From positions 1 through 50,498 of the forward strand of contig JADLHM010000030.1 in assembly GCA_020848745.1 (NCBI GenBank): 50,498 nt of DNA. The letters run 5' to 3'. The notes below the pieces were generated by a model. It was given only the letters and a program-made list of their open reading frames with translations, had not been told where the DNA came from and did no database searches. The DNA is from Deltaproteobacteria bacterium. Its GTDB lineage: Bacteria > Desulfobacterota > Binatia > UTPRO1. The position numbers were made by a program, and so were the translations under genes. The first letter of the stretch is position 1. Each line of letters starts with the position of its first letter. Positions 1 through 50,498 of this stretch are shown piece by piece.

Positions 1-569
1 AACGCACGCTCAAGTCTGGACTCACGATCGGGATGCTGGTGGCAGCGCTCGCCATGACCGGCGGCTGTGGCGACAACGACAACAGCGACAACGGCAACGA
101 CAACGGCGGTCCCGGGCCGGTGCGCACCGCGACGCCTGGTCCGGTGGCCACGCCGACCACCATCGCCGCCACCGCGACGCCGGTAACCGCGCCGACGGCC
201 ACGCCGGGCGAAACCACCACGCAGACCGTCGATTTCGACTTCACCGCCGCCAACGGCATCCAGGCCTTCCAGGTGCGGGTGGCGTACCCGACCGCGAAGG
301 GCAGCTTCACGGGCGAGGCGGATCAGGTCGCCTGCACGGTGACTGGCGGCGGCGGCATCTTCACCAAGAACGACAACGACGCGGCCGGTACGCTCACCCT
401 GAGCGTCGCCAACACGTCGAACCTGACGTTCCCGGTCAACGTCGAGTGCAGCTTCGACGCGACGTCGGCGATCACGTCGGACGACCTCACCGTGACGGTG
501 CAGGAGGTCACGCAGGACAACGGCCCGGGCAACATCGCCGACCTGACGGTCACCACGACCGTTTCGTAG
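1..569 (+). CDS. Lipoprotein with cohesin-like domain (5' end outside window)
   Basis: The reading frame is open from the first bases of the window and reads RTLKSGLTIG ahead of the first internal ATG at 33. The true start is therefore probably just outside, giving a normal positively charged, hydrophobic signal peptide that ends in the lipobox MTGGC. After the lipidated Cys there is an Asn/Asp/Gly-rich stretch and a Thr/Pro linker (about residues 40-70 of the visible part), typical of a surface tether. The remaining ~110 residues are an all-beta domain: FQVRVAYP near its start, two Cys, and alternating hydrophobic strands ending VTVQEVTQ. This resembles cohesin-type folds that bind dockerins. 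The cohesin assignment is my inference from pattern. Two other proteins here carry dockerin-like repeats. An extracellular calcium-dependent binding role is plausible but unproven. Confidence 0.7.
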   Translation, partial: RTLKSGLTIGMLVAALAMTGGCGDNDNSDNGNDNGGPGPVRTATPGPVATPTTIAATATPVTAPTATPGETTTQTVDFDFTAANGIQAFQVRVAYPTAKGSFTGEADQVACTVTGGGGIFTKNDNDAAGTLTLSVANTSNLTFPVNVECSFDATSAITSDDLTVTVQEVTQDNGPGNIADLTVTTTVS

Positions 570-597
570 GCGGCGACACCGGACGCACGAACACCCG

Positions 598-634
598 AAG
601 GGCGGCGTGAGCGATCACGCCGCCCTTCTTTTTT
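598..634 (+). terminator. Rho-independent terminator of the lipoprotein gene
   Basis: A 13-bp perfect stem (598-610 with 615-627) closes a GCGA tetraloop and is followed by CTTTTTT. It lies 29 bp after the TAG stop. There is no A-tract on its 5' side, so it should act only on plus-strand transcripts. Confidence 0.92.
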
Positions 635-702
635 GTCGCCGCGACCCCGGCTGCGGCCGGAACGGGCCCCGAACGACGGCGCGACCGGTCGCGCGGCCCG
701 GC

Positions 703-1602
703 TCAGCGCGCCGTCAGCTTGCCCGTCGCGAGGTTCAGGTCGAACACGAAGACGAAGATCACGCTGCCGCCCGACCGCAGGCCGACGATCTTCGCGAAGC
801 CGGGATCGTCGTCGCCGGTCGCGGGATTGCGGCCCGGAAACGACACCTGCACCCGCTCGAACGCCCCGGAGAAGAACGCGCCGCCGACCTCCACCTGCCC
901 GGACGCGCGCCCGCCGCTGGCACTCTCGTCGAGCGCGAGCGCGTCGTAGTCGAACTCGAAGACCGGCGACGACCCCTGGGTGCCGGACGCGGTTCCGCTG
1001 AGGGCGCGGCCGGCGGCGGTATCACTCGGCGTGAGCGTGCCGGTGAGCGAGAAGAGCCGGTCCTCGGAGAGATCGCGACACTCGAGGCCCGGCGCGAACG
1101 TACCGTCACCGAAGGCGGCGCCGCCGGAGCAGATCGTGCTCCGCACGCGACAGCCCTCGTACACGACGCCGCCCGCCTCCGGCGCCATCGTCCCGCCGTT
1201 CGGACACGGGACCGTCGCCGCTGCGGCGGCCCCGCCGCCCGCCGCGTCGAGGCCGAGCGCCACGAGGCGCGTCACCTGCGCCGACTTCTGGAGCGCCCCG
1301 AAGACCTGCGTCTCCTGCGCGTTCAACCGCGAGCAACGCAGCTGGACGTCGAGGCCCGCCGCGGTACGGAGCACGTTGACGCCGTCGGTGACCGTGATGC
1401 CGCCGCTGCCGTCGACGTCGCACTCGACCGGGGGACAGGGGGCGTCGATCCCGGCGGCGGCCCGCAGCACCTGCACACCGTCGCTCACCGAAACGTCGCC
1501 GCCGCCGTCCGCGTCGCCGCACGTCTCGGCGCGGACCGGTGAGTCGAGCGTCGCGCCCAAGATCGCCGCCGCCACGACGGCCTGCGCGACCCGTACCCAC
1601 AT
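703..1602 (-). CDS. Secreted protein with N-terminal dockerin-like repeats
   Basis: This 299-aa product begins with a clear signal peptide (MWVRVAQAVVAAAILG...SPVRA). Directly after it are two tandem calcium-loop repeats, DADGGGDVSVSD and DVDGSGGITVTD, each followed by GVQVLRAAAG or GVNVLRTAAG. They match the dockerin loop Dx[DN]x[DS]Gxxxxx[D] and are separated by a Cys-containing linker. The remaining ~210 residues (CRDLSEDRLFSLTG..., FEFDYDALALDES...) look like an extracellular beta-rich domain that I do not recognise. It starts 17 bp after the stop of the barrel gene on the same strand, so the two are probably co-transcribed. The dockerin-like module is N-terminal here and C-terminal in the protease at 10419-11345. 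Confidence 0.85.
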   Translation of the reverse strand: MWVRVAQAVVAAAILGATLDSPVRAETCGDADGGGDVSVSDGVQVLRAAAGIDAPCPPVECDVDGSGGITVTDGVNVLRTAAGLDVQLRCSRLNAQETQVFGALQKSAQVTRLVALGLDAAGGGAAAAATVPCPNGGTMAPEAGGVVYEGCRVRSTICSGGAAFGDGTFAPGLECRDLSEDRLFSLTGTLTPSDTAAGRALSGTASGTQGSSPVFEFDYDALALDESASGGRASGQVEVGGAFFSGAFERVQVSFPGRNPATGDDDPGFAKIVGLRSGGSVIFVFVFDLNLATGKLTAR

Positions 1603-1619
1603 GTCGCGACCCTACTCCA

Positions 1620-3017
1620 TCAGAACGTCATCTCGAAGCCCACCGTCGGAACGAAATCGGCGCGGAGGCCGTCCTGGTTCAACGGAACCAGGAAGTTCAC
1701 GAAGAGAATCCCGAACTCCCCGACGCCGAGACGCGTCCCGACCGCGAGATCGAGGATGTCGTTGCGCTTGATGTCGACGAAGATCGGGCGTCCCTTGAAG
1801 TTGTCGTCCTCGTTCACCGGGTCGCCGTTCTCGTCGAGGCCGTCGATCTCGCTCCTCGGCTGCGTGAGCGTCGGCTCGCCGCCGATCGTCCGGACCGCCG
1901 GGAGCCGTCCCGTATTCGGGATCCGGCTCTGGGGGCCGAACTCGCTCCGGCCGATGAAGTCCACCGTCAGCGCCATCCAGTTCGTCGCCTGCGCCGTGAG
2001 GCCCACCGCGTAGCGCGCGTCGCTGCGGTCGACCGTGTTGATGTTGAACAGCACCCCGGCCTGGGTGTGGACCTCGAGGAAGTCGAGCACGTCCTTCGAC
2101 GCCACGAGCGACGTCTGCAGGCGAGTGTCGCCCGTGCCTTGAAAGTTCTTCTTCTTTCCGGTCGGCAGCGACAGGTCGAGCAGAACCGCCATGTTGAAGG
2201 GTCGACGCAGCGGCGCGTACTTGGCGCGGAGGTGGATGTCGCCGATGCCGAGCTTGTCGTCCCGATCGGCCGAAGGATCGGTCACCGTGAACGATCCCGG
2301 AACGCCGTCCACCACCGCCGCGTGATCGCCGATGTCGGCACCGAAAAGCGCGTCGCAATCGGCGGACACGCCGAGACAGCGCGGATCCGGCAGGGTCTCG
2401 ACGAGCGAGCTACGGGCATACGTGTAGAGCACGGGAATGTCGATGTTCACGTCGAGGTTGTCGAGCACGCCGTAGGTGAAGCTGAAATCCCAGAGCTGGG
2501 TCTCGAGCTCGAGGTCCAGGCGGAGTTGATCCCCGATCAGCGCTTCCTGCGTGCCGTTGCCGTCGAGGTCCGCTTGCCGAGACGGCCCGAAGAACTCGAT
2601 GTCGCCGGTCTCCGGGACGCGCGCGACCTCGGCCTGGCTCATCAGCTTGTCGATGTCCTTGCCATTGAAGGACTGGAACCGGATGTAGCTGTACGAAGCG
2701 CTGAGGTTGAACTTGTTGCGCCCGAGCGTCACGGCGCGCTCGGTGAAGAGCGGGCCGAAGGTCTTCGCGGAGCGCTCCAGCACCTCGAGCTCCGGATTCC
2801 ACTCGTAGGTGTAGCCGGCGGACGTCGAGAGCGTCGGAATCTGATTCGCGACCTGGGTCGAGATGGCCGTCGACAGCGGATTGATGGCGGCTTCGAGGAA
2901 CGTTCCGCGCACCGACGGTGGAACGAGGGCACGTTGCAGGGTCCGGGCGGCCGCGGACGTCGTCGATCCCACCATCCCCACCACCGCAAACGCCGCCACC
3001 GAGAACGCAAACCGCAT
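1620..3017 (-). CDS. Outer-membrane beta-barrel protein (MetA-pathway/transporter-like)
   Basis: A 465-aa exported protein. I chose the ATG at 3017 because it follows GGAGGGGG and opens a signal peptide (MRFAFSVAAFAVVGMVGS). The frame stays open far upstream, but that part is Arg-rich without coding character. From about residue 60 onward there are repeated amphipathic strands (KFNLSASYSYIRF, FSFTYGVLDNLDVNIDIPVLY, GIGDIHLRAKYAP, MAVLLDLSLPTGKK, THTQAGVLFNIN-type segments), and it ends in Phe (VGFEMTF), the C-terminal residue usual for outer-membrane barrels. This resembles the putative outer-membrane family annotated as the MetA pathway of phenol degradation; the substrate is unknown. It is followed by the dockerin-like gene in the same direction. 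Confidence 0.82.
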   Translation of the reverse strand: MRFAFSVAAFAVVGMVGSTTSAAARTLQRALVPPSVRGTFLEAAINPLSTAISTQVANQIPTLSTSAGYTYEWNPELEVLERSAKTFGPLFTERAVTLGRNKFNLSASYSYIRFQSFNGKDIDKLMSQAEVARVPETGDIEFFGPSRQADLDGNGTQEALIGDQLRLDLELETQLWDFSFTYGVLDNLDVNIDIPVLYTYARSSLVETLPDPRCLGVSADCDALFGADIGDHAAVVDGVPGSFTVTDPSADRDDKLGIGDIHLRAKYAPLRRPFNMAVLLDLSLPTGKKKNFQGTGDTRLQTSLVASKDVLDFLEVHTQAGVLFNINTVDRSDARYAVGLTAQATNWMALTVDFIGRSEFGPQSRIPNTGRLPAVRTIGGEPTLTQPRSEIDGLDENGDPVNEDDNFKGRPIFVDIKRNDILDLAVGTRLGVGEFGILFVNFLVPLNQDGLRADFVPTVGFEMTF

Positions 3018-3533
3018 GATCCACCCCCTCCGCTGTGCGACAGAGCCGCGATCAGCGATCTTTCTAGGCCCGTGCGGCGATACCAAAGCTGAAAGCGCGA
3101 GGTCAAGCGAGCGGGAACGCGAGCGGGAACGCGGGGGAAGACGCTCGCGGCGACGCGCGCGCACATCTCGGCGGCGCCGTCGAGATCGGCGCGGCTGAAG
3201 CCGTCGCGATCGGGACGGACCGGCGCGTCGATGAGCGGCGGGCTCCGCGCGCCGGGCTCCCGGCTCGCACGCGCCATCGCCCGCCACCGCGGCCGCGAAG
3301 ATCGGCACCGGCATGCGCTCGATCGTCACGCCGCCGCGGCACTGCCCGAAGAGCCCGCTCCTGGCGAGAAAGGCGCAGAGGTCTCCCCTGGGACGCTCGC
3401 GCGTACGGCGCGAGCCGCAGCGATCCCCCGCTCCGACGGTCAAGGCGCGTGTCGTGGCGCATGTGCCATGCGTTCCGGAGCCGTTCCGCGGTTGTAAACC
3501 CTCGGCTTTCCTTGCTACCTTCGTCGACGCTGC
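3018..3533. other. Intergenic region with possible decayed coding remnants
   Basis: These 516 bp separate the divergent barrel gene and the phosphatase operon. Short stretches on the minus strand read like protein (for example LCAFLARSGLFGQCRGG near 3370 and DGFSRADLDGAAEMCARVA near 3190). They lie in different frames with no start or ribosome site, so at most this is a degraded gene. A 12-bp tandem duplication (GAGCGGGAACGC twice) lies at 3109-3132. No confident gene is seen. Confidence 0.35.
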
Positions 3534-4280
3534 ATGAAGATCAGGGGGGCAGCGCGCACGGATCCGGGTCGGGTGCGCCGCGAGAATCAGGACAACTTCG
3601 GGCTCGCCACGGACCTCGGCCTCGGTTTCGTCGCCGACGGCATGGGCGGTCATGCCGGCGGCAGGCGAGCCAGCGAAGAAGCGGCGCGGGTGATCACGGA
3701 ATCGCTCGCCGCGGGCGCGCCCGGCGGCATGGACGGAGGCGTGCGCCTCCGCCGGGCGATCGAGGAAGCGAACCGGCGGGTGTGGACGGTGCCGCAGTTC
3801 GAGCCCGCGCTGCACGGCCTCGGCACGACGGTCGCGGCGGTGCTCATCGAGGGCGACGTCGGTCACATCGCGCACGTCGGCGACTCGCGCGTCTACGGCA
3901 TCCGCGACGGCACCATCGAGGCCCTGACCCGCGACCACTCCTATTTGAACGACCTCGCCGCCCGCGGCGTCGAGCTCACCGACCCCGCGCTGCGCGCGCG
4001 CTACGAGAGCGTGCTCACGCGCGCGATCGGCGTCGCCCCGACGGTCGACGTCGAAGTGGCCGCGCGGCCGGTCGCGCCCGGGGACACGTTCCTCCTCTGC
4101 TCCGACGGCGTCTACCGCGTGCTCTCCTCCGAGCAGCTCGCGATCATCGTAGAGGAAGGCGGCGAGGATCTCGACCGCATCTGCGCCACCATCATCACGC
4201 GCGCGAACGACGGCGGCGGGCCGGACAACTCCACCGTCGTCGTGTTGCGCATCGACGCCGACGACGCGGGCGCCCCGTGA
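3534..4280 (+). CDS. PP2C-family (Stp1-type) Ser/Thr protein phosphatase
   Basis: A 248-aa soluble protein covering one complete bacterial PP2C catalytic domain. Metal-binding motifs are visible in order: RRENQDN near residue 20, VADGMGGHAGG near 35-45, HVGDSRVYGIRDG near 115, LLCSDGVYRVL near 190 and GPDNSTVVVLRI near the end. Such enzymes dephosphorylate Ser/Thr kinases of the PknB type and their substrates using Mn/Mg. The stop codon overlaps the GTG start of the kinase gene by 4 bp, so phosphatase and kinase should be translationally coupled as a signalling pair. No Shine-Dalgarno is evident before the ATG and only a weak promoter-like stretch lies upstream, so the 5' leader may be very short. 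Confidence 0.95.
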   Translation: MKIRGAARTDPGRVRRENQDNFGLATDLGLGFVADGMGGHAGGRRASEEAARVITESLAAGAPGGMDGGVRLRRAIEEANRRVWTVPQFEPALHGLGTTVAAVLIEGDVGHIAHVGDSRVYGIRDGTIEALTRDHSYLNDLAARGVELTDPALRARYESVLTRAIGVAPTVDVEVAARPVAPGDTFLLCSDGVYRVLSSEQLAIIVEEGGEDLDRICATIITRANDGGGPDNSTVVVLRIDADDAGAP

Positions 4281-7200
4281 AGATCTCCGCGCGCTACGAG
4301 GTGCTCGGCCTGCTCGGCCAAGGCGGCATGGGCGTGGTGTATCACGTCCGCGACACGACCCGCGGCCGCGAGAACGCGCTCAAGACCCTCGCGCCCGGGC
4401 GCTCGGAGGACATCGTCGAGCGCTTCCTGACCGAAGCGCAGCTGATGTTCCGCCTGGAGCACGACAACATCGTCCGCGTCTACGATTTCGGGAAGGACGG
4501 CGAGACCTACTTCCTCACGATGGAGCTCATCCGCGGGAAGAACCTGCGGCAGCTGCTGAACGCGCGGCAGAACAAGGGCTTCCCGCTCGCGGAAGTGATC
4601 CGCATGGGCATCCAGGCGGCCGACGCGTTGAACTACGCGCACAGCCAGAAGCCCGAAGCCGTCGTCCATCGCGACATCAAGCCGGTCAACATCATGATCG
4701 AGGAGGAGACCGGCCGCGTCGTCGTCACGGACTTCGGCATCGCGAAGCTCATGGCCGACGCCGGCGGCGGCGAGACCCAGATCGGGAACGCCCCGACGCA
4801 CACGGTGTTCGCCGGCACCGTCCCCTACTCCGCGCCCGAGCAGTTCCTCGCCGCCGGCGGCGGACGCCGCCTCGACGCGCGCGTCGACATCTACGCGCTC
4901 GGCATCGTCCTCTACGAGATCTACACCGGCCGCCACTTCTTCGCAGGGCTCTCCGCCGAGGAGGTCGAGCAGCACCACCGTTCGATCGAGAGCGGCGCGT
5001 GTCCGGTCACGCGGGCCCATGCCTGCGACCACAAGATCACCAACCTCCCCGACACGCCGCCCGCCGTCATCCGGGTCCTCGAGAAGGCGATCGCCCGCGA
5101 TCGCCACGAGCGCTACAAGACCGCCGCCGAGCTGCTCGCCGACCTCCAGGCCTGCGCGGCGGTCGAATCGGTCCAGGCCGTCGTCACGGCGCGCGAGGCC
5201 GCCGAAGCCGCCGGCGCTCTCGACGCCTCTCCCACCGACTTCCGGCGCGGCGGCGAGCTCGAGCAGGAGGCCAAGGCGGCCCAGGAGCGCGGCGACCACG
5301 CGAAAGCCGGCGAGCTCTACCGGAACGCCCTCCAGGCCTACGGCGTCGCGTCGTCCCAGGCGAACGAGCGTCGCGCGCAACGAGCCGCGCAGCAGGCCAA
5401 GACCGCCATGCAGATCGTCGCGCAGGAGGCGACCGAACGCGACATCGCGGCGCTCGCCCCCGACGCGATGAAGCAGGCGGCGCAGCTCGTAGCGGCAGCC
5501 GAGGCGAGCGCGGCGCAGGGGCAGCACGAACAGGCGACCGCGCAGTTCCGCCAGGCCGAGGAAGCCTTCCGCGCCGCCCTCGCCACGGCGCGACAGGCGA
5601 GCGCCCGCAAGGCGATCGAAGACGAGATGCCGGCGCTGCGCGCCGCGCGCGAAGCGGCCGAGCAGGCGGATGCCGCGACGCTTGCCGCCGACGCGTTCGC
5701 GGCGGCCGTCCGCGAACAGCTCCGTCTCGAAGAGGCGCTCGCCGCGGGCGAGCTCACGCGCGTCCGCGAGCTCCTGCCGAAGGTCCGCGATGGATTCGCG
5801 AGCGCCGGCGAGGAAGCGAACCGCCGCCTCCATCAGAGCGTCGACGAGGCGCGCGCCGCCATGCGCGCCGCCGCCGCCGAAGCGGGCGCCGCGGGCGCGG
5901 CGAAGAGCGCGAAGGCGGCGTGCATCGAGGCGGAAGCCCTCGCGGGCGCGGCGGAGAAGCTGGTCGAGCGGGGACAGCTCGAGCTCGCCGTCGCGCAGCT
6001 CGGACGAGCGACCGACGCCTATCGCGCGGCGACGGCCGCGGCCGTCCGCGCCGGCGAGCGCGAGATCCTCGCAGGGGAGATCCCCGCCGTCCAGGCGGCG
6101 CGCGCGCAAGCCGAGAGCGCGGGCGCCGCGACGCTCGCCGCCGACGTCTTCGGCGCGGCAGCGCGCGCGCAGACCGAGCTCGAGGCGGCGCTCGCCGCCG
6201 GCGAGCTGACACGCGTCCGTACGCTGCTACCGACGGTCGGCGAGGGCTTCGCGGCGGCGCAGCAGTCGGCGATCGCCGCTCGAGCGAGCCGCGCCGCGGT
6301 CGAGGCGCGCGCGACGATGGCCGCCGCGCGCGACGGCGCGCTCGCCGCGCGCGCGGAGCAGCTCGTCCCCGACGCGCTCACGAAGGCGCGTGCGCGCGAG
6401 GGCGACGCCGGCGCCGCGGAAGAGAAGCAGCAATGGGAGCGCGCCGCGCAGCTCTATCGCGACGCCGCGAAGGCGTTCGAGGAGGTCCGCGCCGCGGCCC
6501 TGCGGCGCGCCGAGGAAGAGCGGCTCGCGGCCGGCCGCGTCGAGGCGCGGAACGCCATGGAAGCGGCACGCGCGCGCGCGAAGAACGCGGGCGCCCGGCA
6601 ACACGCGACCGCGCTCCTCGAGGAAGCGGACGCCCTCGCGAAGCAGGCCGGCGACGCCGCGAACGACGCCGCCGGCATGGAGGCGGCGGCCGGCGACTAC
6701 GCGCGCGCGACGGAACGCTATGACGCGGCGACCACCGCGGCCGAGCGGGTCGTCCGCCGGCAAGAGCTGCAGGAGACGCTCGCCGCCGTCGAAGAGGCGA
6801 AGCGCCAGGCGCTCGATGCGGGCGCCGGACAGAATCCCGAGTTCGCCGCGGCCGCCGACGAGCTCGCCGCCGCCGAGCGGGCCCTCGCCGCCGACGAGCT
6901 GAGCCTGGTCGTGAGCTCCGCCGCGGCCGCCCGCGACCGTTTCTCCGCCGCGAAGAGCGCGGTCGAGCGCGCCAAGACGGAAGCCGCCGCGGACGCGGCG
7001 CTCGCCGACGTGGCGGCGGCCTCCGCCGAGGCGCGCGAGGCCGGCGCCGAGTCGGCGGCGGCGATGACGTGGGCCCGCGCGCTCGAACGACAGAAGGAGG
7101 CCCTCGCGCGCCGCCACGACGGCGACTGCGACGGCGTCCTGCCCCTCGCCGCGGAATCCGAGCAGGGCTTCGACGCCGCGCTCGACGAGACCGTGGGCGC

Positions 7201-9805
7201 GGCACGGGAGGCCGCGGTCGCCGCGCGCCGGGCCGCCGAGCTCGCCGGGTCCGACGACGAAGCGGCCGGCGCCGCCGAGAAGTCGTTCGCCAACGCCGAG
7301 CACCGGCGCGGCGAAGGAAAGCGCGCCGCCGCGGCGATCGCGTTCCGCAAGGCGGCCGAAGGCTACCGAGTGGCGGGCGAGGCCCGCGCGGCCGCGGCGC
7401 GCGCGGCCGAGAAAGACGCCGAGGCCGCGCGCGCCGAGGCCGACGAGGCCGCGGCGAGCGCGCATGCCGCCGACGAGCACCGCGCCGCGCTCGGTGCGCT
7501 CGAAGGCGCCGCGCGGGCCTTCGCCGCCGGCCGCTTCGCCGAGGCCGAGCGGGAGTTCCTGGAGGCGGCACGCGGACTGCGCACGGCTGCGAAGACCGCG
7601 ACCCGCGAGCAGAAGCGCGCGGGCGCGCTCGCCGCCCGCGCCGCCGCCCGCGCCGCCGGGGACGAGGCGAAAGCGGCGCGCGCCGCTGAGCTCGCCACCG
7701 CCGAGCTCGAGAAGGCCGTCGCGGCGTTCACCGCGGGCGAGCGCGCCCTCGAGGGCGAGGACTACGCGGGGAGCGCAGGTCACTTCACGAGAGCGCGTGA
7801 CGCGTTCGGCGGCGCGCGCGACGCCGCGATCCGCGCCGCCGCCGAGCGCCAGGCACGCGAGGCGCGCGCGCGCGTCGAGACGCTCCGCGCGACGCGCGCT
7901 CCCGCCGCCACCGGGTTCTTCGCCCGCCGCAAGCTCGCGAAGGCGGATGCGGCGCTCGCTCGCGGCACCGCCGCCGGCGCGAGCGGCGACTTCGCGGGCG
8001 CGGCGGCCGCATACACCGACGCCGCGCAGCTCTTCGAGGCGATGCCCGCGGCGGCGGCTCCGCCCGCCGCCGCGCCGCAGCCGGTCGCGGCCCCACCCGC
8101 CGGCAAGAAGGCCAAGCGATCCGCGCCACCCTCGGAGGCGACCTCCGTCGTCGCCGCCCCCGCGCTCGGCGAAGCGACCGCGATCGCCAGCGCGCCGGCG
8201 CGCGCAGGAGCGACCCTCGCCGCGAGCGAGGCAACGTCCCTCGCGACTCCTTCCGACGCGGCCACGCTCGTGGGACGCCAGATGCCCGCCCCGGCACCCG
8301 CGCGCGGGCTCCCGGTGGCGTGGATCGGAGCCGGCGCCGCCGGCGTCGCGCTGCTCGCCGGTGTATGGCTCATGCGGAGCGGCTCCACGGACACCACGAC
8401 GACGCCCGCGATCCCGCCGAAGGTCGCCGCGAAGACCGACGTGGAGCCGCAGAAGAAGACCGAGGTCGCGCCGCCCGCGCCCCCGCAGGAGGTCGTGCAG
8501 CAGCGCGAGCCGCCGCCGCCCGCCGCGACGGCCGCGCCCCAGCAGGTCGCCAAGGCCGAGCCTCCACCGCCGCCACCGCCCGCGCCGCGCATCGCGAGCT
8601 TCGAGCCCGCGACGACGCGCGTCGAGCCCGCGAGCGACACCCAGCCGTTTCGCATCGCTCTCGCGGACCCGGCCGGCGCCACCTACGTCTGGTCGGTCGA
8701 CGGCAGGGTCGTGAGCGACGCGACCGCCGCCAGCGCCACGATCTCCGCCAAGGAGAAGCCGCAGCGGGTCGAGGTGACCGCGCGCACGGCGGGCGGCGAG
8801 GCGCGCCAGCAGTGGGAGCTCGCGGCGCTCTCGCCGCTCCCGCCGCCCGAGGCCCCGACCGCGCCCGTGATCAGCGGCTTCGAGCCGCGCGGCAAGACGC
8901 TGCAGCTCGCACCCGGCAAGAGCACGCGTTTCAAGGTGACCGCCAAGGGCGCCGGCGGCGCGCCGCTCCGCTACGCCTGGTCGGTCGACGAGAAGACCGC
9001 CGGCGGCAACACGCCGACCTTCGACTTCAGCGCCGCCGACGACGAAGAGGGCACGACGCACGAGGTGCGCGCCGAGGTGACGAACGGCGACGGCCCGGCG
9101 GCCCTGACCGCATGGACGGTCACGGTGCCGAACGCGCCGGTCACCATCACCCGCCACGTCCCGGCGCCGGCCGAGGTCGTCGCCGACCTCGGCGACACGA
9201 CCGACTTCAGCGTCGAAGCGCGCGCGGGACGCGCCCCGGCGAGCGAGCTCTCCTACGTCTGGACCGTCAACAAGCGGGCGGCCGAAGGCGCGGCCGGCCC
9301 GCGCTTCACGTACCGCCCGGAGCATGGGGGCAGCGCCGACGTCGAGGTCCGCGTCGAGGCGCCCGACCGCACCGCCGCCGTCCGCCGCTGGACCGTGCGG
9401 GCACGCGAGCCGGAGCCCGCGGCCGTCCCGACCCAGCTCGCCGCCCTGCCGCCGCGCGCCGCCCCGACGCCGGTCGCGCCGCGCGCCGGCGGCGATCCGC
9501 GGCGGGAGCTCGAGAGCTGGATCGCCGCCTACCGCGACGCCTACCAGCAGAAGAACGTCGACCGGCTGGTCGCGCTCGGCGTGCTGAAACCCGAGAACCG
9601 CGGCAAGCTCGCCGACGCGCTGAACGACCTGAACGACCTCGAGGTGCGGATCGGCACGAGCTCGATCGACGTGCAGGGACCCGACAGCGCAGTCGTGACG
9701 CTGACGCGCGAGGACAGCTTCGACGCCGGGGGGCGACGCCAGACCCAGTCCATCAACATCAGGAAAAGCCTCCGCAAAGTGAACGGCTCGTGGGTCGCGC
9801 AATGA
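4277..9805 (+). CDS. Giant transmembrane Ser/Thr protein kinase with coiled-coil repeats and Ig-like domains
   Basis: An 1842-aa protein starting at a GTG that overlaps the phosphatase stop. The frame is open further upstream, but the kinase fold begins directly at this start. Residues 1-290 form a PknB-type kinase with glycine loop GQGGMG, Lys36, catalytic HRDIKPVN (Asp133), DFG at 152-154 and an APEQ motif. Residues ~320-1270 are extremely Ala/Glu/Arg-rich helix with duplicated segments (compare ~448-510 and ~600-660, both ending AAGELTRVR.LLP). A Pro/Ala stretch precedes a single membrane segment at ~1345-1366. Outside, a Pro-rich linker leads to three beta-sandwich, PKD/Ig-like domains with YVWSVDG, YAWSVDE and YVWTVNK. 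A last ~100-residue domain (RRELESWIAAYRDAYQQKN...) looks like an NTF2/SnoaL-type fold. It probably senses envelope signals; the ligand is unknown. Confidence 0.93.
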   Translation: MKISARYEVLGLLGQGGMGVVYHVRDTTRGRENALKTLAPGRSEDIVERFLTEAQLMFRLEHDNIVRVYDFGKDGETYFLTMELIRGKNLRQLLNARQNKGFPLAEVIRMGIQAADALNYAHSQKPEAVVHRDIKPVNIMIEEETGRVVVTDFGIAKLMADAGGGETQIGNAPTHTVFAGTVPYSAPEQFLAAGGGRRLDARVDIYALGIVLYEIYTGRHFFAGLSAEEVEQHHRSIESGACPVTRAHACDHKITNLPDTPPAVIRVLEKAIARDRHERYKTAAELLADLQACAAVESVQAVVTAREAAEAAGALDASPTDFRRGGELEQEAKAAQERGDHAKAGELYRNALQAYGVASSQANERRAQRAAQQAKTAMQIVAQEATERDIAALAPDAMKQAAQLVAAAEASAAQGQHEQATAQFRQAEEAFRAALATARQASARKAIEDEMPALRAAREAAEQADAATLAADAFAAAVREQLRLEEALAAGELTRVRELLPKVRDGFASAGEEANRRLHQSVDEARAAMRAAAAEAGAAGAAKSAKAACIEAEALAGAAEKLVERGQLELAVAQLGRATDAYRAATAAAVRAGEREILAGEIPAVQAARAQAESAGAATLAADVFGAAARAQTELEAALAAGELTRVRTLLPTVGEGFAAAQQSAIAARASRAAVEARATMAAARDGALAARAEQLVPDALTKARAREGDAGAAEEKQQWERAAQLYRDAAKAFEEVRAAALRRAEEERLAAGRVEARNAMEAARARAKNAGARQHATALLEEADALAKQAGDAANDAAGMEAAAGDYARATERYDAATTAAERVVRRQELQETLAAVEEAKRQALDAGAGQNPEFAAAADELAAAERALAADELSLVVSSAAAARDRFSAAKSAVERAKTEAAADAALADVAAASAEAREAGAESAAAMTWARALERQKEALARRHDGDCDGVLPLAAESEQGFDAALDETVGAAREAAVAARRAAELAGSDDEAAGAAEKSFANAEHRRGEGKRAAAAIAFRKAAEGYRVAGEARAAAARAAEKDAEAARAEADEAAASAHAADEHRAALGALEGAARAFAAGRFAEAEREFLEAARGLRTAAKTATREQKRAGALAARAAARAAGDEAKAARAAELATAELEKAVAAFTAGERALEGEDYAGSAGHFTRARDAFGGARDAAIRAAAERQAREARARVETLRATRAPAATGFFARRKLAKADAALARGTAAGASGDFAGAAAAYTDAAQLFEAMPAAAAPPAAAPQPVAAPPAGKKAKRSAPPSEATSVVAAPALGEATAIASAPARAGATLAASEATSLATPSDAATLVGRQMPAPAPARGLPVAWIGAGAAGVALLAGVWLMRSGSTDTTTTPAIPPKVAAKTDVEPQKKTEVAPPAPPQEVVQQREPPPPAATAAPQQVAKAEPPPPPPPAPRIASFEPATTRVEPASDTQPFRIALADPAGATYVWSVDGRVVSDATAASATISAKEKPQRVEVTARTAGGEARQQWELAALSPLPPPEAPTAPVISGFEPRGKTLQLAPGKSTRFKVTAKGAGGAPLRYAWSVDEKTAGGNTPTFDFSAADDEEGTTHEVRAEVTNGDGPAALTAWTVTVPNAPVTITRHVPAPAEVVADLGDTTDFSVEARAGRAPASELSYVWTVNKRAAEGAAGPRFTYRPEHGGSADVEVRVEAPDRTAAVRRWTVRAREPEPAAVPTQLAALPPRAAPTPVAPRAGGDPRRELESWIAAYRDAYQQKNVDRLVALGVLKPENRGKLADALNDLNDLEVRIGTSSIDVQGPDSAVVTLTREDSFDAGGRRQTQSINIRKSLRKVNGSWVAQ

Positions 9806-10422
9806 AACGGCGTATGTTAACGGCAGTCGGCATGGCGCGGCGAGCGGGGGGCGGCCGGGGGGCGGCGTACGCCGGGGCGGGAGCGATGCTCCTCGGCGTA
9901 GCGCTCGGGAACGCGGTCGGCGTACGGCCCGCCGACGCGACGATGGTCGCGAGCATGAGCACCGCCACGCAAGCGACCGCCGCGGACCGCATCTTCGTCG
10001 GAACCGTGGCGTCCGTCCTGAGCCGCCGGAAAGCCTCGCACCCGCGGTATTTCGAAACCGTCGTCCGCTTCACGGTCGAGGAGACGGTCGCCGGCGCCAT
10101 CCCGGCGAACGTCGAACTCGCCTACTCCGGCGGCGAGGTGGACGGCATCCGGCAACGGGTCGACGGCATGCCGGAGCTCGCGGTCGGCGAGCGCTACGTG
10201 GTGCTGCTCGAGCCCGAGCAGTCGCCGCCGCTCGCGAGCCCGTTCGTCGGCTTCAACCAGGGGCTCTACCGCGTCGTCGGCGAGAGCCGCGCGAGCGCAG
10301 TCGTCCGCGACCGCGCGGGGCACGCGCTCACGAGCGACGCCCTGCCCGCCGGCAGCCGTGGCGCTGGCGGCGATCCCGCGCTCGACGCCTTCCTCGACAC
10401 CCTGCGGGCCGCTCGCAAGTGA
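9802..10422 (+). CDS. Exported protein of a family found beside matrixin proteases
   Basis: A 206-aa product whose ATG overlaps the kinase stop (ATGA). A signal peptide or membrane anchor covers residues ~20-45 (YAGAGAMLLGVALGNAVG). The mature part runs ATMVASMSTATQATAADRIFVGTV, then FTVEETVAGAI, GGEVDGIRQRVDGMPELAVGERYVVLLE and GLYRVV. I recognise this layout from uncharacterised exported proteins often encoded next to zinc metalloproteases in deltaproteobacteria-like genomes, but I know of no biochemical function. The next gene, a matrixin-type protease, overlaps its stop by 4 bp, which suggests joint work, for example as chaperone, inhibitor or recruiting partner. That role is inference. 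Confidence 0.82.
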   Translation: MKRRMLTAVGMARRAGGGRGAAYAGAGAMLLGVALGNAVGVRPADATMVASMSTATQATAADRIFVGTVASVLSRRKASHPRYFETVVRFTVEETVAGAIPANVELAYSGGEVDGIRQRVDGMPELAVGERYVVLLEPEQSPPLASPFVGFNQGLYRVVGESRASAVVRDRAGHALTSDALPAGSRGAGGDPALDAFLDTLRAARK

Positions 10423-11345
10423 CCGCCCTCCGCCGTCTCGGCCTCGCGATGCTCGCCTGCGCCGGCCTCGCCGCGCCGGCCGCCGCCCAGACGTGCCCCG
10501 TCGTCCCGGACGACGTCTTCGCGTTCATCAACGCCGGAAGCGACGAGTGCCCGGCGAGCCCGGAGGTCTTCTGGACGGACGCGGCCGTGCCGTACGACTG
10601 CAGCTTCTTCGCGGACGAGGCCAACGGGATCGACTGCAGCGGCGACGCGGGCACCTGCATCGCGCTCTGCAAGGACGCCGCGAACGCCTGGAACGCCGAC
10701 CTGCCGGGCCGCTTCACGTTCGTCGACGCCGACGACACGGTGACCTTCTGCGACACCGAGGACGGCAAGGTCTCGATCGGCGGCACGACGACGCTCTGCG
10801 ACGGAACCACGTACGGCAGCCGGGTGCTCGCGGTGACGCTCAGCATCTTCTTCAGCGGCGGCCCGCAAGCGGGGCAGCTGATCGACGCCAACATCACGGT
10901 CAACCAGGCCTTCCAGTTCTCGCAGCCCGGCTTCCAGGCGACGCTCGCCCACGAGCTCGGCCACGCTCTCGGGCTCTCCCACCCCGATCAGTGCGGCGAC
11001 GACTTCAACGTGCTCATGCGCTCCGCGTCCCTCTTCACGCCCCAGAGCAACTGCTTCGTGCGCGACCCGACGACCGCCGACGTCCGGGGAGCCGAGCGCA
11101 TCTACCCGGTCGTGAACCCGACGCCGACCCCGAACCCCACCCCGGGAATCTGCGGCGATGCGGATCTCAGCGGCGCGGTCACCGTCACCGACGGGGTCCA
11201 GGTGTTGCGCGCTGCGGCCGGACTCTCGAGCGACTGCACCGCCGCGCGCTGCGACGTCGACTCCAGCGGCGCCATCACGGTCACCGACGGCGTGAACGTG
11301 CTGCGCAACGCCGCCGGGCTCTCGTCGATTTCGACCTGCCCCTGA
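10419..11345 (+). CDS. Secreted matrixin-type zinc metalloprotease with C-terminal dockerin-like module
   Basis: A 308-aa protein starting at GTG in a GTGA overlap with the previous stop. A signal peptide ends at AAAQT. The catalytic region contains the full metzincin motif HELGHALGLSH (His178, Glu179, His182, His188), followed by NVLMRSAS as the Met-turn-like segment. Several Cys pairs (FCDTEDGK, TLCDGTTY) indicate an extracytoplasmic location. A Pro/Thr linker (NPTPTPNPTPG) leads to two dockerin-like calcium loops, DADLSGAVTVTD and DVDSSGAITVTD, with GVQVLRAAAGL and GVNVLRNAAGL. The catalytic domain should cleave extracellular proteins or peptides. The dockerin-like tail may anchor it to a cohesin-type partner such as the lipoprotein at the window start. 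It is the last gene of the phosphatase-kinase operon. Confidence 0.92.
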   Translation: MTALRRLGLAMLACAGLAAPAAAQTCPVVPDDVFAFINAGSDECPASPEVFWTDAAVPYDCSFFADEANGIDCSGDAGTCIALCKDAANAWNADLPGRFTFVDADDTVTFCDTEDGKVSIGGTTTLCDGTTYGSRVLAVTLSIFFSGGPQAGQLIDANITVNQAFQFSQPGFQATLAHELGHALGLSHPDQCGDDFNVLMRSASLFTPQSNCFVRDPTTADVRGAERIYPVVNPTPTPNPTPGICGDADLSGAVTVTDGVQVLRAAAGLSSDCTAARCDVDSSGAITVTDGVNVLRNAAGLSSISTCP

Positions 11346-11486
11346 GCCGTTTTTGTCCGTCCGCCCACCCCCGCGACCGTAACGCCCCTGTATCTTTGGG
11401 TCGCGCTTAGGCATCATGGCGACGCGTGACGCGGATGGACCGCGTCGGGAGCACCGCGCGCCGCTCGGATGCTCGGGAGGGTGATG

Positions 11487-14441
11487 ATGGCGAATCCGCT
11501 GGTCGAGCTGCAGCGTCTCGGACAGTCCCCCTGGCACGACAACATCAGTCGCGGCCTGCTCACGTCGGGGAAGCTCAAAAAGATGGTCGCCGCGGGCGAC
11601 ATCACCGGGCTCACCTCCAACCCGACGATCTTCGAGCAAGCCGTCGCGCAGAGCGACGACTACGACGAAGGCATCCGCATCCTCGCCCGCAAGGGCAAGA
11701 ACGCCGAGGACATTTTCGACGCGCTCGCGATCGAGGACATCCGGGCCGCCGCCGACGTGTTCGCGCCGGTCTACAAGCGCACCGGCGGCGCCGACGGCTA
11801 CGTCAGCATCGAGGTCGCGCCGAAGTTCGCCGCCGACACCGAGGCGACCGTCAAGGAAGCGCAGCGCCTTTGGAAGACCGTCGCCCGTCCGAACCTCATG
11901 GTGAAGATCCCGGCGACGCGCGAAGGCGTCCCCGCGATCGAGCGCTGCATCGCCGACGGCCTCAATATCAACGTGACCCTCATCTTCTCCCTCGAGCGCT
12001 ACGACGAGGTCATGGACGCCTACCTCCGCGGCCTCGCGAAGCGCGCCGCCGCGAAGAAGCCGATCGACAAGATCGCGTCCGTCGCGAGCTTCTTCGTGAG
12101 CCGCGTCGACACCGCGGTCGACAAGCAGATCGAGCAGAAGATCAGCCAGAGCGGCCCCGACCAGCAGGCGCAATTGAGGCAGCTCGTCGGCAAGGCGGCG
12201 ATCGCCAACGCCAAGCTCGCGTACGCCGCCTTCCGGAAGAAGTTCGCCGGGGAACGCTGGCAGACCCTCGCGGCGAAGGGCGCGCGCCTGCAGCGGCCGC
12301 TCTGGGCGAGCACCTCGACCAAGAACCCGTCCTACCCCGACGTCTACTACGTCGAGGCGCTCGTCGGTCCCGACACCGTCGACACGATGCCGCCCGCGAC
12401 CATCGTCGCGTACAAGGACCACGGGAAGCCCGCGCCGCGCCTCGCGGCGGGCATGGAAGCGGCGGCGGCCGTCCTCCGGCGCATCGAGGACGCCGGCATC
12501 AGCATGGACGCCGTCACCCGCAAGCTCGAGGCCGACGGCGTCGCGTCGTTCGCGAAGTCGTTCGAATCGCTGATCGCCGTCGTGTCGGCGGCGCGCGAGG
12601 CGCTCCTCCTCACCGACCTCACCCTGGCGAAGCTCGGCGCGTCGGACCGGGCGGTGCGGGCGACCCTCGCCAAGATGGACGAGGCGAAGCTCCCCGAGCG
12701 CCTCTGGAAGCAGGACCCGACGCTCTGGAAGGCGGACGACCCCGCGCACCAGGCCGAGATCAAGATCCGCATGGGCTGGATCGACGTCGCCGACCTGATG
12801 CTCGGCGAGATCGACGAGCTCACCGCCTTCGCGGACGAGATCCGCAAAGCCGGCTTCACCCGCGCGGTCCTCTGCGGCATGGGCGGCTCGTCGCTCGCTC
12901 CCGAGGTGCTGCGACGGACCTTCGGCGTCGCCAAGGGATACCTCGACGTCCAGGTGCTCGATTCGACCGATCCGGCCGCCGTCGCGACGCTCGAGCGCTG
13001 GAGCGATCCCGCCAAGACGCTCTACATCGTCTCGTCGAAATCGGGCGGCACGACCGAGCCGAACGTCTTCTTCCAGTATTTCTACGATCGCGTCCGCGCG
13101 GCCCGCGGCGATCAGGCCGGGCAGCACTTCGTCGCGATCACCGATCCGGGCACCAAGATGGAGGCGCGCGCCCGCGAGCACGGCTTCCGCCGCATCTTCC
13201 TCGCCCGGCCGGAGATCGGCGGACGGTACTCCGCGCTCTCGCACTTCGGGCTCGTGCCGGCGGCCCTCATGGGCATCGACGTCGCGAAGCTCCTGCAGCG
13301 CGCCAAGCGTATGATGCTCGCCTGCGGCGCGACCGTCCCGGCGTCGCAAAATCCCGGACTCTACCTCGGGGCCGTGATCGGCACGCTCGCCAAGGCGGGT
13401 CGCGACAAGCTCACGTTCGTGATCGACAGGAAGCTCGATACCTTCGGCTACTGGACCGAGCAGCTGATCGCCGAGTCCACGGGCAAGGAGGGCACCGGCA
13501 TCGTCCCCGTCGAGGGCGAGCCCGTCGGCCGCCCCGATGCGTACGGCAAGGATCGCGTGTTCGCCTACGTCCGGCTCGACGGCGGCCAGGAGCGCGCCGT
13601 GCAGGGGCTCATCCGCGGCGGCCATCCCGTCGTCGCGTTCCGCCTGAAGGACGCCTACGACCTCGGCGGCGAGTTCCTGCGCTGGGAGATCGCGACCGCC
13701 GCCGCCGGCTGGGTCCTCGGCATCGACCCGTTCGATCAGCCGAACGTGCAGGAGTCGAAGGACAACACCGTGCGCCTGCTGAAGGAGTATCAGGAGAGCG
13801 GCGCCCTCCCCGACCCGGGCGGCATCGTGTCGGCGAATGCCACCGACTTCGCCCGCCGGCTCGAGGCGCATCTGCGGCAGATACGCAAAGGCGACTACGT
13901 GGCGGTCACCGCGTACGTCGAGCGCACCGGCGAGCGCGAGCAGGTCCTGCGGCAGATCCGGTCCGCGCTACGCGACCGCTTCAAGGTCGCGACCACCGTC
14001 GGCTACGGGCCGCGCTTCCTGCACTCGACGGGACAGCTCCACAAGGGCGGCGCCGCCAACGGCGTCTTCATCCAGCTCTCGGCGGAGCCCGCCGAGGATC
14101 TGGCGATCCCCGGCGAGACGTTCAGCTTCGGGACGCTCGAGGCGGCGCAGGCGCTCGGCGACTACCAGTCGCTCGCGTCGCGCGGCCGGCGGGCGCTCCG
14201 CGTCTCGCTCGGCGTCGACATCGACCTCGGCATGCGGACGATCCTCGCCGTCGTCGCGGACGACGGGCGGAGACGGAGCGCGGCGACCGCGAAGAGGAAG
14301 CCCGCGAAGCCGAAGGCCAAGGCGAAACCGGCGCGCGCCAAGCCGGTGAAGACGAAACGATCCACGGCGCGCGTGGCCAAGAAGAAGCCTGCCTCCAGGA
14401 TCGGGACGGCGCGCCGCACGCGCGCGCGGCGGGGTCGATGA
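11487..14441 (+). CDS. tal-pgi: Bifunctional transaldolase / phosphoglucose isomerase
   Basis: A 984-aa fusion linking the pentose phosphate pathway with glycolysis. The start was chosen at the second of two adjacent ATGs, 6 nt after GGGAGGG; the ATG at 11484 or the one at 11469 is also possible. Residues 1-370 are transaldolase (TSNPTIFEQA, LMVKIPAT with Schiff-base Lys140, NVTLIFSLERY, SFFVSRVDT). From ~430 on, a phosphoglucose isomerase follows with paired SIS domains (CGMGGSSLAPE, VSSKSGGTTEPN, LARPEIGGRYSALSHFGL). Residues ~926-984 are an unusual basic tail of KPAK/KPKAKAKPARAK repeats resembling histone H1-like sequences. The stop overlaps the zwf start by 4 bp. Tal-Pgi fusions are known; the basic tail is the oddity. 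Confidence 0.96.
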   Translation: MANPLVELQRLGQSPWHDNISRGLLTSGKLKKMVAAGDITGLTSNPTIFEQAVAQSDDYDEGIRILARKGKNAEDIFDALAIEDIRAAADVFAPVYKRTGGADGYVSIEVAPKFAADTEATVKEAQRLWKTVARPNLMVKIPATREGVPAIERCIADGLNINVTLIFSLERYDEVMDAYLRGLAKRAAAKKPIDKIASVASFFVSRVDTAVDKQIEQKISQSGPDQQAQLRQLVGKAAIANAKLAYAAFRKKFAGERWQTLAAKGARLQRPLWASTSTKNPSYPDVYYVEALVGPDTVDTMPPATIVAYKDHGKPAPRLAAGMEAAAAVLRRIEDAGISMDAVTRKLEADGVASFAKSFESLIAVVSAAREALLLTDLTLAKLGASDRAVRATLAKMDEAKLPERLWKQDPTLWKADDPAHQAEIKIRMGWIDVADLMLGEIDELTAFADEIRKAGFTRAVLCGMGGSSLAPEVLRRTFGVAKGYLDVQVLDSTDPAAVATLERWSDPAKTLYIVSSKSGGTTEPNVFFQYFYDRVRAARGDQAGQHFVAITDPGTKMEARAREHGFRRIFLARPEIGGRYSALSHFGLVPAALMGIDVAKLLQRAKRMMLACGATVPASQNPGLYLGAVIGTLAKAGRDKLTFVIDRKLDTFGYWTEQLIAESTGKEGTGIVPVEGEPVGRPDAYGKDRVFAYVRLDGGQERAVQGLIRGGHPVVAFRLKDAYDLGGEFLRWEIATAAAGWVLGIDPFDQPNVQESKDNTVRLLKEYQESGALPDPGGIVSANATDFARRLEAHLRQIRKGDYVAVTAYVERTGEREQVLRQIRSALRDRFKVATTVGYGPRFLHSTGQLHKGGAANGVFIQLSAEPAEDLAIPGETFSFGTLEAAQALGDYQSLASRGRRALRVSLGVDIDLGMRTILAVVADDGRRRSAATAKRKPAKPKAKAKPARAKPVKTKRSTARVAKKKPASRIGTARRTRARRGR

Positions 14442-16039
14442 GCGCGCCCGCGCCGGCCCGCGGCAAGACGGGCGTCTCGATCAAACGGACCGAAGGTCCG
14501 GATCGGGGCGTCGAGGCGATCCGCGCCAAAGATCCCGTCACGATCGTGATCTTCGGCGCCTCGGGCGACCTCGCGAAACGGAAGCTCATCCCCGCCCTCT
14601 ACCACCTCCACGCCGGCGGCTACCTCCCGGAGCGCTACGCCGTCGTCGGCTTCTCGCGCACGCCGCTCAGCGACGACGCCTACCGCGAGCACATGCTGGC
14701 GGCCCTCCGCGAGCAGGTGACGGGCGAGACCATCGGCGCCGATCATCCGATCGCCCAGGCGCTCTACTACCAGCCGGGCGACGCGGACAACCCGCAGACG
14801 TTCCAGGAGCTCCGCGTCCGTCTCGAGAAGATCGAGAAGGAGCGCGGCCTTCCCGGGAACCGGCTCTTCTACCTCTCGGTTGCGCCGGAGTTCTTCCCGC
14901 TCATCCTCGAGAACCTCGCGGCGGCGGGCCTCATCCGCCAGAAGACCGACGCCGCCTGGTCGCGCGTCATCATCGAGAAACCGTTCGGCACCGACCTCAC
15001 GAGCGCGCGCGCGCTGAACGCCATCGTCGCCGCCACCCTCGACGAGAACCAGATCTACCGCATCGATCACTACCTCGGGAAAGAGACCGTCCAGAACATC
15101 TTGAGCTTCCGGTTCGGCAACTCGATCTTCGAGCCGCTCTTCAACCAGAAGTACGTCGACAACGTGCAGATCACGGTCGCCGAGGAGCTCGGCATGGAGG
15201 GCCGGCGCGGCGCCTACTACGACGGCGCCGGCACCATGCGGGACATGGTGCAGAACCACATCCTCCAGCTCTTCTGCCTGATCGCGATGGAGCCGCCGTC
15301 GGCGCTCGAGGCCCAGGCGATCCGCGACGAGAAGGTGAAGGTGCTGCGCGCGCTCGTGCCGATGACGCGCAAGGAGGTCGCCGCCAACACCGTCCGCGGC
15401 CAGTACGGCATGGGCGAGAAGAGCGGCCAGGTCGTGAAGGGCTATCGCCAGGAGGAAGGCGTCGACCCGCAGTCGTTCACCGAGACGTTCGTCGCCCTCA
15501 GGATGAAGGTCGACAACTGGCGCTGGGCCGGCGTGCCGTTCTTCCTGCGCTCGGGGAAGCGCCTCGCGAAGCGGGTCTCCGAGATCGCGGTCGAGTTCAA
15601 GCAGCCGCCGCTCCACCTCTTCCGCTATCTCGGCGAGGACGACGATACGATCGTCGCGCGCCCGATGTCGAACGTCATCGTGATGCGCATCCAGCCCGAT
15701 GAAGGCATCAGCCTCTCGATCGCCTGCAAGCAGCCCGGCATGCGTATCCAGCTGCAGGAAGTCGAGATGGATTTCTTCTACGGCGAGGCCTTTCACGAGC
15801 GCTCGCCGGAAGCCTACGAGCGGCTCTTGCTGGACGCCCTTCGCGGCGACGCGTCGCTCTTCACGCGATCCGACGAGGTCGAGTACTCGTGGCGCTTCAT
15901 CACCGCGATCCACGAGGCGTGGGCGAACCTGCCGCCTCCGACCTTCCCGAACTACTACCCCTTCAGCGACGGCCCGGACGAGGCGAACCGGCTGCTCGAA
16001 GGCACCCAGGCGCGCTGGCGGCCGCTCCGGGAGGCGTAG
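14438..16039 (+). CDS. zwf: Glucose-6-phosphate 1-dehydrogenase
   Basis: A 533-aa protein catalysing the first oxidative step of the pentose phosphate pathway (glucose-6-phosphate to 6-phosphogluconolactone, with NADP or NAD). An ATGA overlap with tal-pgi fixes the start and gives a ~30-residue non-conserved N-terminal extension. The nucleotide-binding motif FGASGDLAKRK lies at 39-49 and the active-site signature RIDHYLGKE starts at Arg208. Further family segments include EELGMEGRRGAYYDGAGTMRDMVQNH, VPFFLRSGKRLAKR and the C-terminal WRFITAIHEAWAN. Its neighbour supplies transaldolase and isomerase, and 6-phosphogluconate dehydrogenase is encoded at 27.4-28.4 kb. No 6-phosphogluconolactonase was found in the window. 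Confidence 0.97.
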   Translation: MSAPAPARGKTGVSIKRTEGPDRGVEAIRAKDPVTIVIFGASGDLAKRKLIPALYHLHAGGYLPERYAVVGFSRTPLSDDAYREHMLAALREQVTGETIGADHPIAQALYYQPGDADNPQTFQELRVRLEKIEKERGLPGNRLFYLSVAPEFFPLILENLAAAGLIRQKTDAAWSRVIIEKPFGTDLTSARALNAIVAATLDENQIYRIDHYLGKETVQNILSFRFGNSIFEPLFNQKYVDNVQITVAEELGMEGRRGAYYDGAGTMRDMVQNHILQLFCLIAMEPPSALEAQAIRDEKVKVLRALVPMTRKEVAANTVRGQYGMGEKSGQVVKGYRQEEGVDPQSFTETFVALRMKVDNWRWAGVPFFLRSGKRLAKRVSEIAVEFKQPPLHLFRYLGEDDDTIVARPMSNVIVMRIQPDEGISLSIACKQPGMRIQLQEVEMDFFYGEAFHERSPEAYERLLLDALRGDASLFTRSDEVEYSWRFITAIHEAWANLPPPTFPNYYPFSDGPDEANRLLEGTQARWRPLREA

Positions 16040-16242
16040 CAAGGCCCGACTCCCGGAGGCCGCGATCCGCGCGCAATCCCCTCGAAGCGATCGGAGCTGG
16101 CGATGGCCCGCTCGTCGAGCGCCGCGCGCACTCGATGTCCGAGATGTGCGTCGGCGTTCCGGGCGACGTTATCGCCGCGGGCGCGTGGTCAGACCGATTC
16201 GCGAGCGTGCGAGGCCAGCCCATCGGCGCAGGCCGCGAAGCA

Positions 16243-16635
16243 TCACGACGTGCGCTGTCGGCTCCGCTGGCGGAGCCAGATCGCGAGCGCTTCAGCCGAT
16301 AGCTCGCCGCGTGCGACCCGGAGCGTCACCTCGGTCAGCTCCGCGGACGAAAAGTCCGGCTCCACGTCGTTGATGACCAGGAACACGATGCCCGCATGCG
16401 CTCCGACTCGCTTGTTGCCGTCGACGAAGGGGTGGTTCATCACCAACGCGTGCATCAGCGCCGCCGCTTTGGTGACGACGTCGGGATACAGGTCCTCGCC
16501 CCCGAACGTCTCCTGTGAGCGCGCAACCGCCGCCTTGAGCGCTCCCCGATCACGAAGCCCGGAGGCACCGCCGAAGGCACGGAGCTGGCGCCGGTGGAGA
16601 TCGAGAACCTGGTCGATGGAGAGGTACTCGATCAC
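16243..16635 (-). CDS. doc: Doc-type (Fic fold) toxin of a toxin-antitoxin pair
   Basis: A 130-aa all-helical protein starting at GTG, whose first bases overlap the antitoxin stop (GTGA). The Fic/Doc signature reads HPFVDGNKR, with His68 and the Lys75-Arg76 pair. This resembles Doc, with Lys before Arg, rather than AMP-transferring Fic (GNGR). Doc inactivates EF-Tu by phosphorylation and blocks translation. Family landmarks GLRDRGALKAAVARSQETFGG and YPDVVTKAAALMHALVMN are intact, so it appears functional. The partner upstream is an AbrB/MazE-type antitoxin rather than a classical Phd. Confidence 0.93.
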   Translation of the reverse strand: MIEYLSIDQVLDLHRRQLRAFGGASGLRDRGALKAAVARSQETFGGEDLYPDVVTKAAALMHALVMNHPFVDGNKRVGAHAGIVFLVINDVEPDFSSAELTEVTLRVARGELSAEALAIWLRQRSRQRTS

Positions 16636-16877
16636 TTCGCCAGTTCGCGAAAGCTCTCCGTGTAGCGGTCGATGACGGCATCAGCGACTTTGCCGAATAG
16701 ACGACCGACCTTGCCGTCCTCGAAATAGCGCACCCCGGCGCGGATCGTGACCGCGCCCGTCTGCGGGTGGACGCTCACGTCGACCTCGTCGCCTTTCGCG
16801 AGGTTGAGTTCCCGAACGACCTCCGCGGGCAACGTCACGGCAAGGGAGCTCCCGGCCTGAACCAGTTTTCTCTTCAT
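16632..16877 (-). CDS. AbrB/MazE-type antitoxin partner of Doc
   Basis: An 81-aa protein from the ATG at 16877 (MKRKLVQAG...). A GTG at 16898 would add seven residues, but it lies within the likely promoter. Residues 1-45 form the swapped-hairpin AbrB/SpoVT DNA-binding domain (SSLAVTLPAEVVRELNLAKGDEVDVSV). Residues ~50-81 (YFEDGKVGRLFGKVADAVIDRYTESFRELAK) are a charged tail probably binding the toxin. The stop overlaps the toxin start by 4 bp. Antitoxin-first order and the AT-rich palindromic upstream site suggest autorepression. Confidence 0.88.
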   Translation of the reverse strand: MKRKLVQAGSSLAVTLPAEVVRELNLAKGDEVDVSVHPQTGAVTIRAGVRYFEDGKVGRLFGKVADAVIDRYTESFRELAK

Positions 16878-16912
16878 GTCAGTACTAAATATGTACACAT
16901 GGGACCCGTCAA
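16877..16912 (-). promoter_or_regulatory. Candidate promoter/operator of the AbrB-Doc pair
   Basis: On the minus strand TTGACG (16912-16907) is followed after 17 bp by TTTAGT (16889-16884), a plausible sigma70 pair. GTAC-N7-GTAC lies between spacer and -10, in an AT-rich patch unusual for this window. Transcription would begin next to the ATG at 16877, so the mRNA may be nearly leaderless. This is inferred from sequence only. Confidence 0.45.
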
Positions 16913-16984
16913 GCCCTGAGCGCCTCGAAGCGCGTCCGGGCGGCGACGAGGTCGTCGAGCTCGAAGATCTCGCCGCCGCTGTGA

Positions 16985-17016
16985 CAAACGGCAGTACAGC
17001 TCCGACCGTTTGACAA
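16985..17016 (-). repeat. 32-bp dispersed repeat, copy 1
   Basis: Read on the minus strand this matches 28 of 32 positions of 26776-26807, sharing TTGTCA, GTCGGA and CTGTACTGCCG. In this copy CAAACGG and CCGTTTG also form a 7-bp inverted repeat. Just beyond it on the minus strand is a short open stretch ending FELDDLVAARTRFEALRA, which looks like the C-terminal end of a lost protein. I do not recognise the repeat family. Confidence 0.55.
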
Positions 17017-17075
17017 TGGGGGTTGGACGAAGCCGCTTCGCGGCAGCCCCAGAATCCGCTTCTAAGCCCTTCAAC

Positions 17076-17621
17076 TCACGGACACGGAGGTACGGGCGGA
17101 ACGGCTATGGGATCGGCGCTGACGCGCTTGTAGCTGTACTTGCAGGTCGCGACCTCGGGACCATTGTCCTCGTCGATGATCTGGACGATCGACAGCATCT
17201 TGACGGAGCCTTTATCCGTCCCGGGCTTCACCTTAAAACTCGCGCGCACAACCTCTCCCTCGTCCGAGGAGGGGCACGAGAGCAGTCCGGCCTCGGCCTG
17301 CTTGTTCAGCATGGCCTGGTTGGCGCCATCCGGGACGAGGAAGCCGTTGTAGACGAAGTCGCCGTTCGGACTGATCGGAGTGTCGATGTGCACCGCGAGC
17401 AGAAAAGGATCGTCGGGGTCCTGATAGATGACCATGAAGCTGTCCGGGTTCCCCGACTTGAACTTGCCGGAAGAGAAACTGAAGCCCTGGCACGTCCACT
17501 TCCCCTCGTAGAGCCCCTGCACCTCGATCAGCTGAGCCTCGGCCGTTCGTGTCGCCGGCGGTGCGAAGGAGAGGGAGAGAAGACCGCACGCGATTGTCAC
17601 AACAACTCTCGATGTCTGCAT
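17076..17621 (-). CDS. Exported protein of unknown function, predicted regulon member
   Basis: A 181-aa product. The ATG at 17621 follows a strong AAGGAGG and opens a signal peptide (MQTSRVVVTIACGLLSLSFA...AEAQ). The mature part (~150 residues) has YEGKWTCQGFSFSSGKF, FMVIYQDPDDPFLLAVHIDTP, GDFVYNGFLVPDG and a C-terminal ATCKYSYKRVS, with three or four Cys and an apparent beta-sheet pattern. It is not a family I recognise. A composite operator (17756-17794) followed 19 bp later by TATCTC (17736-17731) lies upstream. This matches the arrangement before the genes starting at 18085 and 25129, so the three are probably co-regulated. The predicted leader is about 100 nt. Confidence 0.8.
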   Translation of the reverse strand: MQTSRVVVTIACGLLSLSFAPPATRTAEAQLIEVQGLYEGKWTCQGFSFSSGKFKSGNPDSFMVIYQDPDDPFLLAVHIDTPISPNGDFVYNGFLVPDGANQAMLNKQAEAGLLSCPSSDEGEVVRASFKVKPGTDKGSVKMLSIVQIIDEDNGPEVATCKYSYKRVSADPIAVPPVPPCP

Positions 17622-17755
17622 TGCTGCCCTCCTTGATAGCGGAGGCCGTGCGTCTGGCCGGCCTTTCCGCTGGTAGTTCGTGGCCACAATTCGGATTCGA
17701 ATCGTGAGTCACTGGTGTCCATCGCGAGCGGAGATAACCCGGCCGGCAGCGTGGG

Positions 17756-17794
17756 TCCTGGCGAAACTCAGGGTTTTCTCAGGAGAAACCGAGG
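17756..17794 (-). promoter_or_regulatory. Operator array O1, four half-sites with 11-bp period
   Basis: On the plus strand TCCTGG (17756), CTCAGG (17767), CTCAGG (17778) and CCGAGG (17789) repeat exactly every 11 bp, one helical turn. Toward the minus-strand gene at 17621 there are 19 bp and then TATCTC as a -10 candidate. The layout is the same at 18121 and 25179. A direct-repeat-binding winged-helix regulator is the likely ligand. Confidence 0.7.
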
Positions 17795-17875
17795 GATCGA
17801 GGCCACACGTCCACGAGGTTCTCCTCGCCCCGGACCTGTCCAGTTCGAGACTCGGCGCGATGCGGGCCGCGCCCA

Positions 17876-18085
17876 TCACGGACGGCGCGTGGCCGCGAGC
17901 ACATCGGCGACGAACGCCAGCAGCGCGGCGCGCGACGAGAAGAACGCCGATCGTCCCGACGCGAGATGCTCGACGCGCCCCTCGAAGCGGAGTCCCGGTC
18001 GCGACACCGGCGCGAAATGCACGACGAACGCGCGGTCGGACGGCAGCGTGCGCCGGCCGTCGTCGGGCGGAGGGTCGAGGCTCAT
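17876..18085 (-). CDS. Small conserved protein (69 aa), divergent from the regulator
   Basis: The ATG at 18085 gives 69 residues: a variable acidic/basic start, then FVVHFAP, RFEGRVEHLASGRSAFFSS and LLAFVADVL. This pattern (hydrophobic strand, GRVEH..SGR, then a helix with LLAF) is familiar from small uncharacterised proteins in related genomes; no function is known. The gene is divergent from the ATPase regulator at 18151. Operator O2 (18121-18148) fills the gap, with TACGTT (18101-18096) at the -10 position, so the transcript would be almost leaderless. A longer upstream reading is possible but would run through the operator. Confidence 0.7.
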   Translation of the reverse strand: MSLDPPPDDGRRTLPSDRAFVVHFAPVSRPGLRFEGRVEHLASGRSAFFSSRAALLAFVADVLAATRRP

Positions 18086-18120
18086 GGCGTCCGGGAACGT
18101 ATCGCCGGTTGCCGGGAGAG

Positions 18121-18148
18121 TCCTGGCGATACTAGGGAGGTTCCGAGG
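18121..18148. promoter_or_regulatory. Operator array O2, three half-sites abutting the regulator start
   Basis: TCCTGG (18121), CTAGGG (18132) and CCGAGG (18143) keep the 11-bp period of O1 and O3 with one half-site fewer. The array ends 2 bp before the ATG of the regulator, covering its ribosome-binding region. On the other side it is 19 bp from TACGTT before the 69-aa gene. Binding could activate the small gene and repress the regulator. Confidence 0.7.
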
Positions 18149-18150
18149 AG

Positions 18151-21141
18151 ATGGTGACGAGCCGCGAAACACCCGCCGTACGCATCGATTCCCGCACCGG
18201 CTGGGCCTGGTGCGGCGACCGCCGCCTGGACCTGGCGCCGAAAGCGTTCGCGGTTCTCCGTCACCTCGTCGAGCGCCCGTTGCACCTGGTGACGAAGGAC
18301 GACCTCTTCGCCGCCGGTTGGAGCGACGCGATCGTCGGCGAAGCGACGCTCACGAGCTGCATCCGCGACCTCCGCAAAGCGCTCGGCGACTCGTCGCGCG
18401 CCCCGCGCTACATCGAAACGGTTCATCGGCGCGGCTTCCGCTTCATCGGCCCGGTCGCGACGGCGGATACCCACGACCGGGTGGCGGTCGCGGAGGCGAC
18501 GACGGCTCCGCTCGGCGTCCTCCCGATCGCCCCGCCGACGTTGGTCGGTCGCGACGGCGATCTGGCGCAGCTCCGTGCCGAGTACGCGACCGCGACCGCC
18601 GGCCGGCGCCGACTCGTTTTCGTGACCGGCGAGGCGGGGATCGGCAAGACCGCGCTCGTCGAGGCATTCCTCGAGCAGATCGCGACGGGCCACCCGGTCC
18701 GCATCGGTCGCGGGCAGTGCCTCGAGCACTACGGCGCGAGCGAGCCCTACCTTCCCATCCTGGAAGCGCTCGGCCGCATGGGCCGCGAGCCGGGACGCGA
18801 AGCGCTGCTGCGCGTCCTCACGCGCTACGCGCCGACGTGGCTCGCGCAGCTCCCCGCGCTCCTCGGCGACGACGAGCTTGCATCCGTCCAGCGGCGTACC
18901 CAAGGGACGACCCGCGAGCGCATGCTCCGCGAGCTGATCGAGGCGTGCGACGCGCTCGGCGCCGAGACGCCGTTCGTCCTCCTCCTCGAGGACCTCCATT
19001 GGAGCGACGTCGAGACGATCGACCTGGTGACCATGCTCGCCCGACGCCGCGACCCGACGCGCCTCTTGATCCTCGCGACCTATCGTGCCGCCGAGATCGC
19101 TGCCGAGTCGCACCGACTCGAGTTCGCCGTGGAGGATCTGCGCGTCCACGGCGCCTGCCACCAGATCACGCTCGATTTCCTCGACGCGGCCGCAGTCGGC
19201 GAGTACCTCGATCGTCGCTTTCCGAGTGCCGCGTTCCCGTCCGAGCTCACCGCGGTGCTGCACGCGAACACGGGCGGGAACCCGCTGTTTCTCGTGAACG
19301 TCGTCGACGAGCTCGCGGCGCAACGCCATATTGACACGACCGGCGGTCGCGCGACGCTCACGATCCCGGTGGCGCGCGTCGCGGCGGAGGTTCCGCGCAC
19401 GCTCCGCCAGATGGTCGAGCGGCAGATCGATCGGCTGTCGTTGCGCGAGCAGACGGTGCTCGCGGTGGCGAGCGTCGCCGGAGCGGAGTTCTCGGCCGCG
19501 ATCGCGACCGCGGACGGCATCGACGCCGGCGACGCCGAACGATGCTGCGAGGACCTGGCGCGGCGGGGATGCTTCCTGCGCGCGGCCGGAGCAGCCGAGT
19601 GGCCCGACGGCACCGTGGCGGGCCGCTACGCCTTCATCCATGCGCTCTATCGCGACGTGCTCGCCGGGCGCATTCCCGCAGGCCATCGCGTCGGCTTGCA
19701 CCTGCGGGTCGGCGACCGACTCGAGCGCGCGCACGGCGCGTCCGCGCCCGATATTGCCGGCGAGCTCGCCATGCACTTCGCGCACGGTCGCGACTTCGAC
19801 CGCGCGGTCCGCTATCGCCGCACGGCGGCCGAGACGGCGCTCCGCCACCACGGCTATCGCGAGGCCGTCCATCACGCGCGCCAGGCGCTGCAACTGCTCG
19901 GCGCCTTGCCGGCATCGGCTGCACGCGCGCACGACGAGATGCGCATCCAGACCTTGCTCGGCGCCGCCGTGATCGCGACCAGCGGCTGGGCCGCGCCGGA
20001 GGTGGCCGAAGCCTACGAGCGCGCGCGCACGCTCGCGGCGGCGACCGGCGTCACGCCCGAGCTCTTTCCCATCCTGCTCGGTCTCTGCGCCTTCTACTTG
20101 ATGCGCGGCGAGCTCGCGGTGGCCGACGAGATGGCGGGACGGCTCCTCGGGCTCGCCGAGGCCACGAGCGACCCCGCGGCCTCGCTCGGCGCCCACAACA
20201 CCGCGGGCATGGTCGCGATGTATCGCGGCGACTACGCCGGGGCCATACGCCACCTCGAGCGCTCGAAGGTGATCTACGATGCCGAGCGGCACGCGCCGAA
20301 CCGGGCAAGCGGATTCACCATCGACCACGATCCCGGCGTGTCGTGCGCGGCGCACGAGGCACTGGCGCTCCTGGTGCTCGGACAGACGGATCGCGCGACG
20401 GTGCGCATGCGCGAGTGTCTCGCCGGCGCCGACACGCTCGACCATCCGCTCAGCGTCGCGATGGCGTACAACTTCGCGGCGATCTTCTACCAGCTCCTGC
20501 GCGATCCCACCGTCGTCCAGGAGCTCGAGGACGTCCGGCTCGCGTACTCGCAGAAGCACGACTTCGAGCTCTTCCTGATGCTGGGAGAGATCTATCGCGG
20601 TTGGCTGGTGGCCGAAGGTGGACGCGGCGACGAGGGCGTCGAGCGCATCCAACACGGACTCGCCGTGTATCAGGCGATCGGCGCGGAGCTCGGACGGCCG
20701 ACGTTCCTCGGCATCCTCGCCGACGTCTGCAATCGTCTCGGGCGTCACGAGGAGGCGCGCGCCGCGGTCGCGACCGCCTTCGAGCTCGCGGAGCGAAGCG
20801 GGTTGCACTACTGGGACGCCGAGCTCCACCGCTTGTCGGGTAGGATCACGCTCGCCGAGGCGGGCGCCGGAGGCGACGCCGGCGCCCGGAAGGCGGAGCG
20901 CTCCTTCCATGAGGCACTCGCGATCGCCCATCGTCAGGAGGCCCGCTTCCTCGAGCTGCGCGCCGCGATCGACCTCGCGCGTCTCTGGCGCGACCGCGGG
21001 AAGCAACGCGAAGCTCGGACGCTCCTCTCCGAGCGCCTCGCGCCGCTCGCCGCGAGCCGTGACGTCCCGGACCTCCGCGACGCGCGCACCCTGCTCGAGG
21101 AGCTGGGGACGCGCCGGTCGCGGAAATCCGACGTCAGCTGA
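18151..21141 (+). CDS. Winged-helix / AAA-ATPase / TPR transcriptional regulator
   Basis: A 996-aa cytoplasmic regulator. Residues ~10-100 are an OmpR/CadC-type winged helix (LDLAPKAFAVLRHLVERP, TSCIRDLRKALGD, YIETVHRRGFRFIG). Residues ~130-480 are an AAA/STAND-like ATPase with Walker A GEAGIGKTAL (Lys166) and Walker B LLLEDLHW (Glu280-Asp281). The C-terminal ~450 residues are helical TPR-like repeats (AVRYRRTAAETALRHHGYREAVHHARQALQLL, then many similar pairs), probably the sensor. This is the architecture of signal-dependent ATPases such as MalT-like or SARP-related proteins, but with the DNA-binding domain at the N-terminus. Operator O2 lies against its start codon, and O1 and O3 precede flanking genes, so it is the natural candidate binder. 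Its 3' end overlaps the convergent gene by 8 bp. Confidence 0.93.
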   Translation: MVTSRETPAVRIDSRTGWAWCGDRRLDLAPKAFAVLRHLVERPLHLVTKDDLFAAGWSDAIVGEATLTSCIRDLRKALGDSSRAPRYIETVHRRGFRFIGPVATADTHDRVAVAEATTAPLGVLPIAPPTLVGRDGDLAQLRAEYATATAGRRRLVFVTGEAGIGKTALVEAFLEQIATGHPVRIGRGQCLEHYGASEPYLPILEALGRMGREPGREALLRVLTRYAPTWLAQLPALLGDDELASVQRRTQGTTRERMLRELIEACDALGAETPFVLLLEDLHWSDVETIDLVTMLARRRDPTRLLILATYRAAEIAAESHRLEFAVEDLRVHGACHQITLDFLDAAAVGEYLDRRFPSAAFPSELTAVLHANTGGNPLFLVNVVDELAAQRHIDTTGGRATLTIPVARVAAEVPRTLRQMVERQIDRLSLREQTVLAVASVAGAEFSAAIATADGIDAGDAERCCEDLARRGCFLRAAGAAEWPDGTVAGRYAFIHALYRDVLAGRIPAGHRVGLHLRVGDRLERAHGASAPDIAGELAMHFAHGRDFDRAVRYRRTAAETALRHHGYREAVHHARQALQLLGALPASAARAHDEMRIQTLLGAAVIATSGWAAPEVAEAYERARTLAAATGVTPELFPILLGLCAFYLMRGELAVADEMAGRLLGLAEATSDPAASLGAHNTAGMVAMYRGDYAGAIRHLERSKVIYDAERHAPNRASGFTIDHDPGVSCAAHEALALLVLGQTDRATVRMRECLAGADTLDHPLSVAMAYNFAAIFYQLLRDPTVVQELEDVRLAYSQKHDFELFLMLGEIYRGWLVAEGGRGDEGVERIQHGLAVYQAIGAELGRPTFLGILADVCNRLGRHEEARAAVATAFELAERSGLHYWDAELHRLSGRITLAEAGAGGDAGARKAERSFHEALAIAHRQEARFLELRAAIDLARLWRDRGKQREARTLLSERLAPLAASRDVPDLRDARTLLEELGTRRSRKSDVS

Positions 21142-21147
21142 CGTCGG
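21128..21147. other. 20-bp perfect palindrome containing both convergent stop codons
   Basis: The sequence CCGACGTCAGCTGACGTCGG equals its own reverse complement. The TGA of the regulator (21139-21141) and the TGA of the opposing gene (21134-21136) sit symmetrically inside it, and both proteins end in Asp-Val-Ser. It may fold in both transcripts as a U-less bidirectional stop structure, or be a protein-binding site. Confidence 0.75.
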
Positions 21148-24100
21148 CCGGGCACTGCATGATCCGGCGGAACGTGACGGCATCGAGGCGGATCGGCTCG
21201 GCGCTCTGCATGAAGTCGGCGCGCACCGACTCGGGGAGCTGCCTCTTCGCCGGCCGGGAACGGAAGCGGCGCCCGAACTGAGCGATCTTCCGCGCCACCT
21301 GGCCGACCTTCGACTTCGCCCACCGGTACTTCTTCGGCGTCCCGCAGAGCGTGCGCGCTTCGGCGAGCCTCGTGATCGCCCCGTCGAGCGACACGCGCAG
21401 GCTCTTCTGGAGAGCGGCCGACACCGTGAGGCCCATGGCGCGGGCGCGCACTGCGCTCAGCCGACACCCGATCGACGCGAAGGTCGCGGCCGGCGGCGCC
21501 GCGGTACACGGTTCCTCACCGCCGCCGATCGTGACCGTCGTATAGCTGCCGGTCCCGACCGACGTCGGCGAATCGAGGCCGCCGTCGTTCACGACCAGCA
21601 GCACGAGATACGTACCGGGAGCGTCGAACGTGTGCGAGGGTGTCGGGCCGACCGCGGTGCCACCGTCGTCGAAGTACCACTGGTAGCCGAGCGGTGCGCC
21701 CTCGGCGTCGGTGCTGGCGCCGCCGTCGAACACGATCGGCACGCCGACCTCGCCGACGTACGGGCCGCCGACGGCCGCACGCGGCGGCTCGTTCGCGAGC
21801 GGCGGACATGGAACGGTGAAGGATGCCGTGAGCCCGACGCCGTCCGCGTCCACGACGTAGGCGCCCGCCGCCGTCGTCGCGTCGACGGAGAGCGCGAAGC
21901 GGAGCGCCAGCGTGAGCGCGGAGACGCGGTTGAGGGCGTCGATCGGCACGTCGCGCCAGACGGATGGGCCGCTCGGTCCATCGATGCGCACGTGCGTCGT
22001 GTCGCCGGGGTGGATCGTGCTCGAGCCCGGGACCGGGCCGTCGGCGAGGTTCCATCCGCTCGCGAGCGCGACCAGTGGGACACCCGTGACGTTCGCGAGG
22101 ATGCGGTCGCCGGGCGCGGCGCAGGCGGGGAAGAGCGTCAGCGCTGGCCCCTCGAACGCCTGGACGTCCGCGATCGTCGTCGCGGGTGGCGACGTCTTGG
22201 CCCCGTCGGAGACGGTGAGTGCGACCGTGTAGCGGCCGGGCGCCGCGTACGCATGCGCGAACGGCGCATCGACGGGAACGGTCACCGGCGGCGTGCCGTC
22301 GCCGAAGTCCCAGCGCGCCGCGAGCGCGTGGCCCAAGGGATCGAACGAGCGGCGTGCGTCGAAGCGGATCGCCGCCGACGGTGCGCCCGCCGTGGCGAAG
22401 CCGCGGTAGGGTCCCGCGGCATCGGCGACGAGTCCGGACGGCCAGCGGTCGCGCACGAAGACGTCCTCGAGGCCGTTCGTGTCGGCTGGCACCAGATTCG
22501 TCGCGTCGGAGACGAACGCGACGAAGCGGCCGTCCGCGCTCAAGGCCATGCGGGTCTCGTCGTTGATGAAATGTCCTTCGCCGCTGCTGCCGTCGCCTTG
22601 ATCGCCGTTCGTGGCGACGCTCGCGAGGTCGGTCGAGCCGGCGACGAGATCGCGGACGAAGACGTCCTCACGGTTGTTGGTGTCCGCGAGCACGAGGTTG
22701 TCGGCCCGCGAGCGGAAGACGACGAAGCGTCCGTCGGCGCTGATCATCGGGTCACGGTTGCACGTGGCCACCGACTCGAACCTCGAGCACGTCGCCTGCT
22801 CGCCTGCGCCGGAGATGTCCGCACGCATGGTCGTGCCTTGAACGCGGTCACGTACGAAGACGTCGCCGAAGCCGTTGGTGTCGCCGGCGACCAGGCTCGA
22901 CGACGGCGACACGAACGCGACGAAGCGGCCGTCGGCGCTGATCGACGGGCTCGCGGCGGTCGCGGCGCTCGCCGGGGCGCCGCCGGTCGGGACGCTCACG
23001 AGCTCGGTCGTCTGCGCCACGCGATCGCGCACGTAGACGCGCTCGAAGCCGAACGCCGGCGTCCCGATGACGAGATCGGTCGCGCCCGACTCGAAGGCGA
23101 CGTAGCGGCCGTCGGCGCTGATGCCGAGTCGCGGGTCGCTGCCGGAACTGGCGCCGGCGCCCGACTGTCCACCACCCGCGGCAATGTTCACGCGCTCGGT
23201 CGTACCGTTCACCCGGTCGCGTACGAACACGTCGCCGGTGTCGTTGGTGTCGCCGGCGACGAGGTTCGTCTGGTTCGAGTAGAACGCGACGTAGCGCCCG
23301 TCGGCGCTGAGCGCCGGCCGGAGGCTACGACACGGGTCGGTGGCCGTCGGCGGGCACGTGCCCCCGAGCTCTTCGGACGAGACGTCGGCCCGTTCCTCGG
23401 AGCCGGTCGCGAGATCGTGGACGAGGATGCTCACGACCGGCGCGCTCGTCGCCGAGCTCGCCTCCGTGCACTCGTAGGCGACGAAACGGCCGTCGCCGCT
23501 CACGGTCGGGAAGTCGCTTTTCTGGCACGCGGACGCGCTCACGGGGATGGTCGTGCCCGCGCGCCGGTCGCGCGCGTACACGTGACTGTCGCCGAGCGCG
23601 CCGAGCCCGTCCGCCGCCGAGCGAAAGACGACGATCGCGCCGTCGGCGCTCATCGCGGGCACGAAGGATCCGGAGTCCCCGGTCGCCTCCTCGCCGTGCG
23701 GGCCGACGCTCACGCGTTCGGTCGTGCCGACGAGCGGCTGATCGCCGAAGACGGCGACCGCCGCCGTCGTGGTACCGACGGCACCATGATCGTCGGTGAC
23801 GGTGAGGGTCGCCGTATAGGTGCCCGGCTCGGCGTACATATGCGCCGGAGTCGGCCCGGTCGCCGTCGCGCCGTCGCCGAAGCTCCACGCGTACGCGACG
23901 ATCGTGCCGTCGACGTCGAAGGAGCGCGTGGCGTCGAACGCGACCGCGCCGCCCGCGGTCCCGCGCCGCGCGCCGCCGGCGTGCGCCTCGGGCGCGAAGT
24001 TGTCGCCGAGCGTGTAGTACGAGTCGCCGTGACGCGCGTACGCGACCTGGAACTTGAGGACGTCGCCCGTGCGCACCGTGCCGGTCTTCCGCTCCTCGAC

Positions 24101-25129
24101 CGTGCGCGCCCCACTCGCGTCGTGCGCGCGGACGTTCAGCGTGTACGGGCCGTCGCCGGTCGCGATCATCTCGAAGCGATAGCGTCCCTCGAGTGGCCGC
24201 GGGATCGTGAGTATGCGGCCGGGCGGGAGCGGTGCGAGCGTGCCGAGGGGATCGGCCCACACCGGCTGCGGCATGTAGGACGCGTCCGGCACGTCGACGA
24301 CGGTCGTCGCGGTCGCGGGATCCCATCCGACCCGCCGTCCGCGCGGGTCGATCACGGTGATCTCGACGGGTGACTTCGTCGATGCGGTGAGCGGGGCGGG
24401 GCGGATCTGGCCGTTGTCGTCGACGTCGTCGTCGCTGGGGTCGGGCGACTCGTCGGCGTGGCGGAGGACGGCGCGGAGACCACCGCTCACCAGGCGCTGC
24501 CATTCCGGCCCGAGGATGTGCTCGAGCGGCACCGGATAGTCGTCCCAGCGGAGGCGCGCCGGATCGAGCACGAGATAGGACGAGCTCACGTCGTCCCACC
24601 CGACGACGACGACCGGATGGAAGCGGCCGGGTTCGCGTTGCAGATAGAGGATCGACGGGATGCCGCTCTCGAGATCGCCGTCGACGTACACGCGCATCTC
24701 CGGCCATGCGTGCGGAACGAAGTCGATACCGGCCTGGATGCCGGACGCGTCCCGGAAGCCGAACGAGAATGCGTCGTAGTCGACGATCACGGTTTCCGCG
24801 GGGCTCGTCTGATAGCCGCTGAACTCGATGAGGAAGGCGTGGATGTAGTCGGGCGTCGGACCGAGCACCGACTGATTCCCCGGCACGGGGAAGAGCGGCA
24901 CCAGGTTTTGCGACGCCGCCACCATCGCGATGCAGGCGAGCAGCGAGCCCCGCTTCCGCATCGGCACGTCCTGGTTCGCGCCGACCAGCACCGACCGCCA
25001 GAGCGGGTCCTGTTGCGAATAGAACGGCACCGGGAGCGGATTCGGATTCGGGTGCGGCGCGGCTGCGACCGGTCGGGCGGCGAGCAGGGCGACGAGCAGG
25101 ATCAGGGCGACGAAACGATGCTTCTCCAT
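21134..25129 (-). CDS. Large exported protein: C39-like peptidase, PKD domains and seven-bladed propeller
   Basis: A 1331-aa product. The ATG at 25129 has AGGAG upstream and a clean signal peptide (MEKHRFVALILLVALLA...VAA). Residues ~30-220 look like a C39-type cysteine peptidase (VPFYSQQDPLW, Cys in SLLACIAMV, RFHPVVVVGWDD, YLVLDP). A PKD domain (~378-455, YAWSFGDG) follows. Seven repeats of the ADGRFVAF...DVFVRDR type then fill ~470-890 and fit a TolB-like seven-bladed propeller. Two more PKD domains lie at ~900-985 (RWDFGDG) and ~1113-1196 (YQWYFDDGG). The C-terminal ~130 residues have spaced Cys and a basic region (KKYRWAKSKVG). Operator O3 lies 50-88 bp upstream. It probably acts at the surface or outside the cell. 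Peptidase activity is uncertain because the Cys context is atypical. Confidence 0.88.
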   Translation of the reverse strand: MEKHRFVALILLVALLAARPVAAAPHPNPNPLPVPFYSQQDPLWRSVLVGANQDVPMRKRGSLLACIAMVAASQNLVPLFPVPGNQSVLGPTPDYIHAFLIEFSGYQTSPAETVIVDYDAFSFGFRDASGIQAGIDFVPHAWPEMRVYVDGDLESGIPSILYLQREPGRFHPVVVVGWDDVSSSYLVLDPARLRWDDYPVPLEHILGPEWQRLVSGGLRAVLRHADESPDPSDDDVDDNGQIRPAPLTASTKSPVEITVIDPRGRRVGWDPATATTVVDVPDASYMPQPVWADPLGTLAPLPPGRILTIPRPLEGRYRFEMIATGDGPYTLNVRAHDASGARTVEERKTGTVRTGDVLKFQVAYARHGDSYYTLGDNFAPEAHAGGARRGTAGGAVAFDATRSFDVDGTIVAYAWSFGDGATATGPTPAHMYAEPGTYTATLTVTDDHGAVGTTTAAVAVFGDQPLVGTTERVSVGPHGEEATGDSGSFVPAMSADGAIVVFRSAADGLGALGDSHVYARDRRAGTTIPVSASACQKSDFPTVSGDGRFVAYECTEASSATSAPVVSILVHDLATGSEERADVSSEELGGTCPPTATDPCRSLRPALSADGRYVAFYSNQTNLVAGDTNDTGDVFVRDRVNGTTERVNIAAGGGQSGAGASSGSDPRLGISADGRYVAFESGATDLVIGTPAFGFERVYVRDRVAQTTELVSVPTGGAPASAATAASPSISADGRFVAFVSPSSSLVAGDTNGFGDVFVRDRVQGTTMRADISGAGEQATCSRFESVATCNRDPMISADGRFVVFRSRADNLVLADTNNREDVFVRDLVAGSTDLASVATNGDQGDGSSGEGHFINDETRMALSADGRFVAFVSDATNLVPADTNGLEDVFVRDRWPSGLVADAAGPYRGFATAGAPSAAIRFDARRSFDPLGHALAARWDFGDGTPPVTVPVDAPFAHAYAAPGRYTVALTVSDGAKTSPPATTIADVQAFEGPALTLFPACAAPGDRILANVTGVPLVALASGWNLADGPVPGSSTIHPGDTTHVRIDGPSGPSVWRDVPIDALNRVSALTLALRFALSVDATTAAGAYVVDADGVGLTASFTVPCPPLANEPPRAAVGGPYVGEVGVPIVFDGGASTDAEGAPLGYQWYFDDGGTAVGPTPSHTFDAPGTYLVLLVVNDGGLDSPTSVGTGSYTTVTIGGGEEPCTAAPPAATFASIGCRLSAVRARAMGLTVSAALQKSLRVSLDGAITRLAEARTLCGTPKKYRWAKSKVGQVARKIAQFGRRFRSRPAKRQLPESVRADFMQSAEPIRLDAVTFRRIMQCPADVS

Positions 25130-25458
25130 GACGGATCTCCTCTCTGGCCGACGCTGATAGGACCGTCGCGTCACGGAGTCCTGGACGAGATCAGGAGAAA
25201 CTCAGGTGATTTCGAGGCGGCTCCCACGGTCGCGAGCGCCATGCCGTTTCTTGTCGACCGGCCTCATCCCCTCACTATCGCCACTCCGTGGGCGGCCGCT
25301 CGAGACCTCGCATTCCGCTCCTGCTCTTCGCCCTCGCGGCCCGGGCTGTGGGGACTCAGCCGAGCGGAATTCGATCAGATCGTGGTTGGCGATCTCACAC
25401 GCCTCCTAATCTGGCCGCCGACCCCTGCAAGGGGTGCTCTTCTCGTAGGATGGTGCGG
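25130..25458. other. Intergenic region carrying operator O3, otherwise empty
   Basis: Besides the ribosome site, the -10-like TATCAG (25159-25154) and operator O3 for the gene starting at 25129, the remaining ~240 bp up to the metallophosphoesterase stop contain only short overlapping frames without ribosome sites. I see no gene there. Confidence 0.5.
25179..25217 (-). promoter_or_regulatory. Operator array O3, four half-sites with 11-bp period
   Basis: TCCTGG (25179), ATCAGG (25190), CTCAGG (25201) and TCGAGG (25212) repeat every 11 bp on the plus strand, in the same order as O1. Nineteen bp toward the gene is TATCAG, and the start codon at 25129 lies 50 bp from the array. A -35 hexamer at normal spacing would overlap the nearest half-site, as in activator-dependent promoters. 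Confidence 0.7.
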
Positions 25459-26247
25459 TTATGGCGCGACCTCGATCACGAGCGATGGATCGAAGGATGC
25501 GTTCTCGACGACGCCGCTCTTCGCGTAGCCGCGCGGATTGGCGACGACGCGCGTGCTGCCGACCGTGTAATCGAAGCTGTCGTGCATGTGCCCATGCAGC
25601 CACAACCGCGGCTTCCAGCGCAGGATGCGGTCCTCGAGGTCGCTGACGAAACAGGGGTTGAGCGGCGAACCGGCGAAGCGCGGATGGATGCTGCCGCGCG
25701 CCGGCGCAAAGTGCGTGACGACAACTGTCGGGCCGTCGTGCGCCTCGCCGAACTTCGCATCCAACCACGCGACCGACTTCTCGAACTCCGCGCGCGACAC
25801 ATCGGGCGTGAAGAGTTCGGCGCGTCCGGGTGCGACCGCGATGCGCGAGAAGTCGCGCACCATCGACATCGCCTGCCGCAGCCCGGCTTCGCGCTGCTGC
25901 GCGTCGGCGAACAGCCGATGGTCCGACCACAGCGTGCAGCCAAGAAACCGCACGCCCTCGAAGTGCCACTCTTCGCATTCGAGGACGTGGATTCGCGATC
26001 CCTTCGCGTGTTCGCGAAGCTGCGCGATCGTCGTCTCGAGGTCCGAGCCGTAGAACTCGTGATTGCCGGCGACCACCAGCGTCGGCTGCTCGAACTGCCT
26101 GGCCCATTCGATCGAGCCTTGCGCCCGGGCCAGATCGCCGGCGACGACGACGACGTCAGCGTCGGTGCGCGGCACCGGCATGGGATGCACCGACAGGTGC
26201 AGGTCGGACAAGAGTTGGATCTTCAATCGCTCACCGCGTTCCGGCAT
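25459..26247 (-). CDS. Calcineurin-like metallophosphoesterase
   Basis: A 262-aa cytoplasmic protein with the complete dimetal phosphoesterase motif series: DLHL near residue 15, VVAGDLA near 35-40, VVAGNHEF near 60, VTHFAPA near 175 and LHGHMHDSFDY near 220. Substrates of this family range from phosphodiesters to nucleotides; none can be inferred here. Two starts are possible. The ATG at 26247 overlaps the upstream PAS gene by 17 bp. A TTG at 26226 would begin exactly at KIQLLSDLHL, where family members usually start. The genes share a strand, so co-expression with the PAS protein is likely. Confidence 0.9.
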   Translation of the reverse strand: MPERGERLKIQLLSDLHLSVHPMPVPRTDADVVVVAGDLARAQGSIEWARQFEQPTLVVAGNHEFYGSDLETTIAQLREHAKGSRIHVLECEEWHFEGVRFLGCTLWSDHRLFADAQQREAGLRQAMSMVRDFSRIAVAPGRAELFTPDVSRAEFEKSVAWLDAKFGEAHDGPTVVVTHFAPARGSIHPRFAGSPLNPCFVSDLEDRILRWKPRLWLHGHMHDSFDYTVGSTRVVANPRGYAKSGVVENASFDPSLVIEVAP

Positions 26248-26689
26248 CCTTCACCGCCTTTTGCGCCTTCTCGAGCGCGACGCGTTCGGTCGCGTCGCGC
26301 GCGACGGCGACCGAGCCGAGCACATGGCCTGCCTCGTCGCGAACGAGCGAGAAGCTCATCTCGACGTAGAGCTTGGCGCCCGACTTGCTCAGCCCGCGCG
26401 TCAGCGTCGGGTGGCCGCTCAGGCGCAGCTTGCCGCTCTGCATCGCGGCGTCGAAGCCGCGCCAGTGCGCGACGCGCAGGCGCTCGGGGATGATCAAGTC
26501 GAGGCTGCTGCCGATCGCCTCGCTCGCGGTGAAGCCGAACATCGCCGCGGCGGCTGCGTTCCAGCGCTCGATCACGCCTTCGCGGTTCGCGTAGACGATC
26601 GCTTCGGCGGTCTGCGCAATGATCTGTTCGGCAAGCGACGCTGCCGCGCCGTCCGGGCTGGCAGGCTCCGTGGTCGAAGCTGAGTCCAT
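26231..26689 (-). CDS. Single-domain PAS sensor protein
   Basis: A 152-aa cytoplasmic protein consisting almost only of a PAS domain. It shows AEQIIAQTAEAIVYANREGVIERWNAAAAAMFGF at ~20-53, IIPERLRVAHWRGF and a closing strand SFSLVRDEAGHVLGSVAVARDATER. There is no kinase, cyclase or DNA-binding output domain, so it must signal by contact or simply bind a ligand (heme, flavin or a small molecule). The end of the gene overlaps the start of the metallophosphoesterase, its most obvious partner. The ATG at 26689 is the only reasonable start. Confidence 0.9.
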   Translation of the reverse strand: MDSASTTEPASPDGAAASLAEQIIAQTAEAIVYANREGVIERWNAAAAAMFGFTASEAIGSSLDLIIPERLRVAHWRGFDAAMQSGKLRLSGHPTLTRGLSKSGAKLYVEMSFSLVRDEAGHVLGSVAVARDATERVALEKAQKAVKDAGTR

Positions 26690-26775
26690 GGACCGATCTC
26701 CCTTCGCGCGACGGTCCTCGACGGGCGCGCATCCGTTCGGTGGTAGTCTCGCTCGGCGCGTTGTCAGCCTACCCG

Positions 26776-26807
26776 TTGTCAGACAGTCGGATCTGTACTG
26801 CCGCTTG
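26776..26807 (+). repeat. 32-bp dispersed repeat, copy 2
   Basis: This is the plus-strand counterpart of 16985-17016 (28 of 32 identical, including CTGTACTGCCG). An extra CGTTGTCAG occurs at 26759 and again at 26774, so this copy adjoins a 15-bp-spaced direct repeat. It lies in the gap upstream of the PAS gene and is not coding in any convincing frame. Confidence 0.55.
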
Positions 26808-26901
26808 AGTCGTCCTCGACGACGACGACGCGCTCGTCACCGCGTCGATCAACATCTCCGCGGCAACACGATCGGCGGCATGGAGCGGACGCGCCGCTGG
26901 C

Positions 26902-27174
26902 TCACGGGCACTCGCCGCGATGGGCGACGCTGGTGCCGTCGCCGCCGTCTACGCTCGCTTCCTCGCAGAGCAGGCGGGCGCGGGCCGTGACCTTGCAATG
27001 GCTCGCGACGCCGAGCTGGGTCTCGAGGCTGGCGAGCGCCGGCGCGACCCGGGCCTCGTCCTTGATCGTGTGGCACTGGAGATGGTCGCGCTGCTGCGCG
27101 CCGCTCGGCGCGGCCGCGGTGAGTGCGAGCATCGCCACGATGCCGCTCGCTCGGCTGATCGTCGTCCTTCGCAT
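26902..27174 (-). CDS. Small exported protein, half of a two-part Cys domain
   Basis: A 90-aa product whose ATG at 27174 is preceded by an ideal AAGGAGG. The signal peptide is MRRTTISRASGIVAMLALTAAAPSGA. The mature ~64 residues read DHLQCHTIKD, LETQLGV, HCKVTARARLLC and end in Cys-Pro. In related genomes a longer family (CYKVKD ... CKVKGKAKLLC ... a second CYKVK half) has this pattern; here only the first half is present. It may be a shortened but intact member. Function is unknown, with a likely periplasmic or extracellular, disulfide-bonded location. Confidence 0.72.
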   Translation of the reverse strand: MRRTTISRASGIVAMLALTAAAPSGAQQRDHLQCHTIKDEARVAPALASLETQLGVASHCKVTARARLLCEEASVDGGDGTSVAHRGECP

Positions 27175-27356
27175 GATCGATCCTCCTTGGGGGCTGCCGT
27201 CGCGCCGCGCGTCGTGACGATCTCGGCGGGCGGCGACGTCGATGGGCGGAGCATACCGCGCGCCGGAAGGTCGGGTCGACGACGAACCAGCGGAGCATCG
27301 CATCCCGATGTCGGCGTCGATGTCCACGTCGCATGCGTGTTTCCGATCCCGAGACG

Positions 27357-28376
27357 TCAGTGGCCTTTCACCTTCTCGTGATGACCACCGAAGGCATAGC
27401 GCATCGCGGAGAGGACACGATCCTGGAACTCGGCCTGGCCGCGCGAGGCGAAACGCTCCATGAGCGCCGCCGCGAGGACGTTCGCCGGCACCGCTTCGTC
27501 GATCGCGGCGTCGAGGGTCCAGCGGCCCTCACCGGAGTCCGAGACGTGGCCGGAGAAGCCGTCGAGCTGCGGGTCGCTCGCGAACGCGCGCGCGGTCAGA
27601 TCGAGCAGCCAGGACGCGATCACGCTGCCGCGCCGCCACACCTCGGTGATCTCGGCGAGATCGAAATCGTACTGGTAGTACTCCGGGTCGCGGAGCGGCG
27701 TCGTCTCGGCGTCGGCGGCATGCGCGTGCTTCCCGATGTCGGCATGGCGGAGAATGTTCAGTCCCTCGGCGTACGCCGCCATGAGGCCGTATTCGATGCC
27801 GTTGTGCACCATCTTCACGAAGTGACCCGCGCCGCTCGGACCGCAATGCAGGTACCCCTCCTCCGCGGTCGACGTCCGCGACTCGCGGCCCGCCGTCGGC
27901 TCGAGCCGTCCGCACCCTGGCGCCAGCGTCTTGAAGATCGGAGCGAGGCGCCGCACGACCTCCGCCTCGCCGCCGATCATGAGACAGTAGCCGCGCTCGA
28001 GCCCCCAGACGCCGCCGCTCGTGCCGCAGTCGACGTAGTGGATGCCGCTCGCCGCGAGCCGCTTCGCGCGGTCGACGTCGTCGCGGTAGAACGAGTTGCC
28101 GCCGTCGATCACGACGTCGCCGGGCGCGAGCTTCGGGACGAGGTCGGCGAGCGTCTGGTCGACGAGCGCCGCCGGCACCATCAGCCAGAGCGCCCGTGGC
28201 GGGGCGAGGGCCGCGACGAGCGCGTCGAGCGAATGCACACCGGTCGCACCCTCGCGTGCGATCGCGTCGACCGCAGTCGGCACGACATCGTACGCGACCA
28301 CCTCCTGGCCGCCGCGCAGCAAGCGCCGGGTCATGTTGGCGCCCATCCGTCCCATCCCGATCATCCCGAGTTGCAT
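27357..28376 (-). CDS. gnd: 6-phosphogluconate dehydrogenase, decarboxylating (short type)
   Basis: A 339-aa enzyme oxidising 6-phosphogluconate to ribulose 5-phosphate, starting at the ATG after GGAGGAGGGTG. It shows the Rossmann motif [45 protein letters not shown], and the catalytic region [20 protein letters not shown]. Its length fits the short GndA/YqeC-like class (~300-340 aa), not the ~470-aa E. coli enzyme. The short class often prefers NAD, but I cannot tell the cofactor from sequence alone. It lies 4 bp downstream of trmO and is surely co-transcribed with it. Confidence 0.95.
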
Positions 28377-28380
28377 GTCG

Positions 28381-28881
28381 TCACCCTCCTCCGGTCGTGC
28401 GTTTCGGTCGCTTGAGCTTCGGCTCGATCCCCGCGGCGAGGTACGGCTCGATCCACCCGTGGCCCGCTTCGGGCCAGGCGTCGAACATCGGCAGATAGGG
28501 CTTGATGTCGAGGATCGGGGTCTCGTCGAGGAGGTCGAGGCCGAGGACGTGGATCTCGCCGCGCGCGACGTCGACCGACTCGAGCGCCACGTTGGTGAGG
28601 CCGAGCGGCGACGGGCGGTCGGGCGCGCGGGTCGCGAAGAGGCCGCGTTTGGGGCCGCCCCGCGGAGGCCGCACCTTCGATCCCCACCCGCCGCTGCGGT
28701 GGAAATGGAAGAGCAGCCAGATCCGGCCGAAGCCCTCCAGGTCGGCCAGCGCCTCGCGAAACTCCGGCGCGATCTCGATGACGCCCTTCGCATCGGCGGC
28801 CGCCGGCGGCTGGTGCGGCGCGTCCTCCCGGCGGGTCCAGGGGGTCCGGGCGCAGCCGATGATGCGGAGCTCGAGCGTCAC
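28381..28881 (-). CDS. trmO: TrmO-like tRNA t6A37 methyltransferase
   Basis: A 166-aa protein starting at GTG after GGGAG. It is a single TsaA/UPF0066 domain with [50 protein letters not shown] and [25 protein letters not shown], the family's hallmark segments. TrmO uses S-adenosylmethionine to N6-methylate threonylcarbamoyl-adenosine 37 in tRNAThr. E. coli TrmO has an extra C-terminal domain that is missing here, as in many short homologues. It is followed by gnd after 4 bp. Confidence 0.92.
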
Positions 28882-29016
28882 GGCGCTCCCTACTTATCGC
28901 TGCGCGGCGCCGGCCGCGACCGCAGGGCTACCTGCCGAGACGCGGCGAGACGGCGCCCCCGGAGAGCGAGCGGTCTCCTCGGGGATACGCTCCGAGACAG
29001 CGCCCCGAACGGCGCG

Positions 29017-31332
29017 CTATTTCACGATCGGGATCCCGCACAGCGGCCCGACCACGTCGACGGCGGACTTCGCCACCGTCAGCGCGCCCGTGAGCGTATT
29101 GAACGCGCAGAGATCGAGGCATCCCGATTTGTGGTACCCATCGCAGTCCCAGTGCTTCGCGGGGGGCAACGGGTTGCTGTTGGCCGGATAGAGGAGCGCG
29201 GTCTGCGGCGTGGAGTGGTAGCTCAGATCCTTGCAGATGCCGGCCTCGACGAGCGCCGGATGGCAGCGGGGACCCTGCGTACACTCCGCCAGGCCGTGCC
29301 CCGGCTGCGGCACGCACATGTCGATGTCGTGCGTCCCCACCCCGACGCAGATGTCGCAGGGGAAGAGGAGATCGCGGTTCAACGCGTTCGGATCGCCGGG
29401 CGTGAACGACGGCGGCTCCTTCGGCTGCTCGGGAACCGGCTCCGCGAGGCACTCGGCGATGAAGGTCGGGCCATCGACGTCGCCATGGAACGTGCGGATC
29501 GGGCCATCGAAGGACGGAGCGCTGGAGGGCAGCGACGCCGATCCCGCGCGGGCCTCGCGCCATGCTCCGTTCACGCGCGAGTCGTCGTCACCCTTGGTGA
29601 CGGGAATCGAGAAGTCCGGATGCACGTCGACGAGGGTGATGTCGTCGAACGGCGTCGGCATGTTGATGTACGCCACCAGGTCCATCCCCGCGTCGACCAG
29701 GAACGATCCGGCGGCGCTCGCGCCGTCGCGCAGCACGAGCTGCGTGTAGAGGTCGAGGTCGTTGTCGACGCGGTAGCGGAACCCTTCCGACGCGTAGAGG
29801 GCGAGCTGCCCGGCGACCGCCGCGTCGGCCTTCGGCTTGATCCAGATCTTGAACGAGAGGTTGACGCCGCTGCTCGTCAGCCACGAAGGCAGGATGTCCG
29901 TCGGTGAGTAGCTGATCTCCGCCTCGGCGCGGAGGTGGACGCTCGCTTCCTTCTCCGCGTTGCTGCGCGCCGCCCCGAGGTCGTGGTCCGGTCGGACGGC
30001 GTTCGGGTCGCCGGCCGGAGTCCAGGCGCTCGTCCAGGGACGCGGGTCGCGGCTCCCGAGGCCGACCTGACTGTCCCAGCCGATGGCGGAGGTCAGGGAC
30101 CAGGATTGGGTGGAGAAGAGCACGCCCGGAATGCGTCCGTACCAGTCGGAGAAGTCGACGAACGCGTCGAGCGCGGGATCGTGGAAGCGATAGTCGAGCG
30201 GGCCGCGCGTCTCTGCCGACGTGCCGAACGGCGACAGTACCGTGCCGAGCTTCGACCAGAATTGGATCTGCGGCCGCACGTTCACCGGTCCGTACGGCGT
30301 CACGACGGTGATCACGGGGGCCTGGAGGCCGAGGTAGCGCGCCGACTCGTTGGCGAGGACGTCGAGCGCGTGCGCGGCTTTGACGGGATAGCTGCCGCAC
30401 GACCGCCCGACGGGATGGGCGGGGCAGCTCGCCGCGAGCCGCACGACGATGTCCTGCCCGACGCCGGCCAGACACCCGAAGACCGGCACGCAGAAGTCGA
30501 TGTTCTGGTAGAGGCTCACCATCCGCTGATCGACGTCGAAGGCGCGGAACGCGACCTTCTGGCTGATCGACACGTCACCGATTCCGATGTCCACCCCGGC
30601 GACGTTGGTGTGCGGCCCGTTGGCGAGGTCCTTGGCGATACAGAGACCCGCCTGCGCCATGATCTCGCCGCGCCCCCCGAAGTGGTTCCAGCTCGCCGGC
30701 TGGGTCACCGAAGGGAAGAGCGACACGCCGGTGAAGATCTCCTGCGCGCGCTTGCCGCAGCTCGCGCTCGTGGACAGGCAGGGCTCGCCCTGGAGCTGCT
30801 CGCAGATCTCACCGAGGATCTGGAGCAGCTCATCGGTCGCGGTGGTGCAGGTCGTCGAGCCATAGAGCTGCTGGCCGTCCTCGAGCGGCTCGGTGCCCGG
30901 ATCGACGAAGCAGGCCTCGGCGATGCCCTTCACCTTGAAGCCGCCCTTGGGCTTGTTCTCGACGGTGCGCGGCAGGGTGAGGCGCAGGTTCAGCTCGCTA
31001 CAGCTCGCGTTCGTCACACCACGGAGCCGGACCTTGCCGTCGATCCCGTCGCAATCGGTCCAGACGGCGCTGAGCCGCATCCCGAGCCGCCCCGGGCGGA
31101 GGTCGGCGGGGACCGGCGGGCAGACGCCCGGGATCGAGACCATCCCATCGGCAAGGAGGACGCCGGACCAGGCGCGCCTGACCGTGCCGTCGCCGACGTC
31201 AAGCGGCGCCTCCGCGAACACGAACTGGCCGCCGGGACACGAAATCAGGGGTTTCCGCTTCGCGTGAGCCGGCGCTCCGACCAGGAGCGTCGCGCACAGC
31301 ACCCCCATGGCTACCGCTCTCGGCGAGGGCAT
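29017..31332 (-). CDS. Large Cys-rich exported protein of unknown function
   Basis: A 771-aa protein starting at ATG 31332 with a signal peptide (MPSPRAVAMGVLCATLLVGAPAHA); upstream in-frame codons look non-coding. The first ~130 mature residues (SCPGGQFVF, WTDCDGIDGKVRLRGVTNASCSELNLRLTLPR, FKVKGIAEACF) are beta-rich. The middle (~250-560) has long strands and Trp-rich segments (QFWSKLGTVLSPFG, DWYGRIPGVLFSTQSWSL, SFKIWIKPKADAAVAGQLALYASEG), and the last ~150 are dense in Cys (CDICVGVGTHDIDMCVPQPGHG, CDGYHKSGCLDLC). I do not recognise a catalytic motif. It is divergent from hppA with a 361-bp gap. Confidence 0.82.
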   Translation of the reverse strand: MPSPRAVAMGVLCATLLVGAPAHAKRKPLISCPGGQFVFAEAPLDVGDGTVRRAWSGVLLADGMVSIPGVCPPVPADLRPGRLGMRLSAVWTDCDGIDGKVRLRGVTNASCSELNLRLTLPRTVENKPKGGFKVKGIAEACFVDPGTEPLEDGQQLYGSTTCTTATDELLQILGEICEQLQGEPCLSTSASCGKRAQEIFTGVSLFPSVTQPASWNHFGGRGEIMAQAGLCIAKDLANGPHTNVAGVDIGIGDVSISQKVAFRAFDVDQRMVSLYQNIDFCVPVFGCLAGVGQDIVVRLAASCPAHPVGRSCGSYPVKAAHALDVLANESARYLGLQAPVITVVTPYGPVNVRPQIQFWSKLGTVLSPFGTSAETRGPLDYRFHDPALDAFVDFSDWYGRIPGVLFSTQSWSLTSAIGWDSQVGLGSRDPRPWTSAWTPAGDPNAVRPDHDLGAARSNAEKEASVHLRAEAEISYSPTDILPSWLTSSGVNLSFKIWIKPKADAAVAGQLALYASEGFRYRVDNDLDLYTQLVLRDGASAAGSFLVDAGMDLVAYINMPTPFDDITLVDVHPDFSIPVTKGDDDSRVNGAWREARAGSASLPSSAPSFDGPIRTFHGDVDGPTFIAECLAEPVPEQPKEPPSFTPGDPNALNRDLLFPCDICVGVGTHDIDMCVPQPGHGLAECTQGPRCHPALVEAGICKDLSYHSTPQTALLYPANSNPLPPAKHWDCDGYHKSGCLDLCAFNTLTGALTVAKSAVDVVGPLCGIPIVK

Positions 31333-31693
31333 GGCTCCGCGCCTAGTCGACACGGCGCCCGGCACGGGATGACGATTGCCGCCATCGACGCTGATCGCCG
31401 CCTGCCGATACCGTGACGGCAGCGTCTCCGGCTGGCCCGCTCCCCCCATGGCGTCCGTCTCCCGGACCGCGGCGCGCTCGCAATTACCGGCGCCGGATGC
31501 TACAGAGCGCCGCCTTGTAAGCCGGCCGGGTCGTCGACGGGCGGCGAGTTCGTCGGGAGTGCGCAGAAGCGCTCGCGGGAAGCAGACGTCACGACGTCCC
31601 TGCCTTCTCGTCCGGGCGGCCAACCACTCGAAACCTTAGAGGCTGGTCGGACCGTTCCCCTTCCCGCCTCGAGTTTTTGGAGGAGGCACCCGC
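31333..31693. other. Divergent promoter region between the exported protein and hppA
   Basis: This gap has no convincing open frame. On the plus side a purine-rich GGAGGAGG about 8 bp before the hppA ATG is the ribosome site, preceded by GAGTTTTTGG. I found no clear -35/-10 pair, repeat or RNA element. Confidence 0.45.
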
Positions 31694-34117
<2,424 letters not shown>

Positions 34118-34128
34118 GTCACGCACCA

Positions 34129-34162
34129 GGGCCGGCGCGCGGCGATCGTCGCGCGCCGGCCC
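34129..34162 (+). terminator. GC-rich hairpin after hppA
   Basis: A perfect 13-bp stem (34129-34141 with 34150-34162) closes an 8-nt loop containing CGATCG, 11 bp after the hppA stop. It lacks a T-tract, so it is either a Rho-assisted or 3'-protecting terminator. Confidence 0.6.
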
Positions 34163-34268
34163 CGATGTCGCCGTGAGCCGGCCGGCACGACCCGGAGCGC
34201 CCGGTGAGTGGCCGGGCGACCACCCTCTACTCGCAGTTCCACCCGCGACCAACCGATCGGTGACGCGG

Positions 34269-34712
34269 TCAGGATGACGCCAGCACCTGGAGACGGAGAC
34301 CCTTGAATCGCTTGAAGGCCCGATCCGTCGTCACGAGCTGATACCCACCCGACAGAGCGAACGCAGCGAGATACGCGTCCATCCACAGCTTCGGAGAAGC
34401 GGTCGCACGCACTGCCAGGGCCTTCCAGCACAGGTCCGTTCCGCGCGGCTCATCCACGAACGAGACACTGCCGCCGTCGAGCCATCCCTCATAGGCGGCC
34501 CAGGCCTGCGCATTGCTCAGCGGCTCGATGCCGTAGGGGGCGAGAACCTCCGCCGTGGTCAGCAACCGCAGGAACGACTGTTGAGTCGCGCGGCAGAACA
34601 TCACCTGATCCACTGCTCCGATCCCATCGAACCACGCCCGCGACGCTCGGTGAAAGCCATGTGTGGACACGGTCAGCGCGAGCCACACGTTGCTATCGGC
34701 GAGTTTCAGCAT
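34269..34712 (-). CDS. vapC: PIN-domain ribonuclease toxin (VapC type)
   Basis: A 147-aa PIN-domain protein: MLKLADSNVWLAL with Asp6 and Asn8, a central helical region with TTAEVLAPYG, and the C-terminal acidic cluster KLWMDAYLAAFALSGGYQLVTTDRAFKRF. The spaced acidic residues make the Mg-binding nuclease centre. VapC toxins cleave tRNA or rRNA. The ATG lies 20 bp inside the antitoxin gene, the overlapping arrangement usual for VapBC. Together with its partner it lies between the two copies of the hppA segment, which suggests the pair came in by a recombination event. Confidence 0.92.
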   Translation of the reverse strand: MLKLADSNVWLALTVSTHGFHRASRAWFDGIGAVDQVMFCRATQQSFLRLLTTAEVLAPYGIEPLSNAQAWAAYEGWLDGGSVSFVDEPRGTDLCWKALAVRATASPKLWMDAYLAAFALSGGYQLVTTDRAFKRFKGLRLQVLASS

Positions 34713-34977
34713 GCCATGACGCTTCTTGTCTGAGCAGAATCTCGGCAGTGCGCTGCGGCGTCATTTCGGTCGCCGCGGTAGCCGGGTGACGGCCCTTGAC
34801 CAGCGGGAGGCGGCGCTTGCCCTTCCGGGCGGCCTTCTCCGCCGCGCTGGCTGCCCCGGCGACCAGGCCCGCTCGCAGCAGATCCGCCACGGCGTCCTTC
34901 AGCTTGCGTCCCTCATGCACGGCTTTCAGCTTGATCTCACGCACGAGATCGCTTGGAAGGTCCACGGTGGTCTTCAT
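34693..34977 (-). CDS. vapB: VapB-type ribbon-helix-helix antitoxin
   Basis: A 94-aa protein starting at ATG 34977. MKTTVDLPSDLVREIKLKAVHEGRKLKDAVADLLRAGL is a ribbon-helix-helix DNA-binding head. Residues ~40-94 are basic and disordered-looking (AEKAARKGKRRLPLVKGRH... QRTAEILLRQEASWHAE), the usual toxin-binding tail. It overlaps vapC by 20 bp. Directly upstream are tandem 8-bp repeats that could be its operator. Confidence 0.9.
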   Translation of the reverse strand: MKTTVDLPSDLVREIKLKAVHEGRKLKDAVADLLRAGLVAGAASAAEKAARKGKRRLPLVKGRHPATAATEMTPQRTAEILLRQEASWHAETRR

Positions 34978-35008
34978 GGAAGCAAGCTTCCCAGCTTCCC
35001 AGCTTTCC
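34978..35008 (-). promoter_or_regulatory. Candidate VapB operator, tandem and inverted repeats
   Basis: Touching the vapB start codon, AGCTTCCC occurs at 34985 and 34993 and nearly again (AGCTTTCC) at 35001. GGAAGC/GCTTCC form an inverted repeat at 34978-34991. Ribbon-helix-helix antitoxins typically bind such repeats to repress their own operon. This is inferred. Confidence 0.5.
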
Positions 35009-35049
35009 GTCAAGCTGTTCCCATGTGCGGTGCACGGTGTCACATGTGC

Positions 35050-35133
35050 GAGCTCGCGATCACGATGTCGCGCGGCGCGAGCGCGACCCTCGCGGTCGTG
35101 TGCTTCGCGCTGCCGCTCGTGTTCGTGTACCGC
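35050..35133 (+). pseudogene. Isolated fragment of hppA (duplicated 3' region)
   Basis: 81 of 84 positions match 33995-34078 in hppA. It has no start of its own and stands immediately beside, and 2 bp short of, the end of the HxlR gene on the other strand. It is a scar of duplication rather than a gene. Confidence 0.88.
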
Positions 35134-35135
35134 GA

Positions 35136-35639
35136 TCAGGCGGGCCGATGAGGCGGCCGCCGTCTCTCCAGCATCCGCACGGTCTGCGCCGTCGCACCGG
35201 AACCGGGCGAGATACGGAGGTCCCGGCGCGTCAACGGCCGCCCGTCGGCGTCGGTCACGCGCAGCTTCGGGACGCGCCGGCCGGTCGCGCGGTCCCTCAC
35301 CACGACGGGCTCCCGCCCGCGGCCGAACACCCACTCGTCGGCCCACTCGCGCAGCGCGGTCAGGACCGGCAGCAGCGCCTCGCCCTTCTCGGTGAGGCGG
35401 TACTCGAAACGCTGGCCCTCGTGGCCCACGTCGACACGTTCGAAGACGCCGTGGTCGACGAGGTGCTGGAGGCGGGTCGACAGGATGTTGCGCGCGATGC
35501 CGAGGTTCGACTCGAAATCGCCGAAGCGGCGCGTGCCGAAGAAGGCGTCGCGCACGATCAGGAGCGTCCACCAGTCGCCGATGGCCTCGAGCGCCTGGGC
35601 GATCCCGCAGTTCATCCCGTCGAAGCGCTTCCTCCCCAT
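35136..35639 (-). CDS. HxlR-family transcriptional regulator
   Basis: A 167-aa winged-helix protein with the HxlR pattern: an N-terminal Cys (Cys11 in MNCGIAQALEAIGDWWTLLIVRDAFFG), RRFGDFESNLGIARNILSTRLQHLVDHGVFER and FEYRLTEKGEALLPVL. Conserved N-terminal Cys residues in this family often sense oxidants or electrophiles. The C-terminal ~60 residues (VFGRGREPVVVRDRATGRRVPKLRVTDADG) are the extension seen in many members. It is divergent from the redox operon at 35718. A perfect palindrome between the two genes is the probable binding site. Its 3' end abuts the hppA fragment. Confidence 0.94.
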   Translation of the reverse strand: MGRKRFDGMNCGIAQALEAIGDWWTLLIVRDAFFGTRRFGDFESNLGIARNILSTRLQHLVDHGVFERVDVGHEGQRFEYRLTEKGEALLPVLTALREWADEWVFGRGREPVVVRDRATGRRVPKLRVTDADGRPLTRRDLRISPGSGATAQTVRMLERRRPPHRPA

Positions 35640-35659
35640 GCCGGGAGCCTCGCGCAGAT

Positions 35660-35676
35660 GGTTGCATCATGCAACC
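35660..35676. promoter_or_regulatory. HxlR operator candidate, 17-bp perfect palindrome
   Basis: GGTTGCAT and ATGCAACC flank a single C. The site lies 20 bp before the HxlR ATG and 41 bp before the ATG of the molybdopterin oxidoreductase, ideal for controlling both divergent promoters. Confidence 0.75.
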
Positions 35677-35717
35677 TGATGGTCTACCCAATCCGGCGTA
35701 CCCTGCGAGGAGACCCC

Positions 35718-37985
35718 ATGGCCACCGCATCCATCCCGTCCGACTGGAAATCCAATGCCTGCATCCTGTGCGCCTGCAACTGCGGCATCGAGGTGCAGCT
35801 CGGCGGAGCGGACGGCCGCCAGCTCGTGCGTGTGCGCGGCGACGACGCGCATCCCATCTCGCAGGGCTACGCGTGCGAGAAGGCGTTGCGCCTCGACTTC
35901 TACCAGAACGGCCCGCACCGGCTGACGAAGCCGCTGCGCCGCCGCGCCGACGGCACGTTCGAGGAGATCGACTGGGACACGGCGGTCCGCGAGGTCGCGG
36001 AGAAGCTGGCGGCGGTGCGCGACGCGCACGGCGGCGAGTCGATCTTCTATTACGGCGGCGGCGGCCAGGGAAACCACCTGCCCGGCGCCTACGGCCGTTC
36101 GACGAAGAGCGTGCTCGGCGTGCGCTACCAGTCGAGCGCGCTCGCGCAGGAGAAGACGGGCGAGTTCTGGGTCGCCGGCCGGATGCTCGGCGGCTTCTCG
36201 AGCAGCGACTTCGAGCACTGCGAGGTCGCGATCTTCCTCGGCAAGAACCCCTGGTTCTCGCACGGCATCCAGCGCGCGCGCGTCACCCTGCGCGAGATCG
36301 CGAAGGACCCGCTGCGCACGCTCGTCGTGATCGACCCGCGCCGCACGGAGACCGCCGAGATCGCCGACGTGCACCTCCAGGTGCGCCCCGGCGCCGACGC
36401 CTTCCTGCTCGCCGCGCTCTGCGCCGTGCTCGTGCAGGAGGACCTCTGCGCGCGCGAATGGATCGCCGCCCACGCCGACGGCACGGCCGACGTGCTGCCC
36501 CACTTCGCGTCGCTCGACGTCGCGGCGTACTGCGAGAAGAGCGGCGTGCCGGAGGAGCGGGTGCGCAGCACCGCGCGGCGCATCGCCCGCGCGTCGAGCG
36601 TCGCGTTCTTCGAGGACCTCGGCGTGCAGATGAACCTGCACTCGACCCTGGTGTCGTATCTCCACTACCTGCTGGTGTTGCTCACGGGGAACTTCGGCAA
36701 GCAGGGCGCCGCCTACCGGCCGACCTCGCTCGTGCCGCTCGTCGCGGGGCTCGAGCGCCTCGACGCCGATCTGCGCCGCACGCCGGTCACCGGCGCGCGC
36801 ATCATCGCCGGCCTGATTCCCTGCAACTCGATCCCCGAGGAGATCCTCACCGATCACCCGAAACGCTTCCGCGCCATGCTCGTCGAAAGCGGCAACCCCG
36901 CGCACTCGCTGGCCGACAGCGCGCGCATGCGCGAGGCGCTCGCGGCGCTCGACCTCCTGGTGGTGATCGACGTGGCCTTCACGGAGACGGCGCGGCTCGC
37001 GCACTACGTGCTGCCGGTCGCGAGCCAGTTCGAGAAGGCGGAGGCCACCTTCTTCAACTTCGAGTTCCCGCAGAACTACTTCCACGTGCGCCGGGCGCTG
37101 ATGGATCCGCTGCCGGGGCTCTTCTCCGAGGCCGAGCTGCACGCGCGCCTCGTCGAAGCGCTCGGCGCGCTCCCGCAGGACGCCGTCGCGGCGCTGCGCA
37201 GCGCCTGGGGCGACGGGCGCGCGGCCTTCCGCACGAAGTTCTTCGAGCTCGTCGGGGCGAGGCCCGACCTACTCGGCGTCGTGCCGGTTCTTCTCTTCCG
37301 TGCGATCGGCGATCTGCTGCCGAAGGGCCTCGCGGAGTCTGCCGCCATCTGGGGGCTCTGCCAGATCGCGGCGCAGCGGCAGCGCGAACCGATGGCGCGC
37401 GCGGGCTTCGGCGGCGAGCCGGGCGACGCGGGCGACGCCCTCTTCGACGCGCTGATCGGGAGCAGGAGCGCCGTCATCTTCTCGGTCGACGACTGGGAGG
37501 AGAGCTTCGCGCGCGTGCACACGCCGAACGGCCGCCTCCAACTCGCCATCCCGGAGCTCTTCAACGAGCTCGACGCGCTGGCCGACGAGCCCGCGCCGGG
37601 CGTATCGCCGGAGTTCCCGTTCGTGCTCTCGGCGGGCGAGCGGCGCTCCTTCACCGCGAACACGATCATCCGCAACCCCGCCTGGCGGCGGAAGGACAAG
37701 AGCGGCGCGCTGCGCATGAACCCCGGCGATGCGGAACGTGTCGGTGTCGCCGAGGGCGGGCGCGTGCGGCTCTCGACCCGCCGGGGCAGCGCGGTGGTCG
37801 ACGTCGAGGTCTCGGACCGCATGCAGCCGGGGCACGTCTCGCTGCCGAACGGCCTCGGCCTCGACTTCCCCGACCTCGGCAGGACGGGCGTCGCGCCGAA
37901 CGACCTCACGCGCATCGAGGACCGCGACTGGCTCGCCGGCACACCGTGGCACAAGCACACGCCGGCGCGGATCGAAGCCCTGTGA
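35718..37985 (+). CDS. Molybdopterin-dependent oxidoreductase (4Fe-4S, bis-MGD type)
   Basis: A 755-aa protein starting at ATG 35718 behind GAGGAGA. It lacks a Tat signal and so is cytoplasmic. The N-terminus binds a 4Fe-4S cluster (Cys15, Cys18, Cys22, Cys53 in CILCACNC...GYACEKA). The body is a DMSO-reductase-family catalytic domain (FYYGGGGQGNHLPGAYGRSTKSVLG, VIDPRRTETAEIADVHLQVRPGADAFLLAAL, NFGKQGAAYRP, NPAHSLADSARMREAL, AHYVLPVASQFEKAEATFFNFEFPQN). The last ~110 residues are the dinucleotide-binding domain (ALRMNPGDAERVGV...SLPNGLGL). The substrate cannot be inferred from motifs. It is translationally coupled to the next two genes and divergent from HxlR. Confidence 0.94.
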   Translation: MATASIPSDWKSNACILCACNCGIEVQLGGADGRQLVRVRGDDAHPISQGYACEKALRLDFYQNGPHRLTKPLRRRADGTFEEIDWDTAVREVAEKLAAVRDAHGGESIFYYGGGGQGNHLPGAYGRSTKSVLGVRYQSSALAQEKTGEFWVAGRMLGGFSSSDFEHCEVAIFLGKNPWFSHGIQRARVTLREIAKDPLRTLVVIDPRRTETAEIADVHLQVRPGADAFLLAALCAVLVQEDLCAREWIAAHADGTADVLPHFASLDVAAYCEKSGVPEERVRSTARRIARASSVAFFEDLGVQMNLHSTLVSYLHYLLVLLTGNFGKQGAAYRPTSLVPLVAGLERLDADLRRTPVTGARIIAGLIPCNSIPEEILTDHPKRFRAMLVESGNPAHSLADSARMREALAALDLLVVIDVAFTETARLAHYVLPVASQFEKAEATFFNFEFPQNYFHVRRALMDPLPGLFSEAELHARLVEALGALPQDAVAALRSAWGDGRAAFRTKFFELVGARPDLLGVVPVLLFRAIGDLLPKGLAESAAIWGLCQIAAQRQREPMARAGFGGEPGDAGDALFDALIGSRSAVIFSVDDWEESFARVHTPNGRLQLAIPELFNELDALADEPAPGVSPEFPFVLSAGERRSFTANTIIRNPAWRRKDKSGALRMNPGDAERVGVAEGGRVRLSTRRGSAVVDVEVSDRMQPGHVSLPNGLGLDFPDLGRTGVAPNDLTRIEDRDWLAGTPWHKHTPARIEAL

Positions 37986-38323
37986 GCGCGGCTTCCGGAG
38001 ACGCGGCCGGCGCGAGCGACGGCGTGGTGCGCGAGGAGGTGCGCGGCCGCGTCCTGGTGATCGAGGTCGATCGCAGCGCCAAGCGGAACGCGTTCACCCC
38101 GGAGCTCTTCGATCGCCTGCGCGACGCACTGACCCGCCTCGACGACGACCCGGCGCTGTGGGCCGGCGTGCTCGCGTTCGCCGGCGCGCACACGACGGCG
38201 GGCCTCGACCTGCCCCGCTTCGCGGGAGTGTTCGGCTCGGCCGAGGCGGCGCCGCGCGATCCGCGCGTCGACCCCTTCGCCCAGTTCGCCCCCGATTCGA
38301 GAGGAGCGCAGGATCCGGCATGA
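37982..38323 (+). CDS. Half-length enoyl-CoA hydratase/isomerase-like protein
   Basis: A 113-aa product starting at GTG in a 4-bp overlap with the oxidoreductase and ending in a 4-bp overlap with the amine oxidase. Residues ~15-70 match the beginning of the crotonase fold (VREEVRGRVLVIEVDRSAKRNAFTPELFDRLRDALTRLDDDPALWAGVLAFAG, then TTAGLDL). The usual ~260-aa enzyme continues with the catalytic Glu loops and the C-terminal helices, which are all missing; instead it ends FAQFAPDSRGAQDPA. Both overlaps are intact, so the shortened frame seems maintained rather than broken by a recent frameshift. It is unlikely to be a normal hydratase. Confidence 0.78.
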   Translation: MSAASGDAAGASDGVVREEVRGRVLVIEVDRSAKRNAFTPELFDRLRDALTRLDDDPALWAGVLAFAGAHTTAGLDLPRFAGVFGSAEAAPRDPRVDPFAQFAPDSRGAQDPA

Positions 38324-40203
38324 GCGAGCAAGATTCGCAACGCGCCGGGCGCACGACGCGCCGCAGTTTCCTCAAGGCCCTCGGCTCTGCCGCCGGGCTC
38401 GCCGCCCTGCCGATCGGAACGTCGCGCGCCGAGGTCCCTTCGGCGCGCGGCGGCGACGACTACGACGTGGTCGTGATCGGAGCGGGCTTCGCCGGCGTCG
38501 CGGCCGCGCGCGAGCTCGGGAACGCGGGCCTTCGTACCGTCGTCCTCGAAGCCCGCAACCGCATCGGCGGCCGCACCTTCACCGCCGAGCTCGACGGCCG
38601 GCACTACGACCTCGGCGGCATGTGGGTGCACTGGTGCCAGCCCCACGTCTGGGCCGAGATCTCGCGTTACGGGCTCGCGCTCGCGGAGACGCCCGGCGCG
38701 GTGCCGGACCGGATCTTCTGGTGGAGCGAGGGCGAGCTGCAGACGGCCGGCATCCTCGACGTTCTGTCGACCGTCGGCGAAGCGTTCTGCGCGAAAGGCT
38801 CGACTGCCGGCATGGAGTTCGACGCGCTCGCCGGGTCCGCGCTTCTGGCCGGGCTGATGGCGGATTTCCACGAAGGAGCCGCGACCGCGTTCCCGCTCCC
38901 GATGGATCCCTTCGCGAGCATCGCGGAGTGGTCGAAGCTCGACGACCTCTCGGTGCGCGACCGTCTCGACCGCATGGAGCTTTCCACCTCGCACCGCGCG
39001 CTGCTCGAAGGGGTCTTCGGCGCGAGCTGCTGCGGCGCGTTCTCCGACTGCGCTTTCGTCGAGATGCTGCGCTGGTGGGCGCTCTCGGGCCAGGACTTCC
39101 AGCGCTTCAACGACTACTCGGCGCGCTACAAGATCGAGGGCGGGACCGTGCGCCTGCTGAGCGCGATGCTCGCCGACGCGAAAGCCGACCTCCTGCTCGG
39201 CACGCCGGTCCGCCGCGTCGAACAGGACGAGAGCGGCGTGCGCGTGTTCACCGACACGGGCCGCCGTTTCACCGCCGGCGCCGTCGTCGCCGCGCTCCCG
39301 ATGAACGTGCTCGCGAACGTCGAGTTCGCGCCCGCTCTCGACCCGGTCAAGGTCGCGGCGTCGAAACAGCGGCACGGGGGCTTCGGCGTCAAGGTCTACG
39401 CGCGCCTGCGCGGGGAAATCCCGCGCTTCGTCGCGTTCGCCGGAGAGAACGAGCCGCTCTCGATGATGTTCACGGCGGAAGCCGGGAGCGCCGGCGGCAC
39501 GGTGATCGCCTTCGGCACGAACCCGAACGCCATCGACGTCCACGACGCGAAGGCGCTCGAACCGATCGTGCGCCGCTACCTCCCGCACGTGACGGTCACC
39601 GACACGCTCGCGTACGACTGGACCCTCGACCCGTATTCGGTCGGCACCTGGTGCATCCTGAGACCGGGACAGATGTCCGGAGCGCTCGCGAAACTGCGCG
39701 AGCCGGCCGGGCGCGTGCACTTCGCGGGAAGCGACTTCGCTCTCGGCTTCCGCGGCTTCATCGACGGCGCGATCGAGAGCGGCGTTCGGACGGCGCAAGA
39801 GGTCGCGGCGCTGCTGAATGGCCGGGCAGGCAGTCGCCGCGCCGCGGGGCGGGCCGCGGCGGGTCCTGCGGCAGCGCCGCCGGGAGTCGACGCCGCCGCG
39901 AGCAGCGCCGCGCCGCCGCCGGCGAGCCAGATCTGCAAGGCGTGTCATCCCACCGACGCGAACGCGGGCGCGCTCGCCGGGCCGAACCTGCACGGAGTCG
40001 TCGGACGCGACATCGCGAGCGCCCCGGGCTTCGCGTACTCGCCGTCGCTCGCCGGCAAGCCTGGCGCGTGGACGCCTCAGCAGCTCGAAGCGTTCCTGCG
40101 CGATCCCGCGACGTTCGCTCCCGGAACACGCATGGCCTTCGGCGGGCTCCGGGACGCCGAAGAACGGGCCGCGGTCGTGGAGTGGCTGGCCGGGCTTCGT
40201 TGA
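38320..40203 (+). CDS. Tat-exported flavin amine oxidase fused to C-terminal cytochrome c
   Basis: A 627-aa fusion. A Tat signal (TTRRSFLKALG, Arg14-Arg15) precedes an FAD Rossmann motif (VVVIGAGFAGVAAARELG at 50-67; LEARNRIGGRTF), the flavin monoamine oxidase body (IEGGTVRLLSAML, VVAALPMNVLANV) and the closing FAD segment (RVHFAGSDFALGFRGFIDGAIESG). An Ala/Pro linker (~505-530) leads to a class I cytochrome c of ~95 residues with heme motif CKACH (Cys539, Cys542, His543), GPNLHGVVGR, and axial Met605 in GTRMAFGG. Related enzymes such as nicotine oxidoreductase pass electrons to a separate cytochrome c; here acceptor and enzyme are one chain, so it should act as a periplasmic dehydrogenase. 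The amine substrate is unknown. It is the last gene of the operon. Confidence 0.95.
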   Translation: MSEQDSQRAGRTTRRSFLKALGSAAGLAALPIGTSRAEVPSARGGDDYDVVVIGAGFAGVAAARELGNAGLRTVVLEARNRIGGRTFTAELDGRHYDLGGMWVHWCQPHVWAEISRYGLALAETPGAVPDRIFWWSEGELQTAGILDVLSTVGEAFCAKGSTAGMEFDALAGSALLAGLMADFHEGAATAFPLPMDPFASIAEWSKLDDLSVRDRLDRMELSTSHRALLEGVFGASCCGAFSDCAFVEMLRWWALSGQDFQRFNDYSARYKIEGGTVRLLSAMLADAKADLLLGTPVRRVEQDESGVRVFTDTGRRFTAGAVVAALPMNVLANVEFAPALDPVKVAASKQRHGGFGVKVYARLRGEIPRFVAFAGENEPLSMMFTAEAGSAGGTVIAFGTNPNAIDVHDAKALEPIVRRYLPHVTVTDTLAYDWTLDPYSVGTWCILRPGQMSGALAKLREPAGRVHFAGSDFALGFRGFIDGAIESGVRTAQEVAALLNGRAGSRRAAGRAAAGPAAAPPGVDAAASSAAPPPASQICKACHPTDANAGALAGPNLHGVVGRDIASAPGFAYSPSLAGKPGAWTPQQLEAFLRDPATFAPGTRMAFGGLRDAEERAAVVEWLAGLR

Positions 40204-40451
40204 CACGGTAGCGGAGCCGCGGTCCGCGGCGTTGCACGTACAGCAGCGCCCCAGGCCGCCGCGCCCGGCCATTCGCGGAAGTGGCCTCCCGGCCGCGCAG
40301 GCCCGGTTCACGACCCCGCATTCCGCCCCTATGGTGCGAAGGTCCTCTGGAGCTGACGCGCGCGGCGACGGGCACCGGCGCGGTCAGTGAGCGGCGGCAC
40401 CGAACGTCCCGAACGTGATGGTGCTGACGATCACCCCGAACTGCTGACCGG

Positions 40452-40926
40452 CTAGTCCGGACAGGCGAGTTCGTCGGGGGAAGCCTTCACCGCCGTGAAG
40501 CTCCGGTCCTGGACGTAGGTCGTGCTGCCTCCGAAACGGAAGCAGTAGCGCCGTTCGCGACGGGATCGTCCGGGCTTCCGGCTCCTCGTCCGAGATCGAT
40601 CCGTTGGTCCTTTGGCACGCAGGCTCAAGGCGCGCGGCTTGCTCGCGCCGAGGCTCGCTTGCAGCGCCCCCGCGGAAGATGCTGCCGTCCCACATGTTCA
40701 CGAAGTAGTCGCCGGCGTCCTCCACGCGGATCCAGACGTCGCTCGTACACTCCAGGACGTTGGTCTCGATCGCGACGATCTCGGCGGCGAGCTCCGCCGA
40801 CGCCGTGCTCGTTCTGTCGTGCTCGTTCGGAGTCGAGTGGAACGACGACCCGCATGCTCCAGCGCGGTCAGCGCCCGGCCGGCAGGCGCACCTGGCTCTC
40901 CTTGGCCGCGGCGATCGTGTGGGTCA
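40452..40926 (-). pseudogene. Frameshifted remnant of a small gene
   Basis: On the minus strand one frame reads like a real protein (SAELAAEIVAIETNVLECTSDVWIRVEDAGDYFVNMWDG, ~40830-40680) but has no start. Another frame supplies a convincing end (RYCFRFGGSTTYVQDRSF...DELACPD, stop at 40452-40454). A third has only a short ATG start at 40927 that stops after 19 codons. At least two frame changes are needed to join them, so I call it a decayed gene. I do not recognise the family. The stretch from 40204 to 40451 holds nothing else visible. Confidence 0.45.
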
Positions 40927-40929
40927 TGT

Positions 40930-42099
40930 TCAATCGCCTTCGCGTGCCTCGCGCCGTCCTTTCAGAAGCCGACGACGACCACGGTCTCGGGGCGGGTGAG
41001 CGCATACGGCGCGGGCACGCGGCACATCCGCACACTGGCACGCGAACAGACCGAGCGGGTCGCCGCATTGCCCCGGGCACGCGGCGTCGCTCGTCCCGTC
41101 GCACTCCTCGGCCGGCGTGTTGACGCGGCGGTCGCCGCACACCGCCGCCGTCGCGTAGACGAAGTCGCCGAGGTCGGGGACGGCTCCGGGATCGGGATCG
41201 GGATTGTCCACGATGTCGCGGATGGCGTCGATCAGACAGTCGATACCGTCCCCGATCGTCGGCTGATCCGGTTCGCAGATGCCGATGACCGGCAGGTCGC
41301 TCGGCGCGCACGCCTTCTCGACCCGAGCGCGGAGCTGCTGCTCGGCCTTGCCGATCGCCGCCGCGGTCCTGGGATCGGCGGTCGCGCAGTCGGCCGCTCC
41401 GAAGCCGCTCAGCTTGCAGACGAGCTCGTCCTCGTGGAACTCGCAGTCCAGCAGGTTGCTTCGGCACTTCTGGATGCTCTTCTGGATCGTGACGAGCAGC
41501 TTGCTCGAGCTCTTCGCGATCGTCTGCTGGCATTTCCGCGCCGAGCTCGAGAGTGGACCGGTCGTCTCGGGGTCGTACTGCACCGAGAGGAGGCCACGGC
41601 AAAGCGTCCCCGGCCCAGCGTCGGGGCAGTCACCGAGCGTGCCGCACGACTCGCCGAGATTCGTCCCGCCGCCGCAGACTCCGCCGATGCGGCTCTCGTG
41701 GCTCCCCTGGATGCACGCGATGAGGTCGTCGACGATGAAGCCGTTGCTCGGGTCGGGGTCGGGGCACGGCCCCGGGTAGCCGATCACGAGCAGGTTCGGG
41801 GGGCTCAGCGCACCGAAGTCGCAATGCTTCCTGATGCCGGCGGCGAGCCTGGCGCGCAGCTTCGCGACGGCGTCGGAATCGGGCGCCGCGCACGAGCCGG
41901 GCGCCGCGAGGTTGGCGTCGCGACACGCCTGGTGGAGCCGCAACAGCGGACCGAGGAAGCGGATCGCCTCCTTGGCGACCGCCGTCTGACACGTATACTG
42001 CGCCTTGCCGAGGAGCGCGTGCGCGGGCGGCGCCGTCCCCAACATCATCCCGACTCCCAGCGCACACGCCACACGCGCGCCGAACGTTCGATCGAGCAT
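40930..42099 (-). CDS. Cys-rich secreted protein, C-terminus possibly frameshifted
   Basis: A 389-aa exported protein (signal peptide MLDRTFGARVACALGVGMMLGTAPPAHA). It has two helical Cys segments typical of secreted proteins in this lineage (AQYTCQTAVAKEAIRFLGPLLRLHQACRDANL and ARKCQQTIAKSSSKLLVTIQKSIQKCRSN), a Cys/Gly loop region between them, and a C-terminal CGDRRVN...EECDGTSDAACPGQCG motif. Function is unknown. The annotated end is Arg-rich (RARAVCAHPPRDRGRRRLL), whereas another frame at the same place reads PYALTRPETVVVVGF then a stop. A single indel near 41015 would restore that ending, either a real mutation or a sequencing error. Confidence 0.82.
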   Translation of the reverse strand: MLDRTFGARVACALGVGMMLGTAPPAHALLGKAQYTCQTAVAKEAIRFLGPLLRLHQACRDANLAAPGSCAAPDSDAVAKLRARLAAGIRKHCDFGALSPPNLLVIGYPGPCPDPDPSNGFIVDDLIACIQGSHESRIGGVCGGGTNLGESCGTLGDCPDAGPGTLCRGLLSVQYDPETTGPLSSSARKCQQTIAKSSSKLLVTIQKSIQKCRSNLLDCEFHEDELVCKLSGFGAADCATADPRTAAAIGKAEQQLRARVEKACAPSDLPVIGICEPDQPTIGDGIDCLIDAIRDIVDNPDPDPGAVPDLGDFVYATAAVCGDRRVNTPAEECDGTSDAACPGQCGDPLGLFACQCADVPRARAVCAHPPRDRGRRRLLKGRREAREGD

Positions 42100-42134
42100 G
42101 ACTCCCTCCTTGGATGTCGAGCGGAGACCGGTAG

Positions 42135-43337
<1,203 letters not shown>

Positions 43338-43352
43338 GTTTTCGGCGCCGGC

Positions 43353-44384
43353 ATGCGCCGAGCACTCTTCCTGGCCCTCGTCGCCCTCGCGGCGGCGGGG
43401 GCCTGGATCGGCCGCCCGCGTCCCGCCGCGCACGAGGACGGACTCGGCGCGCGCCGCGCCGCGCCGCCCGCGCGGGACGGCGCAGCGCCCGCGCCCGCCG
43501 ACCCCCTCGCCCCGCCCCTTGCGGCCGGCGACACGCTGCCCCGTCCGCGCTCGCTCCGCGGCACGCGGGTCGACGGCGGATTCGTCGTCGATGCCGACGG
43601 CCGCTTCGTGCCGACGATCGACGCCCGACGGCTCTTCGATTACTTCCTGACGGCGACCGGCGAAGTGGCCGCCGACGCGCTGCGCTCCCGCATCGTGCGC
43701 GAGATCGAGCGCCGGCTGCCGCCGCAGCCCGCGGCCGAGGCTGTCGCCCTCCTCGACCGCTACCTCGCCTACCGCGCACGGGTCCGCGCGCTCGCCACGG
43801 CGGACGCTCCGGACGACGACCTCGATTCCCGCCTTGCGTCCCTGATGGCGATCCGCCGCGAGGCCCTCGGCCCGGAGGCGGCGGACGCGTTCTTCGCAGA
43901 GGAGGAAGCCGATGCACGCCGCCTCCTCGAGACCCGCCGGATCGCCAACGATCCGACCCTCGCGCCGGAGGAGCGCGCCGCGCGGGTCGAAGCGATCTTC
44001 GCCGCCGGCGAGGCCGACCTGCCGCCAGAGGTGCGCGAGGCCCGCGCGACGGCACGCCTCGCGACCACCCTTCGCGCCGCCGAGGACCAAATCAGGGCCC
44101 GCGGCGGTGAGGCCGCCGAGATCGCCGCCGTTCGCGAACGCCTCGCGGGTCCGGAGGCCGCCGGCCGTCTCGCCGCCCTCGACCGCGAGCGCGCCGCCTG
44201 GCGGGAGCGCGTGGCCGCATTCCGCACGGCGCGCGGCCGCATCCGACACGACGCGCGTCTCGGCGAGGACGCGCGCGCCGCCGCCGAAACGCGCCTCCTC
44301 GAGGAGTCCTTCACGCCGACCGAGCGTCGCCGCGTCGAGGCGCTCGATCGCCTCGCAGCCGACGCGTCGGCCGTCGTCCCATGA
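43353..44384 (+). CDS. Lipase-specific foldase (LifO/LipB chaperone)
   Basis: A 343-aa membrane-anchored periplasmic protein. An N-terminal uncleaved helix (ALFLALVALAAAGAWIG) precedes an Ala/Pro linker, then the foldase signature SLRGTRVDGGFVVDADGRFVPTIDARRLFDYFLTATGE. The remaining ~220 residues are Arg/Glu/Ala-rich helices (EEEADARRLLETRRIAND, ERLAGPEAAGRLAALDRERAAWRERV), as in the alpha-helical clamp that wraps around the lipase. The order lipase then foldase and the short spacing match known lip-lif operons. No competing start is visible. Confidence 0.93.
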   Translation: MRRALFLALVALAAAGAWIGRPRPAAHEDGLGARRAAPPARDGAAPAPADPLAPPLAAGDTLPRPRSLRGTRVDGGFVVDADGRFVPTIDARRLFDYFLTATGEVAADALRSRIVREIERRLPPQPAAEAVALLDRYLAYRARVRALATADAPDDDLDSRLASLMAIRREALGPEAADAFFAEEEADARRLLETRRIANDPTLAPEERAARVEAIFAAGEADLPPEVREARATARLATTLRAAEDQIRARGGEAAEIAAVRERLAGPEAAGRLAALDRERAAWRERVAAFRTARGRIRHDARLGEDARAAAETRLLEESFTPTERRRVEALDRLAADASAVVP

Positions 44385-44549
44385 GCCCCGGACATCTCCT
44401 CGCGCAGGAGATCCGCCACATCCTTCCAGATTGGTTCTTTGAGAACGCTCCGTCCCGCGATTCCTGTAGCAAGCGGCCGTACGTAGTGCTCCCCTCTATC
44501 GACTGGTCGGTGGGGAAGCCGCCCGGGTGCTGCCCGGAGCGCTGCGCGC

Positions 44550-45971
44550 CTACTCTCCGGAGAGCTCTTGCGCGCCGCGGGCCTGCGTCGGGACCGCGCC
44601 CGGACGCTTCGTCGCGCCGGCGCGCAGCCGCGGCACGACGACGAGCGTGTAGGCCACGAAGAAGACCACGATCGCGACGTAGATCGCGAGCCCCACGCGG
44701 GCCTCGGGCTGCGGCGCGAGAAAGACCGTGGCGAAGAGGAGGGCGAAGATCAGAGCAACGAGGACCGTGCTCACGGGGTGGAAGGGAACGCGGTAGCCGC
44801 GCTCGACCCCCGGGGCCTTGCGCCGGAGCCAGATCACGCACGCGGCGGCGAGGGCGAGCATCAGCGCCTCGCTGCCCGCCACGGCGAAGGTGAAGGCGTT
44901 GAAGCCGCCGAAGAGGAGCAAGAGCAGCGAGCTCACGAGCGCGACAGCCGTCAGCGCGACCACCGCGGCGGCCGGCGTGAAGTACTCCGGGTGGATGCGC
45001 GAGAGCACGCGCGGCATCGTGCGATCGCGGCTCATGGCGTAGAGGAAGCGTGAGGTGGTGAGGATCCCCGCGTTGAACGACGTCATCGAGGCGAGGAAGC
45101 TCAGAAGCCCCGTGGCGATGAGAGCCAGCGTCGCGTACGGCCCGAAGACGACCTTGAGGAAGACCACGTGCGGGCGCGCGCCGTAGCTCAGGCCGTCCAC
45201 CCAGGGCCTGGCGCCGCTCAACACCTCCTTGGGAACGGCGGAGACGAGGGCCAGGTTGAGCAGCGCGTAGATCACCCCGAGGATCAGCACCGAGCCGGCC
45301 ATGCCGCGGCGGATCGCACCCGGGTCCTCGGCCTCCTCCGAGAGGGCCGTGACCCACTCGAAGCCCGCGTAGAGGAAGATCGCCACGCCCACCGCGGAGA
45401 CGAGCCCCCCGGCGCTCGCGCCCGCGGCGAAGGGATCGGTCCAGTTCTCGAGCCGCGCGCCGAACTTCGCCAGCGCGACGAGGCTCACGCTGAGCAGAAA
45501 GACGAACATCACGCCGGAGAGCACGTCCTGCACGCCCGCCGAGAGCTCGATCCCCCGGTAGTTGATCGCGCCCACGAGCAGAAACGCCGAGATCATATAG
45601 GCCCAGACCGGCGGCCCGCCCGGCAGGAGCGCCTCGCAGACGCTGCCGAAGACGTACGCCTCGGCCCCCGAGGCGGCGATGACCGTGAAGATGTAGGTCG
45701 CGGACATCGCCGTGGCGAAGCGCTCGCCGAAGGCCTTCTGCAGATAGAGGCGCACACCCGCGGACGAGGGATACATCGCCGAGAGCTCGGCGAAGCTCGC
45801 CGAGGCGAGCCAGCAGACGACTCCGGCGATGACGACGGCCATCCAGCCGGTGGCCCCCGGCATGAGCGTCGCCACCTGCACGTCGGCCACGATCGACAGG
45901 GTGGCGAAGGCGTAGCCCGCGCCGACGAGCGCCACGCTCGGCGCGGAGAGGACGCGTCTCAGCTCGGCCAC
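44550..45971 (-). CDS. APC-superfamily amino acid or amine permease
   Basis: A 473-aa membrane protein with about 12 helices, starting at GTG 45971 with GGGAG 9 bp upstream. The APC features are GAGYAFATLSIVADVQVA in helix 1, SFAELSAMYPSSAGVRLYLQKAFGERFA, FLYAGFEWVTALSEEAEDP in helix 6, and a cytoplasmic C-terminal tail. It is the third gene of an operon after an aminotransferase and an SCP2 protein, so it probably imports the amino acid or polyamine that the aminotransferase consumes. The specific substrate is unknown. Confidence 0.94.
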   Translation of the reverse strand: MAELRRVLSAPSVALVGAGYAFATLSIVADVQVATLMPGATGWMAVVIAGVVCWLASASFAELSAMYPSSAGVRLYLQKAFGERFATAMSATYIFTVIAASGAEAYVFGSVCEALLPGGPPVWAYMISAFLLVGAINYRGIELSAGVQDVLSGVMFVFLLSVSLVALAKFGARLENWTDPFAAGASAGGLVSAVGVAIFLYAGFEWVTALSEEAEDPGAIRRGMAGSVLILGVIYALLNLALVSAVPKEVLSGARPWVDGLSYGARPHVVFLKVVFGPYATLALIATGLLSFLASMTSFNAGILTTSRFLYAMSRDRTMPRVLSRIHPEYFTPAAAVVALTAVALVSSLLLLLFGGFNAFTFAVAGSEALMLALAAACVIWLRRKAPGVERGYRVPFHPVSTVLVALIFALLFATVFLAPQPEARVGLAIYVAIVVFFVAYTLVVVPRLRAGATKRPGAVPTQARGAQELSGE

Positions 45972-45990
45972 GGTACGGCTCCCTACCTCA

Positions 45991-46353
45991 TTATTCTTCC
46001 GGCCAGATGATCATCGTGATCGCGTCGAGCTTGATGATGTCTGCCTGATGACCCTTCACGCGGATCTCGCCGTTCAGGTACTTCTGCGTCGGATTCATGC
46101 GCCCGCGGAACATGTCGCCGAGATCCTGCGCCGTGCCGAGCACCTCGAGGTCGCAGCGTCCCTGGTGCCCCTCCTCGGCCGGCCCCGCCTTCCCCCCGTC
46201 GATGCGCAGGCTCAGCCTGGCTGCCGCGTCGTCGGTGGCCGTGAAGTGGAGCGTCGGGCTCCAGCGCTTGAGCAGCTTCTGGATCCTCGGGTTGTCATTC
46301 ATCAGGTCGCGAAACGAGTTCGCGGCCTGGATCAGCTCGGCGGCGCTCGACAT
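45991..46353 (-). CDS. SCP2-like lipid-binding domain protein
   Basis: A 120-aa single-domain protein; ATG 46353 follows AGAGGAGAAGATC. The SCP2 fold is visible from LHFTATDDAAARLSLRIDGG through DLEVLGTAQDLGDMFRGRMNPTQKYLNGEIRVKGHQADIIKLDAITMII, with the conserved GE.RVKG segment. The family binds fatty acyl or other lipids. Standing between an aminotransferase (32 bp upstream) and a permease (19 bp downstream) is unusual and suggests a hydrophobic or acylated intermediate in the pathway. Confidence 0.9.
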   Translation of the reverse strand: MSSAAELIQAANSFRDLMNDNPRIQKLLKRWSPTLHFTATDDAAARLSLRIDGGKAGPAEEGHQGRCDLEVLGTAQDLGDMFRGRMNPTQKYLNGEIRVKGHQADIIKLDAITMIIWPEE

Positions 46354-46385
46354 GATCTTCTCCTCTTCCTGTTCGCTCGCGCGAC

Positions 46386-47642
46386 CTACGCGCTGGTCTT
46401 GGCCAGACGGGCCAGAGCCCGATCGAGCGCGTCGAGCAGCTGATCGATCTCCCGCTCCTCGATCACGAGCGGCGGGTAGAGGCGAATCGATGAAGCGTCG
46501 TTGGTGGCGAGGATCGCGAAGACCCCCTCGAGCGCGAGGTAGTGGTTCATGCGGTAGCCCGCGTCGGGGTCGCAGAAGCGCAGCGCCGTGGCGAGACCCA
46601 CCTGGCCGTAGCTCCGCACCTGGGCGGGATAGCGCTCCATGAGCACGCGGTAGCCCGCCGCAAGGCGGTCGCCCTTCGCCCGCACCGCGGCGAGGAAGGC
46701 CGGCTGGTTCACGATGTCGATCATCTTCGAGGCCACCACGCAGCCGAGGTCGGGCCCGCCGAAGCTCGAGTAGTGGCTGAAGGGATAGGTCAAGAAGAAA
46801 TCCGCCACCGTCTCCGAGAAGAGCGTGGCCGAGATGGGGTACATCCCCGCCGAGAGGCCCTTCGCGGAGATCATCAGGTCGGGCACCACGCCCGGGTGCT
46901 GCTCGATCCCCCAGAAGGTGCCCGTGCGCCCGAGCCCCGAGACCACCTCGTCGACGATGAGCAGCGCCTCGTGCTGGTCGCAGAGCTCGCGCACCTTGGC
47001 GAAGTAGCCCGCGGGGGCCTCGAGCAGCCCCGCCTCGGCGATCAGCGGCTCGAGGATCACGGCCGCCACGTCGCGGTCCATCGTCGCGGCGAGCGCGTCG
47101 ATCTCCCCGTAGGGCACGCGGGAAAAGCCGGGCACGAGCGGCTCGAAGGGCACGCGGTAATCCGGATTGCCGATCGTGGAAATCGCGAAGCCCGTGCAGC
47201 CGTGATAGCACTCCTCGGCGGAGATGATGCGCGGACGGCTGGTGAAGCCGCGCGCGATCTTGATCGCCAGGTCCACCGCCTCGGAGCCCGAGACCCCGAA
47301 GGCCGCGCAGTTCACGTCGCCGGGGGTCGTCGCGGCGAGCTTCTCCGCGAGCTTCAGGCGCTCGCGCGACATGAGGAAGTTGTTGCCGATGTCGAGCGTC
47401 TCGAGCCCCTCGCGCAGCGCGGCCACGATCTCCGGGTGGCGGCGGCCCAGGTTGAAGACCCCACCCACCGCGAGCGCGTCGAGGTAGACCCTTCCGTCCA
47501 GGTCCTTCGTGTAGCAGCCCCAGCGCTCCTCCTCGAAGAGGTCGAGCCCGACGTGCTGCATGGTGCGCACGCGCATGGGCGTGAAGTGGTGCGCGTAGCG
47601 GCGCGTGAGATCCTTCTTCTCGGGCGAGGGCGATTCGCTCAT
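46386..47642 (-). CDS. Class III PLP-dependent aminotransferase
   Basis: A 418-aa enzyme; ATG 47642 with GAGGAGCC upstream was preferred over an upstream in-frame ATG. The fold-type I landmarks are CAAFGVSGSEAVDLAIKIAR, the PLP-stacking DEVVSGLGRTG, and the Schiff-base Lys261 in MISAKGLSAG. GGVFNLGRRHPEIVAALREGLE near the N-terminus is typical of omega-aminotransferases acting on ornithine, acetylornithine, 4-aminobutyrate or diamines. The specific substrate cannot be chosen. It is the first gene of an operon with an SCP2 protein and an APC permease. Confidence 0.94.
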   Translation of the reverse strand: MSESPSPEKKDLTRRYAHHFTPMRVRTMQHVGLDLFEEERWGCYTKDLDGRVYLDALAVGGVFNLGRRHPEIVAALREGLETLDIGNNFLMSRERLKLAEKLAATTPGDVNCAAFGVSGSEAVDLAIKIARGFTSRPRIISAEECYHGCTGFAISTIGNPDYRVPFEPLVPGFSRVPYGEIDALAATMDRDVAAVILEPLIAEAGLLEAPAGYFAKVRELCDQHEALLIVDEVVSGLGRTGTFWGIEQHPGVVPDLMISAKGLSAGMYPISATLFSETVADFFLTYPFSHYSSFGGPDLGCVVASKMIDIVNQPAFLAAVRAKGDRLAAGYRVLMERYPAQVRSYGQVGLATALRFCDPDAGYRMNHYLALEGVFAILATNDASSIRLYPPLVIEEREIDQLLDALDRALARLAKTSA

Positions 47643-47777
47643 GTCGTGGCTCCTCGAAGGCGTCGGCACGGGCGCACCGTTAGCACGTCCCGCACCGAGC
47701 GAATAGGTCGTCGCGGCTCGCGCCGATGGCTTGGCCGCGCCGATGTCCTCACATTGAGATCAGCGGAACCGATCGGC

Positions 47778-48162
47778 CTACAGCGCCTCCAAAAAGTCGG
47801 ACCAGGGCATGATGTCGATGCCGTCGATCCGGCGTGCGCGCCCCTCGCGGCAGACGACGATCCGGCGGCGGAGCCGCATCTCCTCCGAGAACGCGCGCAG
47901 GCCCTTCAGATCGGCCGGGCCGACCGTGGTGCCGGGAGTCGACCTCGAGCGCGCGATGGACGCTGTGGACGTGGTCGAACTCGGTGGCGACGGCGCCGAG
48001 CTTCTCCGAGCGGACGCCCGCGACGAGCGTCTCGCGGCGCGCGCGGAGGCGCACCCGATCGGCACCGACCGCGGCCGCCGGCGCGCCGCCGATCACCGAC
48101 GCGAAGCTGCCCCCGTGGCGCTCGAAGAGTCGCCGCGGCTCGCGACCGGCGCTCCGAGCCAC
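47778..48162 (-). pseudogene. Degraded end of a DUF4143-type ATPase gene
   Basis: The minus-strand end TTVGPADLKGLRAFSEEMRLRRRIVVCREGRARRIDGIDIMPWSDFLEAL matches the C-terminus of DUF4143-type AAA proteins. Upstream, the coding-like text continues only in another frame (RETLVAGVRSEKLGAVATEFDHVHSVHRALEVDS), so at least one frameshift separates them near 47935. The N-terminal ATPase domain is absent. It is debris, not a working gene. Confidence 0.6.
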
Positions 48163-48282
48163 ACCTGGATGCGCGCGCCGCGCCGTTAGAGGAGTCCGCG
48201 CCCCGACTCATCGCTTCGACTCCGCCCGCCCGCTCTCGCGTCCGCTACTGAGGCACTCTTCGGAGGGGGATCCGGGGTGGGC

Positions 48283-50498
48283 TCAGCGGCTCTTCGCTTC
48301 CGTGGGCCGCCCCGCTCCGCCCGGCGCGCCGGGCCCCTGATTCCGCGCCGATCGCTGCCTCCCCGGACGTCCGCCGCCCGCGTGTCGTTCGCGACGGCCG
48401 CGACCTCCCCGTCCCTCGTCGAAATCTTCGGTGGGGCGGACGTGCAGCTTGACATGCTCCATGACCCGCGCGCAGGCGGCCGCGAACCTGGCGGCGAGGG
48501 CACGCGTCTCGTCGCTCGGCACCAGGGCGAGCCGCCGCCACGCCTCCTCCGCCTGCTCGACCGTCTTGCGGGCGGCGCGCCATCGCGACTCGTCGGGGCG
48601 CACACCCATCGCGTTGTTCGCCAGCGCCGTCCGCAGCCGCTCCGCGAGCGACGCGGCGCTCGATGCGCTCGCCGCGGCGACGGGCGCGTCCCCCTTCACG
48701 AGCTGCTCGACCTTCGCGACGAGCTTCTCGAGACGCGCATGCATCGCGTCGGGGTCGAGGTCCGTCCCGGCGAACGCCGCGGACCAGCGGCCGACCAGTG
48801 CGGCGAGCGCGATACGCCAGCGTTCGTGGAGCGCCTGCATCTCGGCGCCCTCGACCCGCGGCAGATTCGACAACCCCGTCCGGAGCGACTGCACCCGCGC
48901 CGCGAGATCGTCGGGAACCTCCTCGAGCCCAGCCAGATCCTCCAGCGCCGCCACCAGCGCCGCATGCTCGGCGACTTTCTCGGCGGCCGCGATCGTGTGC
49001 CGGTCGTGGTACCGAGCGAAGAACGCGTCCGCCGCCGAGCGGAAGCGGTTCCAGATCGCCTCGCGCTGCTCGCGGCCGACGGGGCCGATGGTCTTCCATT
49101 CGGCCTGCAGCTTCTTGAGCTCGGACGCGGTCGCATCCCAGTCCGTCGATGCCGCCAGCTGTTCGGCGCGCTCGCACAGGGCCTCCCGGCGCGCCAGGTT
49201 CTCCCCCCATTCCTTCTTCTGGGAGCTGAGCGCGCCGCGGCGACCGGTGAAGAAGGTGTTGCACGCGGCGCGAAAACGCCGCGCCAGCTCGCGGCCGGCC
49301 TCGCGCGGCGCCGGTCCGGTGTCCTCCCAGGCTTTCTGCAGCTCCCGGAGCCGCGCGGCGGTCCTCGCCCAGTCGGTCGAGTCGGCGAGCGCTTCCGCCT
49401 GCTCGACGAGCGTCGCTTGGGCGGCGAGGTTCGCGCTGCGCTCCTGACGCAGCGCCGCGTAGTAGACCTCGCAGCGGCTCCGGATGAAGTCGGTCGCCGC
49501 CTTGAAGCGCTCCCACAACCGCCGCCCGACGTGATGCGGGACGGCCGCCACTTCCTGCCATCGGAGGTGGAGCTCACGCAGGGCCTTCGCCGTCGCCGCC
49601 AGGTCGCTCGCCGTGCCGGCTTCTTCCTCGGCTTTCAGCGACGCGACGATGGCGTCCGCCATCGCGATGAGCTCTTCCTGCTGCTGGACGTTGGCGAATC
49701 GTCGCCAGTCGTCCATGTCGCGCAGCTCCTGCACGCGAGGCGTCACCTGCTCCTGCACCGCACGCAGGGTCGCCACGACCTCGCGCGTCTCCTTCGTCGT
49801 GCGCGCGCCGATCTCCCCGATCGCGGCGGCGAGATCGCGGAGCAGTCGTTCGCCTTCTCGCAGGGTGACGGTGTCCGCCGCGGCCGCACGCTTACCGCGC
49901 TCGGCCAACCGCACGAGCTTCTCCACCCGATCCTGTGTCGCCTTGGCGGCCGCTTCGCGTGCGGCCGCCTCGTGGGCCTCGAAGGCAGCCGCCACGATCG
50001 CCAGGCGATCCGCCAGGTCGGAGACCGGTTGCGCCGCGTCGTTCAGCCTCGCGACCAGCGCGCGCGCCGCGCGGGAAAGGGTCCGCCATCGCGCGACCGC
50101 CGTCGGATCGACCTCGCCGGAGAGGCCTTCCGCCTCCACGACCAGGGCGTCGAGCGCGTCGCGATCCTCCCGGAAGGCGACGGCCCGGGCGTGCCCTCGA
50201 CGGCGGGCGGCGAGCGTCGCCGCGAATCGCGCGGCCAGCTCGGCACCCTCGACTTCGTATTCGACGAGAGGCGCGAGCGCGGCCCATTCGGCTTCGAGCG
50301 CATCCAGTCGTTCGCGAAGGTCGTCGCCTTCCATGATCTCGACGGTCCGACAGAGCGCCTCGCGGCTCGCCAGCGCCTCCTCGCGTCGACGTCGCTCGGC
50401 GCAGGCCGCCTCGATCTCGCCGCGACGCTGCATGATCCGCGCGCGCGCCGCGTCGGCGCCGGCGGCGAATCGCCGCGCGACCGCCGCGTCCGTGCTCG
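48283..50498 (-). CDS. DUF349 coiled-coil repeat protein (5' end outside window)
   Basis: At least 738 residues; the frame is still open at the window edge (STDAAVARRFAAGADAARAR...), so the start is outside. The protein is almost fully helical and contains repeated DUF349 units of ~70 residues, each with an LQ..W...GP....E....RFR.A...F core, for example LRELQKAWEDTGPAPREAGRELARRFRAACNTFF and LKKLQAEWKTIGPVGREQREAIWNRFRSAADAFF. The C-terminal ~45 residues are a basic, Gly/Arg-rich tail (GRGGRGRRERHAGGGRPG). DUF349 proteins are often linked to RNA or ribosome-related functions, but this one's role is unknown. It is the last visible gene on this strand. Confidence 0.9.
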   Translation of the reverse strand, partial: STDAAVARRFAAGADAARARIMQRRGEIEAACAERRRREEALASREALCRTVEIMEGDDLRERLDALEAEWAALAPLVEYEVEGAELAARFAATLAARRRGHARAVAFREDRDALDALVVEAEGLSGEVDPTAVARWRTLSRAARALVARLNDAAQPVSDLADRLAIVAAAFEAHEAAAREAAAKATQDRVEKLVRLAERGKRAAAADTVTLREGERLLRDLAAAIGEIGARTTKETREVVATLRAVQEQVTPRVQELRDMDDWRRFANVQQQEELIAMADAIVASLKAEEEAGTASDLAATAKALRELHLRWQEVAAVPHHVGRRLWERFKAATDFIRSRCEVYYAALRQERSANLAAQATLVEQAEALADSTDWARTAARLRELQKAWEDTGPAPREAGRELARRFRAACNTFFTGRRGALSSQKKEWGENLARREALCERAEQLAASTDWDATASELKKLQAEWKTIGPVGREQREAIWNRFRSAADAFFARYHDRHTIAAAEKVAEHAALVAALEDLAGLEEVPDDLAARVQSLRTGLSNLPRVEGAEMQALHERWRIALAALVGRWSAAFAGTDLDPDAMHARLEKLVAKVEQLVKGDAPVAAASASSAASLAERLRTALANNAMGVRPDESRWRAARKTVEQAEEAWRRLALVPSDETRALAARFAAACARVMEHVKLHVRPTEDFDEGRGGRGRRERHAGGGRPGRQRSARNQGPGAPGGAGRPTEAKSR

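Follow-up and report, generated by a model that had tools for sequence, protein, structure and literature searches.

A candidate non-cellulosomal cohesin–dockerin docking system with a lipoprotein-borne cohesin in the class Binatia

Comparison with known cohesin–dockerin systems

To our knowledge, cohesin–dockerin pairs are known nearly exclusively from cellulosomes. Stray non-cellulosomal cohesins and dockerins have been catalogued as well, mostly without a clear partner or function. The closest cellulosomal system is the type I pair, for example that of C. thermocellum (CipA/Xyn10B, 1ohz), whereas cohesins of Archaeoglobus (2xdh) and C. perfringens (2vo8/2jh2) represent the non-cellulosomal type. 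That both modules occur outside cellulosomes was thus already known (review of Peer et al., 2009, as named in PMC8542988). In addition, a cellulosome-like scaffoldin complex with peptidases has been inferred from MAGs of Candidatus Stygibacter (Cloacimonadota) (PMC8542988).

Here, we analyzed a stretch of 50,498 nucleotides (the window, contig JADLHM010000030.1) from a genome of the class Binatia, order UTPRO1, which is one of seven orders in the phylum Binatota (PMC8262859). The genome comprises 4.88 Mb in 155 contigs and is 99.5% complete. On the basis of fold, homology, co-occurrence, synteny and anchor exchange, we consider it likely that a small lipoprotein at the start of the window and the dockerin-like proteins encoded around it belong to a non-cellulosomal docking system of the class Binatia, in which cohesin and dockerin would bind in a Ca2+-dependent manner.

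Several features of this candidate system resemble the cellulosomal type I pair, namely the cohesin fold predicted for the lipoprotein domain (Z 8.5 against 1ohz_A), the two Ca loops, in which the recognition positions are duplicated, and the presence of dockerins on enzymes. However, a single-cohesin lipoprotein is found here instead of a scaffoldin with a CBM, the dockerins contain four Cys, the cargo does not consist of glycoside hydrolases, and both modules fall under the Pfam cut-offs in this genome. The lack of a cellulosome is shared with Archaeoglobus and C. perfringens, whose cohesins were among the closest structural matches; in contrast to those cases, the genome studied here, from a Gram-negative class, has many dockerin proteins, clustered about a cohesin that is carried by a lipoprotein. 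Candidatus Stygibacter is also an uncultured Gram-negative lineage in which peptidases with C-terminal dockerins were placed at the envelope, as inferred from MAGs, but its scaffoldin is a multi-cohesin/CBM protein of 3,755 aa with a CTD for surface attachment (PMC8542988), whereas the lipoprotein described here has 190 aa and one divergent cohesin. Our literature search found no report linking Binatota or Binatia to dockerins, and neither cohesin nor dockerin is named in the Binatota genome paper (PMC8262859). What is new here is the divergent family of cohesins, the placing of such a cohesin on a lipoprotein, the cargo and the exchange between dockerin and lipobox.

A divergent cohesin-like domain on a small lipoprotein

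The cohesin-like lipoprotein gene occupies positions 1–569 of the plus strand (ORF 3–569). This ORF is real and matches the lipoprotein with a cohesin-like beta domain of the original prediction. Its 5' end lies on another contig of the same genome (C145), which contributes the Shine-Dalgarno sequence and the ATG (ribosome-binding site GGAGGAGG). Window bases 1–97 are the exact end of this contig (13856–13952), and the assembly of a genome of the same genus (G308) stops at the identical base, likewise with an overlap of these 97 bases; the contig edge thus reflects a break of the assembly graph within the lipoprotein gene. The joined protein has 190 aa and the N-terminus MKRTLKSGLTIGMLVAALAMTGGC. 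Its signal peptide ends in a lipobox of the PS51257 pattern, read as MKRTLKSGLTIGMLVAALAMTGG^C, with the lipobox Cys at 66–68 and Gly at +2, and is followed by a Thr/Pro-rich linker (about 114–212) and a C-terminal cohesin-like domain of 118 aa (213–566), all on the plus strand. In E. coli, a lipoprotein with Gly at +2 is sorted to the outer membrane, and by analogy the same rule would locate the window lipoprotein in the outer membrane of Binatia. With regard to the face of this membrane, the proteases among the cargo suggest an outward orientation; the imelysin/DHOR pair discussed below could be compatible with the outer or the periplasmic face alike.

The identification of the domain as a cohesin was supported by both its predicted fold and profile homology. 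The AlphaFold model, calculated from a two-sequence alignment, contained eight strands (pLDDT 74.7, pTM 0.68). The original prediction had named a domain without cohesin fold as its refutation, and the model did not refute it: the 37 best matches in VIA-align were all cohesins (Z 8.7–6.5; first non-cohesin Z 6.5), including type I cellulosomal as well as non-cellulosomal C. perfringens and Archaeoglobus cohesins. Foldseek also matched the model to the non-cellulosomal Archaeoglobus cohesin 2xdh (prob 1.0, E 0.028), with E-values that were weak. We further compared an alignment of the 59-domain family to which the lipoprotein belongs (A4) with 14 Pfam-detected Binatia cohesins (A5). The hhalign probability was 95.4 (score 48.9), whereas the reversed control reached 19.0 and 60 column shuffles and 60 block shuffles gave no more than 14.2 and 29.0, respectively. 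The Pfam-detected set itself matched cellulosomal cohesins in PDB (E 3e-16), and both families have in common a conserved pair of Cys, with a spacing of 38 residues in the first sequence of each alignment.

The family is too divergent for standard databases. Pfam and NCBIfam assigned the lipoprotein to no family and returned only a sub-threshold chance match; the Pfam Cohesin model (PF00963) had no match over its curated cut-off in the window's genome and matched no single one of the 59 family members; and the profile of these members found no chain in PDB. A third line of support for cohesin identity came from paralogues and a natural fusion, as four cohesin-like domains could be identified in the genome: that of the window lipoprotein, those of a secreted paralogue without lipobox (C52) and a second lipoprotein (C72), and one in a fusion in which a dockerin precedes the cohesin (L003, on C56).

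Dockerin-like modules, their cargo and their neighbourhood

Two secreted proteins of the window carry dockerin-like modules located by module profile search. One of them (703–1602, minus strand) has a type-I signal peptide, directly followed by a two-loop module (1330–1521, minus strand) and a beta-rich C-terminal domain without Pfam match. The other (10419–11345, plus strand) is a matrixin metalloprotease with the zinc site HELGHALGLSH at about 10950–10982 and a C-terminal module at 11151–11342 on the same strand. Only weak metzincin matches were obtained for the matrixin with Pfam and NCBIfam, and the predicted-structure model of the full-length protein had a pLDDT of 35. Both ORFs and both modules lie where the original prediction had put them, although its description of the modules as textbook dockerins was too strong: the Dockerin_1 model (PF00404) scored 12.5 bits on the matrixin against a cut-off of 22.9 bits, and no match over the cut-off was present in the window's genome. 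In relatives, the module profile and PF00404 over its cut-off found the same loci (for example, G018:C43:243180, G174:C38:36413, G312:C86:15299, G345:C38:37725 and G369:C1623:4283), and thus the modules of the window are considered divergent members of the dockerin family. Searching PDB with the module profile (A1) gave repeat-protein artefacts as the leading matches (Pizza designs, with summed tiny matches), and true dockerins were found lower (E 0.01–0.4).

The count of both module types proposed in the original prediction yielded 16 four-Cys dockerin-like modules (E 6e-35 to 5e-13) next to the four cohesin-like domains. A chance EF-hand resemblance was rejected in view of these 16 copies, their E-values and their conserved Cys and Asp. 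The consensus of the 16 modules is C-G-D-x-D-x-S-G-x-V-T-V-T-D-G-V-x-V-L-R-x-A-A-G-L ... C ... C-D-V-D-G-S-G-x-V-T-V-T-D-G-V-N-V-L-R-x-A-A-G-L ... C, in which the four Cys are conserved, although in the alignment one copy lacks the fourth. A lipobox role was rejected for the Cys that precedes loop 1, since T, V, I or L stands at −1 in the copies read. Asp occupies Ca-loop positions 1 and 12 in all 32 loops, V-[ST] is found at positions 10/11 in 31 and L-R at positions 17/18 in 30 of them (repeat 2 of L008 having been read by hand from the alignment). In clostridial dockerins, these two pairs of positions serve for recognition, and 2ccl, which appeared in the structural comparison of the cohesin model, is an S45A/T46A mutant of that kind. 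The identity between repeats was 62% within a module and 63–66% between modules, in a script count that mis-parsed repeat 2 of L008. Such near-identical repeats fit a duplicated binding face that may work in dual mode, and the four conserved Cys would allow each module to be braced by two disulfides.

The dockerin is mostly located at one end of the cargo proteins, which elsewhere in the genome include a subtilase, a glucose/sorbosone dehydrogenase (GSDH), a di-haem oxidoreductase (DHOR), an imelysin and beta-propellers, next to proteins of no recognized family. Behind the N-terminal dockerins of the 703–1602 protein and of L002, L007, L008, L011, L098 and L122, we observed a C-terminal domain that is rich in beta structure, has about 200 aa and gave no Pfam match; it recurs in several copies per genome and is a candidate undescribed secreted domain family. 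The gene of a small exported protein without Pfam match (9802–10422, plus strand) shares its last 4 bases with the start of the matrixin gene and is a likely operon partner. In relatives, this protein likewise seems to be encoded ahead of the matrixin, and it could be a partner or inhibitor of the protease.

Four dockerin genes, the last encoding a subtilase, lie directly upstream of the lipoprotein on C145; if the window's own two are added, 6 of the 16 dockerin genes are found around the lipoprotein within about 18 kb. The same arrangement was observed in G308. In another genome of the same genus (G321), three dockerin genes lead straight into the lipoprotein and the matrixin-dockerin gene follows about 8 kb further. 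The order in G303 is dockerin, dockerin, cohesin lipoprotein and then a convergent matrixin-dockerin gene, and that in G315 is GSDH-dockerin, cohesin lipoprotein and again a convergent matrixin-dockerin gene; on contig C53 of G303, the end of a GSDH-dockerin ORF lies 3 bases upstream of the lipoprotein frame. The matrixin–cohesin neighbourhood is kept in genera g1 and g201, where the genes in between differ. These orders, all read from related genomes, indicate that the partner genes remain linked while the filler genes change. In the window, positions 3534–9805 appear to encode a PP2C-type phosphatase, followed by a Ser/Thr kinase of great length that contains Ala-rich repeats and, outside the cytoplasm, Ig/PKD-like segments; the GC content of this stretch reaches 0.80.

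Co-occurrence, anchor exchange and alternative explanations

We examined the distribution of the two modules in 145 Binatia genomes. The four-Cys module (A1) was detected in 24 genomes, cohesin type A3, to which the window lipoprotein belongs, in 17, PF00963 in 20 and PF00404 in 41. All 17 genomes with A3 cohesins were A1-positive (P = 6e-17), and when any cohesin was compared with any dockerin, the two occurred together in 34 genomes, whereas 9 had dockerins alone, 2 had cohesins alone and 100 had neither (P = 2e-22), although these P-values overstate independence because related genomes were counted as independent and shared ancestry was ignored. Most of the nine dockerin-only genomes had one or two modules (for part of the genomes, module counts are lower bounds); the exceptions were G351 (86% complete), with at least 10 modules, and G354 (about 1,200 contigs), with at least 14 Pfam dockerins, in both of which no cohesin was detected. 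Among dockerin-bearing Binatia, A3-like and PF00963 cohesins were nearly mutually exclusive, both being present only in G303 (P = 1e-4, again with related genomes treated as independent), which looks like lineage-specific replacement of one kind by another. Fusions of both modules in a single chain were also found, with the order dockerin–cohesin in this genome and cohesin–cohesin–dockerin in relatives (L026, L028, L050 and L080); these fusions resemble adaptor scaffoldins. Profile scans of viral contigs gave no matches to either module.

The most telling functional clue is an exchange of anchors observed in four genomes. On contig C105 of the window's genome (G000), the genes for imelysin 1, DHOR (PF06537) and imelysin 2 are adjacent in a conserved operon. 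In G000 and G308, both DHOR and imelysin 2 begin with a dockerin and imelysin 1 begins with a lipobox. In two genomes of another family (G335 and G348), the gene order is the same and the identity to the former proteins is 36–38% for imelysin 2 and 59–66% for imelysin 1, but DHOR begins with a lipobox and a Thr/Pro linker and imelysin 2 with a lipobox, both without dockerin. An EF-hand pair at that position in imelysin 1 of G348 was not counted as a dockerin, as an EF-hand fits it better than Dockerin_1 (19.2 v 22.9 bits). The presence of either a dockerin or a lipobox on syntenic orthologues means that the dockerin takes the position of the lipid anchor, and this suggests that it may substitute for the anchor in function.

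The original prediction of enzyme docking on a membrane lipoprotein was supported by co-occurrence across the 145 genomes, by gene adjacency and by the exchange of dockerin and lipobox. In the mechanism that we propose, the small lipoprotein would be held by its lipidated Cys and would present one divergent cohesin on the Thr/Pro linker, while soluble cargo of many kinds (in the window, the matrixin and the beta-domain protein) would be exported by signal peptides. After export, the four-Cys dockerin with its two Ca loops would fold with Ca2+ and two disulfides and would then plug into the cohesin of the shared lipoprotein, presumably depending on Ca. In this way, docked proteases, dehydrogenases and haem/iron proteins could be retained at the envelope without a lipobox of their own.

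It appears quite unlikely that the two modules instead have separate uses without any mutual binding. In that case, the dockerin-like module would be a cap stabilised by Ca or an aid in export, and the beta domain, despite its cohesin fold, would be a generic adhesin or would bind carbohydrates. Non-interacting domains can also occur together in one chain, as the modules do in the fusions described above, and the many dockerins of G351 and G354 without a detected cohesin would fit this reading. However, the 34/9/2/100 co-occurrence, the operons and gene adjacency, and the occurrence of dockerin and lipobox at the same place in homologues argue against it; moreover, the near-uniform V-[ST] and L-R at positions 10/11 and 17/18 in the 16 modules would be expected with one shared partner.

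A somewhat less improbable, though still doubtful, alternative is that docking is real but the main socket is another cohesin (C52, C72 or the C56 fusion) and the window lipoprotein serves other partners. As the genome has four cohesin-like domains, the 16 near-uniform modules could either use all of them in common or be split among them. On the other hand, six dockerin genes surround the window lipoprotein, and its neighbourhood with the matrixin is kept in g1 and g201 despite the changed intervening genes. A cellulosome or its remnant, in which glycoside hydrolases would be attached by their dockerins to a scaffoldin with several cohesins, is hardly credible. The modules are homologous to those of cellulosomes and multi-cohesin proteins occur in relatives of family f2, but the cohesin proteins identified in this genome have only one cohesin each, those that were scanned gave no match to a Pfam cellulose-binding module, and no glycoside hydrolase was recognized among the 16 dockerin proteins. 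Cellulosome membership was therefore rejected, as neither a multi-cohesin scaffoldin nor a dockerin-borne glycoside hydrolase was found in the genome.

Returning to docking on the lipoprotein, the locus offers a compact and testable candidate pair in an uncultured Gram-negative class, and its four-Cys dockerins, if indeed braced by disulfides, might be of use as compact tags. Since the cohesin family lies under database detection, such systems may be overlooked elsewhere. The iron/redox and proteolytic cargo points to general enzyme anchoring. In a broader interpretation, for which we see about as much reason for doubt as for confidence, the Binatia dockerin would be an interchangeable substitute for a lipid anchor, such that exported proteins, redox enzymes and proteases among them, could switch in evolution between a lipobox of their own and a dockerin for shared cohesin lipoproteins, and this database-unknown cohesin family would serve general envelope docking unrelated to polysaccharide breakdown.
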